Shown in pieces: positions 1 through 64,000 of a stretch of 64,000 nucleotides of DNA. The DNA lies in NCBI RefSeq assembly GCF_031844685.1, contig NZ_CP134605.1, positions 4,461,001 to 4,525,000 on the forward strand, read 5' to 3'. Both the position numbers and the translations under genes were made by a program. The notes beneath the pieces are model-generated. The model ran no database searches and had not been told where the DNA came from. It saw only the letters and a list, made by a program, of their open reading frames with translations. Numbering within the stretch: position 1 is the stretch's first letter; every line of letters starts with the position of its first letter. This stretch comes from Streptomyces sp. ITFR-21 (GTDB lineage Bacteria > Actinomycetota > Actinomycetes > Streptomycetales > Streptomycetaceae).

Positions 1-846
1 GGCGACGCCGACCTCGCCGAGGTCTACCTGGCCACCTGCATCTACGTGGTCTACGACGCGGTGACCCGCCGCTGCACCATCGCCAACGCCGGGCACCTGC
101 CGCCGGTCGTGGTCGAACCCGGCGAGACACCGCTGCTGCTGGAAGTGCCCCGGGGCGTGCCGCTCGGCGTCGGCGGCGAGCCGTTCGAGGAGATCGAGGT
201 CGAGCTGACCGACGGGGCGCTGCTGGCGCTGTACACCGACGGCCTGGTCGAGTCCCGGAGCCACCCGCTGGACGAGGGCCTGGACGCCTTCCGCGCCTCG
301 CTGGCCGGCCCGGCCCGGCCGCTGGAGGACGTCTGCGACCACGTCCTGGCCACCTTGGACACCGCGCACGGCGAGGACGACATCGCGCTGCTGATGGCCC
401 GGATCGACGGGCTGTCGGCGGACAAGGTCGGCGACTGGACGCTGGAACCGCAGCCCACCTCGGTGGCCCGTGCCCGCGAACTCGCCCGGGACCAGCTGCT
501 CACCTGGGGCCTGGACCAGCTGGTCGACACCACCGAGCTGCTGGTCAGCGAGCTGGTCACCAACGCGCTGCGGCACGGCTACGGCGACATAAGGCTGCGG
601 CTGCTGCTGGACCGGACGCTGGTCTGCGAGGTGTGGGACAACGCGCTGATGCAGCCGCGCCGCCGCCGCGCCCGGGACACCGACGAGGGCGGCCGGGGCC
701 TGCAACTGGTGGCGATGCTCAGCCAGAGCTGGGGGAGCCGGCGGACCCACCGCGGCAAGACCGTCTGGTTCGAGCTGGCTCTGCGGGGGCCGTCGGGACA
801 GGGCGTCTCGGGCCCCTCGGTGGACGATTTGCTCAGCATGTTCTGA
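1..846 (+). CDS. SpoIIE-type PP2C phosphatase with C-terminal RsbW-like ATPase domain (5' partial)
   Basis: The reading frame is open from base 1, so the N-terminus lies outside the window. The first ~120 visible residues are the end of a SpoIIE/RsbU-type PPM phosphatase: NAGHLPPVVV and LYTDGLVESR are the conserved strands around the metal-binding Asp. The last ~140 residues form an HATPase_c (anti-sigma kinase-like) domain with the N-box SELVTNALRHG and a degenerate G-box (DEGGRGLQLV). In streptomycetes such proteins act in partner-switching control of sigma factors, with PAS/GAF sensors upstream. The partner and signal cannot be seen here. The C-terminus is complete (stop at 844-846). Confidence 0.88.
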   Translation, partial: GDADLAEVYLATCIYVVYDAVTRRCTIANAGHLPPVVVEPGETPLLLEVPRGVPLGVGGEPFEEIEVELTDGALLALYTDGLVESRSHPLDEGLDAFRASLAGPARPLEDVCDHVLATLDTAHGEDDIALLMARIDGLSADKVGDWTLEPQPTSVARARELARDQLLTWGLDQLVDTTELLVSELVTNALRHGYGDIRLRLLLDRTLVCEVWDNALMQPRRRRARDTDEGGRGLQLVAMLSQSWGSRRTHRGKTVWFELALRGPSGQGVSGPSVDDLLSMF

Positions 847-940
847 ACGTTCTGAACGCCCCCGGCGCTCCGTGCGGTGCGGGCGCTTTGAGCGGGCGCG
901 GGCCGCCGTCGCGCGGGCCCGGTCCGTACCGTGTCACGCC

Positions 941-1000
941 CGGCCGGATCCCGCTGCCGCCTCCCCCGCCCGGCCGGATCCCGCTGCCGCCTCCCCCGCC
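941..1000. repeat. Two perfect tandem copies of a 30-bp unit
   Basis: The unit beginning cggccggatcccgctgccgc occupies 941-970 and is repeated exactly at 971-1000; a third copy starts (cggccg) and then breaks off. It lies in the gap between the convergent phosphatase and pspA genes. No coding function is visible. Confidence 0.85.
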
Positions 1001-1028
1001 CGGCCGCCGATTTTTTCCGGCCGGCCCC

Positions 1029-1778
1029 TCACGGCTGCACCCGGCTCGCCCCCGTACGGGGCCGCGCCGCGCCGGATTTGAGGCGGGCGAGGCGCGCGTC
1101 GACCTCCGCGGCGTCGAAGGGCTCGTCGGGCGACTCGAACTGGGCGTCCAGGCAGGAGGCGGCCGGCTCCCGCCCACCCGCCGCGCGGGCCTCCTCGCGC
1201 CGCAGCTTGTCCTCGAACCGGCTCAGCTCGCCGGCCGGGTCGAGCAGGTCGACGTCGCGCACCGCGTCCGGCAGCCGGTCCCGGGCGGGCGCGGACCGGG
1301 ACCGGTCCACCAACGCCTCCCGCCTGGAGCGCAGTCCGTCGAGGGTGCGCCTCATCCGGTCCAGACCGGGCCGGAGCCGGTCCAGCACCTGGGTCTGCGC
1401 CGTGATGGCGGACCCGGCGGCCGCGGCCTCCTGCTCCGACCGGAGCTGGCGGCCGAGGGCGATCCTGGCGAGGCGGTCGAACCGGTCGGCCGCCGCCGGG
1501 ATGCCGGCGGTCCGCAGCTCGTCGGCCCGGCGGCTGGCGGTGGCCGCCTTGCCGCCCCACTCCGCGGCGGCGGCCACGTCCTCGGCGCGGTCCCGCGTCA
1601 TCAGCCGCAGACCGCCGGCGGTGGCGGCGACCGTGTCCGCGGCCTCGGCGATGGCGGCGGTGTACTCGCGGATCAGCCGGTCGACCATCTGCTGCGGGTC
1701 CTCGGCCCGGTCCAGGAGCGCGTCGACGTTCGCCCCGGCGAGCTGCGCCACCCGGCCGAGGACGGTCTGCTTGGACAT
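1029..1778 (-). CDS. pspA: PspA/IM30 family protein
   Basis: This 249-residue protein is almost entirely helical. It starts MSKQTVLGRVAQLAGANVDA, followed by the family pattern LLDRAEDPQQMVDRLIREY (about residues 20-38). The rest is Arg/Ala/Glu-rich coiled coil with an acidic C-terminal section (SPDEPFDAAEVDARLARLKSG). PspA/IM30 proteins form membrane-associated ESCRT-III-like assemblies that protect the envelope under stress. The next gene upstream on the same strand is a TPM-domain membrane protein, a common partner of pspA in Streptomyces, but a repeat-rich gap of about 180 bp separates them, so a shared transcript is uncertain. Confidence 0.88.
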   Translation of the reverse strand: MSKQTVLGRVAQLAGANVDALLDRAEDPQQMVDRLIREYTAAIAEAADTVAATAGGLRLMTRDRAEDVAAAAEWGGKAATASRRADELRTAGIPAAADRFDRLARIALGRQLRSEQEAAAAGSAITAQTQVLDRLRPGLDRMRRTLDGLRSRREALVDRSRSAPARDRLPDAVRDVDLLDPAGELSRFEDKLRREEARAAGGREPAASCLDAQFESPDEPFDAAEVDARLARLKSGAARPRTGASRVQP

Positions 1779-1810
1779 GGTGTACTCCCTGTGCCTCGAT
1801 GGTCCGTTCC

Positions 1811-1872
1811 GGGTGCGGGTGCGGGTGCGGGTGCGGGTGTGCGGGGTGCGGGTGCGGGTGTCGGGTGTCGGG
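1811..1872. repeat. Degenerate gggtgc hexanucleotide tract upstream of pspA
   Basis: Four consecutive gggtgc units are followed by interrupted units (gggtgt, ggggtgc, gggtgtc). The tract sits about 35 bp upstream of the pspA start in the gap before the TPM gene, so length variation could affect pspA transcription. That effect is inferred. Confidence 0.7.
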
Positions 1873-1959
1873 CGTTGGGCCTTGGCCCCCCGCCGGGTGT
1901 CGGGGCCCCGGCCTCCCGGCGGCCGGGGGCGCGGGAGGAGCCGGGCGCCGGTCGGGCCG

Positions 1960-4182
1960 TCAGAACCCTCCGCCGCCGCCCATCCGGCCGCGGGTCCGCC
2001 CGCCGCCGAAGCTGCCGGGCCCCGGGCCGCCGTAGTCCCGGCCGCCGTCGGCGCCGTCGAGGACGCCGCCGAGCAGGATCCCGCCGAGCACCGCGCCGCC
2101 CATGCCGCCGCCCCCGTCGCCCGCGGGCCCGGTGCCGAAACCGCCGGAGTCCCCGTAGCCGCCGAGATCCTGGCCGGCCAGCTCCTGCGCGTCGCGGGCC
2201 AGCCGGTCCGCCTCCCCGGCGTGCTCCAGCGCGTCCCCGGCGTCCTCGGCGGCGGCCGACTCGGCCAGCCGGAGCCGGCGTTCGGCCTCGGCGAGCCGGG
2301 TACGGGCTTGGCTGCCGATCGCGCCCCGGTGGGTGGTCACGACATCCCGGGCCGCCGCCACCTGACCGCGGGCCGCCGGCAGCGACTGCTCCAGCGACTC
2401 CCGGACCAGTCGCCCGCCGCCGTCCTGCACTCCGCCGCTGTCCGGCGCCCCGCCGCCGTCCTGCACTCTGCCGCTGTCCGGCGCCCCGCCGCCGTCCTGC
2501 ACTCTGCCGCCGTCCGGCGCCCCGCCGCCGTCCTGCACTCCGCCGTCGGCCCGTGCCCCGTCGTCGTCCGGCGCCGGGTCCAGGGCGAAGCGCGCCGCCA
2601 CCACCCGACGCAGCGCCGCGACCGGGTCGTACCGGCCCGCCGCCAGCTCCTCCCGAACCCCGGCCAGTACGCTCTCGGCCCGGCGGATCCGGCCCTGGAG
2701 CCCGGCGTCCCCGGACCCCGGACCCGCGGCCGGGTCCCCGGCCGGGGTGCTGCCGGACGACAGTTCCCGCACCCGCGCCAGATCGGCGTCCGCCGCCGGC
2801 AGCGCGTCCCGCAACCGGGCGTCCGCCGCGCGCAGTTCGCGTTCGCGGCGGGCGACGGCGTCGGCGAGGACGGCGGCCTGGCCGAGAGCGCCTTCGGCGG
2901 CGCGGACGAAGACGGCGGCGCGGCTGTGGTCGGTGCCGAGCGCGGCGCGCGCCCGGTCCAGGCTGCCGCGGGCGAACTCCAGGCGGTCGCGGGCCTCCGC
3001 GGGGTAGCCGGCCACCGGCTCCAGCGCGGCGGCCGTGTAGCGGGCGGTGAGCGGGCCGAGCACGGCCTCGGCGGCGGCGATCCGGCCCGGCAGCGCGGCC
3101 AGCGTGACCTCGGCCCGCGCCAGCACCCGGGGCGCGTTCGCCTCCAGCGCCCGCAGCCGGTCGAACGCCTCCGACTCCGCGTCCAGCCGCCGGTTGGCCT
3201 GGGTGCAGCGGGACAGGATCTCGTCCAGCATCTGGCGTCGGGTCTCGTCGTCGCCGGGGAAGGCGTCGTCCAGCCGCTGGCGCAGCCGGAAGGCGGCGGC
3301 CAGCTCGCCGCCGGCGTACTCGACGGCCTCTCCGAAGGGCTTCGCGGCCTCGTCGCCGACCTGGGCCGCGGCGAAGCCCACGTCCTCCCGGCTGGTCCGC
3401 ACCGCGTCGTCGGTGGCGACCAGCAGCTCCCGGGCCTGGCGGTCCAGCTCCGGCAGTGCGGTGAGCGGGGTGGGCTGCTTCGGCTTGGGCCGGGCGCCGC
3501 TCCAGCCGGCCGCGCCGGGATCCGCCCGGACCGTCGGCTGCCTGCCGTGGCGCTTGCGGACGGCGTAGCCGCCCAGCGCCAGCGCGGCGGCGACCGCGAC
3601 CACGGGGATCCACAGGTCGGCGGCGCCGTTGTCGGTGGCGGTGTCCGCCCGCCGGGGGCCGGCGGGGCCCGGGGCGCGGACCGGCGGGGCCACCCGGCGG
3701 CCGGCCGGCGCCGCGCCGTAGCCGTCGGCGGCGGCGATCGCCGCGCCCGCCCAGCCGCCCGAGCGCAGCGCGGGCTCGATCGCCACGGCGCCGACCTCGG
3801 TGAGCCGGCCCTGGGTGAGGCCGGAGTCCTGGTCGGCGGAGACCGCGTACCGCCGGTCGCGGGTGGCCACCGCCAGCAGCAGGTCCCCGCGGCCCAGACC
3901 GCTGCGTACGGCGGCGGCGTTCGCCCGGTCCTGCGGGCTGCGGCCGGAGAAGCCGCCGGCGTACACGACGGACAGCCGCACTCCGTGGGCGCCGTGCAGC
4001 CGGCCCGGCGCCGACCGGAGCGCCCGCCCGCGGCCGCCCGGCGCCGCCACCGTGTCGGTGACCTGCCCGGTACGGCCGAGCCGGGCCGGGCCGTCGGCGA
4101 GCGCCGGCCGCGCCGGCAGGACCAGGACCACCGCGCCGAGTGCCGTGAGCATCGCTGAGACCGCCCGACGTCTGCCGCCCAC
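1960..4182 (-). CDS. TPM-domain secreted/membrane protein with Gly-rich tail
   Basis: This 740-residue protein has an N-terminal signal segment (about 1-30, ending ARPALA), then a TPM (YgcG/Psb32-like) domain at about 35-170 with the family-like strand LLLAVATRDRRYAVSADQ. A transmembrane helix follows at about 195-215 (LWIPVVAVAAALALGGYAVR). A long charged Ala-rich coiled-coil region, a 12-residue tandem repeat and a Gly-rich C-terminus (GGGMGG, RGRMGGGGGF) complete it. TPM proteins are exported and often sit beside PspA homologues, consistent with an envelope-stress pair. The biochemical role of the actinobacterial members is unknown. Confidence 0.82.
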   Translation of the reverse strand: MGGRRRAVSAMLTALGAVVLVLPARPALADGPARLGRTGQVTDTVAAPGGRGRALRSAPGRLHGAHGVRLSVVYAGGFSGRSPQDRANAAAVRSGLGRGDLLLAVATRDRRYAVSADQDSGLTQGRLTEVGAVAIEPALRSGGWAGAAIAAADGYGAAPAGRRVAPPVRAPGPAGPRRADTATDNGAADLWIPVVAVAAALALGGYAVRKRHGRQPTVRADPGAAGWSGARPKPKQPTPLTALPELDRQARELLVATDDAVRTSREDVGFAAAQVGDEAAKPFGEAVEYAGGELAAAFRLRQRLDDAFPGDDETRRQMLDEILSRCTQANRRLDAESEAFDRLRALEANAPRVLARAEVTLAALPGRIAAAEAVLGPLTARYTAAALEPVAGYPAEARDRLEFARGSLDRARAALGTDHSRAAVFVRAAEGALGQAAVLADAVARRERELRAADARLRDALPAADADLARVRELSSGSTPAGDPAAGPGSGDAGLQGRIRRAESVLAGVREELAAGRYDPVAALRRVVAARFALDPAPDDDGARADGGVQDGGGAPDGGRVQDGGGAPDSGRVQDGGGAPDSGGVQDGGGRLVRESLEQSLPAARGQVAAARDVVTTHRGAIGSQARTRLAEAERRLRLAESAAAEDAGDALEHAGEADRLARDAQELAGQDLGGYGDSGGFGTGPAGDGGGGMGGAVLGGILLGGVLDGADGGRDYGGPGPGSFGGGRTRGRMGGGGGF
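2416..2538. repeat. 36-bp in-frame tandem repeat (about 3.4 copies)
   Basis: Units start at 2416, 2452, 2488 and 2524, an exact 36-bp period. On the reverse strand they encode a 12-residue repeat of the type GVQDGGGAPDSG in the cytoplasmic part of the TPM-domain protein. Copies differ by only a few bases, suggesting recent expansion. Confidence 0.9.
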
Positions 4183-4477
4183 CGCGCCGCCTCCCGCTGC
4201 CGCGCCACGCCCCGCCGCGTGACTCCTTTTCGGAGGCTATGCGCCCTTACCCTCCCCCGCGACCGCGGGCGGCCCCTCCCGCGGCGGCCGGTGGGCCGGA
4301 CGGGTGGTGTGCGCGGTACGGGTCGGCGGGTCGGCGCCGGCGCCCGGCCGAGGTGGGGTGGCATGCATCCGGGAATCATCAGAAAAGCGACAGACAAGAG
4401 CAGCTGAGTCATGTCCCCGGCGCATGGCGTACGAACGCCGTACGGGCCGCCGCCGGGGCCGCGGAGGTGTCACACCC

Positions 4478-6301
4478 ATGAACCGCAGCCCCATGAGCAG
4501 CCCCCGGACCGGTGGCGCGCGACCGGCCTGCCCCGTATCCGCACCCGCGCCCGGGCGCCGGGCGGTACGGATCGCCGCGGCGCTCACCGCGGGAGCCGCG
4601 CTGACCCTGACCGCCGCCTGCTCCTCGGGCGGCACCAAAGCCGCCGGTACGGCCGGCACCGACGTGGCGAGCGTGGCCAGGAGCGGGATCCGCGACGGCG
4701 GCGCCCTGCGCTGGGCGGTGGACGGGATGCCGCGCACCCTCAACGCCTTCCAGGCCGACGCCGACGCCGGCACCGCGACGGTGGCCGGCGCCACCCTGCC
4801 GCTGATGTTCCGGCTCGACGGGCACGGCAGACCGCAGGCCGACCCCGACTTCCTCACCAAGGCCGAGGTCAGCAGCCAGGAGCCGCGGCAGGTGGTCACC
4901 TACCAGCTCAACCCCAAGGCGAGGTGGAGCGACGGCAAGGCGGTCGGCGCGGCCGACTTCACCGCCCAGTGGAAGGCGCTCGGCGGACGGAACAGCGCCT
5001 ACTGGGCCGCCCGCAACGCCGGCTACGACCGTATCTCCGGCATCCGGCAGGGCTCGGACGCCCGGCACGTCGAGGTGACCTTCGCCACGCCGTACGCGGA
5101 CTGGCGGTCGCTGTTCAGCCCGCTCTACCCGACCGGTGTCACCGGTAACGCCGATGCCTTCAACGACGGCGCCCGCACCACGCTGCCGGCGGCCGCCGGG
5201 CCGTTCGCGCTCAAGGCGGTCGACACCAAGGCGAAGACGGTCACCCTGGTCCGCAACCACGCCTGGTGGGGCCGCCCGGCCAAGCTCGACCGGATCGTGC
5301 TGACCGCGGTGCCGCGGGCCGACCGCCCCGCCCGGCTCGCCGCGGGCACGCTGGACCTGGCCGAGATCGATCCGACCGCGCTGACCGCGGTCCGCAGGAT
5401 CCGCGGCGTCGCGGTCCGCAAGGCACCCGACGCCGCCTACACCCAACTGGCCATCAACGGCAGCGCCGGACCGCTGGCCGACGAGCGGGTCCGGCACGCG
5501 GTGGCCCGCGCGATCGACCGCAAGAAGATCGCGACCGCCGTGCTCAAGCCGCTCGGACTGCCCGTCATCGCGCTCGGCAACCACCTGGTGCTGCCCTCCC
5601 AGAACGGGTACGCCGACCACAGCTCGGCACTCGGCACCGCCGGCCTCCAGCAGGCGCAGGGGCTGCTGGCCGACGCGGGCTGGCAGCGGTCGGCCGCCAG
5701 GACCGGCGAGAAGGCGGCCGGCCCCGGCCGGGCCGCCGCCTCCGGCTCGCTCACCGTGGTCGAGCCCAGCCGCGCCGTCGCCAAGGCGGGCAAGCCGCTC
5801 ACCCTGCGGTTCGTCCTGCCCGCCGCCTCACCGACGCTGGACGACGTGGGCGGCCGGATCGCCCGGATGCTGTCCGGGATCGGCATCCGCACCGAGATCG
5901 ACAAGGTGGACGGCGCCAGCTACTTCCAGGACCACATCGCCTCCGGCGACTTCGACCTGGCGCTGTGGTCCTGGCCCGGCAGCGCCTACCCGGCCACCGA
6001 CGACACCCCGATCTTCGCCAAGCCGGTGCCGGCCGCCGACGGCTCGCTGAACGTCGCGCAGAACTACTCCCGGGTCGGCACCGACCGGATCGACCAACTG
6101 CTCACCCGGGCCGGCGGCGAACTCGACGCCTCCGCCGCCCGCAGCCTCACCGCCGAGGCCGACGCCCGTATCTGGGCCGCCGCCGGCTCCATCCCGCTCT
6201 ACCAGCGCCCCCAGGTGGTGGCCCTGCGGACCGGCGTCGCCAACGCGGGCGCCTTCGGCTTCCGGACGCCGGACTACCAGAACCTGGGGTTCCGCAAGTA
6301 G
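4478..6301 (+). CDS. Peptide ABC transporter substrate-binding lipoprotein (orphan, family 5)
   Basis: This is a 607-residue lipoprotein. The ATG at 4478 is chosen because GGAGGT lies at 4463-4468 and because it yields an Arg-rich n-region, a hydrophobic core and a lipobox TAAC with Cys48. The mature part matches SBP family 5 (DppA/OppA): YQLNPKARWSDGKAVGAADF and later repeated substrate-cleft strands. No permease or ATPase gene lies beside it; the next gene is typA. It therefore either serves a transporter encoded elsewhere or one of the two operons downstream. Substrate is unknown; peptides are the usual ligands. Confidence 0.88.
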   Translation: MNRSPMSSPRTGGARPACPVSAPAPGRRAVRIAAALTAGAALTLTAACSSGGTKAAGTAGTDVASVARSGIRDGGALRWAVDGMPRTLNAFQADADAGTATVAGATLPLMFRLDGHGRPQADPDFLTKAEVSSQEPRQVVTYQLNPKARWSDGKAVGAADFTAQWKALGGRNSAYWAARNAGYDRISGIRQGSDARHVEVTFATPYADWRSLFSPLYPTGVTGNADAFNDGARTTLPAAAGPFALKAVDTKAKTVTLVRNHAWWGRPAKLDRIVLTAVPRADRPARLAAGTLDLAEIDPTALTAVRRIRGVAVRKAPDAAYTQLAINGSAGPLADERVRHAVARAIDRKKIATAVLKPLGLPVIALGNHLVLPSQNGYADHSSALGTAGLQQAQGLLADAGWQRSAARTGEKAAGPGRAAASGSLTVVEPSRAVAKAGKPLTLRFVLPAASPTLDDVGGRIARMLSGIGIRTEIDKVDGASYFQDHIASGDFDLALWSWPGSAYPATDDTPIFAKPVPAADGSLNVAQNYSRVGTDRIDQLLTRAGGELDASAARSLTAEADARIWAAAGSIPLYQRPQVVALRTGVANAGAFGFRTPDYQNLGFRK

Positions 6302-6435
6302 CCGCCCGGCCCGGCGGTGGTAGGGGGCGGGGCCCCGTACCATGGGGGGAGGCCGTGGCTTGACCTTGCCCGGCAGACGAGCGCGTCGAATGAGGGGCGC
6401 GACGTCATCCACGATTCCGGGAGAAGCGCCCCAGC

Positions 6436-8310
<1,875 letters not shown>

Positions 8311-8459
8311 CCGTACCGACCGTCCCCCACCCGTCCCGCCGTCCGACCGTCCCGCCCGTCCGACCGTTGCGCCGTCCGACCGTCCTGTCCGTGCCGCTGT
8401 TCGGCACGGTGATCCTGCCGGCCCCCGCCGACGCGGCGGCGTGACGACCCACTGAGCAC

Positions 8460-8498
8460 GCCAGAGGGGTCCGGGGAAGCTCCCCGGACCCCTCTGGC
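8460..8498. terminator. 18-bp perfect hairpin downstream of typA
   Basis: Arms 8460-8477 and 8481-8498 are exact reverse complements around a 3-nt loop (agc). It lies about 150 bp after the typA stop and before the next lipoprotein gene. There is no U-tract, as is usual for actinobacterial stem-loop terminators. Confidence 0.8.
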
Positions 8499-8670
8499 GT
8501 GTGTACGTCCAGGACGTGCCCCGGCCGCCACGAGCGGCCCCGGGCGTCCCTTTCGTATGCGCCCGCACGGGTGGACTCCGCACCCCGCGTCCGCCGCTGA
8601 GCGCGGCTTCACCCCGCGTTGCTGTGTCATGGGGGACGAAGTGTCCGTTATGACCACGAGGAGGCACGCG

Positions 8671-10314
8671 ATGCGCGGAGCCACGCGCGTGAAGTGGGCC
8701 GTCGGTGTGACGGCCGTCGCCCTGACGGCCGCTGCCTGCGGCGGCGGCAGTGACAACGGCGGCGGTGGCAGCGGCAGCAGTGGCGGCGGCATCGTCCGTG
8801 CCTCCTGGGGCGACCCGCAGAATGCGCTGGAGCCCGCGAACACCACCGAGGTGCAGGGCGGCAAGGTCCTCGACATGGTCTTCCGCGGTCTGAAGAAGTA
8901 CAACCCGAAGACCGCCAAGGCCGACAACATGATCGCCGACTCGATCACCAGCACCGACTCGCAGAACTTCGACATCAAGCTCAAGTCCGGCTGGACCTTC
9001 AGCAACGGCGAGCCGGTCACCGCGGACTCCTTCGTCAACGCCTGGAACTACGACGCGCTGCTGAAGAACGCCCAGCTCAACGCCTCCTTCTTCAGCTACA
9101 TCGACGGCTACGCAAAAGTGCACCCGGACACCGGCGCCAAGTCGACCGCGACCACTCTCTCCGGCCTGCACAAGGTCTCCGACCTGGAGTTCAAGGTCAA
9201 GCTCAACCAGAAGTTCTCGCTGTGGCCCGACACCCTCGGCTACTCCGCGTTCTACCCGCTGCCCAAGGCGTTCTTCGACAACCACGCCGCCTGGCTGCGC
9301 AAGCCGATCGGCAACGGCCCGTACGCCATCTCCTCGTACACCAAGGGCTCGCTGATGAGCCTGCGCAAGTGGAACGGCTACAAGGGCCCCGACCCGGCCC
9401 AGAACAACGGCGTGGACCTGCGGGTCTACACCGACAACAACACCGCGTACACCGATCTGCAGGCCGGCAACCTCGATCTGGTGGACGACATCCCGGCCGC
9501 GCAGCTGAAGAACGTCAAGAGCGACCTCGGCAGCCGCTACATCAACGAGCCGGCCGGCATCATCCAGACCATCGCCTTCCCGCTGTACAACGCGCGCTGG
9601 TCCTCGGCGAACTCCGCGAAGGTCCGGCAGGGCCTGTCGATGGCGATCAACCGCAAGCAGATCACCGACCGGATCTTCCAGCAGACCCGCACCCCGGCCA
9701 GCGACTGGACCTCCCCGGTCCTGGGCTCGGCCGGCGGCTTCAAGGCCGGGCTGTGCGGCACCGAGTGCACCTACGACCCGGCCAAGGCCAAGCAGCTGAT
9801 CCAGCAGGGCGGCGGCCTGCCCGGCGGGCGCATCACCATCGGCTACAACGCCGACACCGGCTCCCACAAGGAATGGGTGGACGCGGTCTGCAACAGCATC
9901 AACAACGTGCTGGGCGACAACAAGGCGTGCGTCGGCTCACCCACCGGCACCTTCGCCGACTTCCGGAACAAGATCACCGACAAGAAGCTGAACAACCCGT
10001 TCCGGTCCGGCTGGCAGATGGACTACCCGCTGATCCAGGACTTCCTGCAGCCGCTGTACTTCACCGACGCCTCCTCCAACGACACCCACTACAGCAACCC
10101 CGACTTCGACCGGCTGGTGAACCAGGCCAACGCCGAGCCCGACACCTCCGCCGCCATCGGCACGTTCCAGGACGCCGAGCGGCAGCTGGTCAAGGACATG
10201 CCGGCCATCCCGCTGTGGTACCAGAACGGCAGCGCCGGCTACTCGTCGAACCTCAGCAACGTGGTGCTGAACCCGTTCAGCGTCCCGGTCTACAACGAGA
10301 TCAAGGTCAAGTGA
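8671..10314 (+). CDS. Dipeptide/oligopeptide ABC transporter, substrate-binding lipoprotein (operon 1)
   Basis: This is a 547-residue SBP family 5 lipoprotein. The ATG at 8671 is preferred over upstream in-frame starts because AGGAGG at 8659-8664 precedes it at good spacing and because it gives a compact lipoprotein signal with lipobox TAAACGGG (Cys23). A Gly/Ser linker follows. The body carries KLKSGWTFSNGEPVTADSF, the DppA/OppA signature region. It heads a five-gene cluster with two permeases and two ATPases. A 12-bp hairpin directly after the stop probably stabilises its message relative to the permeases. Confidence 0.93.
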   Translation: MRGATRVKWAVGVTAVALTAAACGGGSDNGGGGSGSSGGGIVRASWGDPQNALEPANTTEVQGGKVLDMVFRGLKKYNPKTAKADNMIADSITSTDSQNFDIKLKSGWTFSNGEPVTADSFVNAWNYDALLKNAQLNASFFSYIDGYAKVHPDTGAKSTATTLSGLHKVSDLEFKVKLNQKFSLWPDTLGYSAFYPLPKAFFDNHAAWLRKPIGNGPYAISSYTKGSLMSLRKWNGYKGPDPAQNNGVDLRVYTDNNTAYTDLQAGNLDLVDDIPAAQLKNVKSDLGSRYINEPAGIIQTIAFPLYNARWSSANSAKVRQGLSMAINRKQITDRIFQQTRTPASDWTSPVLGSAGGFKAGLCGTECTYDPAKAKQLIQQGGGLPGGRITIGYNADTGSHKEWVDAVCNSINNVLGDNKACVGSPTGTFADFRNKITDKKLNNPFRSGWQMDYPLIQDFLQPLYFTDASSNDTHYSNPDFDRLVNQANAEPDTSAAIGTFQDAERQLVKDMPAIPLWYQNGSAGYSSNLSNVVLNPFSVPVYNEIKVK

Positions 10315-10319
10315 GACCG

Positions 10320-10359
10320 GCCGGGGGCCGCACCGGGCGCACCCGGCGCGGCCCCCGGC
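10320..10359 (+). promoter_or_regulatory. Intercistronic hairpin after binding-protein gene (operon 1)
   Basis: A perfect 12-bp stem (10320-10331 with 10348-10359) surrounds a 16-nt loop that itself folds (ccggg...cccgg). It occupies most of the gap before the permease ribosome site (AGGAGG, 10371-10376). It probably acts as a partial terminator or 3'-end stabiliser, setting a high binding-protein:permease ratio. Confidence 0.7.
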
Positions 10360-10380
10360 GGCTTGCCGCGAGGAGGCTCG

Positions 10381-11304
10381 ATGGGACGCTACGTGATCCG
10401 GCGGCTGCTCCAGATGATCCCGGTGTTCATCGGCAGCACCTTCCTGATCTTCTTCATGGTCTACGCGCTCGGCGACCCGGTCGCCGCGCTCTTCGGCGAC
10501 CACGCGCCCGACCCGGCCACCGCCGCCCAGATCCGGCACGACCTCTACCTGGACCACTCGCTGCCGGCCCAGTACGTGCACTACATGAAGAACATCTTCA
10601 CCGGTGACTTCGGCACGGCGTTCAGCGGACAGTCGGTCACCGCGCTGATGGGCAGCGCCTTCCCGGTCACCATCCGGCTCACCGTCGTCGCCGTCCTCTT
10701 CGAGATCGTCATCGGCATCATCCTCGGCGTGGTCACCGGGATGAAGCGCGGCAAGCCGATCGACACCGGCGTGCTGCTGCTGACCCTGGTGGTGATCTCG
10801 GTACCGACCTTCGTCACCGGCTACGTCCTGCAGTACCTCTTCGGCGTGCAGCTGAAATGGGTCGCCTCGTCGGTGTCGCCGAGCGCGCCCTTCAACGAAC
10901 TGCTGCTGCCCGGCCTGGTGCTCGCCCTGGTCTCGCTCGCCTACGTCACCCGGCTGACCCGTACCTCCATCGCCGAGAACACCCGGGCCGACTACGTGCG
11001 CACCGCCGTCGCCAAGGGCCTGCCCCGGCACCGGGTGATCATCCGGCACCTGCTGCGCAACTCGCTGATCCCGGTGGTGACCTTCATCGGCACCGACATC
11101 GGCGCCCTGATGGGCGGCGCCATCGTCACCGAGCGGATCTTCAACATCCACGGTGTCGGCTTCGAGCTCTACCAGGGCATCCTGCGCAACAACGCGCCGA
11201 CCGTGGTCGGCTTCGTCACGATCCTGGTGCTGGTCTTCCTGCTGGCCAACCTGCTCGTCGACCTGCTCTACGCGGTCCTGGACCCGAGGATCCGGTATGC
11301 CTGA
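10381..11304 (+). CDS. Peptide ABC transporter permease, DppB type (operon 1)
   Basis: The product is 307 residues with the classic DppB start MGRYVIRRLLQMIPVFIGST, six predicted membrane helices and the EAA loop (RTAVAKGLPRHRVIIRHLLR, about 200-220) that contacts the ATPases. The ATG at 10381 is set by AGGAGG four bases upstream. It overlaps the following permease gene by 8 bp, so the two are translationally coupled. Confidence 0.94.
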   Translation: MGRYVIRRLLQMIPVFIGSTFLIFFMVYALGDPVAALFGDHAPDPATAAQIRHDLYLDHSLPAQYVHYMKNIFTGDFGTAFSGQSVTALMGSAFPVTIRLTVVAVLFEIVIGIILGVVTGMKRGKPIDTGVLLLTLVVISVPTFVTGYVLQYLFGVQLKWVASSVSPSAPFNELLLPGLVLALVSLAYVTRLTRTSIAENTRADYVRTAVAKGLPRHRVIIRHLLRNSLIPVVTFIGTDIGALMGGAIVTERIFNIHGVGFELYQGILRNNAPTVVGFVTILVLVFLLANLLVDLLYAVLDPRIRYA

Positions 11305-12283
11305 ACCCGGCGACCCGATGGACGAACCCGACGAGGCCGTCTCGCCCGGCGGCTTCGGCAGCGGCATGGACCTGGCCGCCGAGGAGGCCGGGACGCTGGA
11401 GCACCCGCCGGGACCCGGCCCCGGCGAGCCCGCCGAGAAGCCCCGCAGCCTGTGGTCCGACGCCTGGCGCGACCTGCGGCGCAACCCGATCTTCATCATC
11501 TCCGCGCTGATCATCCTCTTCCTGGTGGTCATCTCGATCCGGCCCGGCCTGATCGCGAGCGGCGACCCGCTCCAGGCCGACCTCGCCAGGTCCCAGGACG
11601 GCTCGGGACCCGGCCACCCGTTCGGCTTCGACCTGCAGGGCCGCGACGTGTACACCCGGGTGGTCTACGGCGCCCGCGCCTCGGTCACCGTCGGCGTCTG
11701 CGCCACCGCCGGGGTGGTGATCCTCGGCAGCGTGCTCGGCGGCCTGGCCGGCTTCTTCGGCGGCTGGTGGGACGCGGTCCTCTCCCGGATCAGCGACGTC
11801 TTCTTCGGCATCCCGGTGATCCTCGGCGGGCTGGTCTTCCTGTCCGTGGTCACCAACAGCACCGTCTGGCCGGTGGTCGGCTTCATGATCCTGCTGGGCT
11901 GGCCGCAGATCGCCCGCATCGCCCGCGGCGCGGTGATCACCGCCCGGCAGAACGACTACGTGCAGGCCGCCAGGGCACTGGGCGCCGGGAACTCCCGGCT
12001 GCTGCTGCGGCACATCACACCCAACGCCGTCGCCCCGGTCATCGTCGTCGGCACCATCGCGCTCGGCACGTACATCTCCCTGGAGGCGACCTTGTCCTAC
12101 CTCGGGGTGGGCCTGCGGCCGCCCACCGTGTCCTGGGGCATCGACATCTCCGACGCCTCCAGCCAGATCCGCAACGCCCCGCACATGCTGCTGTGGCCCG
12201 CGGGCGCGCTGAGCGTCACCGTCCTGGCGTTCATCATGCTCGGCGACGCGGTCCGCGACGCCCTCGACCCCAAGCTGCGCTGA
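11297..12283 (+). CDS. Peptide ABC transporter permease, DppC type (operon 1)
   Basis: The product is 328 residues. A soluble acidic N-terminal extension of about 50 residues precedes SLWSDAWRDLRRNPIFIIS and the first membrane helix. The periplasmic segment HPFGFDLQGRDVYTRVVYGA and the EAA loop QAARALGAGNSRLLLRHI are typical of DppC. The start ATG lies inside the end of the dppB-type gene (8-bp overlap). It forms the membrane heterodimer with that protein. Confidence 0.94.
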   Translation: MPEPGDPMDEPDEAVSPGGFGSGMDLAAEEAGTLEHPPGPGPGEPAEKPRSLWSDAWRDLRRNPIFIISALIILFLVVISIRPGLIASGDPLQADLARSQDGSGPGHPFGFDLQGRDVYTRVVYGARASVTVGVCATAGVVILGSVLGGLAGFFGGWWDAVLSRISDVFFGIPVILGGLVFLSVVTNSTVWPVVGFMILLGWPQIARIARGAVITARQNDYVQAARALGAGNSRLLLRHITPNAVAPVIVVGTIALGTYISLEATLSYLGVGLRPPTVSWGIDISDASSQIRNAPHMLLWPAGALSVTVLAFIMLGDAVRDALDPKLR

Positions 12284-12293
12284 GGAGCCCGCG

Positions 12294-13343
12294 ATGGCCA
12301 CGAGCCTGGAGACGACCCCCGAGCCCGCCGCGGCCCGGGGCGGCCCGCTGCTCGACGTACGGGACCTGCACGTGGAGTTCCGCACCAGGGAAGGAGTCGC
12401 CAAGGCGGTCAACGGCGTCGCCTACTCGGTGGACGCCGGGCAGACCCTGGCGGTGCTCGGCGAGTCCGGGTCCGGCAAGTCGGTCACCGCCCAGGCGGTC
12501 ATGGGCATCCTGGACTCCCCGCCGGGCTTCGTCACCGGCGGCCAGGTGCTCTTCCAGGGCCAGGACCTGCTCACCCTCGGCACCGAGCAGCGCCGCCGGA
12601 TCCGCGGCGCCCGGATGGCGATGGTCTTCCAGGACGCGCTGTCCGCGCTCAACCCGGTGCTGTCGGTCGGCGAGCAGCTCGGCGAGATGTTCCGGGTGCA
12701 CCGCGGCATGTCCCGCAGGGACTCCCGGGCGAAGGCGATCGAGCTGATGGACCGGGTGCGCATCCCGGCCGCCCGGGAGCGGGTCAGGCAGTACCCGCAC
12801 CAGTTCTCCGGCGGGATGCGGCAGCGCGTCATGATCGCCATGGCGATGGCGCTGGAACCCGAGCTGATCATCGCCGACGAACCGACCACGGCGCTGGACG
12901 TGACCGTGCAGGCGCAGGTGATGGACCTGCTGGCGGAGTTGCAGCGCGAGTTCACCATGGGCCTGATCCTGATCACCCACGACCTCGGGGTGGTCGCCGA
13001 CGTGGCCGACAAGATCGCGGTGATGTACGCCGGACGGATCGTGGAGACCTCCCCCGTGCACGACGTCTACCGGGCGCCGGCCCACCCGTACACCAAGGGC
13101 CTGCTGCGGTCGATCCCGCGGCTGGACCGCAAGGGCCGGGAGCTGTACGCGATCAAGGGCCTGCCGCCGAACCTGCTGCACATCCCGCCCGGCTGCGCCT
13201 TCCACCCGCGCTGCCCGCTCGCCCGGGAGGTGTGCCGAACCGACGTCCCGCCGCTGTACCGGGTGAACGAGCGGCGGGCGAGCGCCTGCCACTTCTGGAA
13301 GGAGACCCTCGGTGACGACAGTGCCGCAGCCGACCGGCCCTGA
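12294..13343 (+). CDS. Peptide ABC transporter ATPase, DppD type (operon 1)
   Basis: This 349-residue protein has Walker A GESGSGKS (56-63), signature FSGGMRQR, Walker [13 protein letters not shown] and the H-loop LITHDLGVV. The C-terminal oligopeptide/dipeptide transporter domain carries the Cys cluster [14 protein letters not shown], which in some relatives holds an iron-sulfur cluster. It begins 10 bp after the permease gene and overlaps the next ATPase gene by 32 bp. Confidence 0.95.
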
Positions 13344-14394
13344 GCCGGCCGGCACCGGCTCCGCCCCCGGCCGGGAGCCGATCCTCAGGATCCGCGGCCT
13401 GGTCAAGCACTTCCCGCTGACCCGGGGCATCGTCTTCAAGAAGCAGGTCGGGGCGGTCAAGGCGGTCGACGGGGTGACCTTCGACCTGTTCGCCGGCGAG
13501 ACGCTCGGCATCGTCGGCGAGTCCGGCTGCGGCAAGTCCACCGTGGCCAGGCTGCTGATGAACCTGGAACAGCCGACCGCCGGTGAGGTGCTGTACAAGG
13601 GCGAGGACATCACCAAGCTGGGCGGCCGGGCGCTGAAGGCGGTCCGCCGCAACATCCAGATGGTCTTCCAGGACCCGTACACCTCGCTCAACCCGCGGAT
13701 GACGGTCGGCGACATCATCGGCGAGCCCTTCGACATCCACCCGGAGGTCGCACCCCGGGGGGACCGCCGGCGGCGGGTACGGGAGCTGCTGGACGTGGTG
13801 GGCCTCAACCCGGAGTACATCAACCGCTATCCGCACCAGTTCTCCGGCGGTCAGCGCCAGCGCATCGGCATCGCCCGCGGCCTCGCGCTGCGGCCCGAGG
13901 TGATCGTCGCCGACGAGCCGGTCTCCGCGCTGGACGTCTCGGTGCAGGCCCAGGTGATCAACCTGATGGAGCGGCTCCAGGACGAGTTCGGCCTGTCGTA
14001 CATGTTCATCGCGCACGACCTGTCGATCGTCCGGCACATCTCGGACCGGGTCGCGGTGATGTACCTCGGCAAGATCGTGGAGATCGGCGGCGACGAGGCA
14101 ATCTACGAGCACGCCACCCACCCGTACACCCAGGCCCTGCTGTCGGCCGTCCCGGTGCCGGACCCGCGGGCCCGCGAGGACCGGCAGCGGATCATCCTGA
14201 CCGGTGACGTGCCCTCGCCGGCCGACCCGCCGTCCGGCTGCCACTTCCGCACCCGCTGCTGGAAGGCGCAGGAGCGGTGCGCGACGGAGGAGCCGATGCT
14301 GGCCGTCCCTGAGGTCTTCCGGGGCACCGGGGGCCCCGCGGAGCACCCGTCCGCGTGCCATTTCGCCGAGGAGAAGCCCGTCGTCCCGCAGTGA
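13312..14394 (+). CDS. Peptide ABC transporter ATPase, DppF type (operon 1)
   Basis: This 360-residue protein starts at a GTG inside the preceding ATPase gene. It carries Walker A GESGCGKS (69-76), signature FSGGQRQR, Walker [13 protein letters not shown] and the C-terminal Cys-containing domain ([14 protein letters not shown]). It pairs with the DppD-type subunit. It is the last gene of the forward operon and faces the reverse operon across a 189-bp G-rich gap (14395-14583) in which no clean hairpin was found. Confidence 0.95.
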
Positions 14395-14583
14395 CCCGGT
14401 CCGGAGGGCCGGCCGGGCGGGCTGATCCGGGGGGCCGGGGGCCGGGGGGCCGGGGGGCCGGACGCGGTGCGGGGTCCGGGCCGCCGGGCGGGCCTGTGGC
14501 CGGACGCGGGACGGCCCGTGCCCGGGGGTGGTGCCAGGGTGTCCCGGGGACGGGCCGTTTCCGGTCGGAGCCGGACCGAGGGG

Positions 14584-15696
<1,113 letters not shown>

Positions 15697-15717
15697 CGTT
15701 GTTCCCTCGACTCCTGG

Positions 15718-16779
15718 TCAGCGCAGCCGCGGCTGGATCTGCTCATTGAAGATGTCGTGCTTCTGCTCGGCCGTGAGGTGGCACGCCGCCCCCCGGCCGG
15801 CCGGCAGCACCGGCCGCTCGGTGGTGCAGCGGTCGCCGGGCACCTGGTCGGTGAAGCCGCACCGGGTGTGGAACGGGCAGCCGGACGGCGGGTTGAGCAG
15901 GCTGGGCGGCGACCCGGGGATCGGCATCAGCGGCACGTCCACCGACGCCGACAGCCGCGGGATCGAACCGAGCAGGCCCCAGGCGTAAGGGTGCTCGGGG
16001 TTCTTGAGGATGTCCCGTACGGTGCCGCGCTCCACCGCCCGGCCCGCGTACATCACCACCACGTCGTCCGCGGTGTTGGCGATCACGCCCAGGTCGTGGG
16101 TGATCAGGATGATCGCGGTGCCGGTCTCCTGCTGGAGGTCCTTGAGCAAATCCAGGATCTGGGCCTGCACCGTCACGTCCAGCGCGGTGGTCGGCTCGTC
16201 GGCGATCACCAGGTCGGGGTCGCAGACCAGCGCCATGGCGATCATCGCGCGCTGCCGCATACCGCCGGAGAACTGGTGCGGGTAGTCGTCCACCCGGGTC
16301 TGCGGCTGCGGGATGCCGACCCGGGCCAGCATCTCCACCGCCCGTGCCCGCGCCTCCTTCTTGGACGCGCCCATGTGCTTGATGTAGGGCTCGGCGATCT
16401 GCCGGCCCACCGTGTAGTACGGCGACAGGGCGGTCAGCGAGTCCTGGAAGACCATGGACATCTTCTTGCCGCGCAGCTTCTCCAGCGTGCGCGGCGAGGC
16501 CCCGGTCAGCTCCTGGCCGTCCAGGATGATGTCGCCGCTGATCGTGGTGTTGCGCGGGTTGTGCAGGCCGAGGATGGCCAGGTTGGTCACCGACTTGCCG
16601 GAACCGGACTCGCCCACGATGCCGAGGGTTCTGCCCCGGTCGAGGTCGAAGGAGAGCCCGTCTACGGCCTTCACGGTGCCGTCCTCGGTGGCGAACCGGA
16701 CGTACAGGTCGCGCACGGAGAGGAAGTGCTCGGTGCCCTGAGGTGCGGGCTCGGCCTCGGGCTTCGTCAGGATGGTCAC
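15718..16779 (-). CDS. Peptide ABC transporter ATPase, DppD type (operon 2)
   Basis: This 353-residue protein begins [20 protein letters not shown] and carries Walker A GESGSGKS, signature FSGGMRQR, Walker [22 protein letters not shown] and the C-terminal Cys cluster (CPFHTRCGF...RC). It lies between the permease and the DppF-type gene on the same strand (55 and 21 bp gaps). Confidence 0.95.
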
Positions 16780-16834
16780 GGCGGGTTCTCCTACCGGGTG
16801 GTGCGCTGGTCGCGGCGAGGGGTGGCTGCCGCGG

Positions 16835-17818
16835 TCACGCGAGCCGGATCCGCGGGTCGATGAGGGCGTAGGCGGCGTCGACGACGATGTTGAAGATCAC
16901 GATCGCGGTGGCGCTGAACAGCATGACGGCCATCTCCATCGGCAGGTCCTCCTTGTTCACCGACTCGACCGCGAGGGTACCGAGGCCGTGCAGGTTGAAG
17001 GTGGCCTCGGTGATGATCGCACCGCCGAACACACCGCCGAGGTCGATGCCGAAGATGGTGATGATGGAGGCGGCGGCGCCGCGCAGCGCATAGCGGTAGA
17101 AGACGTACTTCGACCCCATTCCCTTGGCGCGGGCGGTCCTGATGTGGTCCTCGGACAGCTGCTCCACCATGAGCGACCTGGTCTGCCGGCTGTAGTTGGA
17201 CCAGAAGATGACCGACATCACCAGGCAGGGCAGCACCAGGCCGTTGAAGGACGCCCCTGGATCGGAGGTCCAGCTCGGATCGGCCCCGCCCGACAGCCAG
17301 CCCAGGTTGTTCACGAACAGCGCGATCGCCAGTGGGCCGATGAAGTAGATCTGCACCGAGTTGCCGACCAGCGAGATCGAGCTGGCCACCCGGTCGAAGG
17401 TCTTGCCCTGCTGCCAGGCCGACAGCATGCCGAGGCCCACCCCGATGACGAGGAACGCGGCGGAGCCGCCGATGGCCAGCGACAGCGTGGTCGGGTAGCG
17501 GTCGGCGAGCTCGGGCCAGATCATCTGGCTGTCGGCGAAGGAGTAGCCGAAGCAGGGGGCCGGGCAGTTCTGTCCGTCCGGCATGGTGCGCCCGGTGAAG
17601 ATGCCCGCCATGTAGTGCCAGTACTGCGCGTAGACCGGCTGGTCCAGGCCCATCCGGATCCGGATGGCGTGCACCACGTCGGGGTTGGCGCAGTTCTTGC
17701 CGCAGGCCAGCTGGGCGGGGTCGGCGGGCAGCACGAAGAAGAGGAAGTAAGTGACGGCGCTGATGGCCACCAGGATCACGATCGCGCCCAGAACGCGGCG
17801 TGTGAGGAAACGGAGCAT
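16835..17818 (-). CDS. Peptide ABC transporter permease, DppB type (operon 2)
   Basis: The product is 327 residues, starting MLRFLTRRVLGAIVILVAIS, with an extended periplasmic loop containing CGKNCANPD and a further Cys pair (NCPAPCFGYSF). This loop is longer and more Cys-rich than in the operon 1 permease. The EAA loop is RTARAKGMGSKYVFYRYALR. The C-terminus AYALIDPRIRLA is typical. It follows the binding-protein gene, from which a 14-bp hairpin separates it. Confidence 0.93.
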   Translation of the reverse strand: MLRFLTRRVLGAIVILVAISAVTYFLFFVLPADPAQLACGKNCANPDVVHAIRIRMGLDQPVYAQYWHYMAGIFTGRTMPDGQNCPAPCFGYSFADSQMIWPELADRYPTTLSLAIGGSAAFLVIGVGLGMLSAWQQGKTFDRVASSISLVGNSVQIYFIGPLAIALFVNNLGWLSGGADPSWTSDPGASFNGLVLPCLVMSVIFWSNYSRQTRSLMVEQLSEDHIRTARAKGMGSKYVFYRYALRGAAASIITIFGIDLGGVFGGAIITEATFNLHGLGTLAVESVNKEDLPMEMAVMLFSATAIVIFNIVVDAAYALIDPRIRLA

Positions 17819-17870
17819 CGGTGAGGCTCTTCCGTGGGGGCGCGGGCGGCGGCCGCGCGGTCAGGTCCGG

Positions 17871-17907
17871 GCGGCCGGCCCCGGCGGGTTGCACCGGGGC
17901 CGGCCGC
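17871..17907 (-). promoter_or_regulatory. Intercistronic hairpin after binding-protein gene (operon 2)
   Basis: Perfect 14-bp arms 17871-17884 and 17894-17907 with a 9-nt loop begin 12 bases past the binding-protein stop codon on the reverse strand. It probably sets a high binding-protein to permease ratio. Confidence 0.72.
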
Positions 17908-17919
17908 TGTGAGGTCGGA

Positions 17920-19713
17920 CTACTGCTTGACGTAGATGGTGCTGGCGTTGATGGTGCCGACCACCGAGTTGTAGGTGACGCCACCCAGACCCGAACCGTA
18001 GATGTTGAAGAACTTGTCGAAGAGGAACGGCACCTGGGCGGTGTCGGTCTTCAGCGAGTACTCCGACAGGGCCTCCCAGTCGGCGGTCTGCTTGGTGATG
18101 TCCGTCTCGGCCTTGATCCGGTCGATCTCGGAGTTGATGTGCGGGTCGTTCAGGAACGAGTAGTTGTTCGTTCCGTCGATCAGGTTGCGGCCGTCCATGG
18201 TCGGCGGGACCACGGTGGAGGCGTTCGGCCAGTCGGCGCCCCAGCCGGTGCGGTAGATGTCGTACTGGTTGTTCACCTTGCCGACCACCGTGTAGTACGA
18301 GGTCGGGTCGATCGCCTTGCGGACGACCTCGAAGCCCGCCTTCTGCAGCGCGTTGGCGATGGTCAGCGAGATGGTCTGCCACTTGGCCGTGTTGGCGTAG
18401 GCGAAGACCAGCTTCGGGTGCGGCTGACCGGCCTCGGCGAGCAGCTGCTTGGCCTTGTCCGGGTCACCGGTGGGCTTGGCGAGCTTGCCGAACGGGTCGA
18501 ACTGCTTCCAGCCGCCGATGGTCGGGCTGAGCAGCGTGGTGCCGAGGTCGCCCTGGGCCGCGCCGCCGGCCGCCTGCTGCACCTGCGACATCGGGAACGC
18601 GTAGGCGATCGCCTGGCGGACCTTCGGGTCGGTGACGCGCTTGGTGTTGATGTCGAGGGTCTCGACGTAGGGCTGGTACTCGTTGACCGTCCGGGACTTG
18701 AAGGACGGGTCGGTGACCAGCTTCTGCATCACCGACGGGTCGGCGACACCGGACAGGTCGATCCCGTTCTTGTCGTCACCGGCGCCGGCGATCAGCCGCT
18801 GGGACAGGCTGGGCTGGGCTATGCCGAGCTCGAAGTTCCACTTGTCCGGGTACGCGTTGCGGATCGGGTCGGTGGCCGGGTCCCAGTTGGGGTTGCGCTC
18901 GAAGACCAGCGACTTGCCCGGCTTGTACGAGCTGATCTGGTACGGGCCGGTGGAGACCGGGTGGTTGTTGTACGCACCCTTGTCGTCCTTGGACTTCTCC
19001 ACCGGGGACGTCACCGGCATCGCCATCGCGTACGGGGCGTCCGCGTGGGGGTCCTTGAAGTGGAAGACGATGGTCTTGGGGTCCGGGGTGGCCAGCAGGG
19101 TGTCCGGGATCTCCTTGCCGCTGTACGGGCCGGTGTACAGCTTGCGGTAGTCCGGGCCGTACAGCCACTGCTGGATGTACTGCGGACCCTGCGTCTCGAA
19201 GTCGGCGTAGAGCCGCTCGATCGAGTACTTGATGTCCGCCGAGGTGATCGGCGTGCCGTCCTGGAACTTCACCCCGTCCTTGAGCGTGTACGTCCAGGTC
19301 TTGCCGGCGTCGGACATCTTGCCGGTGTCGGTGGCGAGGTCGCCGACCAGGATCGTCTTGCCGGTGGTCGGGTCGATCTTGTAGCCGGTCAGGGTACGGG
19401 CGTACAGCGCGGAGACCGACAGCTGGTCGCTCACGTACTGCTGAGCGGGGTCAAGGTAGTCGAAGCCGGCCTGGTCCAGGTCGTTGACCGTGCCGCCCTT
19501 CGTCGCGCCCGGAACCGCCGGGGCCGGACCCTTGGAGTCAGTCGCGGTGCCGAGACCGTAGTTCGGGACCGGCGGCGGGGTGGACGAGGCACTGGCGGAG
19601 TTGCCCCCTGTGCTGCTCGTGCCGCCGCCACCGCCACTGCTGCACGCAGCGGTCAGCGACAGCGCCCCGACGGCCATAATGGCGGCCGTTACGCGAGCCT
19701 TGCTGTATCTCAT
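17920..19713 (-). CDS. Dipeptide/oligopeptide ABC transporter, substrate-binding lipoprotein (operon 2)
   Basis: This is a 597-residue SBP family 5 lipoprotein. The start at 19713 (MRYSKARVTAAIMAVGALSL) gives lipobox TAAC with Cys24, followed by a Gly/Ser/Pro linker. The body contains TYTLKDGVKFQDGTPITSAD, the DppA signature region. Unusually, its gene is second in the operon, after the DppC-type permease and before the DppB-type permease. Substrate is unknown; peptides are most likely. Confidence 0.92.
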   Translation of the reverse strand: MRYSKARVTAAIMAVGALSLTAACSSGGGGGTSSTGGNSASASSTPPPVPNYGLGTATDSKGPAPAVPGATKGGTVNDLDQAGFDYLDPAQQYVSDQLSVSALYARTLTGYKIDPTTGKTILVGDLATDTGKMSDAGKTWTYTLKDGVKFQDGTPITSADIKYSIERLYADFETQGPQYIQQWLYGPDYRKLYTGPYSGKEIPDTLLATPDPKTIVFHFKDPHADAPYAMAMPVTSPVEKSKDDKGAYNNHPVSTGPYQISSYKPGKSLVFERNPNWDPATDPIRNAYPDKWNFELGIAQPSLSQRLIAGAGDDKNGIDLSGVADPSVMQKLVTDPSFKSRTVNEYQPYVETLDINTKRVTDPKVRQAIAYAFPMSQVQQAAGGAAQGDLGTTLLSPTIGGWKQFDPFGKLAKPTGDPDKAKQLLAEAGQPHPKLVFAYANTAKWQTISLTIANALQKAGFEVVRKAIDPTSYYTVVGKVNNQYDIYRTGWGADWPNASTVVPPTMDGRNLIDGTNNYSFLNDPHINSEIDRIKAETDITKQTADWEALSEYSLKTDTAQVPFLFDKFFNIYGSGLGGVTYNSVVGTINASTIYVKQ

Positions 19714-19820
19714 GAAATCCTGCCTGTCACTGGACTGAACTGCCACCGATGCCGGCGTCCGGATACTCCGTGGTCAGGTACCGGTACGACGACCTGGACA
19801 ACTTGGAACGTGCTGGCGCG

Positions 19821-20852
19821 TTAGCGCAGGGTCTTGGGGTCGAGAGCGTCCCGGACCGAGTCCCCGAGCAGGTTGAAGGCGACGACGAAGAGCACCATCG
19901 CGATGCCGGGGAAGAACATGAAGGTGATGTCGCTCTGGTAGTACGTGGCGCCCGTCTGGAACATCAGGCCCCAGTCGGGGGTCGGCGGGAGCATGCCGAC
20001 GCCGAGGAACGACAGACCGGCCTCCGAGGTCACGAAGACCGGAAGCATCAGGGTGGTCTGCACCAGGATGGTGCTCCACAGGTTGGGCAGCAGCTCCTTG
20101 CTGATGATCCGCCACGAGGAGGCGCCGCTGATCCGGGCGGCCTCGACGAACTCGCGTTCGCGCAGGCTGAGCACCTGGGCGCGGATCAGTCGGCCGATGC
20201 TCATCCAGCCGAGCAGGAACTGCACGCCGACCAGCACCAGCGGCCTGACCCACCAGGGTTCCTGGTCGCCCACGCTGACGAACAGCGCGATGGCGACCGG
20301 GGAGAAGGCGATGAAGAACAGCTGGCTCGGGAAGGACAGCATGAAGTCGGAGAACCGGCCCATGAAGAAGTCCGTCTTACCGCCGAGGTAGCCCTGGGTC
20401 AGCCCGAACAGGACGCCGACCAGCACCGAGAGCACGGTGACCGCGGCGGCGATCCCCAGGGAGTTGCGGATGCCGAAGAGCAGCAGGGTGAAGACGTCGC
20501 GGCCCAGGCGCGGTTCCAGGCCGAACCAGAAGTCGCCGTCGACGCCGCCGTTGGGCTTGAGCGGCAGGCCGTAGCTGTTGAGCAGGCCGTTGTCCTGGCC
20601 GTAGAGGTCGTACGGGTTCTTGCCGTAGAGCTTGGCTATCAGCGGCGCGAGCACCGCGACGACGATGAAGCAGAAAACGATGATCGCACAGGCGATGCCT
20701 GTCTTGTCCCGCTTGAAGCGGATCCAGGCGAGCTGCTGCGGGGTACGGCCGGCGAGCTCGGGGATGCCCTTACCGCCCGGGGTGCCGGACGTGCCCTCCG
20801 GTTCGAGGGTGAGGCTGTCGCCGTCCGTGGCAGCCTGGCTTGGACTCGTCAT
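19821..20852 (-). CDS. Peptide ABC transporter permease, DppC type (operon 2, first gene)
   Basis: The product is 343 residues: an N-terminal cytoplasmic extension (about 1-50), a first helix IACAIIVFCFIVVAVLAPLI, a periplasmic segment with FWFGLEPRLGRDVFTLLLFG, and the EAA loop EAARISGASSWRIISKELLP. It is the promoter-proximal gene of the reverse operon, an uncommon order (C-A-B-D-F). The AT-richer stretch at about 20930-21120 is the likely promoter region. Confidence 0.93.
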   Translation of the reverse strand: MTSPSQAATDGDSLTLEPEGTSGTPGGKGIPELAGRTPQQLAWIRFKRDKTGIACAIIVFCFIVVAVLAPLIAKLYGKNPYDLYGQDNGLLNSYGLPLKPNGGVDGDFWFGLEPRLGRDVFTLLLFGIRNSLGIAAAVTVLSVLVGVLFGLTQGYLGGKTDFFMGRFSDFMLSFPSQLFFIAFSPVAIALFVSVGDQEPWWVRPLVLVGVQFLLGWMSIGRLIRAQVLSLREREFVEAARISGASSWRIISKELLPNLWSTILVQTTLMLPVFVTSEAGLSFLGVGMLPPTPDWGLMFQTGATYYQSDITFMFFPGIAMVLFVVAFNLLGDSVRDALDPKTLR

Positions 20853-21438
20853 TGGTTACATCCCCCGGGACCGAGAGCGTGCGATGCGACGCGGGTTGCG
20901 CGACGCGGGTTGAGCGGACTTTCGCAATGGAATCAACGTTCAGTCAAGGGGGGGAGGTGGGAAGAAAGCCTGTTGTTTGGCATCTTGAGCGAAGATTTTG
21001 CAGATCGTCCTCCGTACGTGCTTGACAGCGCGCGAAAACATCGGGCAATTCGGATATGTCGGTACGAAGCGCGTTAACATGCAAGCAACTTAGCCGTCGC
21101 AACTCCGATATACGGACGTAGCAGTCTGAACAACGTACGGCCGTGCGGGTGCCGTAGGCCGACCGGGGCGCGCCATGCTGCCCCGGTCGGCCGTTCCATG
21201 CATGCCCCAACCATCGATACCGCCGTGCAACCACAGGTACGGGTGGGAGGCGTCGGACGTTTCACGACGCCGGGGGGAAAGCCGGCGGGCGGGCCCGCGG
21301 CGAAGCCCCGCACCGGCCCGCGGGGGGATCAGCGGAGCGGTCCGCGGGGGACGCGGGCGGTGCCGGGGGAGTCGTGCGGGGGACGCCGCCCGCCGGACGG
21401 CGATCGGCGGTCCGATCCATGTTGCCGCCCCAGCTGCC
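20853..21438. promoter_or_regulatory. Gene-free upstream region of operon 2
   Basis: No convincing gene lies here. The part at about 20930-21120 is clearly less GC-rich than its surroundings, as expected of a promoter region. On the reverse strand a TTGACT box (20942-20947) could be a -35 element, but no good -10 was found at standard spacing. The rest is GC-rich with no recognised motif up to the repeat array. Confidence 0.4.
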
Positions 21439-21542
21439 GCCGGAAACCGATGCCGGAAACCGATGCCGGAAACCGATGCCGGAAACCGATGCCGGAAACC
21501 GATGCCGGAAACCGATGCCGGAAAGCGGGGCCGGAAAGCGGG
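21439..21542. repeat. Eight-copy 13-bp tandem repeat
   Basis: Six perfect copies of gccggaaaccgat (21439-21516) are followed by two copies of the variant gccggaaagcggg (21517-21542). The array ends 14 bp from the stop codon of the S9 peptidase gene (reverse strand), so it lies in that gene's 3' flank. The period is not a multiple of three and the array is non-coding. There are no spacers, so it is not a CRISPR. Confidence 0.95.
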
Positions 21543-21556
21543 GCCGGGGCGTCCGG

Positions 21557-23839
21557 TCAGCGGACGGGCAGCGACCGCTTGAGGAAGTCCACCTGGAGCA
21601 GCAGCAGGTTCTCCGCCACCTGCTCCTGCGAGGCCATGTGCGTCACACCGGACAGCGGCAGCACCGTGTGCGGCCGGCCCGCGGCCAGCAGCGCGGCGGA
21701 CAGCCGCAGGCTGTGTGCCACCAGGACGTTGTCGTCGGCCAGACCGTGCACCACCATCATCGGGCGGGCCGGCTCCGCGGCGTCGCGCAGACCGCCGTCC
21801 TCGGTGACCACCGAGTTGCGGGCGTAGACCTCGGGCCGCTCGTCCGGGTGGCCGAGGTAGCGCTCGGTGTAGTGGGTGTCGTACAGCCGCAGGTCGGTGA
21901 CCGGCGCGCCCACCACCGCCGCGTGGAAGACGTCCGGGCGGCGCAGCACCGCCAGCGCGGCCAGGTAGCCGCCGTACGACCAGCCGCGGACGGCCACCCG
22001 GCCCAGGTCCAGCGGGTACGGGCCGGCCAGCGCGTGCAGCGCGGCGACCTGGTCGGCCACCGACACTTCGGCGAGGTCGCCGGCGACCGACTTCTCCCAG
22101 CCGGGGGAGCGGCCCGGGGTGCCGCGGCCGTCCGCCACCACCACCGCGAAGCCCTGGTCGGCGAACCACTGGGACTCCGCCAGCGCGTTGTGCGCCGCGA
22201 GGACCCGCTGGCCGTGCGGGCCGCCGTACGGGTCCATCAGCACCGGCAGCGGGCCGTCGGCCGCCGTGTAACCGGTGGGCAGCAGTACCGCGGTCGGGAT
22301 CCGGCGCTCGCCCGCCAGCAGCAGCCGGGGCCGGCAGTCCAACCGCGGCGCCTCGGCGTACGAGGCGATCTCCGCGACCGGGACGCCGTCGCGCAGCACC
22401 ACGGTGGTGCGGCCCGGCCGGTCCGGGGCGGCGGAGGACAGCACGGTCAGCCCCCCGGCGCGCACCGCCGTGTGAACCCCGGGCCGCTCGGTGATCCGGA
22501 CCGCCCCCGAGGCGCTCACCCGGTAGACGTGCACCTCGCCGATCTCCGGGTCGGCGGCCTGCTCGCCCGCGGAGGCGGCGACCAGCACGTCCGGCCCGCC
22601 GGCCTCTTCTCTCTCTTCTCCCTCTTGTTTTCCTGCTGTCCTGCCATCCCCGCTGGCTCCGGCGGTCGCGCCCGACCCACCGGTCCCGTCGCCGGCCCCG
22701 TCACCGTCGCCGGCGGCCGGCCCGGACCGTTCCGGCGCCGCGCCGCCGACGCCCAGCAGGGCCCGCAGGTGCAGATCCCCGCCGGTCAGCGTCCTTTCGC
22801 CCACCTTGAGGACTCTTGCGCCCTCTTCGTCCGCAATTCTGACCAGCTCACCCGAGGGGCCCCAGGCCGGCGATCCAGGAAAAAGTTCCAGCCAATCTCG
22901 GTCCTCCTCCGCCAACACGGTGCCGGTCGCCCCCGTCGCCGGGTCCACGGTGAGCAGCAGCTGCTCGCGCTGGTCCCGGCGCTGCACCACCAGCAGCGGC
23001 GGGCGGCCCGCCGACCACCGCACCGACGCCAGATACGGATACCGCTCCCGGTCCCAGGCCACGTCGCGCCGCGAGCCGTCCAGTCCGAACAGGGCCAGTG
23101 AGACGTCCGCGTTGGCGGTGCCCGCCGCCGGGTACGCCACCGGGGCCGGCGCCCGGTCCGGGTACGCGGGCTCGGCGATCCACCACCGCTCCACCGGCGA
23201 CTCGTCCACCCGGGCGGCCAGCAGCGCCGAGGAGTCCGGCGCCCACCAGAAGCCGCGGGTGCGCCCCATCTCCTCGGCCGCGAGGAACTCCGCCAGCCCC
23301 CACGTCACCTGTCCGCCGTCGGGCTCCACCACCACCCGGTCGCCCTTGCCGCCGGTCTCCACCACCCGCAGCGCGCCGCCCGCCGCGTACGCCACCCAGC
23401 GCCCGTCCGGGGACGGCCGGGGGTCCATCACCGGGCCCGGCACGGCCACTTCACGCGCTCCCTCGGCCCCCGGCCGCAGGCCGGCGACGAACAGCCGCCC
23501 GGACAGCGCGAAGGCGGCCGTCGCGACATCCGCGTCCACCGCGAACCCGACCACACCCGCCGAGTGCTCCCTGGCCCGCTCCCGCAGCGCCCGCTCCGCC
23601 GCCGACAGCAGCTCCGCACCGCCCCCCAGCAGCCGCGCCGGATCCCCCACCGCCCGCTCCGCCGCCGGGCCGCCCACGGGCACGTCCAGCACCCACAGTG
23701 CCTGCGTCCGGTCCGTCCCCGACCGCGTCCGCAGGAACGCCACCCGCTCCCCGTCCGGCGCGACCGCGAAGGACCGCGGCACCCCGAGGGAGAACCGCTG
23801 CGTCCTGGCGCTGTGCCGCGGGAATGAGAGGTACGTCAT
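21557..23839 (-). CDS. S9 family prolyl/dipeptidyl peptidase (DPP IV-like)
   Basis: This 760-residue protein has an N-terminal beta-propeller (DPP_IV_N; WAPDSSALLAARVDESPVE) and a C-terminal alpha/beta hydrolase. The catalytic Ser is in RGWSYGGY, the Asp in HGLADDNV and the His in SGVTHM. MDPYGGPHGQRV is the usual oxyanion-side motif. The start at 23839 (MTYLSFPRHSARTQRF) matches the conserved actinobacterial N-terminus and was chosen over an upstream in-frame start. No signal peptide is seen, so it probably acts in the cytoplasm, trimming dipeptides from peptides brought in by neighbouring transporters. That link is inferred from position. Confidence 0.92.
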   Translation of the reverse strand: MTYLSFPRHSARTQRFSLGVPRSFAVAPDGERVAFLRTRSGTDRTQALWVLDVPVGGPAAERAVGDPARLLGGGAELLSAAERALRERAREHSAGVVGFAVDADVATAAFALSGRLFVAGLRPGAEGAREVAVPGPVMDPRPSPDGRWVAYAAGGALRVVETGGKGDRVVVEPDGGQVTWGLAEFLAAEEMGRTRGFWWAPDSSALLAARVDESPVERWWIAEPAYPDRAPAPVAYPAAGTANADVSLALFGLDGSRRDVAWDRERYPYLASVRWSAGRPPLLVVQRRDQREQLLLTVDPATGATGTVLAEEDRDWLELFPGSPAWGPSGELVRIADEEGARVLKVGERTLTGGDLHLRALLGVGGAAPERSGPAAGDGDGAGDGTGGSGATAGASGDGRTAGKQEGEEREEAGGPDVLVAASAGEQAADPEIGEVHVYRVSASGAVRITERPGVHTAVRAGGLTVLSSAAPDRPGRTTVVLRDGVPVAEIASYAEAPRLDCRPRLLLAGERRIPTAVLLPTGYTAADGPLPVLMDPYGGPHGQRVLAAHNALAESQWFADQGFAVVVADGRGTPGRSPGWEKSVAGDLAEVSVADQVAALHALAGPYPLDLGRVAVRGWSYGGYLAALAVLRRPDVFHAAVVGAPVTDLRLYDTHYTERYLGHPDERPEVYARNSVVTEDGGLRDAAEPARPMMVVHGLADDNVLVAHSLRLSAALLAAGRPHTVLPLSGVTHMASQEQVAENLLLLQVDFLKRSLPVR

Positions 23840-24096
23840 AGCCAGGACACTAGATGCTGCCTCCGACAACCGCCTCCGTTTTTGCACCGCGACCCGCCCC
23901 GCGCTCCTGACCAGCGCCGGAGCACACTCCCTCGGCTCCCGGCGGCGCCCCGGGGGTGGCTGGAAACCGTCATGCGCCCCCGCGTGCTTCCGTGCACCGA
24001 CTTATGCGGTGGCACGGAAAGTTATGATCCGTAGCCGTGGGTGGGTAAGAAGCGAGTGGCAACTGACATGACCCTGCGTACCTGGAGGTGGCCGCT

Positions 24097-24291
24097 GTGG
24101 CACTTTCGATTTCGGCGGTGCTGCTGCTGCTGGTCGTCGTGATCTTGCTGATCCGCCGGTCCGGGCTCAAAGCGGGGCACGCCATCGCCTGCGTTCTTCT
24201 CGGCTTCTACCTGGCGGCGTCCTCGATCGCCCCGACGATCAGCGATTTCACCAGCAACGTGGCCAATATGATCAGCGGCATCAAGTTCTGA
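24097..24291 (+). CDS. Small conserved membrane protein
   Basis: This 64-residue protein starts at the GTG at 24097, eight bases after GGAGG (24084-24088). Residues 2-20 form one hydrophobic helix (SISAVLLLLVVVILLI). A basic turn RRSGLKAG leads to a second amphipathic or membrane helix (HAIACVLLGFYLAASSIAP). The protein ends ANMISGIKF. Such short proteins are conserved in streptomycetes; the function is unknown. Confidence 0.75.
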   Translation: MALSISAVLLLLVVVILLIRRSGLKAGHAIACVLLGFYLAASSIAPTISDFTSNVANMISGIKF

Positions 24292-24358
24292 GGCCGCTGA
24301 TCCTTCCGTCCGGCCGGGCCGGGCGGGGCGGGCCGGACGGCGGTCGTAGGCTTCGGTC

Positions 24359-25255
24359 ATGACCGAGCTCCCCGACCGGCGGCTGCTGCTCGTCCACGCC
24401 CACCCGGACGACGAGACCATCAACAACGGCGCCACCATGGCCAAGTACGCCGCCGAGGGCGCACTGGTCACCCTCGTCACCTGCACGCTGGGCGAGGAGG
24501 GCGAGGTCATCCCGCCCGAACTGGCCCACCTGGCGGCCGACCGGGACGACACCCTCGGCGAGTACCGGATCGGCGAACTGGCCGCGGCCATGGCCGAGCT
24601 GGGCGTCGCCGACCACCGCTTCCTGGGCGGCCCCGGCCGCTACCGCGACTCCGGCATGATGGGCGTGCCGCAGAACGAGGAGCCGGGCTGCTTCTGGCAG
24701 GCCGACCTGGACGAGGCGGCCGGCCACCTCGCCGAGGTCATCCTCGAGGTCCGCCCGCAGGCCCTGGTCACGTACGACGGCAACGGCGGCTACGGCCACC
24801 CCGACCACATCCAGGCCCACCGGGTCGCCCTGCGCGGCTACGAACTCGCCGCCGGCCAGGGCCACCGCGTCGCCCGGGTCTACGAGAACTGCACCCCGCG
24901 CTCGGTGGTCGAGGCCGGCTTCCGGCGGCTCGCCGAGGCCGGCAAGCAGTTCCCCTTCGGCGGTGTCGCCACCGTCGCGGACGTGCCCGGCGTAGTGGAC
25001 GACGAACTGGTGACCGTGGCGGTCGACGGTACCGCGTACGCCGACCGCAAGACCGCGGGAATGCGTGCGCACGCCAGCCAGATCGCCGTCGACGGACCCT
25101 TCTTCGCCCTGTCCAACGACCTCGGGCAGCCGTACTTCGCCACCGAGTACTACCGCCAGGTACGCGGCGACGCGCTGCCCTCCGGCCCGTCCGCGCCCCC
25201 GGGGGGCCGCTGGGCCGACGACCTCTTCGACCCGCCGGCCGGCGGAGCGGCGTGA
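24359..25255 (+). CDS. mshB: GlcNAc-Ins deacetylase MshB (mycothiol synthesis)
   Basis: This 298-residue LmbE-family zinc deacetylase has the metal motif HAHPDDE near residue 15 and the second ligand region [12 protein letters not shown] at about 143-154. [20 protein letters not shown] is typical of MshB rather than of Mca. MshB removes the acetyl group from 1-O-(2-acetamido-2-deoxyglucopyranosyl)-myo-inositol, the second committed step of mycothiol synthesis. The stop overlaps the start of the following membrane-protein gene (TGATG). Confidence 0.93.
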
Positions 25256-25614
25256 TGGCCCGGCCGGCCCGCGTCGCCTCGTACGTCCTGCTGGGGGCGC
25301 TCGGCGCGCTCGTCGCCGTCGCCGGCGCACTGCTGCAGGCCGGCTGGTTCCCCGGCGGCCTGCTGCTCGGCCTGGCCGGGTGCGCGGCGCTCTTCTACGG
25401 CGGTGTGGTCGCCACCGGCACCCGGCTCGGCGCGGTGGTGCCGGCCGCGGTGTGGGTGGTGTGCGTGATGGTGCTGAGCACCTCCCGGCCGGAGGGCGAC
25501 TTCCTGTTCGCGGCCGGTGTCGGACCGTACATCTACCTGCTCGGCGGGGCGATGGTGGCGGTGATCTGCGCCACGGTGCCCCAACTGCCCCCATCGGGCC
25601 CGAATACCGCCTGA
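25255..25614 (+). CDS. DUF6113-like membrane protein coupled to mshB
   Basis: This 119-residue protein has four hydrophobic segments (starting SYVLLGALGALVAVAGALLQ, and later FYGGVVATG, VPAAVWVVCVMVLST, GGAMVAVICATV). The ATG at 25255 shares one base with the mshB stop, indicating translational coupling; a GTG at 25252 is an alternative start. Similar small membrane proteins follow mshB in many streptomycetes. The function is unknown. Confidence 0.78.
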   Translation: MARPARVASYVLLGALGALVAVAGALLQAGWFPGGLLLGLAGCAALFYGGVVATGTRLGAVVPAAVWVVCVMVLSTSRPEGDFLFAAGVGPYIYLLGGAMVAVICATVPQLPPSGPNTA

Positions 25615-25767
25615 CTTGGCGAGCGGGGCCCGGGTCGTGGTTGGCTGAACCCCAGCGTTCCCGTCGGACCAGGGATGCCACCGCGCGCAGGTCGGTAAGG
25701 TGGTGCGTGCCGGCGAGCCGCCCGCGGAGAGCCGTACGGGTGGCGTAGCTAACCGGGAGAGCCTGCA

Positions 25768-27996
25768 TTGAGCCGTGACACTGACAGTTCGTCCGCCGGG
25801 TCCCAGGGCCGCGGCGGCCCCGCGTACCCGTCGGGGACACCGCCGTACGGGACACGTCCGTTCCCGTCGCTGCACCCCCAGGAGCGGGCCACCCCGGCGA
25901 GCGCCCCGGCGCCCGGAGCCGCTCCGGCGGCTGCCGAGCCGCCGGCCGAGCCCGCCGCGGACGAGCCCAGGACCGAGACGACGCTGACCACCCGGATCCG
26001 GATCAACATCCCCGGGTCGCGGCCGATCCCGCCGGTCGTGGTCCGCACCACCGTGGACGACAGCGCGGCGGCACCCGCCGGCGCGGCGGACGAACCGGCG
26101 GGCACGGCGCCCGGCGGCCCCACCGAGGCCGAGCCCGCGCCGGAGAAGGCGTCCGACTGGTTCGCCCCGCGCAAGCCGGTCGCCACGCCGCCCACCCCGC
26201 TGCCGGGCACCCCCGAGCCGACCGCGCCGATCCCCGGCCCCGGCCCCGGCCCGACGACGGGTCCCGTTCCCGGCGCCGGTCCCGTTCCCGGGCTCGTCCC
26301 GGGCTCGGGTTTCCCGGGGCAGGGCGCGCCCTACGGCTCGGGTTCCGGCGCCGACGCCTTCGCCGGGCCGCCCGCCGCCCCCTACCGGGACCGCCCGCCG
26401 GCCGGCTCCTACGCCGACGCCTACGACACCGTTTCCGGCCCCCTCCCGCCCATGGACCCGAACGCGGCCCCCGGCGGCTTCCCGCCGCCCGCCCCGACCG
26501 GCCCCCGGGGCCCGCGGGACGCCTCCGCGGCCGGCGTCGAGCAGGCGCCGCATACGGCCGGCACCGAGAACTTCCCGCCCGGGGTGCCCCGCGCCGCCGA
26601 GTCCTTCCCCGGCGGCCACTCGCCGTACGGCGCTGCGAACCCGGCCGGGCCGCCCACCGACGGCCCCTTCCCCGGCTACCAGCCGCCCGCCGGCTCCGGC
26701 GGCCCCGCGGCCTCCGGTGGCCCCGCGGCCTCCGGTGGCCCCGCCGGGCCGGCCGGGTCCGGCGGCCCCGCCGGGCCCACCACCGGTCCGGCCACCGGAA
26801 CCATGCCGGTGCCGCCGGTCGGCCGGACCGGGCCGCGCCCGCCCACGCCGACCGCCGACGCCGGGCCGACGACGCCGCCTCAGGAGCGGCTCACCGACGA
26901 CACCCTGGTCAGCGGCATCCCCCGGGTGCCGTCGAGCGCGTCGAGCACCCCTCGCCCGGCCTTCACCGGCCCCCGGCCGCCGGCGCCCGACCCCGCCGCC
27001 ACTCCCGCCCCCGCCGCCCCCGCCGCCTCCCGGCCGAAGAAGAAGGGGCGGTCACCGCGCTCGGTGCTCGGCCTGCTCGTCGGGCTGGTAGGCGGCGTCC
27101 TCGTCGTGGCGTACGGCGCCGGCCTGCTGATGAACCACGCCGACGTGCCCAAGGGAACCACCGTGCTCGGCGTCGACATCGGCAACGAGAGCACCGACGA
27201 GGCCGGCCGCTCCCTCGACCAGGCGCTCGCCGGACGCACGACCGCGCCGCTGACCCTCACCATCGGCGGCCGCGAGCAGACCCTCAAGCCGTCCATCGCC
27301 GGCCTGTCCTTCGACTCCGACGCCACGGTCCGCGAGGTCGCGCACTCCGTCTACAACCCGGCCACCGTGATCGGCTCCCTCTTCGGCGGCACCCACCCCG
27401 CCGACCCGGTGATCCTGGTCGACGAGGACAAGCTGACGGCCGCCCTCAAGACGGTCGCCGGCCGCAACAGCACCGCCACCGACGGCATGATCCGCTTCGA
27501 GCCCAACAAGGTTGTCCCGATCCCCGGCAAGGCCGGCTCCTCCTTCGACGTGGAGTCGGCTGCCCACCAGGTCGCCGCCGCCTACCGGGTCCGCGCCCAG
27601 ACCGGCGCCAACACCCCGATCGACCTGGCGGTCACCACCGTCCAGCCCAAGGTCACCCAGGCCGAACTCAACCGGGCGGTCGACGGCTTCGCCGCGCACG
27701 CGATGTCGCACATCACCACGGTCCGCGCGGACGCCCTGCACTCCATCAAGATCGGCCCGGCCGTCTCGCTGCCGAAGATCCTCACCATGCTCCCGGACGA
27801 CGCGGGCCGCCTCCAGCCGCACATCGACCTGACCGCCCTGCAGAACCTGTACGGCAGCGCCTTCGACGGCGTCCTCATCAAGCGCGCCGACGGCACCAGG
27901 ACCGCCGTCACCCCGCAGGACGTCGCCAACGCCCTGCTGCCGGGCCTCGACGCCGCCAAGGACACGACGGTCACTTTGGCGGGCGTGGCGGGGTAG
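25768..27996 (+). CDS. Membrane protein with putative peptidoglycan-binding (YoaR-like) domain
   Basis: This 742-residue protein starts at a TTG preceded by GGGAGA. Residues 1-420 are a disordered Pro/Gly/Ala-rich cytoplasmic region with short repeats (GGPAASGGPAASGGPAG). A basic stop-transfer KKKGRSPR precedes one membrane helix at about 430-452 (LGLLVGLVGGVLVVAYGAGL). The extracellular part (about 455-742) carries two PG_binding_4-type units (TVLGVDIGNESTDEAGRSLD; VDLAVTTVQPKVT-like). It probably anchors to the cell wall. The second repeat lacks an attached L,D-transpeptidase or VanW domain. Confidence 0.75.
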   Translation: MSRDTDSSSAGSQGRGGPAYPSGTPPYGTRPFPSLHPQERATPASAPAPGAAPAAAEPPAEPAADEPRTETTLTTRIRINIPGSRPIPPVVVRTTVDDSAAAPAGAADEPAGTAPGGPTEAEPAPEKASDWFAPRKPVATPPTPLPGTPEPTAPIPGPGPGPTTGPVPGAGPVPGLVPGSGFPGQGAPYGSGSGADAFAGPPAAPYRDRPPAGSYADAYDTVSGPLPPMDPNAAPGGFPPPAPTGPRGPRDASAAGVEQAPHTAGTENFPPGVPRAAESFPGGHSPYGAANPAGPPTDGPFPGYQPPAGSGGPAASGGPAASGGPAGPAGSGGPAGPTTGPATGTMPVPPVGRTGPRPPTPTADAGPTTPPQERLTDDTLVSGIPRVPSSASSTPRPAFTGPRPPAPDPAATPAPAAPAASRPKKKGRSPRSVLGLLVGLVGGVLVVAYGAGLLMNHADVPKGTTVLGVDIGNESTDEAGRSLDQALAGRTTAPLTLTIGGREQTLKPSIAGLSFDSDATVREVAHSVYNPATVIGSLFGGTHPADPVILVDEDKLTAALKTVAGRNSTATDGMIRFEPNKVVPIPGKAGSSFDVESAAHQVAAAYRVRAQTGANTPIDLAVTTVQPKVTQAELNRAVDGFAAHAMSHITTVRADALHSIKIGPAVSLPKILTMLPDDAGRLQPHIDLTALQNLYGSAFDGVLIKRADGTRTAVTPQDVANALLPGLDAAKDTTVTLAGVAG

Positions 27997-28080
27997 TGGT
28001 GGCGGTGCCTGTCCGGGGCGCCGTTGGGTGGGTGCTGTCGGCGGTCAGGTGAACGTGGGGGCGGGCCGCAGGGGGTATTC

Positions 28081-28146
28081 GGTGCCGTGGGGTGGGTGCC
28101 CGCCCCACGGCACCCTCACGTCGCCGGGCACCCACCCCACGGCACC
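28081..28146. terminator. 22-bp perfect inverted repeat downstream of the wall-binding protein gene
   Basis: Arms 28081-28102 and 28125-28146 are exact reverse complements around a 22-nt loop, and the loop contains an extra copy of ccccacggcacc (28103-28114). It lies 85 bp after the stop at 27996. It could be a terminator or a trace of a small repeat-type element. Confidence 0.6.
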
Positions 28147-28498
28147 CCCACCCCCGACCGCACCCATGCGGCGCCCCAACGCCGCGCCTACCACCACCGG
28201 CGTACGGTCGTCCTCCTCCTCGCTCCACCGCGCGACGAACGGCACCGGGATCCGGCGGTCAGCCGGGGCACCTGTTCCACTTCCATGGCGAGTCGTATTC
28301 CGCTCCCGGGACGGGACCCGGGTGGCCGCAGTTGTGTCCATGGCATCGCTTTCTTGTGGGAGACGGTTGACGGGCTCGGGGTCCGGGCGCCGTTGGTGGC
28401 CGTGCCCGTGTCCGTGCCGTGGGTCGCTCCGGTGAAAAACCCGCCGTGCTTCGTCGACGGCTTCCGGACGGGCCACCACCTGGAGACCGAACGGCACC

Positions 28499-29175
28499 GC
28501 TTCCCTATGGGAGCGCGGTGACCATGCCCCCGACGAGCCCACCCAGGTGGAGCTGGCGCATCTGCTCCAGATCCCCGAGTCCGTCCGGTGCGCGGTGCCA
28601 TGGCCCCGCTGGCTTCCCGCCTGGGACCCTTCGCCCCTCGGCCTGCCGTGGACCCAGGGAGCCATCCTGAAAACTCCGACCCTCGTTTCGGGGAGTGCAC
28701 CGACGGATCGCAGGGGCTTCCTGGGCATCGGCGGAGTCGCGCTCGTGGGCCTGGCCGCCCAGTGGGCCGCCGCTGCCCCCGCCATCGCTGCGGCCGCGCC
28801 GGGTGACACCGTCACACCCGGCACCGTCGACCGTATGGCTGAGCGGGTGGAGTCGCTCCGCGCGATGGAGCAGGAGACCGGTGGGGTCGACTTCCTGGAG
28901 TCCGCCCGCGCCGATCTGCGGCTGATCACTCGGCTCCTCGACAGCGGCCGGTACACCGAGCGGACCGCCCAACGCCTCTACACGCTGGCTGCCGAGGTCT
29001 GCTGCCTGCTCGGTTGGATCAGCTACGACGCCAGCCCGCACACCGCCGCTCAGCAGCACTACACGGTGGCCCTCCGTGCGGCCAAGGCCGCCGGAGACGA
29101 CACCCTCGGCGCGCACACTCTGTGCTTCATGGCGACCTGTACCGCCCCTAGAGGTCGGGGACGCGACTGGCGGGA
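28499..29175 (+). pseudogene. XRE-type regulator with TPR region, truncated at both ends
   Basis: In one frame the stretch reads SLWERGDHAPDEPTQVELAH, the end of a helix-turn-helix and its following linker. WPRWLPAW and DRRGFLGIGGVALVGLA follow, then the start of a TPR region (TAQRLYTLAAEVCCLLGWIS, GAHTLCFMAT). This is the layout of Streptomyces helix-turn-helix/TPR regulators. The N-terminal HTH is degenerate or frameshifted upstream of 28500, with no valid start. The similarity stops at about 29133, some 40 bp before the IS256-family element. The gene is therefore broken at both ends. Confidence 0.6.
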
Positions 29176-30561
29176 GTGTCTAATCAACGGCGGATCTGCT
29201 GGTCATGGGAGAGGCGCCAGGTGAGTGTGACGATGATCGAGCACGAGTCCGTCGGGGAGTTGGTCGGTGTGGCTACGTCGGGCGAGCGGTTGATCGCGAT
29301 GCTGGTCGAGCGGGCCCGGAGTGAGGGCGTGCCGCTGACCGGTGAGGGCGGGCTGTTGCAGCAGCTGGCCAAGCGGGTGCTGGAGGGTGTGCTGGAGGCT
29401 GTGCTGGAGGGTGAGATCACCGGTCACCTCGGCTACGGCAAGCATGATCCGGTGGGGAAGAACAGCGGCAGCAGCCGCAACGGCACCCGGGGGAAGACCG
29501 TGCTGACCGATGTCGGGCCGGTCGAGGTCAAGGTGCCGAGGGACGTGGAGGGCAGCTTCGAGCCGCAGACCGTCAGGAAGCGGCAGCGGCGGCTGGCGGG
29601 TGTGGATGAGATGGTGCTGTCGCTGTCCGCGAAGGGCCCCACCCGCGGGGAGATCTCCGAGCACCTGGCCGGGGTCTACGGCGCCGAGGACTCCAAACAG
29701 ACCATCTCCACCATCACCGGCCAGGTGATGGACGGCACGGCCGAACGGCAGAACCGGCCGCTGGACCGCGTCTACCCGGTCCTGTCCGTGGACGCCGTCA
29801 ACGTCAAGATCAGGGACGGAAAGGTCGCCAACCGGCCCGTCTACGTCGTCATGGCCGTCACCGCCGAGGGCGCCCGCGACATCCCCGGCATCCGGGCCGG
29901 CGACGGCGGCGAGGGCGCGCAGTACTGGCTGCAGGTGTTCACCGGACTGAGGAACCGCAGCCTGCACGACGTGCTGATGCTGGTCTGCGACGGACTCAAG
30001 GGCCTGCCCGACGCGGTCGGGACGGTCCGGCTCCGCACCATCGTGCAAAAGTGCATCGTCCACCTCCTGGGCAACACCTGGCGCTACGCGGCCCGCCGAA
30101 ACCGGGACAAGACCGTCAAAGCACTCAAGCCCGTCCACACCGCACCGAACCAGAGCACGGCAGCCGAACGCTTCTCAGAGTTCCAGGACACCTGGGGGAA
30201 GAGGTACCCCGCGATCATCAGGCTCCGGGAGAACGCCTGGGCCGAGTCCGTGCCCTTCCTCTCCTCCGACGTCGAGATCCGCACCGTCATCTGCCCGACC
30301 AACGCCATCGAGTCCGTCAACGCGCGGATACGCGAGGCCGTCCGGGCCCGCGGGCACTTCCCCAACGAGGCCGCCGCCCTGAAATGCGTCTACATGACCC
30401 TCATGACCCTCATGACCCTCGACCCGACCGGCAAGGGCCGCAAGAAGTGGACCATGCGCTGGAAGGCACCACGCAACGCCTTCCAGACCGCTTTCGAGGG
30501 CCGGCTCACCCCGGCCAACAACTGAACCCTCAACAACCAAGATCAGCCGTTAAATTGACAC
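29176..30561 (+). mobile_element. IS256-family insertion sequence
   Basis: The 1,386-bp element is bounded by imperfect inverted repeats: the left end reads gtgtctaatcaacggcggat and the right end, reverse-complemented, reads gtgtcaatttaacggctgat. It holds one transposase gene. The flanks (tggcggga on the left, accccgac on the right) show no 8-9 bp target duplication, and different broken genes lie on each side. A deletion or recombination after insertion is likely. Confidence 0.85.
29221..30525 (+). CDS. IS256-family DDE transposase
   Basis: The GTG at 29221 follows a GGGAGAGG ribosome site and gives 434 residues. The N-terminal region (LLQQLAKRVLEGVLEAVLEG, LGYGKHDPVGKN) is typical of IS256/IS6120-type proteins. 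The catalytic core has the first Asp in LSVDAVNVKIRDGK, the second in LMLVCDGLKGLPDAV, the signature KCIVHLLGN and the Glu in CPTNAIESVNARIR. The enzyme looks complete and possibly active. It occupies nearly the whole element. Confidence 0.93.
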   Translation: MSVTMIEHESVGELVGVATSGERLIAMLVERARSEGVPLTGEGGLLQQLAKRVLEGVLEAVLEGEITGHLGYGKHDPVGKNSGSSRNGTRGKTVLTDVGPVEVKVPRDVEGSFEPQTVRKRQRRLAGVDEMVLSLSAKGPTRGEISEHLAGVYGAEDSKQTISTITGQVMDGTAERQNRPLDRVYPVLSVDAVNVKIRDGKVANRPVYVVMAVTAEGARDIPGIRAGDGGEGAQYWLQVFTGLRNRSLHDVLMLVCDGLKGLPDAVGTVRLRTIVQKCIVHLLGNTWRYAARRNRDKTVKALKPVHTAPNQSTAAERFSEFQDTWGKRYPAIIRLRENAWAESVPFLSSDVEIRTVICPTNAIESVNARIREAVRARGHFPNEAAALKCVYMTLMTLMTLDPTGKGRKKWTMRWKAPRNAFQTAFEGRLTPANN

Positions 30562-31040
30562 ACCCCGACTGGGGAGAGATGACCATCCGCGTCGTCGCCA
30601 GCCTACGCGCCCTCATCGGCTCGAATGAGAGTGATCCACGCGCCGTGGAGCTGGTGAACGAAGTCTCCACAGGAAGCGAGGCCTTCCGCCGCCTGTGGGC
30701 GCGGCACGACGTCAGCCCCCGGGGTGCCGGCACCTCACAGATCGACCACCCGCAGGTGGGCCGGCTGGAGCCGTGTTACGAACGGCTCCTGCTCGCTGGC
30801 ACCGACGGCCAGCTCCCCGTCGTACACCACGCCGATCCCGACAGTCCCACCGCACAGAAACTGACCCAGCTCGCCGACACCCTCAGCACGAAGGGAGCCA
30901 ACGCCGCTCCCGAGACAAGACGCCGTACTCAACCTCCGTGGACAGAACATCCAGGACGGACCGGCGAGGTACCTCCCCCGGCACCGAGCAGGCAACCAGG
31001 GGCGGAGCGCACACGTGTCGGTGTGGAAGAACCACGGTGA
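30562..31040 (+). pseudogene. MmyB-like regulator, C-terminal fragment
   Basis: Immediately after the insertion sequence, one frame reads MTIRVVASLRALIG, EEAFRRLWARHDVSP-type sequence (seen as SEAFRRLWARHDVSP), QIDHPQVGRLEPCYERLLL and VVHHADPDSPTAQKL. This is the C-terminal ligand-binding half of MmyB-like XRE regulators. The N-terminal HTH half is absent, and the reading frame enters from the IS end without a start. After about 30893 the similarity ends and the sequence is low-complexity. It is not the missing part of the regulator on the left of the IS, which is a TPR-type protein. Confidence 0.65.
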
Positions 31041-31065
31041 GAAGACGGCCTACGGAAGTCCTTGG

Positions 31066-31104
31066 CTCACCCTCACCCTCACCCTCACCCTCTCCCTCAC
31101 CCTC
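31066..31104. repeat. ctcacc hexanucleotide repeat
   Basis: About five tandem ctcacc units are followed by imperfect ones. The stretch 31041-31362 otherwise holds no gene I can support; it is GC-rich spacer leading to the GTG start of the next gene. Confidence 0.8.
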
Positions 31105-31362
31105 GACCTCGCCGCCGGCTCCCACGTGCTCGCCGTCGGGTACGTGCCCGGGAACGGACGGGGCAGGCCGAGAACGTACCGCTTCTCCGCCCGGTCGACC
31201 CGCACGTGCCGTCGGGCACGGCGGCGGGACGTGGTTCGGGCGGGGTCAGGGACCGGTCGGTCGGCGGGGCGGCGGGGGTCCGCGGCTCGGCGGGGTGCGG
31301 CGGCGCACTCCGGGTGGCTGAGGGGTGCGGGGAGGGGCGGGGCGGGGGAGTAGGGTCCGGGG

Positions 31363-32187
31363 GTGGCTGAGAAATCTGGGGATGAGGGCCTGGTCCAGGG
31401 CGCCGTGCTGAAGGTCGCCGGGAAGGCCACGCTGCCGTTTCAGGCGGCCAGGGCGGACCGCAGTTTCGGGACCGCGTTCTGGTACAACGACCTGGTCGAG
31501 TCGGCGGCGGACCGCGAGGTGGTGCGGCAGTATCTGGTGACCGCCGAGCGCCGCACCCGTTACGAGATCGGGCAGTTCACCCTGCGGGAGGGGCTGGCCG
31601 AGCCGGAGCTGCCCGCGGACGAGCTGGTGCTGCCGGGCTTCGCGAAGAAGTGGCGCCCGCTGGGGAACCTCGGGGTCGCCGCGATGCCCACCACGGACCT
31701 GCACATCCACGCGGAGCGCAAGGGCTGGAGCTGGGCCACCCACGAGGTCACCGCCGGGCTCGCCGCCCGGCCCGACGACATCGCGCTGCTCGGCGACGAG
31801 CCGCTGCCGGCGTACGCGCTCGGACACGAGGTCGTCGACGCCCCGGACTCGGCGGTCCCGGACCGGCCGCAGGCCCTCGTCGCGGGCGCGGTGACCCGGC
31901 CCGACCCGGAGCTGCTCGCCCGCTGGGCCGGCCCGGTGCCCGCGGGGTTCGACGGCGCGCCCGTCTTCGCCGCGCTGCCGACGGGCGAGGAGCAGGTCAA
32001 GCTGGTCTGCCTCGGCCTGCTGCTCGCCGCCGTTGACGAGCCCTCGGCCGACGGCCCCGGCGGTCCGGAGGTCCCCGGCGCCCCCGGCAGCGGTCCCGGC
32101 GGCAGCGTCGTCACCTTCGACCTGCTCCGGCCGGGCATCCACGCCCTCACCCCGGCCCGCGGACGCCACTGGTGGCAGCGCGGCTGA
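31363..32187 (+). CDS. Conserved hypothetical protein
   Basis: This 274-residue soluble protein begins at a GTG (MAEKSGDEGLVQGAVLKVAG). No signal peptide or membrane helix is visible. Coding character is strong throughout, with dense G/C third positions. Features include FGTAFWYNDLVESAADREVV near the N-terminus and a Gly/Pro-rich loop (about 232-252) before the conserved-looking end TFDLLRPGIHALTPARGRHW. I do not recognise the family. It stands alone between the IS-damaged region and a long GC-rich spacer. Confidence 0.65.
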   Translation: MAEKSGDEGLVQGAVLKVAGKATLPFQAARADRSFGTAFWYNDLVESAADREVVRQYLVTAERRTRYEIGQFTLREGLAEPELPADELVLPGFAKKWRPLGNLGVAAMPTTDLHIHAERKGWSWATHEVTAGLAARPDDIALLGDEPLPAYALGHEVVDAPDSAVPDRPQALVAGAVTRPDPELLARWAGPVPAGFDGAPVFAALPTGEEQVKLVCLGLLLAAVDEPSADGPGGPEVPGAPGSGPGGSVVTFDLLRPGIHALTPARGRHWWQRG

Positions 32188-32690
32188 GCGGAAGCGCTGG
32201 CCGCGGGCCGGGCGGCCATGGGTGGTGCGGGGTGGGCCGGGCGGTGCGGGACCAGCCACGACCAGGTGGCGCGGGGTAGCCGGGTGCGGTGAGGCGGGTC
32301 CGGCCAGGACGGGATGGCGCGGGGTGGGCCGACCCGGGCCGGGTCAGGCGTGGCGGGGTGGTCCAAGGTCGGACCGGATGCGGCGAGGCGTGACCAGCCA
32401 GGACGGGGACCCGGCGGGGTGGGTCGGATGAAGCGGGGCCGACCCGGGGCGGGCCAGGTGTGGCCGGCGCTGCGAGGTTGGGCGGTCGGGTGCGGTGGGA
32501 CCGGACCGGTGGGACCGCCAGGACCGGACCGGTGGGACCGGCCGTGGCGGGGCGGCGCTAGGCAGGCGGTTCGGGGTCGGGCCGGGCGGTGCCGGCCTGG
32601 TCCGGCCAGGACCGGGCCGGGCTGGCACCGGGCGGGTAAGGGTCCGGCACCGGGCCCGGCGCCGGCCAGCGCAGCGGCTTGCGCGGTCGG
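32188..32690. repeat. GC-rich degenerate repeat spacer
   Basis: This 500-bp gap has no credible gene. It is filled with related words such as gcggggtgggcc, ggtcggaccgg and gaccggaccggtgggaccg; the last occurs in two near-identical copies around 32510-32545. Open frames here are artefacts of the composition. It separates the convergent hypothetical gene and dipeptidase gene. Confidence 0.6.
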
Positions 32691-33938
32691 TCAGCGCAGC
32701 GCCGTCGTGGGCCACAGCGGGTCGGTCGCCGCGTGTTCGGCCTCCCGTAGGACGCGCAGGACGTTGCGGCCGGTCAGTGCCTCTAGCTCGGGGGCGGACC
32801 AACCGCGGCCGGCCAGTTCGCGCAGCAGCGCCGGGTAGCCGGACACGTCGGCGAGTCCGGCCGGCTGGCGGTCGACGCCGTCGTAGTCGCCGCCGAGTCC
32901 GATGTGGTCGACGCCCGCCACCTCGCGGGCGTGCTCGACGTGGTCGGCGACGTCCGCCACAGTGGCGTCCGGGCGGGGATGGCCGGCGAGCCAGCGCCGC
33001 AGCTCCGGGTCGTCCGGGCCGGCCAGCCGCGCGGTGAGCGCGGCGGTGAACTCCGCGGCGGCCTCGGCCGCGGTCTCCTCCGGGCGTGGCGCCCGCGGCC
33101 AGCTCCACTTGGGCGCGGGCAGGTCGAGACGGGCCCGCTCGGCGGCGTAGGCGGCCTCCCACGCGGCGACCCGCGGCGCGACGAAGGACGGTACGAAGGT
33201 CAGCTGGATGACGCCGCCGTTCGCGGGCAGCAGTTCCAGCACGCCGTCGGAGACGTTCCGCGGGTGGTCGTTGACCGCCCGCGCGGAGGAGTGACTGAAG
33301 ATCACCGGGGCGGTGGAGGCCGCCAGCGCGTCGCGCTGGGTGGACTCGGCGACGTGCGAGAGGTCCACCAGGACGCCCAGCCGGTTGAGTTCGGCGACGA
33401 ACGCGCGGCCGGTGGCGTTGAGGCCGCCGACCGCGGGGGTGTCGGTGGCCGAGTCCGCCCACGCGGTGTTGTCGTTGTGGGTGAGGGTGACGTAGCGGAC
33501 GCCGAGCCGGGCGAAGGCCCGCAGCACCCCGGTCGACCCGGCCAGGCTGTGGCCGCCCTCGACGCCCAGCAGTGAGGCGATCCGGCCGTCGGCGACCGCG
33601 CCGGCCACGTCGTCGGCGGTGTACGCGATGCGCAGTTCGTCCGGGTAGCGGGCGACGAGCCGGTAGACCGCGTCGATCTGCTCCAAGGTGGCCACCACCG
33701 CCTCCGGTTCCGGCAGGCCGGAGGAGACGTACACCGACCAGAACTGGGCGCCGACGCCGCCCGCCCGCAGCCGCGGCAGGTCGGTGTGCAGGTCGGGGCG
33801 CCCCTCGGCCAGGCCTTCGACGCTGTAGCCGGAGCGGGCACGCAGTGCGGTGGGCAGGTCGTTGTGCCCGTCGACCACCGGGCTGGACTGGAGGACGTGT
33901 GCCACCAACGCGGTGGGGTCCTCGGCACGTTCGGTCAT
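32691..33938 (-). CDS. M19 (renal/membrane-type) dipeptidase
   Basis: This 415-residue zinc dipeptidase has the first metal ligands in VVDGHNDLP (about 20-28), the bridging Glu in LLGVEGGH, and further ligand regions LVDLSHV and IFSHSSAR. The catalytic-domain end [13 protein letters not shown] is also present. The start at 33938 ([19 protein letters not shown]) follows GGAGAAG; a longer in-frame extension looks non-native. No signal peptide is seen, suggesting a cytoplasmic enzyme. M19 enzymes cleave dipeptides, including Cys-Gly and some D-residue substrates. It lies 239 bp downstream of a peptide transporter on the same strand. Confidence 0.92.
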
Positions 33939-34177
33939 GCTGGTGCTTCTCCGCTCTGCGGTCGGCCGGTCGGGTGGGGGAGTGGGCGGCGGCTCGGGGG
34001 ACGGGGGCGACGCCGGCCCGCGCGGGCGGGGGACCGGACCTCCGAGCGGCGCTTCCCGGCCGGGACCGAGCCGCCGGCCCACCGCGGCGGGGAGCCGACC
34101 GCGGCCGACCGGGCCGGGCGGTCGGCCGCCGCCTGCCGGACGCGCCCGGCAGGCCGGGTACGGAAGGTGCGGGCGGA

Positions 34178-36022
34178 TCACGGCGCGGCCGGTGCCGGGC
34201 GGCGGCGGGCCTGCCGTACCGGGTCGGGGACCGGCAGCGAGGCGATCAGCCGCCGGGTGTAGTCGGCCTGCGGCGCGCCCAGCACCCGGGCGGTCGGGCC
34301 GGTCTCGACCAGCCGGCCCCGGTGCAGTACGGCCACCCGGTCGGCGACCTGCTCGACGACCGCGAGGTCGTGGCTGATGAACAGGGCCGCGAAGCCCAGC
34401 GTCCGCTGGAGCTCGGTGAACAGCTCCAGCACCTTCGCCTGCACCGAGACGTCCAGCGCCGAGGTGGGCTCGTCGGCGATCAGCAGTTGCGGCCGCAGCG
34501 CCAACGCACGGGCCAGGCTGGCCCGTTGCCGCTGGCCGCCGCTCAGTTCGTGCGGGTACCGGTCGGCGTACCCGGCCGGCAGGTGGACGGAGTCCAGCAG
34601 TTCGCCGACCTGTGCCCGGATCGCCGGCCGGCCGAGTTCGCGGCGGTGCACCAGCAGCGGTTCGGCGACGCAGTCCCCGATCGTCAGCAGCGGGTTGAAG
34701 CTGGCCGCCGGGTCCTGGAAGACGAAGCCGATCCGGCCGGCCCGGCTGCTGACGGTGGTGCCGCGGGCGCGGCGCCGTACCGGCAGCGGTTCGCCGAGGA
34801 CGGTCAGGGCGCCGCCGCTGATCGCGGTCAGCCCTGCCACCGCCCGGCCGATCGTGGTCTTGCCGGACCCGCTCTCGCCCACCAGGCCCAGTACCTCGCC
34901 CGCGCCGATCGTCAGGTCCACGCCGTCCACGGCCCGAAACGGCCGGGTGCCGAGCCGGCCGGGGAAGTCGACCACCAGCCGGGATGCGGTGACGACGGGT
35001 TCCGCGTCCGTCGGCGGCGCCGGCGTCCTGGCCGGTCCGGCTCCGAAGTCCGGTACGGCCGCGAGCAGTTCGCGGGTGTAGGGGTGCGCGGGCGTGGCGA
35101 ACAGGGTACGTACGGGGGCCTGTTCGACGATCCGGCCGGCCCGCATCACCGCCACCCGGTCCGCGAGGTCGGCGACGACGCCCATGTTGTGGGTGATCAG
35201 CAGGATCGCGGTGCCGAAGTCGGTGCGGACGCGGTGCAGCAGGTCGAGTATCTCGGCCTGCACGGTCACGTCCAGCGCGGTCGTCGGCTCGTCGGCCACG
35301 ATCAGCCGGGTGCCCAGCGCCAGCGCCATGGCGATCACCGCCCGCTGCTTCTGGCCGCCGGACAGCTGGTGCGGGTAGTGGTCCACCCGGGTGGCCGGGT
35401 CCGGGATGCCGACCTTGTCCAGCATCTCGATCGCGGTGGCCCGCCGGGACGCCCGGCTGCCGCTGCCGTGCGCGCGCAGGCCCTCCGCCAGCTGCCAGCC
35501 GATGGTGAAGACCGGGTTCAGCGCGGTGGACGGCTCCTGGAACACCATCGCGGCGTGCGAGCCGCGCAGCGCCCTGAGCCGGGCGGGCGAGGCGGTGAGC
35601 ACGTCCTGCGCCGGTACGCCGTCGCCGCCGCCCAGCAGCACCCGCCCGGTCGCGGTCGCGGTGCCCGGCAGCAGCCCGAGCACGGCCCGCGCGGTCACCG
35701 TCTTACCGCTGCCGCTCTCGCCGACCAGCGCGAGCACCTCGCCCTCGGCGACGGTCAGATCGACCCCGCTGACGGCCGCCGCCCGGCCGGCGTCGGTGGC
35801 GAACGACACGTGCAGGTCCTCGATCCGCAGCAGCGGCTCGGGCACCCCGGATGACCGGGCCCCGGGTGACGCGGCCCCGGGTGCCGGACGCGCCCCGGCC
35901 ACCGGGTCCGCCCCGGCCGGGGGCCGGTCGGCCGGCGCGTGCGCGGGTCCGGGTACGCGGCCGGGTGCCGGTCCGGCCGTCGCCGTGGCCGCCGGGTCGG
36001 CGGGCCTCGTCGGCTCAGTCAT
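34178..36022 (-). CDS. Fused DppD-DppF peptide ABC transporter ATPase (operon 3)
   Basis: This 614-residue protein carries two complete ABC modules. The first (about 60-320) has [17 protein letters not shown] and [12 protein letters not shown]. The second (about 345-600) has [17 protein letters not shown] and [13 protein letters not shown] Pro/Ala-rich N-terminus of about 60 residues precedes them. One polypeptide thus replaces the separate D and F subunits of operons 1 and 2. The start overlaps the end of the permease gene by 8 bp. It is the last transporter gene before the dipeptidase. Confidence 0.94.
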
Positions 36023-37067
36023 CGCTGGCCCCTTCCTCGGGTGCCTCGGATACCTCGGGTGCCTCGGACTCCGCGCCGCCCTCGGCGACGGGAGCGGACA
36101 CGGCGGCCGTGCCGCGCCGGCGGCGCAGGCGCGGGTCGGCGAGGTCGTTGAGGCTCTCGCCGAGCAGGGTGATGCCGAGGACGGTGAGCACGATGGCGAT
36201 GCCCGGCGGCAGCGCGGTCCACCAGTAGCCCGACGTGACGTCGGCCACCGAGCGGTTGAGGTCGTAGCCCCACTCGGCGGCGGAGTTCGGCTCGATGCCG
36301 AAGCCGAGGAAGCCGAGCCCGGCCAGCGTGAGGATCGCCTCGGAGGCGTTGATGGTCAGGATCAGCGGCAGCGTCCGGACCGAGTTGCGCAGTACGTGCC
36401 GGACCATGATCCGCCAGCGGCCGGTGCCGATCACCCGGGCCGCCTCGACGAAGGGCTCGGCCTTGACCCGGACCACCTCGGACCGCACCACCCGGAAGTA
36501 CTGCGGGATGAACACCACAGCGACCGAGCACGCCCCCGCGCCCAGCCCGCCGACGACGCTGGACTGCCCGCCGCTGATGACGATCGACATGATGATCGCC
36601 AGCAGCAGCGTCGGGAAGGCGTACATCGCGTCGGCGAGCCCGACCAGCAGCCGGTCCAGCCAGCCGCCGAGATAGCCGGAGACCAGGCCGAGCAGCACCC
36701 CGGCGGCCACCGAGAGGACCAGCGCGGACACCACGATCCCCACCGCGGTACGGGTACCCCACAGGGTGCGTGACAGCACGTCGTACCCGGCGACGGTGGT
36801 GCCCAGCAGGTGGCCGTGGCCCGGGTGCTGCTGCGAGCCGAACAGCTTTCCGCCGGACTGGAGTTGGGCGTACCCGTAGGGGGCGAGCAGCGGTGCCAGC
36901 AACGCGGTGAGCAGGAACAGCGCGGTCAGCGCGGCCCCGGTCAGCAGCATCGCGCGCTGGAGGCCGACGCTGCCGCGCACCCGGGCCGGAACAGGCAGCC
37001 GGGCCGGCCCGGTCCGGCGCCGGACCGGGCCGGCGGGCGGGCGGCGGGTGAGCTGCCGGTGCGCCAT
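36015..37067 (-). CDS. Peptide ABC transporter permease, DppC type (operon 3)
   Basis: The product is 350 residues: a basic N-terminus, the first helix LTGAALTALFLLTALLAPLL, a periplasmic part GHLLGTTVAGYDVLSRTLWG, the EAA loop EAARVIGTGRWRIMVRHVLR and an acidic C-terminal tail unique to this copy. The ATG overlaps the stop of the DppB-type gene (ATGA), and its own end overlaps the ATPase start by 8 bp, so the genes are tightly coupled. Confidence 0.94.
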   Translation of the reverse strand: MAHRQLTRRPPAGPVRRRTGPARLPVPARVRGSVGLQRAMLLTGAALTALFLLTALLAPLLAPYGYAQLQSGGKLFGSQQHPGHGHLLGTTVAGYDVLSRTLWGTRTAVGIVVSALVLSVAAGVLLGLVSGYLGGWLDRLLVGLADAMYAFPTLLLAIIMSIVISGGQSSVVGGLGAGACSVAVVFIPQYFRVVRSEVVRVKAEPFVEAARVIGTGRWRIMVRHVLRNSVRTLPLILTINASEAILTLAGLGFLGFGIEPNSAAEWGYDLNRSVADVTSGYWWTALPPGIAIVLTVLGITLLGESLNDLADPRLRRRRGTAAVSAPVAEGGAESEAPEVSEAPEEGASDD

Positions 37068-38158
37068 CAGTACCTCACCCGCGGGTCGATGAGCGCCGCG
37101 ACGACGTCGACGAGGAAGTTGGTGACCGCCACGACCACCGCGAACAGTGCCACGATCCCCTGCACCGCGGAGAAGTCACGTACCGTCAGATAGTGCGCCA
37201 ACTCGTAGCCGAGGCCCTTCCACTCGAAGGTGGTCTCGGTCAGTACCGCGCCGCCCAGCAGGCCCGCGATCTGCAGGCCGAGCACGGTGACGATCGGGAT
37301 CAGCGCGGGCCGCATCGCGTGCCGGCTCACCAGCCGCCCGGTGCGCACCCCGCGGGACCGGGCGGCCTCCACGTAGTCCGCGGACAGCGTGCCGATGAGG
37401 TTGGTCCTGACCAGCCGCAGCAGCACCCCGGCGACCAGCAGTCCGAGCGCCAGGCTGGGCAGTACCGCGTGCCGCAGCACGTCGGCGACGGCCGAGCCGT
37501 CCCCGCTGCGGAGCGCGTCGACCAGGTAGATGCCGGTGGTGCTGGTCTGGTTCTGCAACTCCAGCTGCACCCCGGTGCCGGCCCGGCCGGACACCGGCAG
37601 CCAGCCCAGCCACACCGCGAAGACCAGCTTCAGCAGCAGGCCCACGAAGAAGACCGGCATCGCGTAGCCGAGGATCGCCAGCAGCCGCAGCGTCGCGTCC
37701 GGCCCCCGGTCGCGGTACCGGGCCGCGACCATGCCCAGCGGAACGCCGACCACGATCGCCACCAGCAGCGCGTAGCCGGCCAGTTCGAGGGTCGCCGCGC
37801 CGTAGGTGCGCAGCACGTGGGAGACCGCCTCGTTGTCGGTGGCGGTCCGGCCGAAGTTCCCGGTGGCCACCGACCGCAGATAGCTCAGGTACTGGGTGAG
37901 CAGCGGTTTGTCGTAGCCGGCCTGGTGCAGCTTGGCGTGCAGCTGCTCCGGGGTCAGCCGGTCGCCGAAGGCGGTGGTGATCGGGTCACCGGTCGCCCGC
38001 ATCAGGAAGAAGACCACGCTGACCAGGACGAACACGGTGGGGAAGATCAGCAGGAAGCGCGCCACCAGGTAGCGGACCAGTCCGCTGCCCAGCAGCCGCC
38101 CCGCCGGGCCGGCCGGCCCGGCCGTGTCCTGGGGGTCGATGTCGACCAGTGCTGTCAC
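37067..38158 (-). CDS. Peptide ABC transporter permease, DppB type (operon 3)
   Basis: The product is 363 residues from the GTG at 38158 (VTALVDIDPQDTAG); an upstream in-frame start is possible. It has the DppB-type start of the first helix (VRYLVARFLLIFPTVFVLVS), the dipeptide permease periplasmic region GDPITTAFGDRLTPEQLHAK, an EAA loop EAARSRGVRTGRLVSRHAMR and the C-terminus AALIDPRVRY. The hairpin at 38187-38225 separates it from the binding-protein gene. Confidence 0.92.
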   Translation of the reverse strand: MTALVDIDPQDTAGPAGPAGRLLGSGLVRYLVARFLLIFPTVFVLVSVVFFLMRATGDPITTAFGDRLTPEQLHAKLHQAGYDKPLLTQYLSYLRSVATGNFGRTATDNEAVSHVLRTYGAATLELAGYALLVAIVVGVPLGMVAARYRDRGPDATLRLLAILGYAMPVFFVGLLLKLVFAVWLGWLPVSGRAGTGVQLELQNQTSTTGIYLVDALRSGDGSAVADVLRHAVLPSLALGLLVAGVLLRLVRTNLIGTLSADYVEAARSRGVRTGRLVSRHAMRPALIPIVTVLGLQIAGLLGGAVLTETTFEWKGLGYELAHYLTVRDFSAVQGIVALFAVVVAVTNFLVDVVAALIDPRVRY

Positions 38159-38186
38159 GATGCGCACCCGCTCCCGCGTATGACGC

Positions 38187-38225
38187 CCGGCGGGACGCAC
38201 GGCACTCGGCCGTGCGTCCCGCCGG
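38187..38225 (-). promoter_or_regulatory. Intercistronic hairpin after binding-protein gene (operon 3)
   Basis: Perfect 17-bp arms (38187-38203 and 38209-38225) with a 5-nt loop (actcg) lie directly between the binding-protein stop (38244) and the permease start (38158). The position matches the hairpins of operons 1 and 2. Confidence 0.75.
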
Positions 38226-38243
38226 ACTGCGTCCGACCGCCGG

Positions 38244-39908
38244 TCACTTCTTGGTCAGTTCCGCCCAGCGGAACTGGTACGAGCTGTCCAGCTTGTCCGG
38301 CACCCCGGTCACGTCCGCCCGGGTGACGATCGCGGTGGAGCCCTGGAGCAGCGGCAGCAGCGGAACCGCGGCGGCCACCTTGTCCTGCACCTGCTCGATG
38401 AGCGCGGTCCGCTTCGCCGGGTCGGTCGCGGTCTCCTCCTGGTGGATGAGCGAGGTGACCGCCGCGTCCTGGTAGCCGTTGTTCACCCAGCTGTTGGCCG
38501 AGTAGAACGACGCCAGGTAGTCGTCGGCGTCCAGGTAGTCGGCGTACCAGCCGAGCTGGTACAGCGGGTACAGGTCGGCGACCCGGTCCTTGCCGTACTG
38601 CGCCCACTCGGTGGACTGGAGGTTCACCTTGAACAGGCCGGACGCCTCCAACTGCGTTTTGACCAGCGCGTACTCGTCGGACGAGGACGAGCCGTAGTGG
38701 TCGGTGTTGTACTGGAGGTTCAGTGTCACCGGCGTCGTGACCCCGGCGGCGCTCAGCCTCTGCTTGGCCGCGGCCGGGTCGGCGCCGCCCTTCTTGTCGC
38801 CGTAGCGGGACGTGAAGGAGTCGGTGGCGCCGGTGATGCCGTCGGGCACCGAGGAGTACAGCGGCTCGAAGGTGTTCTTGTAGACCTGGTCGGCGAGTTG
38901 GGCGCGGTCAACGGTGTCGGCCACCGCCTGCCGGACCGCCAGCGCCTTCGCCGGGTCGGCCTCCTTGGTGGCCGAACCGTACGGCTGCGTCTTGAAGTTG
39001 AAGACGATGAAGCGGATGCCGTTGCCGGATCCGGTGTGGACCGTGATGCCCTTCTTGCCGGACAGGTCCTGCAGGTCGGTCACCGTCAGCGTGCGGTAGA
39101 CGACGTCGACGCCGCCCTGCTGCACGTCGAGCTTGAGGTTGCTGGCGTCGGTGTAGTACTTCAGCCGCACCTGCGCGTTCTTGGGCTTGCCCAACGAGCC
39201 CCGGTAGACGCTGTTGGCGGAGAACGACACCAGCGAGTTCTTCTGGTAGCTGTCGATCGTGTACGGGCCCTCCCACGGCTTGCCCGCGATGATCGCCGAG
39301 TCGTCGAGGACCTTGTCGGCGGGGAAGACCTGCTCGTCCGCGATCAGCCCCGCCGAGGTGGACAGCACCTGCGGGAACAGCGTGTCGTTGGCGGACTTGA
39401 GGGTGAACACCACGGTCGCCGGGTCCGGCGCCGCCACGGCCGCCAGGTCGTACAGCAGCGACGACGGGCCGTTCTCGTCGGCGATCCTCAGCTGCCGGTC
39501 GAAGCTGAACTTCACGTCGGAGGAGGTCAGGTCGTGGCCGTTGGCGAACTTCAGGCCCGGCTTGAGCGTCACCGTGTACTCCTTGGGCGCGCTGAGCTTG
39601 ATGCTCGCCGCGAGGTCGGGGGACACGTCCGACGAGCCGTTGGGCGCCGCCAGCAGGGTTGCGTAGACCTCGCCCTCGATGGTGCCGGAGCCGGCGTCCC
39701 AGGAACCGGCCGGGTCGAGGCTGGAGACCTGGTCGGTGGTGCCGATGGTGATCGCCTTGGCGGAACCGCCGCCGTTGTCGGCCGCGTCGGCGGTGTCGGA
39801 TCTGGTGCTGGTGCACGCGGTCAGGGCCAGGAGTGCGGCCGTGCCCAGCGAGACGACGGTGATGCCGTCGCGGGCGGGCCTGCGGTTGCGGAACTGACGC
39901 ACAGTCAT
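38244..39908 (-). CDS. Peptide ABC transporter substrate-binding lipoprotein (operon 3)
   Basis: This is a 554-residue SBP family 5 lipoprotein. The start at 39908 (MTVRQFRNRRPARDGITVVS) gives an Arg-rich n-region and lipobox LTAC with Cys32. The body holds VTLKPGLKFANGHDLTSSDV, the peptide-binding family signature. It is the first structural gene after a long leader that contains a SAM-type riboswitch and a Cys-codon leader peptide, so it is probably repressed when sulfur amino acids are plentiful. Likely ligands are sulfur-containing peptides, by inference only. Confidence 0.92.
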   Translation of the reverse strand: MTVRQFRNRRPARDGITVVSLGTAALLALTACTSTRSDTADAADNGGGSAKAITIGTTDQVSSLDPAGSWDAGSGTIEGEVYATLLAAPNGSSDVSPDLAASIKLSAPKEYTVTLKPGLKFANGHDLTSSDVKFSFDRQLRIADENGPSSLLYDLAAVAAPDPATVVFTLKSANDTLFPQVLSTSAGLIADEQVFPADKVLDDSAIIAGKPWEGPYTIDSYQKNSLVSFSANSVYRGSLGKPKNAQVRLKYYTDASNLKLDVQQGGVDVVYRTLTVTDLQDLSGKKGITVHTGSGNGIRFIVFNFKTQPYGSATKEADPAKALAVRQAVADTVDRAQLADQVYKNTFEPLYSSVPDGITGATDSFTSRYGDKKGGADPAAAKQRLSAAGVTTPVTLNLQYNTDHYGSSSSDEYALVKTQLEASGLFKVNLQSTEWAQYGKDRVADLYPLYQLGWYADYLDADDYLASFYSANSWVNNGYQDAAVTSLIHQEETATDPAKRTALIEQVQDKVAAAVPLLPLLQGSTAIVTRADVTGVPDKLDSSYQFRWAELTKK

Positions 39909-40085
39909 GGGTCTCTGCCTTCGGGTCGGCGCGAGGAGTGCGGGTCGAAGCGGGCCCGCGGCACACGGCACAGCGGGCATCGCGGGGAGTCCGGTCACCG
40001 ACCGGCCCATGACGGCGCCACCGGGCCGATGGGCGGACCGGGAAGCGCGGCACCGTAGCGGGAGGGGAGGTCAGCGGTGATCGGG

Positions 40086-40104
40086 CGGCCGTCGGGGACG
40101 GCCG
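40086..40104 (-). terminator. Attenuator-like hairpin after the leader peptide
   Basis: Perfect 8-bp arms 40086-40093 and 40097-40104 with loop ggg start 17 bases after the leader-peptide stop. The intervening bases can form a competing weaker stem (gacgg with ccgtc), the arrangement expected of an attenuator. No U-tract is present. Confidence 0.5.
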
Positions 40105-40120
40105 GACGGGAGACTCGCCG

Positions 40121-40249
40121 TCAACTCCGACAGAGCGAACTGCAGACCAGCAGCAGGTCGATGTGCCGCCGGCTGAAGAACGGGACATCGAGCGGGGAGC
40201 CGGGGGAGCGGGGCGCGGCGGCGTACGGCGACCCGGTGGGTGCGGCCAT
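40121..40249 (-). CDS. Cysteine-type leader peptide
   Basis: This 42-residue ORF has ATG at 40249 preceded by GAAGGA. It ends RRHIDLLLVCSSLCRS: the RRHIDL core followed by a Cys-containing tail is the hallmark of short actinobacterial leader peptides found upstream of sulfur-assimilation genes. Two Cys codons (TGC and TGT) lie within seven codons of the stop. Ribosome stalling there when Cys-tRNA is scarce would alter folding of the following hairpins and relieve attenuation of the transporter genes. The motif match is strong; the mechanism is from related systems. Confidence 0.85.
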   Translation of the reverse strand: MAAPTGSPYAAAPRSPGSPLDVPFFSRRHIDLLLVCSSLCRS

Positions 40250-40315
40250 GCCCGTCCTTCCCCTGATCGGACCGGCCGGCTCTCCGACTGGTGATCGCGC
40301 TTGCGGAACAGAGTC

Positions 40316-40400
40316 CCACCGAGCCTTCACCTGGAGCACCCCACCGCGTCGTGAGGGTTGCTGTCCGGCAAGCCAGGGCTTGGAACACCGGAACTCGTGG
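40316..40400 (-). promoter_or_regulatory. SAM riboswitch (SAM-I/SAM-IV clan)
   Basis: Read on the reverse strand, the core AAGCCCTGGCTTGCCGG, AGCAACCC (40355-40362), GCGGTGGGGTGC (40336-40347) and CCAGGTGA follow the order and spacing of actinobacterial SAM-IV aptamers. Helices fit: P1 CCACGAG with CTCGgTGG, P2 TCCGG with CCGGA, P3 CCTCAC with GTGGGG. It ends about 65 bases before the leader-peptide ATG. A stem TCGGA/TCCGA with a ccggccgg core just before the ribosome site is a plausible expression platform. S-adenosylmethionine would switch off the operon. Confidence 0.78.
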
Positions 40401-40520
40401 CGTGCCAGCAAGGTAAATCAGTGCTTCCCGGCGGGTCAAGGGATTCCGGCGGGCAACACCGCGCTCCCGTAGGGGCGTTGCCTGCGGCCCCGCGCCGCGC
40501 GGCTCCGCCGCCGTGAGCCG

Positions 40521-40907
40521 CTACGAAGCGTCGTCCGCGTCGTCCTCGTCGTCCTCGTCGCCCGGCCACAGCGCGTCGGCGCGCAGCGCGAGGTCCTGCA
40601 GCACGTCGGCGGAGGAGATGTCGGTACGGCCGGCGTCGTGGATGTCGGCCAGCTGGAGGAAGATCAGCGAGAAGGCGCCGGTGAGGCGTTCGATGACCGG
40701 GCTGAGCTGGAGGCTGATCGCCTCGCCCAGCTCGGCCGGGGTGGCGTCCACCGGCAGTTCGATGACCGGCATCGTCTCGTTGAGGAGGGCGCGTACGTTG
40801 TCGCCGGAGATGTCCTCGCGGTCGGGGTCCTCCTCCAGCAGGGTCTGCATCTGCTTGGCCTCGGTGAGGATGCCGATGATCCGGCGCACGAAGTCGCTGT
40901 CGTTCAT
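40521..40907 (-). CDS. Conserved hypothetical protein with acidic tail
   Basis: This 128-residue soluble protein starts MNDSDFVRRIIGILTEAKQM and is mainly helical, with an amphipathic middle (SLQLSPVIERLTGAFSLIFL) and an Asp/Glu-rich end (WPGDEDDEDDADD). Closely similar proteins seem common in streptomycetes; I cannot name a function. It is divergent from the BrkB-like gene. The 364-bp gap between them (40908-41271) is GC-rich with ggccggtggcc-type repeats and no visible gene. Confidence 0.7.
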   Translation of the reverse strand: MNDSDFVRRIIGILTEAKQMQTLLEEDPDREDISGDNVRALLNETMPVIELPVDATPAELGEAISLQLSPVIERLTGAFSLIFLQLADIHDAGRTDISSADVLQDLALRADALWPGDEDDEDDADDAS

Positions 40908-41271
40908 GGCAGGAGCGTATGCGCCGGCGGGCGCCCGGCCCGGCCGAACCGGCGGGGCTGCCGGTTCGGGAGTGGCGGCGTTCCGGTCGGGCGCGGTTCT
41001 GCCGGGAGCCCGTGGGGGCGGTGGCCGGTGGCCGGTGGCCGGTTCGCCGGGAGCCGCGGGGGTAGCGGGGGCCGCGGGGCCGGGGTCCGGGGCCGACGGA
41101 GTCGGCGGGCCTGCGGGGCCGGGCCCGGCCGGGCCGACGGACCCACGGGGCCTGCGGGGCCGGGATCCCGCGGCCGGCATGGGGATATAGCCGGATCCGC
41201 GCCGGCCCAAGTTGCGTGCGGGGGACTTCGACGGGTATCCACAGCGGGAGACGCTGCTGGAGGTTGACGCC

Positions 41272-42156
41272 ATGGCGCATCTGCGGAGGACCTGGAACAG
41301 GTCCGCGATGGGGCGAATGTGGAAGCAGGGCGCCGAAATCGAACTGATGCACCGTTCGATGGGCTTCGCGGCGCTCGGCTTCGTGACGCTGATGCCGCTG
41401 CTGGTGGTGGTCGCCGCCGCGACCCCGTGGCAGCACGGCGCCGGCTTCGCCCAGTGGGTGGTGGACGGCATGGGGCTCGGCCCGCAGCCGGCGGGCGCGG
41501 TCCGCAGCCTCTTCGGCGCGCCGGGCAAGGTGCTCAGTACCACCGGTGCTTGGAGCCTGGCCTCGCTGGCGTTCTTCGGACTGTCGTTCTCGGCGAGTGT
41601 GGAGACCGGCTACCGCAAGATCTGGGACCTGCCGGCCAGCCCCTGGCACAGCGAGTGGCGGCGCGCGGTGTGGCTGGCGGTGCTGACCGGCTATCTCTTC
41701 TGCGAGGCGCAGAGCGCCACCGTGATGGGCACCGGACTGCTCCGCAGCGCGGTCCGGATCACTCTCACGGTCCTCTTCGGCATCCTCTTCTTCGCCTGGG
41801 GCCAGCGCTTCCTGCTCACCGGCGGCATCGACCTGCGTACCGCGCTGCCGGGCGCGGTGTTCACCATGGCCGGACTCGGCGGCCTGCGGGTCTTCTCCTC
41901 CCGGATCTTCTCGCCGCTGATCGTCTCCAACGCGATCACCTACGGCCCGGTGGGCACCGTGCTGATGGTGGTGACCTGGCTGATCGGGGTCGGCTTCGTG
42001 GTCTTCGGCGCGGCGCTGCTCGGGCGGCACTACGGCGCGGTGCGCGGCGGCGTCGACCTGCCCGAGCCGCGGCAGGAGCCGGTCCCGGAGGGCACCGAGC
42101 CCAGCGTGCGGGGGGCCGGCTGGCGCTCGGACGGGGCGGGCGGCGGCGTCGACTGA
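41272..42156 (+). CDS. YihY/BrkB family membrane protein
   Basis: This 294-residue protein starts at the ATG at 41272 (MAHLRRTWNRSAMGRMWKQG), with GGAGG about nine bases upstream. Six hydrophobic segments follow the BrkB pattern: MGFAALGFVTLMPLLVVVAA, LASLAFFGLSFSAS, VWLAVLTGYLFCE, ITLTVLFGILFFAWG, GAVFTMAGLGGLRV and VLMVVTWLIGVGFVVFGAAL. A Pro/Glu-rich cytoplasmic tail ends it. The function of the family is unsettled; BrkB-like proteins are not RNase BN despite older annotation. Confidence 0.86.
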   Translation: MAHLRRTWNRSAMGRMWKQGAEIELMHRSMGFAALGFVTLMPLLVVVAAATPWQHGAGFAQWVVDGMGLGPQPAGAVRSLFGAPGKVLSTTGAWSLASLAFFGLSFSASVETGYRKIWDLPASPWHSEWRRAVWLAVLTGYLFCEAQSATVMGTGLLRSAVRITLTVLFGILFFAWGQRFLLTGGIDLRTALPGAVFTMAGLGGLRVFSSRIFSPLIVSNAITYGPVGTVLMVVTWLIGVGFVVFGAALLGRHYGAVRGGVDLPEPRQEPVPEGTEPSVRGAGWRSDGAGGGVD

Positions 42157-42327
42157 GCCGGCGGGCGCGGCGGCCGGTCGGGCCGGACCGCCGGGCGCGC
42201 CGGACCGGCCGGGCCGGACTCGGCCGAACGGACCCGGCGCGCACGTGTCGGACCGCGGCGGCGCCCGCGCCGGGCGGTATAACGGCGACAACCGACCGAC
42301 ACCCGCCCTACCTCCTGGTGGCCGCAC

Positions 42328-42657
42328 ATGACCAGCCCCGTCACGCTCCCCGTCCCCGTCGCCGCGGCCCTGGAGGCCGCCGACGCCGGCAACACCGAGG
42401 ACTTCGTGCACGCCTTCGCGGACGACGGCGCGGTGGACGACTGGGGCCGGGTCTTCCGCGGGCACGAGGCGATCCGCGCGTGGAGCGACGAGGAGTTCAT
42501 CGGCAAGCAGGTGACGCTGCTGGTCACCGCGGTCCGCACCACGGGCCCCACCACGACGGTGAGCGCCCAGGTGGGCGGCAACGGCTTCAACGGCCCGTCC
42601 GACTTCGCCTTCACGCTGTCCGGCGACCACCTCACCCTGATGCGCATCACGGGCTGA
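42328..42657 (+). CDS. NTF2-like/SnoaL-fold protein
   Basis: This 109-residue protein has the one-domain cone fold of the NTF2-like superfamily: AADAGNTEDFVHAFADDGAV, DDWGRVFRGHEAIRAWSDEE, then three predicted strands to the end. Members are small-molecule-binding proteins or isomerases; nothing here fixes the ligand. It stands alone, 171 bp after the BrkB-like gene. Confidence 0.82.
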   Translation: MTSPVTLPVPVAAALEAADAGNTEDFVHAFADDGAVDDWGRVFRGHEAIRAWSDEEFIGKQVTLLVTAVRTTGPTTTVSAQVGGNGFNGPSDFAFTLSGDHLTLMRITG

Positions 42658-42846
42658 CCGGCGCGCCGCCCGGCCCCGGCCCCCGCGCCGGACCCGTGAC
42701 CGCCGTCCCGGCGCGGCCGCCCGCGCCGTGGGCGTAGGTGTCCCGCCGGCCGGGGGCCGGCGGTCGGCGTCACCGTGACAAGGACGCGCCGGGCGCCCGC
42801 TCCCGCACCGGCCCGGCCCTCCCGCGTAAAACCCGGCCGCCGCCCG

Positions 42847-43674
42847 TCAGTTGAGCATCGCGCGGGCCCCCCGCGCCTGCCGGCGGATGATCTCCGCCGT
42901 CTCCGGGTCGAAGGAGCCGATCACCTCCGCGTACTCCTCCATCTCCGCCGCCCCGCCCAGGAAGTCGCCCATCTTCACCAGTAGTTGGGCGCGCTCCAGC
43001 CGCAGCTTCGCCGGGTGCCGGGGGAGCAGCAGCGTCAGGTCCAGGGTCCACAGCGCGACCGGGCGGCGCTCGGGGCGCGGCGCGGCCCAGGCCCGGATGT
43101 TGTTGAGGATGCGCTGCGCCACGTCCAGCGGGTCGGCCGGGGTCAGCATCGCGGCGGCGAGGGGCGCGCCGGTGGTGGTCGCCACCAGCAGCTCCGCGTC
43201 CCGCTCGGACAGCACCCGGCCGCCGTCGAACGGGTCGACCAAAACGAACGCGCCCGCCGGATCGCCCAGGCCCACCACGAAGCGGCCGGGCAGCGCGACC
43301 CCGTAGACGGGCGCGCCGGCCCGCCGGGCGACCTCGATCCACACCACCGACAGCAGGATCGGCAGCCCGCGCCGGCGCCGCAGCACCTCCTGGAGCAGGG
43401 AGGAGGAGAGCTTCTGGTAGTCGGCCGCCGAACCCCGGAAGCCGTGGCCGACGCCGAGCACCCGGTGCAGCGCGTCCGCCCACTGCCGCGGCGTGCTCAG
43501 CCCGTACGGCAGCAGCCCGGCCAGCCGGTCCAGCTCGACCTGGACCAGGTCGCAGGCCGGGCCGTCCAGCGCCGGGTCCGCCTCCGCGCCGATGAGCAGG
43601 CACAGCTCGGCCAGGTCCGGCCGCTCCTCGCGGGCCGCCGCCGCGAACCGGTCTCGTACGGAGGGGTGCGTCAT
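42847..43674 (-). CDS. SirB1-like transglutaminase-fold protein
   Basis: This 275-residue protein starts MTHPSVRDRFAAAAREERPD and carries the SirB1/YchA-type core: LLPYGLSTPRQWADALHRVL, SSLLQEVLRRRRGLPILLSV and VYGVALPGRFVVGL, followed by TPR-like helices at the C-terminus. The papain-type catalytic Cys is not obvious, as in other SirB1 proteins. The ATG overlaps the stop of the upstream acetyltransferase gene (ATGA), so the pair is co-translated. Confidence 0.84.
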   Translation of the reverse strand: MTHPSVRDRFAAAAREERPDLAELCLLIGAEADPALDGPACDLVQVELDRLAGLLPYGLSTPRQWADALHRVLGVGHGFRGSAADYQKLSSSLLQEVLRRRRGLPILLSVVWIEVARRAGAPVYGVALPGRFVVGLGDPAGAFVLVDPFDGGRVLSERDAELLVATTTGAPLAAAMLTPADPLDVAQRILNNIRAWAAPRPERRPVALWTLDLTLLLPRHPAKLRLERAQLLVKMGDFLGGAAEMEEYAEVIGSFDPETAEIIRRQARGARAMLN

Positions 43675-44642
43675 GCCGCCGGCCGCCGGTAGTGGTAGCC
43701 GTGGTGGTCCAGGAAGCCGAGCCGGTCGTAGAACGCCCGCGCGACGGCGTTGTCCGCCTCGACCTGGAGGTATCCGGCGGTGGCGCCCTCGTCGTACACC
43801 TGCCGGGCCAGCGCGCCCATCACCGCGGTGGCCAGGCCGCGCCGCCGCCGCGACGGCGCCACCTCCACCGCGCCGAACAGCGCCCACGGCCCGTCCACCA
43901 CGGCCCGCCCGATGCCGCCGGGCGTCGTCGCGAACCACACCGCGGGCCCGCCCGAGACCACCGCGAGCGCCGCGTCCGCCCGCTCCCCGGTGCGCCGGTA
44001 CGCGGCGAGCCAGTCGGGGCCGGGGGTGCGCGACAGCGTCACCCCGGTGTCCGGCAGCGAGGTGAGGGGGGCCAGCGGCGCGGTACGCACCAGGGTGTCC
44101 CCTTCCCGTATCCAGGCCCGCCCGTCCAGCGCCGCCCCCAACGGCGAGGAGTCCGGCACCTGGAGATACGGGATCAGCCCCCGATCGCCGTACCAGCGCG
44201 CCACCTCCGCCAGCGCCCGGTCCACCGGCATGCCCGGATCCCCGCCGACCAGCACCGAGTTGGCCCGCCGGGTGAAGCCGCCGGACGCCCGCAGCGTCCA
44301 GCCGCCCAGCGCCGAGGTCTCGGCGGCCGGCCAGGCCCGGGACGCGATCCGCTCCAACTCCTCGGCGGTGACGGCCGGTACGCCCGGACCCCGGCGCACC
44401 GGGGCCGGCGGCACCACCTTGCCCGCTACCAGCACCGCCCGCGGGATGCGGACCGTTTCCCCGGTCCGGCGAGTGACACTCACCACTTCCGCATCCCACG
44501 ATACGAGAACACCCACCGTGTCGGTGAACGTAGGATGCCCGTCGGTGATCTCCGTCAGCTGTCGTACCGATACCCGTTTCCCCACGTCGTCGGGGGTGAT
44601 CCGGATTTCGAGCCGAGCTCCGGACGAGAAATCCCCTGGCAT
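43671..44642 (-). CDS. GNAT-family N-acetyltransferase with N-terminal extension
   Basis: This 323-residue protein has about 170 residues of N-terminal material: an SH3-like beta region (LEIRITPDDVGKRVSVRQLT, VLVSWDAEVVSVTRRTGETV) and a divergent first acetyltransferase half. The C-terminal GNAT domain carries the acetyl-CoA motif VAPSRRRRGLATAVMGAL and ends VEADNAVARAFYDRLGFLDH. The substrate is unknown. Divergent from fdxA; the 109-bp gap between them must hold both promoters. Confidence 0.87.
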   Translation of the reverse strand: MPGDFSSGARLEIRITPDDVGKRVSVRQLTEITDGHPTFTDTVGVLVSWDAEVVSVTRRTGETVRIPRAVLVAGKVVPPAPVRRGPGVPAVTAEELERIASRAWPAAETSALGGWTLRASGGFTRRANSVLVGGDPGMPVDRALAEVARWYGDRGLIPYLQVPDSSPLGAALDGRAWIREGDTLVRTAPLAPLTSLPDTGVTLSRTPGPDWLAAYRRTGERADAALAVVSGGPAVWFATTPGGIGRAVVDGPWALFGAVEVAPSRRRRGLATAVMGALARQVYDEGATAGYLQVEADNAVARAFYDRLGFLDHHGYHYRRPAA

Positions 44643-44751
44643 GCGTGCCCCTCCTGTTCGGATCGTGCCCCGGAACGGAGATACTAGGTGCGGGCATCGA
44701 CGACGCCGCGCTCCCCGCGCGAGATGAGCCCTATCGAGGAGGAACGACAGC

Positions 44752-45072
44752 GTGACCTACGTCATCGCGCAGCCTTGTGTCGACGTCAAGGACAAGGCGT
44801 GCATCGAAGAGTGCCCGGTCGACTGCATCTATGAGGGCTCCCGGTCCTTGTACATCCACCCGGACGAATGCGTCGACTGCGGCGCGTGCGAGCCGGTCTG
44901 CCCGGTCGAGGCGATCTTCTACGAGGACGACACCCCGGAGGAGTGGAAGGACTACTACAAGTCGAATGTGGAGTTCTTCGACGAGCTCGGCTCGCCCGGC
45001 GGTGCCTCCAAGCTGGGCCTGATCGAGCGCGACCACCCCTTCATCGCCGCACTGCCCCCGCAGAACGGCTGA
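44752..45072 (+). CDS. fdxA: 7Fe ferredoxin FdxA
   Basis: This 106-residue protein starts at a GTG after GAGGAGG. The 3Fe-4S/4Fe-4S pattern is complete: CVDVKDKACIEECPVDC near the N-terminus and CVDCGACEPVCPVEA at about 40-54. The C-terminal half (EEWKDYYKSNVEFFDELGSP) is typical of the actinobacterial 7Fe type. It is an electron carrier, often serving cytochrome P450 or redox enzymes. A 10-bp hairpin terminator follows the gene. Confidence 0.97.
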   Translation: MTYVIAQPCVDVKDKACIEECPVDCIYEGSRSLYIHPDECVDCGACEPVCPVEAIFYEDDTPEEWKDYYKSNVEFFDELGSPGGASKLGLIERDHPFIAALPPQNG

Positions 45073-45095
45073 CGCCGCCCGGGGACCACGCTGCG

Positions 45096-45126
45096 GGCCC
45101 CGTACGGCGACCAGCTGTACGGGGCC
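45096..45126 (+). terminator. 10-bp hairpin terminator after fdxA
   Basis: Perfect arms ggccccgtac (45096-45105) and gtacggggcc (45117-45126) with an 11-nt loop lie 23 bp after the fdxA stop and before the dapC start. Confidence 0.7.
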
Positions 45127-45179
45127 GTGGTGTCTCCCCTGGGCCCCGAGCCCGGCAGGGCACGAGCGAGAGTGAACAC

Positions 45180-46280
45180 GTGAGCATCTCCGCCCGCCTC
45201 CCGGTGTTCCCCTGGGACCGCCTGGAGCCGTACAAGGCCGCCGCGGCCGCGCATCCGGACGGCGTGGTCGATTTGTCGGTAGGCACCCCGGTGGACCCGG
45301 TGCCCGACGTCATCCGGCGGGCGCTGGTTGCCGCCGCCGACAGCCCCGGCTACCCGCTGACCTACGGCACGGCCGCGCTGCGCGAGTCCGCCGCCCGCTA
45401 TCTGCGGGACCGGCACGGGGTGGCCGGCGCGGACCCGGCGGCGGTCCTGCCGCTGATCGGCTCCAAGGAGCTGGTCGCGCTGCTGCCGCTGCTGCTGGAC
45501 CTGCGCGAGGGCGACCAGGTCGGCTACCCGGACCTCGCGTACCCGACGTACGAGATCGGCGCGCTGATCGCCCGCGCCGAGCCGGTCCCGTACGGCGACC
45601 CGGTGGCCGAGCTCGATCCGGCGCGGGTCAGGGTGCTGTGGCTGAACAGTCCGTCCAATCCCACCGGGCGGGTGCTGGCGGTCGGCGAGCTGCGGCGGAT
45701 CGTGGAGTGGGCGCGCCGGCACGGCGTCCTGGTGGTGTCCGACGAGTGCTACATCGAGCTGGGCTGGGAGGGCGCGGAGCCGGTCTCGGTGCTGCGGCCC
45801 GAGGTCTGCGGGGACAGCCACGACGGGCTGGTCGCGGTCCACTCGCTGTCCAAGCGGTCCAACTTCGCGGGCTACCGCGGCGCGTTCCTGGCCGGTGATC
45901 CGGCGGTGGTCCGCGAGCTGCTGGGGGTACGCAAGCACGCCGGCATGATCGTGCCGCAGCCGGTGCAGGCCGCGATGGCCGCCGCGCTCGACGACCGGGC
46001 GCACGCGGTGGAGCAGAAGGAGCGCTACCGCCGCCGCCGCGCCGATCTGCGGGCCGCCCTGGAGGGCGCCGGCTTCCGGATCGAGCACAGCGAGGCCAGC
46101 CTCTACCTGTGGGCCACCCGCGACGAGGGGTGCTGGGAGACGGTCGGCGACCTCGCCAAGCGGGGCATCGTCGTCGCCCCCGGCGAGTTCTACGGCCCGG
46201 CCGGCGCGCGGTTCGTCCGGGTCGCCCTGACCGCCACGGACGAGCGGGTGGCGGCGGCGGTCGACCGGCTGGCCGGCTGA
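45180..46280 (+). CDS. dapC: N-succinyldiaminopimelate aminotransferase (DapC)
   Basis: This 366-residue class I/II PLP aminotransferase has YPLTYGTAALRESAARYL, LNSPSNPTGRVL (PLP-binding Asn) and VSDECYIELGW (PLP-binding Asp). The Schiff-base Lys is in HSLSKRSNFAGYRG, and the substrate-binding Arg in GARFVRVALT. The sequence SKRSNFAGYR and the short length match the actinobacterial DapC type. It converts N-succinyl-2-amino-6-oxopimelate to N-succinyl-LL-diaminopimelate, the step before DapE, whose gene lies 3.5 kb downstream. The GTG at 45180 fits the family N-terminus. Confidence 0.93.
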   Translation: MSISARLPVFPWDRLEPYKAAAAAHPDGVVDLSVGTPVDPVPDVIRRALVAAADSPGYPLTYGTAALRESAARYLRDRHGVAGADPAAVLPLIGSKELVALLPLLLDLREGDQVGYPDLAYPTYEIGALIARAEPVPYGDPVAELDPARVRVLWLNSPSNPTGRVLAVGELRRIVEWARRHGVLVVSDECYIELGWEGAEPVSVLRPEVCGDSHDGLVAVHSLSKRSNFAGYRGAFLAGDPAVVRELLGVRKHAGMIVPQPVQAAMAAALDDRAHAVEQKERYRRRRADLRAALEGAGFRIEHSEASLYLWATRDEGCWETVGDLAKRGIVVAPGEFYGPAGARFVRVALTATDERVAAAVDRLAG

Positions 46281-46329
46281 GCCCCGGACCGGACGACGCG
46301 CCCGGCGGCGTAGGGAGGACGGAGGCAAA

Positions 46330-46373
46330 GGGGAGGGGCCCGGCGGACACCCGTGTCCGCCGGGCCCCTCCCC
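46330..46373. terminator. Bidirectional 21-bp hairpin between convergent genes
   Basis: Arms 46330-46350 and 46353-46373 are exact reverse complements, with at most a few bases unpaired at the tip. It lies 50 bp after dapC and 17 bp from the end of the convergent secreted-protein gene, so it probably serves both. Confidence 0.85.
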
Positions 46374-46390
46374 TTCCTGACGCGGGCCGC

Positions 46391-46837
46391 TCAGCCCAGC
46401 GGGAGCCCGCTCACGGGGAGACCGCCCAGCGGGAGGGCGCCGGTGCCGGGCGGCGTTGAGGCCGGCAGCAGGTCCGGCACCGCGCTGCCCGCGGACTCCG
46501 CGGTCGCGCCGACGATCCGGCCCGCCGCGTCGCCGGCGCCGCCCGTGGCCCGCCGCGCGGTGGGCAGCGCGGCCCTGGCGGTGGTGCCGACGACCCGGTC
46601 CGCGGCCGGCAGCACGGTCGTCGCCGCCTGGGTGCCGGCCTGGCCGGCCAGCAGGGACGCCTGGTGCGAGGTGCCCTGGACGGTGTTGCTCAGGCCGGTC
46701 TCCAGGTGGCTGAGGCCGCCCAGGTCCGGGTCGGGCGAGGCGGCGGCGTGGGCGGCGCCCGCCCCGATCAGAGGAGCGGCGGCGGCGCCGAGCAGCAGTG
46801 CGGCCTGGACGATCCGGCGCGGGAGGGGGAGGGACAT
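46391..46837 (-). CDS. Small secreted protein of unknown function
   Basis: This 148-residue protein has a clear signal peptide (MSLPLPRRIVQAALLLGAAA, cleaved near AGAAHAAA). The mature part is Ala/Gly/Thr-rich and low in charge (GLSHLETGLSNTVQGTSHQA), ending LPLGGLPVSGLPLG. Related streptomycete proteins are often auto-labelled ATP-binding protein, but no nucleotide-binding motif is present. The function is unknown. Confidence 0.75.
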   Translation of the reverse strand: MSLPLPRRIVQAALLLGAAAAPLIGAGAAHAAASPDPDLGGLSHLETGLSNTVQGTSHQASLLAGQAGTQAATTVLPAADRVVGTTARAALPTARRATGGAGDAAGRIVGATAESAGSAVPDLLPASTPPGTGALPLGGLPVSGLPLG

Positions 46838-46984
46838 GGTGCGTGGTGCTCCTTGTGCGGAGGGGGGAACCGTCGGGTGTCCGCCGGGCGGACACGCTGA
46901 CTACCGCTCGGCGGGCCGGAAGGTTGCGGGGCACTCGGGTAAAGAACGGGCAATGCGTCACATCATAGGAATCCGGTGATCGGG

Positions 46985-48316
46985 CGGAGGCGCCGGCCGC
47001 CAGCGTCAGCTGCCCGGTGCTCTCGCTCAGCCGCGTCACGTCGGCCGAGCCGCTTTGGCCGTAGCCGGGCAGCAGCTCCACCGACGCCACCGGGCTGCCG
47101 GGGGCGTCGCCGCCGCCGACCTTGTACAGGCCGACCCCGCCGCCGCTGCGGTAGGCCGCGAGGTTGGCGTTCGGCAGCGTGCTCCAGGTGCCGGACTGCG
47201 GGTTGTACGCGTAGCCCCGGTCGGTCAGCGCGTCGGAGCTGACGCCGCCGGAGACCAGCAGCTGCCCGTTGGCCGCGGCATAGGCCGCGGCCCACTGGGT
47301 GGAGGGCAGGTCGGCGATCGGGGACCAGCTGTCGGCCGCCGGGTCGTAGATCTCCAGCTTCGGGTCGGGGTCGCCGGTCGGGCCCCGGCCGCCGGCGGCG
47401 TAGAACCTGCCGTCGATGAAGCCGTGGGCCGGGGACTCGCGGGTGTCGGACGCGCCCGCCGGCTTCGTCCAGCTGCCGGCGACCGGGTCCAGCGCGTACA
47501 GGTCCTTGCTGTCCACGGAGCCGTCGTAGCCGAAGGCCGAGTAGATCCTGCCGTCGTAGGCGCCGACGGCGTTGTCCATGACGCTCAGCGGGAAGTCCGG
47601 GGCGGTCTGCCAGGCGCCGTCCGACGGTCCCGCGGCCGGCCGGGCTCCCGTTCCTGCCCCGGCCACCGCCTTGGCGGCCTTGCCGGACAGCGGGGAGAAG
47701 GCCCCCCGGACCGTCTTCAGCGGGGCGCCCGCGGCCTCGACCCGGAAGCCGCCGGACTGCTCGCCCAGTTTCAGCGCGGCGGGCGCGCCGCCGGTGTTCT
47801 TCACCTTCAGGTTCTTGGCCGCCGACTTCCCCCAGCCGACCGAGGCGCTGGCCGATGCCGGGGTGACCGTCAACCGCCCGGCCTTGAGCTTGAAGTCGGC
47901 GCGCACCGCGCTGTCCGCGCCGACCTTCACCGTCTTGGACAGCGGGCTGTAGTGCGCCCTGGCCGCGCTGAACGGGTGGCTGCCGAGGACCGTGGAGAAC
48001 AGCGAGTAGAAGCCGTCGCCGAGGTTCGGGTCGTCGGGGGTGGCCACCGTCGTCGCGGTCTCGGCCGGGGCCGCGGTGTCGGTGACGGTCGCGCCGCCCG
48101 CGCCCGCGCCCGCGCCGGTGTTGGCGTCGGTGACGGTGCCGACCACCAGCGCGCCCGGGTTGGGCGTCAGGGACCGGTCGCCGGCGAAGACGTCGTCGAC
48201 CTGACCTGTACGCCGAGCGCGGCCGGCGCGGTGGCGCTGAAAACCGCCAGCAGGGCGGCGATCCTCCGCCGGGTAACGGGTCTGGGTATGTCGGACGTGC
48301 GCAAGTGTGACTCCAT
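46985..48316 (-). pseudogene. Remnant of a large secreted kelch/peptidase-type protein
   Basis: An intact signal-peptide start (MESHLRTSDIPRPVTRRRIA, from 48316) runs into ALGVQ and then stops in its own frame. A second frame continues as DDVFAGDRSLTPNPGALVVG (carboxypeptidase-regulatory-like), an Ig-like part, then several kelch units (FIDGRFYAAGGRGP, AYAAANGQLLVSGG). The similarity ends near LTLAAGASA. Such proteins are normally far longer, with an N-terminal subtilisin-like domain. An internal deletion with frameshift and a lost C-terminus make this a pseudogene. Confidence 0.75.
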
Positions 48317-48687
48317 GCGTGATGGCAGGGGGCGACCCGTACGCGGTGCTCGGGCGACGGTGGGTGCGCGGGCATCCACCGGGGCTCAACGTGCGAGTCC
48401 TGCGCGGAACATGTCAATGAACGCGGAGCGTCGTGTTTCGGCACCCAGGGTGACGATCGGGATCCGGAATCGGCGGACCGGCACCGGAACTGACGGGCTT
48501 TCCGATGGTTTGTGTTGCCTGTGCGGCGGTTGTGCGCGGCGGCCGGGGCGGCCGGAGACCGCCGGAGCAGCGCGGGCGGGGTGCAGGCGTGAACACGACA
48601 CGGCGGCAAGCCGCCAGGCCGGCGGACGCGGGAATCGGGGCAGGACGGGGCATGTCGCGAAGGGCGGCGGAGGCGGTCGCGGCCGGG

Positions 48688-49668
48688 TCAGCCCGCCACC
48701 GTGATCAGCACCAGCCCGTCCGGGCGGCCGCCCACCGGCGCACTGCTGCCGGTACGGGCGCCGCCACCGGTCCTGCTCGCCGCCGGCCGCTGCTTCTGCC
48801 AGCCCTTGGCCGACTGCGCCGCCTGCCAGTCCATGCCGCCGAAGGCCACCCGCTCGACCTTGAGGTCGTGGGCGTGCGCCACCGCCCACTGCGCCAGCTC
48901 CCAGCCGCGCCGGGTGCCGTCGCCCTCGGCGGCGCCCCCGGCCGGGGCGGACGGCACCGCGACCGTACGGGGCTGCCCGCCGTCCGCGTGCGGCGCGACC
49001 TGCGCGCCGAACTCGCGGGTCAGCAGGGCGGCCACGGCGGCCGTACTGCCGGGCCTGCCGCCCGCGCTGTACGGGGTGTCCGCGCCGGTCGTGCAGCTCA
49101 GCGCGCCCGCGTCGTGGCCGGACAGCGCGGCCGACAGCAGCGTGGCGTCGGCCTCGTGCTTGGCGTACGCCTGCGGGTAGCCGCTGCGCTGCACCCTCTG
49201 GGCGGCGACGGTCAGCGGCAGGCGGGTGTAGCCCTTGATCTTCACCAGGCTGTCGAAGAAGACGTTGGAGGCGTAGACCGGGTCCAGGATCTGCCGCTCG
49301 GTGCCCCAGCCCTGCGAGGGGCGCTGCTGGAACAGGCCCAGCGAGTCGCGGTCGCCGTGGTCCAGGTTCTCCAGCCGGGACTCCTGCAGCGAGGTGGCCA
49401 GGGCTATGGTCAGCGCGCGCTCGGGCAGCCCCCGCGCGGTCGCGACCGCGGCGACGGTGGCGGCGTTCCCCGCCTGCTTCACCGACAGCGACAGCTCGCC
49501 GCCGGCCGCCCGTACGGTGCAGCCCGCCCCCGGCGGGCCGTTCTCCTGCTCGAAGTGGTACGCCACGTAGCCCGCCGCGCCCAGCAGCACCAGCCCCAGG
49601 GCCACGATCCTCAGTCCGCGGCCGCGCGACGTCTCGCCCTTCCCGGGCCGGCTGGATGCGCTGGGCAT
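48688..49668 (-). CDS. Membrane-anchored SLT/lysozyme-like protein
   Basis: This 326-residue protein has one N-terminal helix ([20 protein letters not shown], about 19-38) and an extracellular domain with [20 protein letters not shown] and [17 protein letters not shown]. These are the soluble-transglycosylase-like Glu and following motif of an actinobacterial family. Copies are often auto-labelled heavy metal transporter, which nothing here supports. The C-terminus is Gly/Ser-rich. It is divergent from dapE. The 371-bp gap on its downstream side (48317-48687) holds no gene I can support. Confidence 0.72.
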
Positions 49669-49748
49669 GTGCCGACCCTACCGAAGCGGACGCGGTGCGG
49701 CCCACCACCTCACCCGGGCCGGCCGGGCGCCGTCATAGGGTCGGGCGC

Positions 49749-50816
49749 ATGGGCAACGGACTGGACTTGGGGATGGACGCCGCGCGGCTGACCGCGCGGC
49801 TGGTCGACGTGCCGTCGGTCAGCCGGGACGAGAGGGCGCTGGCGGATCTCATCGAGGAGGCGCTGCGCGCGGTGCCGGGACTGCGGGTGGACCGGGACGG
49901 CGACGCGGTGGTGGCCCGGACCGCGCTGGGACGGGCGGAACGGGTGGTGCTGGCCGGCCACATCGACACCGTGCCGGTCGCGGACAACGTGCCGTCGCGG
50001 CTGGACGGGGCCGGGCTGCTGTGGGGCTGTGGCACCTCCGACATGAAGGCCGGGGTCGCCGTGCAGCTGCGGCTGGCCGCGACGCTGACGGCGCCGAACC
50101 GGGACCTGACCTACGTGTTCTACGACGCCGAGGAGATCGCCGCCGAGTTCAACGGCCTCAAGCGGCTGGTCGAACGGCACCCGGACTGGCTGGCCGGCGA
50201 CTTCGCGGTACTGCTGGAGCCCACCGGCAACCGGGTGGACGGCGGCTGCCAGGGCACCTTGCGGGTCCAGGTGCGCACCACCGGGCGCCGCGCGCACTCC
50301 GCCCGCAGCTGGCTGGGTGACAACGCCATCCACAAGGCCGCGCCGATCCTGGCCCGGCTGGCCGCGTACGAGCCGCGGCGGGTCGAGATCGACGGCCTGG
50401 TCTACCCCGAGGGCCTGAACGCCGTGCTGATCGAGGGCGGCCACGCCGGCAACGTCATCCCCGACAGCTGCGCGGTGACCGTCAACTACCGCTTCTCACC
50501 CGACCAGAGCGAGGCCGAGGCGCTGGAGCGGGTGCGCGGGGTCTTCGACGGCTTCGAGGTCGTCCTGGCCGACAGCGCGCCCGGCGCCCTGCCGGGGCTC
50601 TCGCACCCGGCCGCCGCCGCGTTCGTCGCGGCGATCGGCACCGCACCCGCCGCCAAGGAGGCGTGGACCGACGTGGCCCGCTTCTCCGCGCTCGGCATCC
50701 CGGCGGTGAACTACGGTCCCGGCGACCCGACCCTCGCCCACACCCGGGAGGAGAACGTCGCGGTCGCGGCCGTCCTGGAGGCGGAGGAGAAACTGCGCCG
50801 CTGGCTGACGGGGTGA
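49749..50816 (+). CDS. dapE: Succinyl-diaminopimelate desuccinylase (DapE)
   Basis: This 355-residue M20 metallopeptidase-type enzyme has metal ligands in [10 protein letters not shown] (His), [11 protein letters not shown] (bridging Asp) and [14 protein letters not shown] (Glu-Glu). [20 protein letters not shown] is typical of the actinobacterial DapE type. It hydrolyses N-succinyl-LL-diaminopimelate to LL-DAP for lysine and peptidoglycan. The ATG at 49749 is chosen; an in-frame ATG at 49773 is also possible. The next gene on the strand is the phage-interrupted LOG-family gene. Confidence 0.92.
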
Positions 50817-50993
50817 CCGCGTACCGCCCGGCCGGCCGCGGCTGGCTGACGTGTACCGCCGTACGCCGTCCCGCGCCGCCGTGCCCGACTGCCGCGTCCC
50901 GCCGGAGGCGTCGGGGCGACGCGCGGGCGGGGGCGCCGCGCGGCACCCGACGACCCCCCGGCCGTGGCGCCCCGATATGCGTACGCTGCCGGT

Positions 50994-51635
50994 ATGACTG
51001 AAGCATCCGAAACCGGCGACGCCGGCGAGTACCTGGACGAGGCCCAGGAAAAGGCCGCCGCGGCCAACGCGGCGGCCGAGCGCGCCACCTACGGCAACGG
51101 CTGGGCCGAACAGCGCACCGGCCCCGTGGTCCGCCGCCGCGGGCAGGTCCAGGCCGGCACCACCGACCAGCGGCTGCTGGACAGCCACGGACCGACCGAC
51201 TGGGTACACGGCGACCCCTGGCGGGTCATGCGGATCCAGTCCGAGTTCGTCGAGGGCTTCGGCACCCTGGCCGAACTCGGCCCCGCCGTCAGCGTCTTCG
51301 GCTCCGCCCGTACCCCGGTCGGCTCCCGCGAGTACGAGGCCGGGGTGCGGATCGGCCGCGCGCTCGCCGAGGCGGACTTCGCGGTGATCACCGGCGGCGG
51401 CCCCGGCGCGATGGAGGCGGCCAACAAGGGCGCACTGGAGGCGGGCGGCGTCTCCGTCGGCCTCGGCATCGAGCTGCCGTTCGAGCAGGGGCTGAACCCC
51501 TACGTCGACATCGGCGTGAACTTCCGCTACTTCTTCGTCCGCAAGACGATGTTCGTGGATTGTTGGTCAACACGAGTATCGAGATACCCCTCCAGAGGAC
51601 CCCCACCTGCAAGACTGGGAACCGAGGGGGGCTGA
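50994..51635 (+). pseudogene. LOG/TIGR00730-family gene truncated by prophage insertion
   Basis: Residues 1-188 (to Val at 51555-51557) are a normal LOG-family N-terminal half: VFGSARTPVGSREYEAGVRI and VITGGGPGAMEAANKGALEA. From there the frame runs into phage DNA and adds 25 unrelated residues before a stop. The conserved PGGxGTxxE motif, essential in LOG phosphoribohydrolases (cytokinin-type nucleotide cleavage), is missing, so this product should be inactive. The 3' half of the gene should lie beyond the window at attR. An intact phage-borne copy is at 59217-59984. Confidence 0.9.
51540..51590 (+). other. attL (host-prophage junction)
   Basis: Host coding similarity to the LOG family runs through atgttcgt (51549-51556) and stops. 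The phage copy of the gene (59690-59698) shares this atgttcgt and then continues as a coding gene, while here the sequence becomes phage non-coding DNA. The phage arm contains the small inverted repeat TGTTGGTCAACA (51561-51572). The integrase gene starts about 90 bp away, the usual position next to an attachment site. The exact crossover dinucleotide needs attR. Confidence 0.8.
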
Positions 51636-51649
51636 CCAACGGAGGCTTG

Positions 51650-53377
51650 ATGCAGCTCCTCGAAAAGCTTCGGAAAATCCCCGGATTCGAAGTCCTCATC
51701 GCGATCATCTACTTGCGGATCTCGACCGACCGGGAAGAGCAGTTCAGCCTCACGGAACAGCTCATGGTCACCACAGAGTTCTGCGACAAGTGGGGCATTG
51801 GCGTATACGCCGTTATCGAAGACCGGGGCGAATCCGGTGGCACCTTCGAGAAACGCAAGATGGCCACCGTCTTCAACCACGTACGGCAGGGCGACGCCAA
51901 TATCGTCCTGACTGCCGACCGCAGCCGGTTTGGTCGAGGTGGGATCACCCTCAACCAGGCTTGGGAAAAGCAACTCAACGAGGTCGGCGGCTATCTCATC
52001 GCCGCGAAAAACCCTACCGACATCACCACTTCGGAGGGACGCACTCAGCGCGACACCGACGACTTCGTTGCACATATTCAGCGCAACCACATCGGCGACC
52101 ACTGGATTCGGACGCACGCGCGCCGCCGCAAAGAAGGTAAGCCTCATACGGGGGCGCCTCGTATGGGCTACATGATCTGCCCAGAGTGCACCCTGACCGA
52201 AGAGACTCTCTCGAACGGGAAGATAAGGCGCCGGGTCACCAAGCAGTGCGGCGAGTGCAATGGGCTCCATCAGATCGACAAGTTCCGAGCAGATGCCCTC
52301 GCGGAATTCATGGAACGCTGGACTGACGGAAACGAGCCCGCCCGTCGTCTGGTCATCGAGATGCGGAAGCGGGGTGTCACCTCTGTTCGCAACAACCCGA
52401 TGACTGAAGCCCAGTGGTTTGCCGCGCTGGATACGGGTTTCGGCGCAGGGTGGCTTCGCAGGCGAACGATCCCGGCAACAGGGCGTGGACTGACGCGCAA
52501 GTACACCAGCAATCGTCCCGACACCTACGACGTCTGGGAGCTGGGTAAGCACAAGCCCTGCATCACCAAGCCGGGACTCTGGGAACGCTATAAGGCCAAG
52601 CGGGGAACGCCGGCAGAAGAGGCGGCCTTCTCCTCTAAGGTTAAGCACCCGTTCAGCCCGTTTCTGCGCTGCGGTCGGCCGAAAGATCCCGAGCGCGTAC
52701 CGGTGACAACTCCCGGAGAGCTGTGCCGGAGTCGTATGACGGCAGGCAAGTCGAGAACAGGTCCCAAGGGCGCGAAGACCTATGTCGGCACGTACGGTTG
52801 CCGGGCAGTTCGAGAGAAGCTGTGTAGCGGGATCACCATCAGTCGGCATCTGGCAGACAAGTGCGTGTTGGACTGGTTGTCAGAGCAAGCCTCGGATGAG
52901 GAAAAAGGACGCGAGGCTGTCGCGAAGGCGGCGGTGAAGAAGGCGGAAGTCGAGAAGAAGAAATCCGCACTTCAGGAGCTTGAGACGAAGATCGCGGTTC
53001 TGGAGCGCAAGCTTTCCAGGCTTACGGACTTGCAGCTTGACGAAGAGGCTGCCCTGCACCCGACGGCCTTCCGCATCAAACAGGCCGAGATCACCGCAGA
53101 ACTCGATCCCCTCACCGCGATGCGGGATCAAATGAAAAAGAAGGCTTCAGCTCGGGTATCGAAGCCGCCGTCGCCCGCTGAGTTCCGCAGCCTGGCTGAT
53201 ACGTGGCCGCTGATGAACGACGACGAGAAGCGCATGTGCCTCGAACCGCTGGTCGACCACATGCTAGTGGTCAAGCAGCCCGGGAAGAAGAACAATCGCT
53301 TGGTGATTGTCCCGCACTGGGAAGTTCCTGCGGAAGAGGAATCTTCTCAAGACGACCATCTAGCCGCATGCGGCTGA
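51650..53377 (+). CDS. Large serine integrase
   Basis: This 575-residue protein starts at the ATG at 51650 with GGAGG just upstream. The resolvase-type catalytic domain has Ser25 in YLRISTDREEQFS and the Arg cluster ADRSRFGR (90-97). The recombinase domain is interrupted by a CPEC...CGEC pair (177-203), an unusual putative zinc knuckle. The zinc-ribbon domain has C341, C359, C384 and C392, followed by a long coiled coil (about 420-490). It integrates the phage at the LOG-family gene. Closest relatives cannot be named from sequence alone. Confidence 0.95.
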   Translation: MQLLEKLRKIPGFEVLIAIIYLRISTDREEQFSLTEQLMVTTEFCDKWGIGVYAVIEDRGESGGTFEKRKMATVFNHVRQGDANIVLTADRSRFGRGGITLNQAWEKQLNEVGGYLIAAKNPTDITTSEGRTQRDTDDFVAHIQRNHIGDHWIRTHARRRKEGKPHTGAPRMGYMICPECTLTEETLSNGKIRRRVTKQCGECNGLHQIDKFRADALAEFMERWTDGNEPARRLVIEMRKRGVTSVRNNPMTEAQWFAALDTGFGAGWLRRRTIPATGRGLTRKYTSNRPDTYDVWELGKHKPCITKPGLWERYKAKRGTPAEEAAFSSKVKHPFSPFLRCGRPKDPERVPVTTPGELCRSRMTAGKSRTGPKGAKTYVGTYGCRAVREKLCSGITISRHLADKCVLDWLSEQASDEEKGREAVAKAAVKKAEVEKKKSALQELETKIAVLERKLSRLTDLQLDEEAALHPTAFRIKQAEITAELDPLTAMRDQMKKKASARVSKPPSPAEFRSLADTWPLMNDDEKRMCLEPLVDHMLVVKQPGKKNNRLVIVPHWEVPAEEESSQDDHLAACG

Positions 53378-53480
53378 GGATGGTCCCGTAGGCGCCCCAG
53401 AACCGATCCATGCACTGATCGCGGTGCGCGGCCTGGTCCGGGGTAAGCCCAGCGCCCGGGGAGCGGTCATTCGTCGACAT
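53271..53480 (-). CDS. Small hypothetical phage protein (overlaps integrase end)
   Basis: This 69-residue reading frame has an ATG at 53480 preceded by GGAAGG. It encodes MSTNDRSPGAGLTPDQAAHR and a central helix QCMDRFWGAYGTILSRMRLD. It converges with the integrase gene and overlaps its last 107 bases; the overlapping tail looks like read-through of integrase antisense, so the true protein may matter only for its first 45 residues. Coding status is uncertain. Confidence 0.4.
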   Translation of the reverse strand: MSTNDRSPGAGLTPDQAAHRDQCMDRFWGAYGTILSRMRLDGRLEKIPLPQELPSAGQSPSDCSSSRAA

Positions 53481-53570
53481 GGCAATGACCTTCCCCGGGT
53501 GCTGGCGTTTTGTCAGCGGCCATTGGGGTGAATGAATTACAGTTAGAAAATACCAAGAGAGCGAGGTTCG

Positions 53571-53960
53571 GTGGCCAGGCATACCGTTCGGCTGCGGGGC
53601 GAGGGCCGGTTCCAGTGCACGGGCTGTCGGGCCGCTTTTGCCTCCAAGGAGCGGGCGGGGCAGGCGGAGTTCGAGTGCCCGGAGGTCCCTCTACCCCACG
53701 GATTCAGGCGGGAGCACATCGTGTATCCCACCTGGGGGCGCGACCGATCCTGCGAGGACTGGAATTGCGATGAGCCGGACCCGACACATCTGCACGGGCC
53801 CGAGCCATATTGCGATGACACGGGTTGCCCCTGTATGACGCACACCTGCGACTGCGATGTGTGCGAAGGCAGGGTTCAAGCCCCGGGACTGAACGTCCTG
53901 CGGGATAATCACGAGGGCGACGAAGCCGAGAAGCTGAGTCGTCGAGACAAGGTGGGGTGA
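53571..53960 (+). CDS. Cys-rich hypothetical phage protein
   Basis: This 129-residue protein starts at a GTG. It has a zinc-finger-like start (FQCTGCRAAFASK), then CPEVPLPHGF, and a remarkable cluster of CxxC-type motifs (SCEDWNCDEPD, YCDDTGCPCM, TCDCDVCEG). It probably binds several zinc ions. No known function. An AT-richer stretch just before it (53520-53570) may hold its promoter. Confidence 0.65.
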   Translation: MARHTVRLRGEGRFQCTGCRAAFASKERAGQAEFECPEVPLPHGFRREHIVYPTWGRDRSCEDWNCDEPDPTHLHGPEPYCDDTGCPCMTHTCDCDVCEGRVQAPGLNVLRDNHEGDEAEKLSRRDKVG

Positions 53961-53969
53961 AAGGACGAC

Positions 53970-54257
53970 ATGAGTTACGTCGTGGCGAAGTTGAAGCTGG
54001 AGGCCGGCGGAGACGACCTGGTGGTCACCGACGAGATCAAGGTGGCCACCAAGGTCGAGGACGCGGTCAACCGGATCGGTGGCTGGAACGGTGACGTCTT
54101 CGCGGTGTGGGACGTCGATGGCCGGCCGAACCCGGCCGAGGCCGAAGGCATCGCACAGAGCCAGCTCCCGGAGTCCCTGTGGGTCATCGCGGGGGAGATG
54201 CCGTTCCAGATCGAGGACCGGTACATCGAGACGGTACGGCAGGACAGCCGTGGCTGA
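53970..54257 (+). CDS. Hypothetical phage protein
   Basis: This 95-residue protein has an ATG at 53970 with AAAGGA upstream. It begins MSYVVAKLKLEAGGDDLVVT, and the body mixes beta strands with an acidic helix (ESLWVIAGEMPFQIEDRYIE). It follows the Cys-rich gene by nine bases and is probably co-transcribed. Unrecognised. Confidence 0.6.
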   Translation: MSYVVAKLKLEAGGDDLVVTDEIKVATKVEDAVNRIGGWNGDVFAVWDVDGRPNPAEAEGIAQSQLPESLWVIAGEMPFQIEDRYIETVRQDSRG

Positions 54258-54314
54258 GCCAGCCCGACAGCCGTCCGAGGCACCTGGAGAGGCCACGGCG
54301 GAGGTGAATCTCCG

Positions 54315-54566
54315 ATGATGGGGTTCTACGTCGACAAGCGGGCGCCGGGGATCGCCGTCGTGTGGGAGGGCGGCACAGGATTCCAGCTCCGCAGGTTCCG
54401 TGCCGATCCGGACTACGGGGAGGTCACCATCCTCGGCGGGGCGGCGACGGACGAGAACTTGAACATGCGGCGCAAGGCCACGCCCGACAACGTCCAGGCG
54501 CACATCGGCGCTATCTTCGACCGGCTGGAAAAGGAAGAGATCACGCTCAAAGAACCGGCCGAATAA
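54315..54566 (+). CDS. Hypothetical phage protein
   Basis: This 83-residue protein has GGAGG 10 bases before the ATG at 54315. It starts MMGFYVDKRAPGIAVVWEGG, a strand-rich half, and ends in an amphipathic helix (HIGAIFDRLEKEEITLKEPA). Unrecognised. A short GTG-started frame (54250-54318) ends across its start and may couple it to the previous gene. Confidence 0.6.
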   Translation: MMGFYVDKRAPGIAVVWEGGTGFQLRRFRADPDYGEVTILGGAATDENLNMRRKATPDNVQAHIGAIFDRLEKEEITLKEPAE

Positions 54567-54583
54567 GCGCCATCTCATCCACG

Positions 54584-54619
54584 AAGCCCCTCGTCTCCTT
54601 CGGGAGCCGGGGGGCTTCT
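54584..54619 (+). terminator. Hairpin between phage genes
   Basis: Arms gaagcccc (54584-54591) and ggggcttc (54612-54619) follow the stop of the preceding gene. The sequence right after it (tgtcatgtcc) resembles that after the hairpin at 55035-55063. Confidence 0.6.
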
Positions 54620-54651
54620 GTCATGTCCAGACACATTTCGAGGAGGAGTCG

Positions 54652-55014
54652 ATGGATGACTCGCGGATAACGCCTTCGCTGCTCGGGTTCGTCACGTGCG
54701 TACCGAATGAGCGGATGGAGACCGACGAGTTCTGGGAGCGCGTGGGGCACGCCCTGGTTGGGCTGGTGCCGCTGCGCATCTGGGAGCTGCGGGACGCGAG
54801 CGAGCTGGAGATCGGCGTGTTGGCGAAGGAGTGCTCGGCGCTGATCGCGTCCGGGGCGGACGCCTTCATGTTCCAGAAGCAGCAGCAGAAGCCGACTGGG
54901 GTCCTGGCGGCCCTGGCGACGGCGTTCGCGGTCCTGGCACGAGTCGAGGGCGGGATCACGCACCTGGGCGTGCACGCGTGCTTGGAGCCGCATGCGGGGT
55001 GCCCGAGGGAGTAG
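54652..55014 (+). CDS. Hypothetical phage protein
   Basis: This 120-residue protein has an ATG at 54652 after GAGGAGGAG. It contains ETDEFWERVGHALVGLVPLR and a Gln/Lys-rich turn (MFQKQQQKPTG), then AALATAFAVLARVEGGITHL. It looks soluble and helical. Unrecognised. It is flanked by hairpins on both sides, so it may be an independently expressed cargo gene. Confidence 0.6.
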   Translation: MDDSRITPSLLGFVTCVPNERMETDEFWERVGHALVGLVPLRIWELRDASELEIGVLAKECSALIASGADAFMFQKQQQKPTGVLAALATAFAVLARVEGGITHLGVHACLEPHAGCPRE

Positions 55015-55034
55015 GCCGACGCCGTAGGTCGGTC

Positions 55035-55063
55035 AGCCCCCGCTTCGGTCCGGAGCGGGGGCT
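55035..55063 (+). terminator. 10-bp hairpin between phage genes
   Basis: Perfect arms agcccccgct (55035-55044) and agcgggggct (55054-55063) with a 9-nt loop follow the preceding stop. The next bases (tcgtcatgtct) match those after the hairpin at 54584-54619. Confidence 0.7.
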
Positions 55064-55083
55064 TCGTCATGTCTGGAGGTCTC

Positions 55084-55290
55084 GTGTCTTTCCTCTTCTC
55101 GGTTCTGGAGTTGATCTTCTACAGCCCCTGGACGGCGGTGGCCACCTTGGGCGTCCTTGTTGTGGGGGGCTTTTCCCTTGTACTGCTGGCGGACTCTGAC
55201 TGGCGGCCGAAGCTGCCGACGATGCCGAAGCCGAGGATGCCGAAGCTGAGGAGGCGGAGGAAGCCGAAGAGACGGCACCGGAAGAGGTGA
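55084..55290 (+). CDS. Small phage membrane protein with basic tail
   Basis: From the GTG at 55084 (GGAGG six bases upstream) it encodes 68 residues. One or two hydrophobic stretches (SFLFSVLELIFYSPW; AVATLGVLVVGGFSLVLLA) are followed by a strongly basic Pro/Arg/Lys tail (PKPRMPKLRRRRKPKRRHRK). It could be a membrane-anchored nucleic-acid or membrane-surface binder. Function unknown. An ATG at 55069 is an alternative start. Confidence 0.6.
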   Translation: MSFLFSVLELIFYSPWTAVATLGVLVVGGFSLVLLADSDWRPKLPTMPKPRMPKLRRRRKPKRRHRKR

Positions 55291-55345
55291 AAAATCCCGT
55301 ACTGGCGGTGGCGGATGGTAGACAGGCGCTGTGAAGGAGAGGCGT

Positions 55346-56059
55346 ATGGACAACCGACTGGAGACTCGTCTGGCGGCCGTGATCGCGACGGTGTCGGCCC
55401 TGGAATCGGGTCTCAAAGACCCCGAACTCCTCAGCGTGGGTGTGGCGATCCGCAAGACGGCGGAGAAGCTGGGGGTCAACGACACTACGACGCGGGCGGA
55501 CGTCTTGATGCTGCTGGCGGAGGGGCGGCTTGTGCAGGTCTCACATGTCGGCCGGCGCCTGCTCTTCCCGTGGCCGGCGCAGGATGAGGAGGCGCCGACG
55601 CCGTGGGTGAACGGCGCGGTTAAGCGTGGCTGGTACGAGATCACCGATCACCGGCAGCCCGGCCCGGCGATGGCGAAGGTCCGATTCCTCTTCACGCCGG
55701 AGCGTCTGGCAGCCGTGATGAAGCGCCTTCGCGAGGCAGACGCCTCCGAGAAGGCCGAGGTGCAGGAGCGCGAGCAACGCCGCCGTGAGGCGTACGCGGC
55801 GGAGAGTGCGGCGAGGGACGCGGAAGAGAAGGCGGCCTTCAGGGAGCATTACCCGGTCTTGGCCGACTTGCTGGAGCGGCTCCACGCACAGGTGCACGTG
55901 CCGGGGCGCTCGGCGATGGGAGTGCGGGTGGACGTGCAGGAGAACCGAAGCCTCGGTGCGTTGGGACGGGTGTCCATCGAGGTGACCGACGAGAGGTTCG
56001 GCGCCTTGGAGGCGATCTTGCGGGACGGCCTGGGTGAGCGGGGCGAGGAGCTGCCGTAG
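55346..56059 (+). CDS. Phage protein with winged-helix-like N-terminus
   Basis: This 237-residue protein has an ATG at 55346 after AAGGAG. Residues 1-70 read like a winged helix (IRKTAEKLGVNDTTTRADVL, MLLAEGRLVQVSHVGRRLLF). A charged coiled coil follows (SEKAEVQEREQRRREAYAAE), then a C-terminal globular part. It may be a regulator or DNA-binding accessory protein of the phage. No family recognised. Confidence 0.55.
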   Translation: MDNRLETRLAAVIATVSALESGLKDPELLSVGVAIRKTAEKLGVNDTTTRADVLMLLAEGRLVQVSHVGRRLLFPWPAQDEEAPTPWVNGAVKRGWYEITDHRQPGPAMAKVRFLFTPERLAAVMKRLREADASEKAEVQEREQRRREAYAAESAARDAEEKAAFREHYPVLADLLERLHAQVHVPGRSAMGVRVDVQENRSLGALGRVSIEVTDERFGALEAILRDGLGERGEELP

Positions 56060-56111
56060 GAGCGGGTTCCGGTCGGGAAGTACGCGGAAGGGGTTACTCC
56101 CTTGGCGTGGG

Positions 56112-57593
56112 TTACTCGACGATCTCGGCGTCCATGATGCCCATCTGGCCGAGGGCGTCTTCGGCTGACACTGTTCCGGCGGGGGACAGCGCGGGGGGCC
56201 CGTCGCTCTTTGGCCCGAAGAGTCGGCTGATCAAGCCGACCTCCGCGTTGTCCTTGCTCTGCATCTTCATCGAGAAGGTGAATCCGGCCTCTTCGATGTC
56301 GGACTTGAGCTTGACGAATCTCGCGAGGCGATCCATCTCCTGGGAGAGATTTGGGTCGGCGTACCCGCCTTCTACCTCCTCTGACATGCGCATAGAGAAG
56401 ACGCGCATGGCCTGCATGCTGATCATGCTGTCAAGGAGCGCGATGTACTGCTCCTTGGTGCGGACGCGGACGGGCAGCTCGTACGCGCAGGATTCCCCGG
56501 GCTGGTACTCGGGGCACTTTTGGGCCAGGAAGCACCCGTCACAGACGCGGACGCCGGGGTCGACGGCGTTGATGCGGTGCTCGGTGCGGGTGCGGCGTTC
56601 ACCCGTGTCGGGGTCGGTGTAGCGGTGAAGGAACTCCTCGGTCTCGATGCCGGGTAGCAGTTTCCTCACTCGTTTGGCAGACGGCTCAGTTACCCCCTCG
56701 TGCCCGGCCTTCTCGGGCGTCGCCGTAACTGTGGGGGCACTGCTTTCCGCGTTGTCTGGTGTGGGGGGTAGGGGCGTTGTAGTTACTGTCTTGCCATGGC
56801 GCTGCGAGATGTGGTCGATCTGATGGCGCCACGACCACAGGGACAGCCGGAGGTTCTCGCTCGCGTCGTCGTTGTCGATGAGGTCTGCGTCGAAGCCGGC
56901 GCCGGTGATGAGGGTGCGGTGGCGCTTGCGTGCCTGCCCCTTGTATCTGGCGGGGTACCGCTTCATCTCGTTGCCGGTCCAGACGAACGTCTCGCCGTGT
57001 TGGGCGGCGCTCAGCCAGGTGGTGGAGGAGACGGAGTACCAGTCGGCGGAGAGCATGAGTGGCGGGGATGAGAACCCCATCCCGTGGAGCTTGATCTGGC
57101 GGGAGAGGCTGCGGAGTACGGGGATGATGTCCCGGTCGCCGCAGGTGCCCTGACCGACGGCGATGTAGGGGTATTGGTCGGCCATGCGCTTGAGGGCGTC
57201 GAGGCCCCATTCCTCGTGCCAGACGACGATGGACTTTTCGGGGTCGAGGTGCTGCCGGCGGGCCTCGATCCAGTCGCGGCCCATGGGCAGTGCGTCGAAC
57301 TCCGTGTACGCCTGGACGCGGTCCAGGTTCTGTTCGGCGAACTCGTCGTAGTGGTCGGCTATCTCCTGGATCTCCTCGGGGGTGACCTCGACGCCGGCCC
57401 GGTTGAGCGTGTGACAGCCACTGTCCAGGAAGACGGACTGCTCGGGGGAGTAGTGCTCAGCGATCGACCAGGGCTTGGTGAACTTCACCCGGCGCCGCAA
57501 CCCCATGTAGGACATGCCGACGTGGGGGACGCTTTCGGCCGCGCACAGGGTTCTGTGGGAGGGGATTTCTGTGCCGGCGAAGTAGAAGATCAC
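56112..57593 (-). CDS. DpdA/tRNA-guanine transglycosylase-like phage protein
   Basis: This 493-residue protein starts at a GTG overlapping the previous stop (GTGA). The N-terminal half fits the TGT-type barrel of phage DpdA, which inserts preQ0-type 7-deazaguanines into DNA: VFLDSGCHTL (54-63), IAVGQGTCGDRD (145-154), HGMGFSSP (170-177) and SVSSTTWLSAAQHG (187-200). In relatives I recall an Asp in that last motif; here it is Ser, so activity is uncertain. The C-terminal part adds a Cys cluster (VCDGCFLAQKCPEYQPGESC) and helices, an unusual extension. No preQ0 synthesis genes are visible nearby. Confidence 0.55.
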   Translation of the reverse strand: MIFYFAGTEIPSHRTLCAAESVPHVGMSYMGLRRRVKFTKPWSIAEHYSPEQSVFLDSGCHTLNRAGVEVTPEEIQEIADHYDEFAEQNLDRVQAYTEFDALPMGRDWIEARRQHLDPEKSIVVWHEEWGLDALKRMADQYPYIAVGQGTCGDRDIIPVLRSLSRQIKLHGMGFSSPPLMLSADWYSVSSTTWLSAAQHGETFVWTGNEMKRYPARYKGQARKRHRTLITGAGFDADLIDNDDASENLRLSLWSWRHQIDHISQRHGKTVTTTPLPPTPDNAESSAPTVTATPEKAGHEGVTEPSAKRVRKLLPGIETEEFLHRYTDPDTGERRTRTEHRINAVDPGVRVCDGCFLAQKCPEYQPGESCAYELPVRVRTKEQYIALLDSMISMQAMRVFSMRMSEEVEGGYADPNLSQEMDRLARFVKLKSDIEEAGFTFSMKMQSKDNAEVGLISRLFGPKSDGPPALSPAGTVSAEDALGQMGIMDAEIVE

Positions 57594-57775
57594 GATGTCT
57601 CCGGGCGGGCTGCGTCGTAGAACTGCTGGCGGCGGAAGTGGTGGTTGTCCTCTGCGCAGATTCCGGCGACGTCCTGGGTGACTCGGTCGAGCGCATTCGC
57701 GGCCTCGGGATAGCACTCGTGTGCGTGGCGGAGGATCTCGGCCAAGGCGCGGTAGTGCTTGCGGGACATGCTCAT
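57590..57775 (-). CDS. Small hypothetical phage protein
   Basis: This 61-residue helical protein begins MSMSRKHYRALAEILRHAHE. It overlaps its neighbours by four bases at both ends (ATGA upstream, GTGA downstream), so it is translationally coupled to the DpdA-like gene. Similar short proteins occur in actinophages. Function unknown. Confidence 0.65.
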   Translation of the reverse strand: MSMSRKHYRALAEILRHAHECYPEAANALDRVTQDVAGICAEDNHHFRRQQFYDAARPETS

Positions 57776-58044
57776 GCGGCGCCTGCTTCGCGGGTGTCGA
57801 TCAGGGTGACCACGGTGGCGCCGTTGTGGCCATGAATCTCCACGACGTCGTTGATGGAGTCGTAGACGGCGGTGGAGGCGATGTGCGTGTTCCAGCGCAT
57901 GGCTACGGTGCCGTCGGGAAAGATCACGCCTCCCGCCACGGTCCCGGTGCCGGAAATTCCGGTGACGTCCTCGGCGCGGTCGAGGTGGAACCGCACGAGA
58001 TCGGTGTCTCGGCGGTGGGCCGTGGTGGTGTGCTTGGCGCTCAT
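57772..58044 (-). CDS. Small hypothetical phage protein
   Basis: This 90-residue, beta-rich protein (GTVAGGVIFPDGTVAMRWNT, NDVVEIHGHNGATVVTLID) is linked by four-base ATGA overlaps to both flanking genes. Unrecognised. Its place inside the coupled run suggests a role together with the DpdA-like protein. Confidence 0.62.
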   Translation of the reverse strand: MSAKHTTTAHRRDTDLVRFHLDRAEDVTGISGTGTVAGGVIFPDGTVAMRWNTHIASTAVYDSINDVVEIHGHNGATVVTLIDTREAGAA

Positions 58045-58508
58045 GGCTGCTCCGTGCTGTGGGGGAAGAGGCGGAGATCGTGCTGGCGCTCGACGGCACC
58101 GGCGAGGTCGGTCCAGGGGCGGACTTCCTGGGGGCTGGGGGTGGGCTGCTGGGGCCCTTGGAAGGCGGGGGTGACGAGCGCGGTGTTCCAGCCGGCCGAG
58201 GTCTCGGCTGTGGCGCAGGCGGGGTCGGACTCGATGACGAGGGCGCCGATGCGCCAAGCGCGGACGCGCTGGAGTACTTCGAGGCGGCCGGCCGGTCCGG
58301 GCTCGGGGGCGTGGAGGTAGGACTGGTGGCCGGTCAGGTGCCGCTTGGTGAGCCACAGAGCGATGTCTTGCTCGGTCCACGTGTGGGAGAGCAGGTGCAG
58401 GCGCGAGTTCTTGACGAGGGCCTGGTACAGGCCCCATCCGGTGTCGTAGTGGCCTTCGGTGCCGGGTATGCGGAGGACGCCTTCGACGACCAGCACGGCT
58501 GTCAGCAC
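58041..58508 (-). CDS. Hypothetical phage protein, first gene of the coupled run
   Basis: The GTG at 58508 is chosen because GGAG lies about 10 bases upstream; an earlier ATG (58583) is in frame but has no ribosome site. It gives 155 residues: VLVVEGVLRIPGTEGHYDTG, LLSHTWTEQDIALWLTKRHL and WRIGALVIESDPACATAET. The layout resembles a HAD-like fold found in phages, but the first catalytic Asp is replaced (VVEG), so enzymatic activity is doubtful. The AT-richer gap to the divergent gene (58509-58627) probably holds both promoters. Confidence 0.5.
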   Translation of the reverse strand: MLTAVLVVEGVLRIPGTEGHYDTGWGLYQALVKNSRLHLLSHTWTEQDIALWLTKRHLTGHQSYLHAPEPGPAGRLEVLQRVRAWRIGALVIESDPACATAETSAGWNTALVTPAFQGPQQPTPSPQEVRPWTDLAGAVERQHDLRLFPHSTEQP

Positions 58509-58627
58509 GTTGATCAGCTCCGTATGCCTGATAAGTGCAGAAAGCGTATTAATGCTGGATTTTGGAACGGTAATGATTGGCACCCGCGACTGCGGCGTTA
58601 GGGTGCGAGCAGAAGGGGGAGAAGCCG

Positions 58628-59128
58628 GTGACGATTGAGGAGTTGCTTCTTGCGGAGATGCGGGCGCAGGTCTCCAGGACGCCGAAGACGGGCCGCAGGG
58701 CCGCGTGGGCTTTCGGGTCGCTCGCGGATCTTCTGCTGGAGCACGGCAGGCTCTTCACGCCGGCGTCCTTGCCGGCGTCGGTGCATCGGCTCAGCCCGAG
58801 GCAGTGCTACGCGAACGCATTCGCCCTGGCGACCGTCCGGCCCGAGTTGGTCTACGCCGAGGGGTACGCGGTGTGCGACTACGACGGAGATCTGATCCAT
58901 TACCAGCACGCCTGGTGCGTTGCCGAGGACGGGACTGTCGTAGATCCGACATGGCTGACGCCGGGCGACGCCTACCTGGGTCTGCCTATCGGCCCTCGGG
59001 TCGGAGCCCCACGGTTCGGACCGGGGCTGATCCACGAAATGAGCCAGCTCGCACCGGTGTTGGAGTTCGGCTTGTCCGATGACGCCCTGGTGGCCGTCGG
59101 CCGTCCGGCAGTATCCCTGAGCGGTTGA
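58628..59128 (+). CDS. Papain/transglutaminase-fold-like phage protein
   Basis: This 166-residue protein starts at a GTG after AAGGGGGAGAAG. The spacing of QCYANAFALA (Cys), YQHAWCVAEDG (His) and TVVDPTWLTPGDAY (Asp) forms a Cys-His-Asp triad as in small papain- or transglutaminase-fold enzymes. Such proteins recur in actinophages without known role. It is divergent from the DpdA-like run and precedes the LOG-family gene. Confidence 0.55.
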   Translation: MTIEELLLAEMRAQVSRTPKTGRRAAWAFGSLADLLLEHGRLFTPASLPASVHRLSPRQCYANAFALATVRPELVYAEGYAVCDYDGDLIHYQHAWCVAEDGTVVDPTWLTPGDAYLGLPIGPRVGAPRFGPGLIHEMSQLAPVLEFGLSDDALVAVGRPAVSLSG

Positions 59129-59216
59129 GCAGGGTGGCCATGCTGACATCCCCCGTCGGTAACCCTCGCGGATCTACCCTGGCCCGGAATGACGCATAGC
59201 AGTGAAGGAGCACATT

Positions 59217-59984
59217 GTGGCTAGTCCCGAGGAAATGCAGGCCCCTGAAGAGCAACGGCAGGGGCCGGTGATCCGCCGACGCGAGCAGGTGCAGCCGGGC
59301 ACCACTGATCAGCGCCTGCTGGACAGCCACGGCCCCACCGACTGGGTGCACAGCGATCCGTGGCGGGTGCTGCGTATCCAGTCGGAGTTCGTCGAGGGCT
59401 TCGGCGCGCTGGCAGAACTCGGTCCCGCTATCAGCGTCTTCGGCTCCGCCCGGACGCCGCGCGACTCCCGCGAGTACGAGGCCGGCGTGCGGATCGGCCA
59501 CGCCTTGACCGAGGCGGGCTTCGCCGTCATCACCGGCGGCGGCCCCGGCGCGATGGAGGCCGCCAACAAGGGCGCCCTCGAAGCGGGCGGCGTCTCCGTC
59601 GGCCTCGGCATCGAGCTGCCCTTCGAGCAGGGCCTCAACCAGTACGTGTCCCTGGGGCTCAATTTCCGCTATTTCTTTGTAAGAAAAATGATGTTCGTTA
59701 AGTACGGCCAAGGGTTTGTTGTGCTGCCGGGGGGACTGGGAACCCTTGACGAACTCTTCGAGGCGCTGACCCTTGTTCAGACGAAGAAGGTCACGCGCTT
59801 CCCGATCGTGCTCTTCGGCACCGAGTACTGGGGTGGCCTGGTCGACTGGCTCAGGAACACGCTGGTTGCACAAGGAAAGGCGTCTGAGAAAGACCTCATG
59901 CTCTTCCACGTTACGGACGACGTGGAAGAGGCCGTTGCCCTGGTCTCGAAGGAAGTCGGCCAGCACGGCTCCATCACAGCTTGA
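59217..59984 (+). CDS. Phage-borne LOG/TIGR00730-family protein
   Basis: This 255-residue protein starts at the GTG at 59217 with AAGGAG at 59205-59210 (an upstream GTG at 59202 overlaps that site). It has the complete family core: VFGSARTP, VITGGGPGAMEAANKGALEA and the active-site PGGLGTLDE (171-179), so it should be a functional Rossmann-fold nucleoside-monophosphate phosphoribohydrolase-type enzyme. It is 88% identical (129 of 146 residues) to the host half-gene at 50994, the phage's own integration target. Codons 149-168 switch to A/T-ending synonyms exactly over the attachment region. Confidence 0.92.
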   Translation: MASPEEMQAPEEQRQGPVIRRREQVQPGTTDQRLLDSHGPTDWVHSDPWRVLRIQSEFVEGFGALAELGPAISVFGSARTPRDSREYEAGVRIGHALTEAGFAVITGGGPGAMEAANKGALEAGGVSVGLGIELPFEQGLNQYVSLGLNFRYFFVRKMMFVKYGQGFVVLPGGLGTLDELFEALTLVQTKKVTRFPIVLFGTEYWGGLVDWLRNTLVAQGKASEKDLMLFHVTDDVEEAVALVSKEVGQHGSITA

Positions 59985-60270
59985 GGCTGTCGGCGAGGGA
60001 CCTGGTCTGTGCGGCCTGCTGCATCTGTGCCGTCATCGCCATGAGCTGGTGCGCGGTGATGGCGGCCTGCTTGGACGCCTCGATGTCCGAGACGACCTCG
60101 GAGCAGCCGAACTTCATCTCGATGACAGAGGTGGGGTGTTCGGCTGTGACGGACTTCGAGAGGTCGCTGATGGCCTCCCACTCTCCGTTTTCGTGCTGGA
60201 CGACCATGAATGCGGTGCGGACATTGAGGCTTCCGCCGAAGTTCGAGGACTCTACTGTGTCGAGCGGCAT
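59974..60270 (-). CDS. Hypothetical phage protein
   Basis: This 98-residue protein starts MPLDTVESSNFGGSLNVRTA. A beta-rich half is followed by a helical half ending MTAQMQQAAQTRSLADSLKL. It converges with the LOG-family gene and overlaps its last 11 bases. It is the leftmost visible end of the late gene block read from the right. Unrecognised. Confidence 0.62.
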   Translation of the reverse strand: MPLDTVESSNFGGSLNVRTAFMVVQHENGEWEAISDLSKSVTAEHPTSVIEMKFGCSEVVSDIEASKQAAITAHQLMAMTAQMQQAAQTRSLADSLKL

Positions 60271-60282
60271 GAGGTTGTTCTC

Positions 60283-60771
60283 CTAGTCGATGTCATGTGC
60301 GTAGAGGTCTTCTTTTTCCTCGCGTGCTGCCTTCCGGCGAGCGCGGTCGCGAGTACGGATGCAGGTGATGCACTCGCGTCGGCCGGAGTGCCAGCGGGTG
60401 TTTTCATCCGTGTATTCGTGACCCTTGGGACAGTGGGTCTTGCGCGCGTTCTTCGCGGAGAAGGACTCTCCCCGGGCCACGTTTTCCGTGGCCGGCACGG
60501 GCTCCAGGTGTTCAGGGTTGCAGCAGGAGCGAATGCGGCAGCGGTGGTCGACGTGCCAACCCGGGGGAACCGTCTTCTGGTTGGCCAGTTCCCAAGCGAT
60601 GATGTGGGTGCCCTTGACGTGACCGGTGGGCAGCCGGAACTTGCCGTATCCGTAGTCGTCGCGGGCTCCCTGCCATATGTGGCAGTCGTCGAATTCGGTG
60701 CCAGGGTCGACCTTGTCGAAGAAGCGCCTCTCCCAGCCGCCTTTTGGGGCGAGGTGGTTGCCGGCGGTCAT
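60283..60771 (-). CDS. HNH endonuclease
   Basis: This 162-residue protein has the HNH core PPGWHVDHRCRIRSCCNPEH followed by LEPV, with metal-binding Cys and His, plus a C-terminal zinc pair (CPKGHEYTDEN...ECITC). DYGYGKFRLPTGHVKGTHII is typical of phage HNH proteins of the homing or packaging-associated type. Its ATG overlaps the stop of the preceding gene (ATGA). Confidence 0.85.
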   Translation of the reverse strand: MTAGNHLAPKGGWERRFFDKVDPGTEFDDCHIWQGARDDYGYGKFRLPTGHVKGTHIIAWELANQKTVPPGWHVDHRCRIRSCCNPEHLEPVPATENVARGESFSAKNARKTHCPKGHEYTDENTRWHSGRRECITCIRTRDRARRKAAREEKEDLYAHDID

Positions 60772-61283
60772 TCGTAGAGCCCGAGCTTTGCGCGCATCTT
60801 CTGCTCGTTGACGCTGCGGATGGGGCAGTAGTCGCAGAGATACCTCTGTCCCGCAGGGTTCGCCTTGTTCCACTTGGGCAGACCTTCGGCCCTGCGGTCG
60901 GCAGCGGTCGGCGGGATGAGGATCTTCTTGTCCGAGTGGAAATCGGAGCAGGTCTCCGGCCGGCCCCGGCCGCGCCAGCACTGCATGGCGTCCGCCTTGA
61001 GGGTGTCCACGGCCTGATAGACCCACGGTTCCAGCCCGGTGGCGCCCTCTTCCTGCCAGACGCGCTTGAGGATTTCTTCGCGAGCGGCGCTGTCGGAATG
61101 CCAACGGTCCTCGTCTACGCCTTCGATCGGGTAGAGCCGGCCGAGGTGTCGCTCACCGTTGGGATACTGGTGCTTCGCGACGGCGTATTCGAGGACCATG
61201 TCTCCGCGCGGATCACCTTCGTAGTGCGGGAGCACTTCGGTGGAGTGGCAGTCCTTGCAAAGAAGCAGGCGGATCTTCGTCAT
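60768..61283 (-). CDS. Hypothetical phage protein with Cys motifs
   Basis: This 171-residue protein has an N-terminal CKDCHSTEVLPHYEGD and a C-terminal YLCDYCPIRSVNEQ, so zinc binding is likely. The middle is helical (SAAREEILKRVWQEEGATGL). It precedes the HNH gene with a four-base overlap, so the two proteins are probably made together. Unrecognised. Confidence 0.62.
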   Translation of the reverse strand: MTKIRLLLCKDCHSTEVLPHYEGDPRGDMVLEYAVAKHQYPNGERHLGRLYPIEGVDEDRWHSDSAAREEILKRVWQEEGATGLEPWVYQAVDTLKADAMQCWRGRGRPETCSDFHSDKKILIPPTAADRRAEGLPKWNKANPAGQRYLCDYCPIRSVNEQKMRAKLGLYE

Positions 61284-61292
61284 GCGTTGACG

Positions 61293-62042
61293 CTAATACC
61301 ACCCATTTTTCTGCCAGAAATTCCAGGCTCCGCACGGAGTTCCGTAGTTGTTCTCCATGTAGGAGAGCCCCCACTTGATCTGGGTACGGGGATTGGTGCG
61401 CCAGTCGGAGCCGGCGGAGGCCATTTTTGATCCCGGGAGGGCCTGCATGAGGCCGTACGCACCCGAGCTGGGATTGGTGGCGAAGAGGTTCCAGCCGCTC
61501 TCGTGGTCGACCACGTTGTCCAGGCAGGTGTACTGCGAGGAGGACAACTGGGCGCGGGCGAAGTTCTTGGCGCCGGCCACGGTCGGGGCCTGGCCGGAGA
61601 GGGACACTCGGGCAGCCGAGCGGGACGAGCGCGAGGCGGTGCGCTGTTCGACGGCTTGGCGCTCTGCGGCGGCGTCGGCGGCGGCCTGGCGCTCCGCTGC
61701 GGCTTGTGCCCGACGCTGGGCGGCGACGCGGCGTTCTGCGGCTTCGGCTGCGGCCCGGCGCCGTGCTGCGGCTTCGGCCTGGACGCGGCGGTAGTTGGCG
61801 GCTTGCGCGGAAGCCTGCTGCTGGAGGGCGCTGACGGCCTCCAGGTGGCTGCTGGCCGGAACGAGGTCGAGGGGAATCATCGACGGCGTGAGCACGGCGG
61901 GCGGAGGCGGGCTCTGGGGTGGCTTGGCGTCGGCTGGCTGGACCAGGTAGAGGGTCGTCAGCAGGACGGCGGCTGCGGCGGAGATCAGGCGGCACGTGTG
62001 CCAGGAGATGTTCGGGAGCTTGGAGAACTTCGGGCGGGACAC
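61293..62042 (-). CDS. Secreted SLT-domain transglycosylase
   Basis: This 249-residue protein starts at a GTG (AAAGGA upstream), with a signal or anchor helix (LISAAAAVLLTTLYLVQ). A Pro-rich stretch, a long Ala/Arg coiled coil (about 70-150) and a C-terminal SLT domain follow: CLDNVVDHESGWNLFATNPS (catalytic Glu), SGAYGLMQALPGSKM and the end CGAWNFWQKNGWY. It is a peptidoglycan lytic enzyme of the phage, or a cell-wall cargo protein, next to the holin gene. Confidence 0.86.
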   Translation of the reverse strand: MSRPKFSKLPNISWHTCRLISAAAAVLLTTLYLVQPADAKPPQSPPPPAVLTPSMIPLDLVPASSHLEAVSALQQQASAQAANYRRVQAEAAARRRAAAEAAERRVAAQRRAQAAAERQAAADAAAERQAVEQRTASRSSRSAARVSLSGQAPTVAGAKNFARAQLSSSQYTCLDNVVDHESGWNLFATNPSSGAYGLMQALPGSKMASAGSDWRTNPRTQIKWGLSYMENNYGTPCGAWNFWQKNGWY

Positions 62043-62136
62043 CGGGTGTCCTTTCTACGACGACAGGACCCCGGCCATCCCGTGGGCGTTCCGGCGTCTG
62101 TCACCGTAGGGCCTCAAAAAATGAGGCGGGTAGCCG

Positions 62137-62442
62137 CTAAACGGGCGGCTGACCGTACGGAGTGTTGGGAGTCACGGCGGCGGTTGCCGGCACGACGGCG
62201 TCCTTCGTGGAGTAGGACGGAGGGCGGGCCAGGCCGAGGAACCAGCCGAACTTGGGGTTCACGCGCGCTTCCAGGAGCCGGAAGAGCCCGTAGTAGACGG
62301 TGATGAATCCGGCCATCAGCGCAGTGGCGAGGGCCTGCTGATTGATGGTGATGTATACGTGCGCGAGCGCCGTTGCCGCGAACCCCACGAGGGTGGGGAT
62401 GACGGTGCGCCACAGCGACACGAGCCAGTCGTACACGGTCAT
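62137..62442 (-). CDS. Holin
   Basis: This 101-residue protein has two hydrophobic helices (LWRTVIPTLVGFAATALAHV and LATALMAGFITVYYGLFRLL) and a Pro-rich C-terminal tail. It begins two bases after the amidase stop. Size, topology and position between amidase and SLT enzyme fit a phage holin. Confidence 0.8.
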   Translation of the reverse strand: MTVYDWLVSLWRTVIPTLVGFAATALAHVYITINQQALATALMAGFITVYYGLFRLLEARVNPKFGWFLGLARPPSYSTKDAVVPATAAVTPNTPYGQPPV

Positions 62443-62444
62443 GT

Positions 62445-63194
62445 CTAGGCTGCTTTCTTTTCCAGCGCCGCGAGGCGCTTTTCGTAGTCGAGTGCCTTCT
62501 TCTCAAGAGCAGCCACCCGGGACTCGATGGTGGGCGTCGGGGTGGTGGGCGGGGTGGTCCCCGGGCTCCAATTCGAGGCGTGCTTGAGACGCTCGGCGAC
62601 ACGAGCGCGCATGGAGACCATCGTGAAACCCTTGGGGTCGGACTTCCAATCGCTCCATTCCAGGTGCCCGATTACCGACTTGTCGCCCCACCCGTGGGCG
62701 CGACAAATGGCTGCCGATACCCGGGTGATGGCTTCGAGTTGCGCAGCCGGCCAGGGGTCCTTTCCGTCGCCGAGATTTTCGCACTCGAAACCGTAAAAAC
62801 GGGCGTTGCCGTCTACGGCGCCGGCACTGCCTTCGTGCTGGTGAGTGGCGGGGGGTGTGCTGGTGTAGCTTTCAGCGATGACGGCGTTCAGCACATTTGC
62901 ATCTCCGCCGCCCGCATGGTTCGCCCGTCCGTATCCGACGAGATAGACGGTGCCGTTCTTGGCAATCATTCCGTGGCACAGCGGGCCGGGCAGCTCCGAG
63001 TCGCCGTCCTTGACGTACTGGACCGTGTTGGTTGTGCCTTGGGTGACGGTGTGGTGGATGACCACACCATGGACGGGTCCCCATGCGCCCTTGGCGTTGC
63101 GGTTGTGGGTCGCCCAGGAGCCGACTTCGACGACGGTGACTCCCTCGGCGCGCAGGGCCGAGATGAACGATGCGGAAGTGAGCGGGGTGGCCAT
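62445..63194 (-). CDS. N-acetylmuramoyl-L-alanine amidase (endolysin)
   Basis: This 249-residue protein has an Amidase_2 domain with the zinc His in VVIHHTVTQG (about 46-55), NHAGGGDANVLNAV, FYGFECENLGDG and the His in SVIGHLEWSDWKSDPKG. A Thr/Pro linker leads to a C-terminal coiled coil with two short repeats (VAALEKKALDYEKRLAALEK). It degrades host peptidoglycan at lysis, paired with the holin gene two bases downstream. Confidence 0.92.
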   Translation of the reverse strand: MATPLTSASFISALRAEGVTVVEVGSWATHNRNAKGAWGPVHGVVIHHTVTQGTTNTVQYVKDGDSELPGPLCHGMIAKNGTVYLVGYGRANHAGGGDANVLNAVIAESYTSTPPATHQHEGSAGAVDGNARFYGFECENLGDGKDPWPAAQLEAITRVSAAICRAHGWGDKSVIGHLEWSDWKSDPKGFTMVSMRARVAERLKHASNWSPGTTPPTTPTPTIESRVAALEKKALDYEKRLAALEKKAA

Positions 63195-63500
63195 TTACTT
63201 CACCTCCGGCCAGGCCCAGTGGCCCGGGTCGGTGCCCTGGGTGCGCGAGGTTGCCCAGTAGTGGTCGTTGCCGTCGAGCGCGACCTGGAGGTTGACCGCG
63301 TCGGAGGGCTCGAAGATTCGGACGACCTGAGCCGGACAGACCTGTCCTTCGGCGGCAGGATTGCCGTGATGGACGATGACGCCCGTGCGCTCGGCGCCGG
63401 GGTTGGCGTCCTGGGCGTCCTTGCGCCTGCGGTTGATGTCGCTGGCGTCCTGGTCGGAGAGTCGGTAGAGGACTATCCGGCCGAGAGTGGGAGTTGGCAC
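63195..63500 (-). CDS. Small hypothetical phage protein
   Basis: This 101-residue protein starts at a GTG after AAGGAGG and is strand-rich (GRIVLYRLSDQDASDINRRR, VNLQVALDGNDHYWATSRTQ). It abuts the amidase gene without a gap. Comparable proteins sit between tail and lysis genes in actinophages. Function unknown. Confidence 0.68.
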   Translation of the reverse strand: MPTPTLGRIVLYRLSDQDASDINRRRKDAQDANPGAERTGVIVHHGNPAAEGQVCPAQVVRIFEPSDAVNLQVALDGNDHYWATSRTQGTDPGHWAWPEVK

Positions 63501-63513
63501 TGTCTCGGCCTCC

Positions 63514-64000
63514 TTACGAAGCGGGGGTGGTGCCCGTGACGGACGGGCTGGACTTGGCGCCCTCGCCGACGCTGTTCACGGCGGCCACGGTGATCGAGTA
63601 CGCAGTGGAGGGCGTGTAGCCGGTGAGGGTGGTGGAGTTGGTGCCGGCCGGGACCGTGGCCTTGAGCGTCGAGCCGTCATAGACCCGGTGAGCGGTGACG
63701 GCCGGCTGGGCACCGGTCGGCGGAGTCCAGGCAACGTCCATGCCGGTGGCGGTCACGTTGGTCACGCCGACGGACGTGGGGGCACCGGGCACGGCGTTGG
63801 TCTTGCCCGTGATCGCGGTGGACTTCACCGACTCGCCGACGGAGTTCGTGGCGGTCACGGTGATGGAGTAGCTCTGGCCGGCGGTGTAACCGGTGACGGT
63901 GCCGCTGGCGTTGGGCGCGTTGACGTCGCCCTTGTTGGTGCTGCCCTGGTAGAGCGTGTACTTGGTGACCGGCGGGTCCATCGTGATCGCGTTCCACTGG
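63514..64000 (-). CDS. Fibronectin type III-repeat phage tail-type protein (5' partial)
   Basis: The frame is open to the window edge, so the N-terminus is missing. About 160 visible residues comprise at least two Fn3 units, with repeated YTAGQSYSITVTATNSVGES and YTPSTAYSITVAAVNSVGEG. The position just before the lysis genes suggests the C-terminal part of a tail or appendage protein that binds carbohydrate. Confidence 0.8.
   Translation of the reverse strand, partial: QWNAITMDPPVTKYTLYQGSTNKGDVNAPNASGTVTGYTAGQSYSITVTATNSVGESVKSTAITGKTNAVPGAPTSVGVTNVTATGMDVAWTPPTGAQPAVTAHRVYDGSTLKATVPAGTNSTTLTGYTPSTAYSITVAAVNSVGEGAKSSPSVTGTTPAS

Follow-up and report, generated by a model that had tools for sequence, protein, structure and literature searches.

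A SAM-IV riboswitch aptamer in series with a cysteine leader ORF upstream of a predicted peptide import operon in Streptomyces, and the recurrence of this arrangement in related actinobacteria

Background

Actinobacterial sulfur genes are associated with two kinds of sensor in their 5' regions. A SAM-IV leader of Streptomyces clavuligerus yields a premature transcript (PMC8269248), and leader peptides containing Cys codons were predicted ahead of actinobacterial cys operons in 2005. Cysteine-responsive attenuation of cysteine genes has been reported in Mycobacterium smegmatis (cited in PMC13236596). Outside the actinobacteria, the mgtA leader of Salmonella joins a riboswitch to the proline-rich mgtL ORF and is Rho-dependent (PMC5021804).

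We analysed a 64,000 nucleotide stretch of the Streptomyces sp. ITFR-21 genome (here called the window), in which an original prediction made from the letters alone had placed a SAM-IV-like aptamer, a cysteine leader peptide and candidate attenuator stems in series ahead of a peptide importer. Both sensors are of known kinds, each already described alone, as that prediction had stated. A SAM-IV riboswitch joined to a Cys leader was not described in the open-access literature that we searched, a search outside which most subscription papers lie, nor does the combination appear in a 2025 survey of contiguous riboswitches.

Results

The control region contains the following features, all on the minus strand:
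40439-40434 (TTGACC) and 40415-40410 (TACCTT), minus strand: putative promoter with an 18-nt spacer, read from the sequence
40402..40292, minus strand: SAM-IV riboswitch aptamer, full-length RF00634 match
40255..40264, minus strand: Shine-Dalgarno-like sequence AGGGGAAGGA before the leader ATG, aligning with GGGAGGAC in orthologues
40249..40121, minus strand: leader ORF of 42 codons, MAAPTGSPYAAAPRSPGSPLDVPFFSRRHIDLLLVCSSLCRS, from the ORF translation, its motif also found in 47 other composites (SAM-IV aptamer followed by such a leader)
40142..40144, minus strand: second Cys codon, UGC, at motif position +7
40130..40132, minus strand: Cys codon UGU at +11 of the HxDL motif

By model match the element at 40402..40292 is a SAM-IV riboswitch aptamer, predicted to bind SAM. 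RF00634 aligned over model positions 1-116 and scored 76.7 bits, the gathering score being 38, with an E of 7e-12 across the window, as expected from the SAM-IV-like fold first proposed. The covariance-model comparison that had been suggested as a check returned SAM-IV as the only Rfam match in 39850-40600, even with matches at E<=1 included, and as the sole SAM-clan match kept there. Among the genome's five SAM-IV copies this aptamer scores lowest (76.7 vs 95-104 bits for the other four). Alignment showed TTGACC and TGATyTAnCTT to be retained at the orthologous loci of G028 (another species with the full composite) and of three Kitasatospora; a consensus promoter scan did not call the TTGACC-18-TACCTT element at 40439-40410.

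The leader peptide was found where expected in kind, an ORF with a Shine-Dalgarno sequence behind the aptamer, the distance from aptamer end to start codon being 42 nt and not the approximately 65 first given. Its C-terminal end is RRHIDLLLVCSSLCRS, as predicted, and it carries the motif HxDLxRV with a Cys shortly after (RRHIDLLLVCSSLC), the core R being L here. The window leader matched NF042936 with an E of 1.3e-4 over positions 1-20 of 21 and lies under the curated cut-offs of both NF042936 and NF042934 (21.5 vs 45 and 11.1 vs 27 bits); sibling leaders in the same genome exceed the NF042934 cut-off. The order and identity of both devices, a SAM aptamer and a Cys leader in series, are supported.

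Behind four of the five SAM-IV aptamers in the window's genome lies an ORF that shares this C-terminal motif, the aptamer coming first every time, and the fifth leads straight into a cysteine-desulfurase-like gene. Because the leader motif recurs behind four of five copies (chance estimate ~7e-15), the aptamer-leader arrangement exceeds chance. Two of the four composites form a divergent pair (L089, 6395522-6395926 in the genome), in which two SAM-IV aptamers are separated by about 180 nt and each is followed by its own Cys leader; a luciferase-like gene stands behind one and a family-3 binding protein behind the other.

We then counted leaders in two genera, using 35 species of the window's genus together with loci of a large sister genus. 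Leaders were present at 48 of 55 non-desulfurase SAM-IV loci vs 0 of 46 desulfurase-type loci, with a Fisher p of 1e-21 that is uncorrected for kinship and only indicative, because the loci are related and those of the sister genus were chosen from the match list, not randomly drawn. An apparent lack of leaders in the sister genus came from an overly narrow strict motif and was dropped, as the wider motif identified them at 13/14 of its non-desulfurase loci. Start-codon candidates lie 18-49 nt past the aptamer end in all 48 composites. The motif search gave no leader at 25 SAM-IV loci chosen by score outside the family. Restriction of composites to the family was nevertheless abandoned, since coordinate cross-matching identified one in another family (G225, L264), where SAM-IV is followed by ...SRRHVDLVRVASCTCR and then a luciferase-like gene. 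A named example is on a Streptomyces chartreusis plasmid (L323).

Luciferase-like monooxygenases and amino-acid-type ABC permeases predominate downstream of composites; GST-like proteins, binding proteins of the NMT1, family-3 and family-5 types, and DUF1684 are also represented. The implication of the original prediction that the composite is peculiar to a peptide transporter is not supported; the monooxygenases, permeases and GST-like proteins share it, as do NMT1-type and family-3 binding proteins. It recurs before many other operons of related bacteria that are probably sulfur-scavenging.

Other SAM-IV loci showed arrangements of their own. At three desulfurase-like loci of the window's genus (L006, L053, L065) a tiny ORF, [MV][SR]KRMR and a stop, lies just past the aptamer, for example ATGCGCAAGCGAATGCGATAG, with a hairpin of the GGGCC..GGCCC type behind it; the tiny ORF may represent another class of short ORF or may belong to the RNA. 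At L080 (G010 contig 346, 85713-86742) three SAM-IV matches, two of them low-scoring, fall in a span of about 1 kb ahead of short hypothetical genes and lack a Cys leader.

Downstream of the leader the window contains:
39912..40120, minus strand: untranslated stretch from the leader stop to the binding-protein start, with a hairpin GGCCGUC-CCC-GACGGCC and no T-tailed terminator
38244..39911, minus strand: family 5 solute-binding protein (SBP_bac_5; PF00496, E 1e-65)
37067..38200, minus strand: ABC permease of OppB/DppB type (BPD_transp_1; PF00528)
36015..37067, minus strand: ABC permease of OppC/DppC type (BPD_transp_1; PF00528)
34178..36022, minus strand: double ABC ATPase of OppDF type (PF00005, PF08352)
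32691..34181, minus strand: membrane dipeptidase, peptidase family M19 (PF01244, E 2e-108)

About 210 nt separate the leader stop from the start of the operon. A family 5 binding protein, two permeases and an OppDF-type ATPase in a single operon make up a peptide ABC importer, in agreement with the transporter originally named. The M19 gene, whose end overlaps the ATPase gene by 4 nt, is an operon member absent from the first description. The M19 family includes enzymes that split cysteinyl-glycine. M19 adjoins the importer in G028 too, and was not found in G030 or G023 within the stretch examined around the importer. The operon may have a role in the import of Cys-containing peptides. Elsewhere in the window, a Mutator-family transposase gene (PF00872) lies at 29176-30525 on the plus strand.

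Across the 48 composites the core HxDLxRV (HxDLxRV....C) is kept, with synonymous variation among its Arg, Leu, Ala and Asp codons, a pattern that shows selection on the leader at the peptide level. Counted from the His, the Cys codon at +11 is UGU in 104 of the 105 leaders with a Cys there (41/41 composites, 15/15 leader-only loci of the window's genome and 48/49 across the class). The remaining Cys codons in the same motifs comprise 67 UGC and 22 UGU, and the coding background 87 UGC and 8 UGU (n=95), UGC being dominant in these genomes. In most composites the core holds just one Cys. Seven composites before GST-like genes (L057, L083, L084, L085-L088) have no Cys at +11, with UGC at +7 or +10 instead. 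Rather than the simple Cys-codon leader first described, the ORF has a conserved peptide core and a near-invariant UGU at one position, a bias that may stem from decoding, the nascent peptide or the RNA sequence. Leaders with the same motif but without SAM-IV precede, in the window's genome, genes resembling sulfite reductase, rhodanese-type sulfurtransferase and sulfur-type monooxygenases.

Orthologues of the binding protein that are about 80% identical differ in what precedes them. G028 has both SAM-IV (86.8 bits) and leader, G030 a serial pair of Cys leader ORFs without SAM-IV (L168) and G023 a leader only. Three Kitasatospora loci can be aligned with the window over the promoter and the initial aptamer bases, CGCCACGAGTTCCGG; the remainder of the aptamer is gone and the leader comes next. 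This alignment is most simply read as a deletion of the aptamer, although the protein tree does not resolve the deep forks and so allows either order of gain and loss. Orthologues in Catenulispora and Dactylosporangium have neither aptamer nor leader. An ABC permease operon elsewhere in the window's genome (L049, 6747425-6747463) has a Cys leader without SAM-IV, and its relatives in the sister genus carry both.

A number of searches addressed the switching step. No intrinsic terminator with a T run after the leader, the mark of a classical amino-acid transcription attenuator, was found in 39880-40520. The stems following the window leader outdid shuffles only mildly (z -1.35 to -1.49), so the candidate attenuator stems of the original prediction do not clearly rise above the background. 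Base pairing between the segment with the Cys codons and RNA further downstream looked suggestive at several loci on inspection, but did not exceed shuffles (0.42 vs 0.46, p 0.40, 41 loci). Complementarity between leader and ribosome binding site was not locus-specific (permutation p 0.44), in a test made imperfect by an automatic start that is wrong for the window gene, and accessibility of the leader Shine-Dalgarno was independent of whether aptamers were real or shuffled (p 0.76). A Rho-type C-rich stretch was set aside as weak: the C-over-G excess after the leader (0.198) only slightly exceeds the value for desulfurase 5' regions (0.144), and Rho is therefore not specifically supported.

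Discussion

We favour, with moderate confidence, two serial checkpoints that would permit expression only under joint scarcity of SAM and charged Cys-tRNA, because of the architecture, its conservation and the precedents; the terminator, pairing and initiation tests were negative. Dual-signal logic of this kind is plausible. High SAM would shut the transcript first, by premature transcription termination or by a block of leader translation, the leader start lying only 18-49 nt past the aptamer. Under low SAM, ribosomes would translate the leader; with ample charged Cys-tRNA they would run through it and expression would be attenuated, and with scarce charged Cys-tRNA they would stall at the UGU near the leader end and the downstream genes would be expressed. 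The stalled ribosome could act on the downstream gene through Rho, mRNA structure or release of the ribosome binding site. Taken together, the two steps would form an AND-type gate, requiring both low SAM and low Cys, that switches on the import and hydrolysis of peptides, which probably contain sulfur.

Aptamer and leader may alternatively be two independent attenuators, each with its own expression platform and acting additively in an OR-like manner. The modules do part in evolution: Kitasatospora keep the promoter, first aptamer bases and leader without the aptamer core, the G030 and G023 orthologues have leaders without SAM-IV and desulfurase-type SAM-IV aptamers lack this leader. We also detected no coupling at the RNA level between aptamer and leader start. 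The short spacing in 48/48 composites, however, leaves little room for a separate terminator-type platform, and we regard independent action as unlikely. Still less probable is that the window aptamer is decaying and the Cys leader is the sole regulator of the operon; its score is the lowest of the genome's five and the aptamer is absent or truncated at several orthologous loci, but it is still full length at twice the gathering score and the G028 orthologue retains 86.8 bits.

A tentative further possibility concerns the leader itself, which may encode an arrest-type nascent peptide with HxDLxRV in the exit tunnel and the +11 UGU in the A site, making it a Cys-tRNA sensor with a single Cys codon. 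This would refine either the serial or the independent reading and is compatible with both. The conserved residues upstream of the Cys with their synonymous variation, the restriction of near-invariant UGU to +11 when other motif Cys codons are mostly UGC and the single core Cys of most composites all point towards it; the seven GST-type composites with UGC at +7 or +10 and no +11 Cys speak against it. Combining the arrest peptide with the favoured serial gate would give a SAM-gated nascent-peptide sensor, in which the riboswitch controls access to the leader and the peptide core makes the single UGU a Cys-tRNA sensor, a recurrent two-input sulfur gate that would span Streptomycetaceae and one or more further families of actinobacteria; this combined form we consider doubtful.

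Were the serial logic true, these loci would represent a recurrent natural two-input RNA gate reading SAM and charged Cys-tRNA on one transcript, with a small-molecule riboswitch and a ribosome-based sensor joined together. Related species that have or lack the aptamer before the same leader provide ready natural comparisons, and the near-invariant UGU allows a direct test of a codon-specific or nascent-peptide role. The composite also marks likely sulfur-scavenging operons.

Among known leaders, NF042934 (putative leader peptide) and NF042936 (Ms4527A) of actinobacteria and mycobacteria share the C-terminal motif HxDLxRV..xxC with the window leader, which differs in falling below their cut-offs and in having a Shine-Dalgarno sequence and a riboswitch upstream. 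The polycysteine leaderless short ORFs reported in M. smegmatis (Canestrari et al. 2020; Shell et al. 2015, PMC4633059) are likewise short ORFs with Cys codons near the end ahead of sulfur genes; unlike them the window ORF has a Shine-Dalgarno sequence and an upstream aptamer, and so is not leaderless, and has two separated Cys codons in place of a Cys run. The Salmonella mgtA leader similarly places a riboswitch and an amino-acid-sensing ORF in one 5' region, but its RNA, ligand and peptide are unrelated, and Rho is not specifically supported at the window locus. The aptamer resembles described SAM-IV riboswitches (RF00634; Weinberg et al. 2008) in its full-length match, its position at the 5' transcript end and its place before likely sulfur genes, and differs from them in preceding a translated leader and not a structural gene directly.
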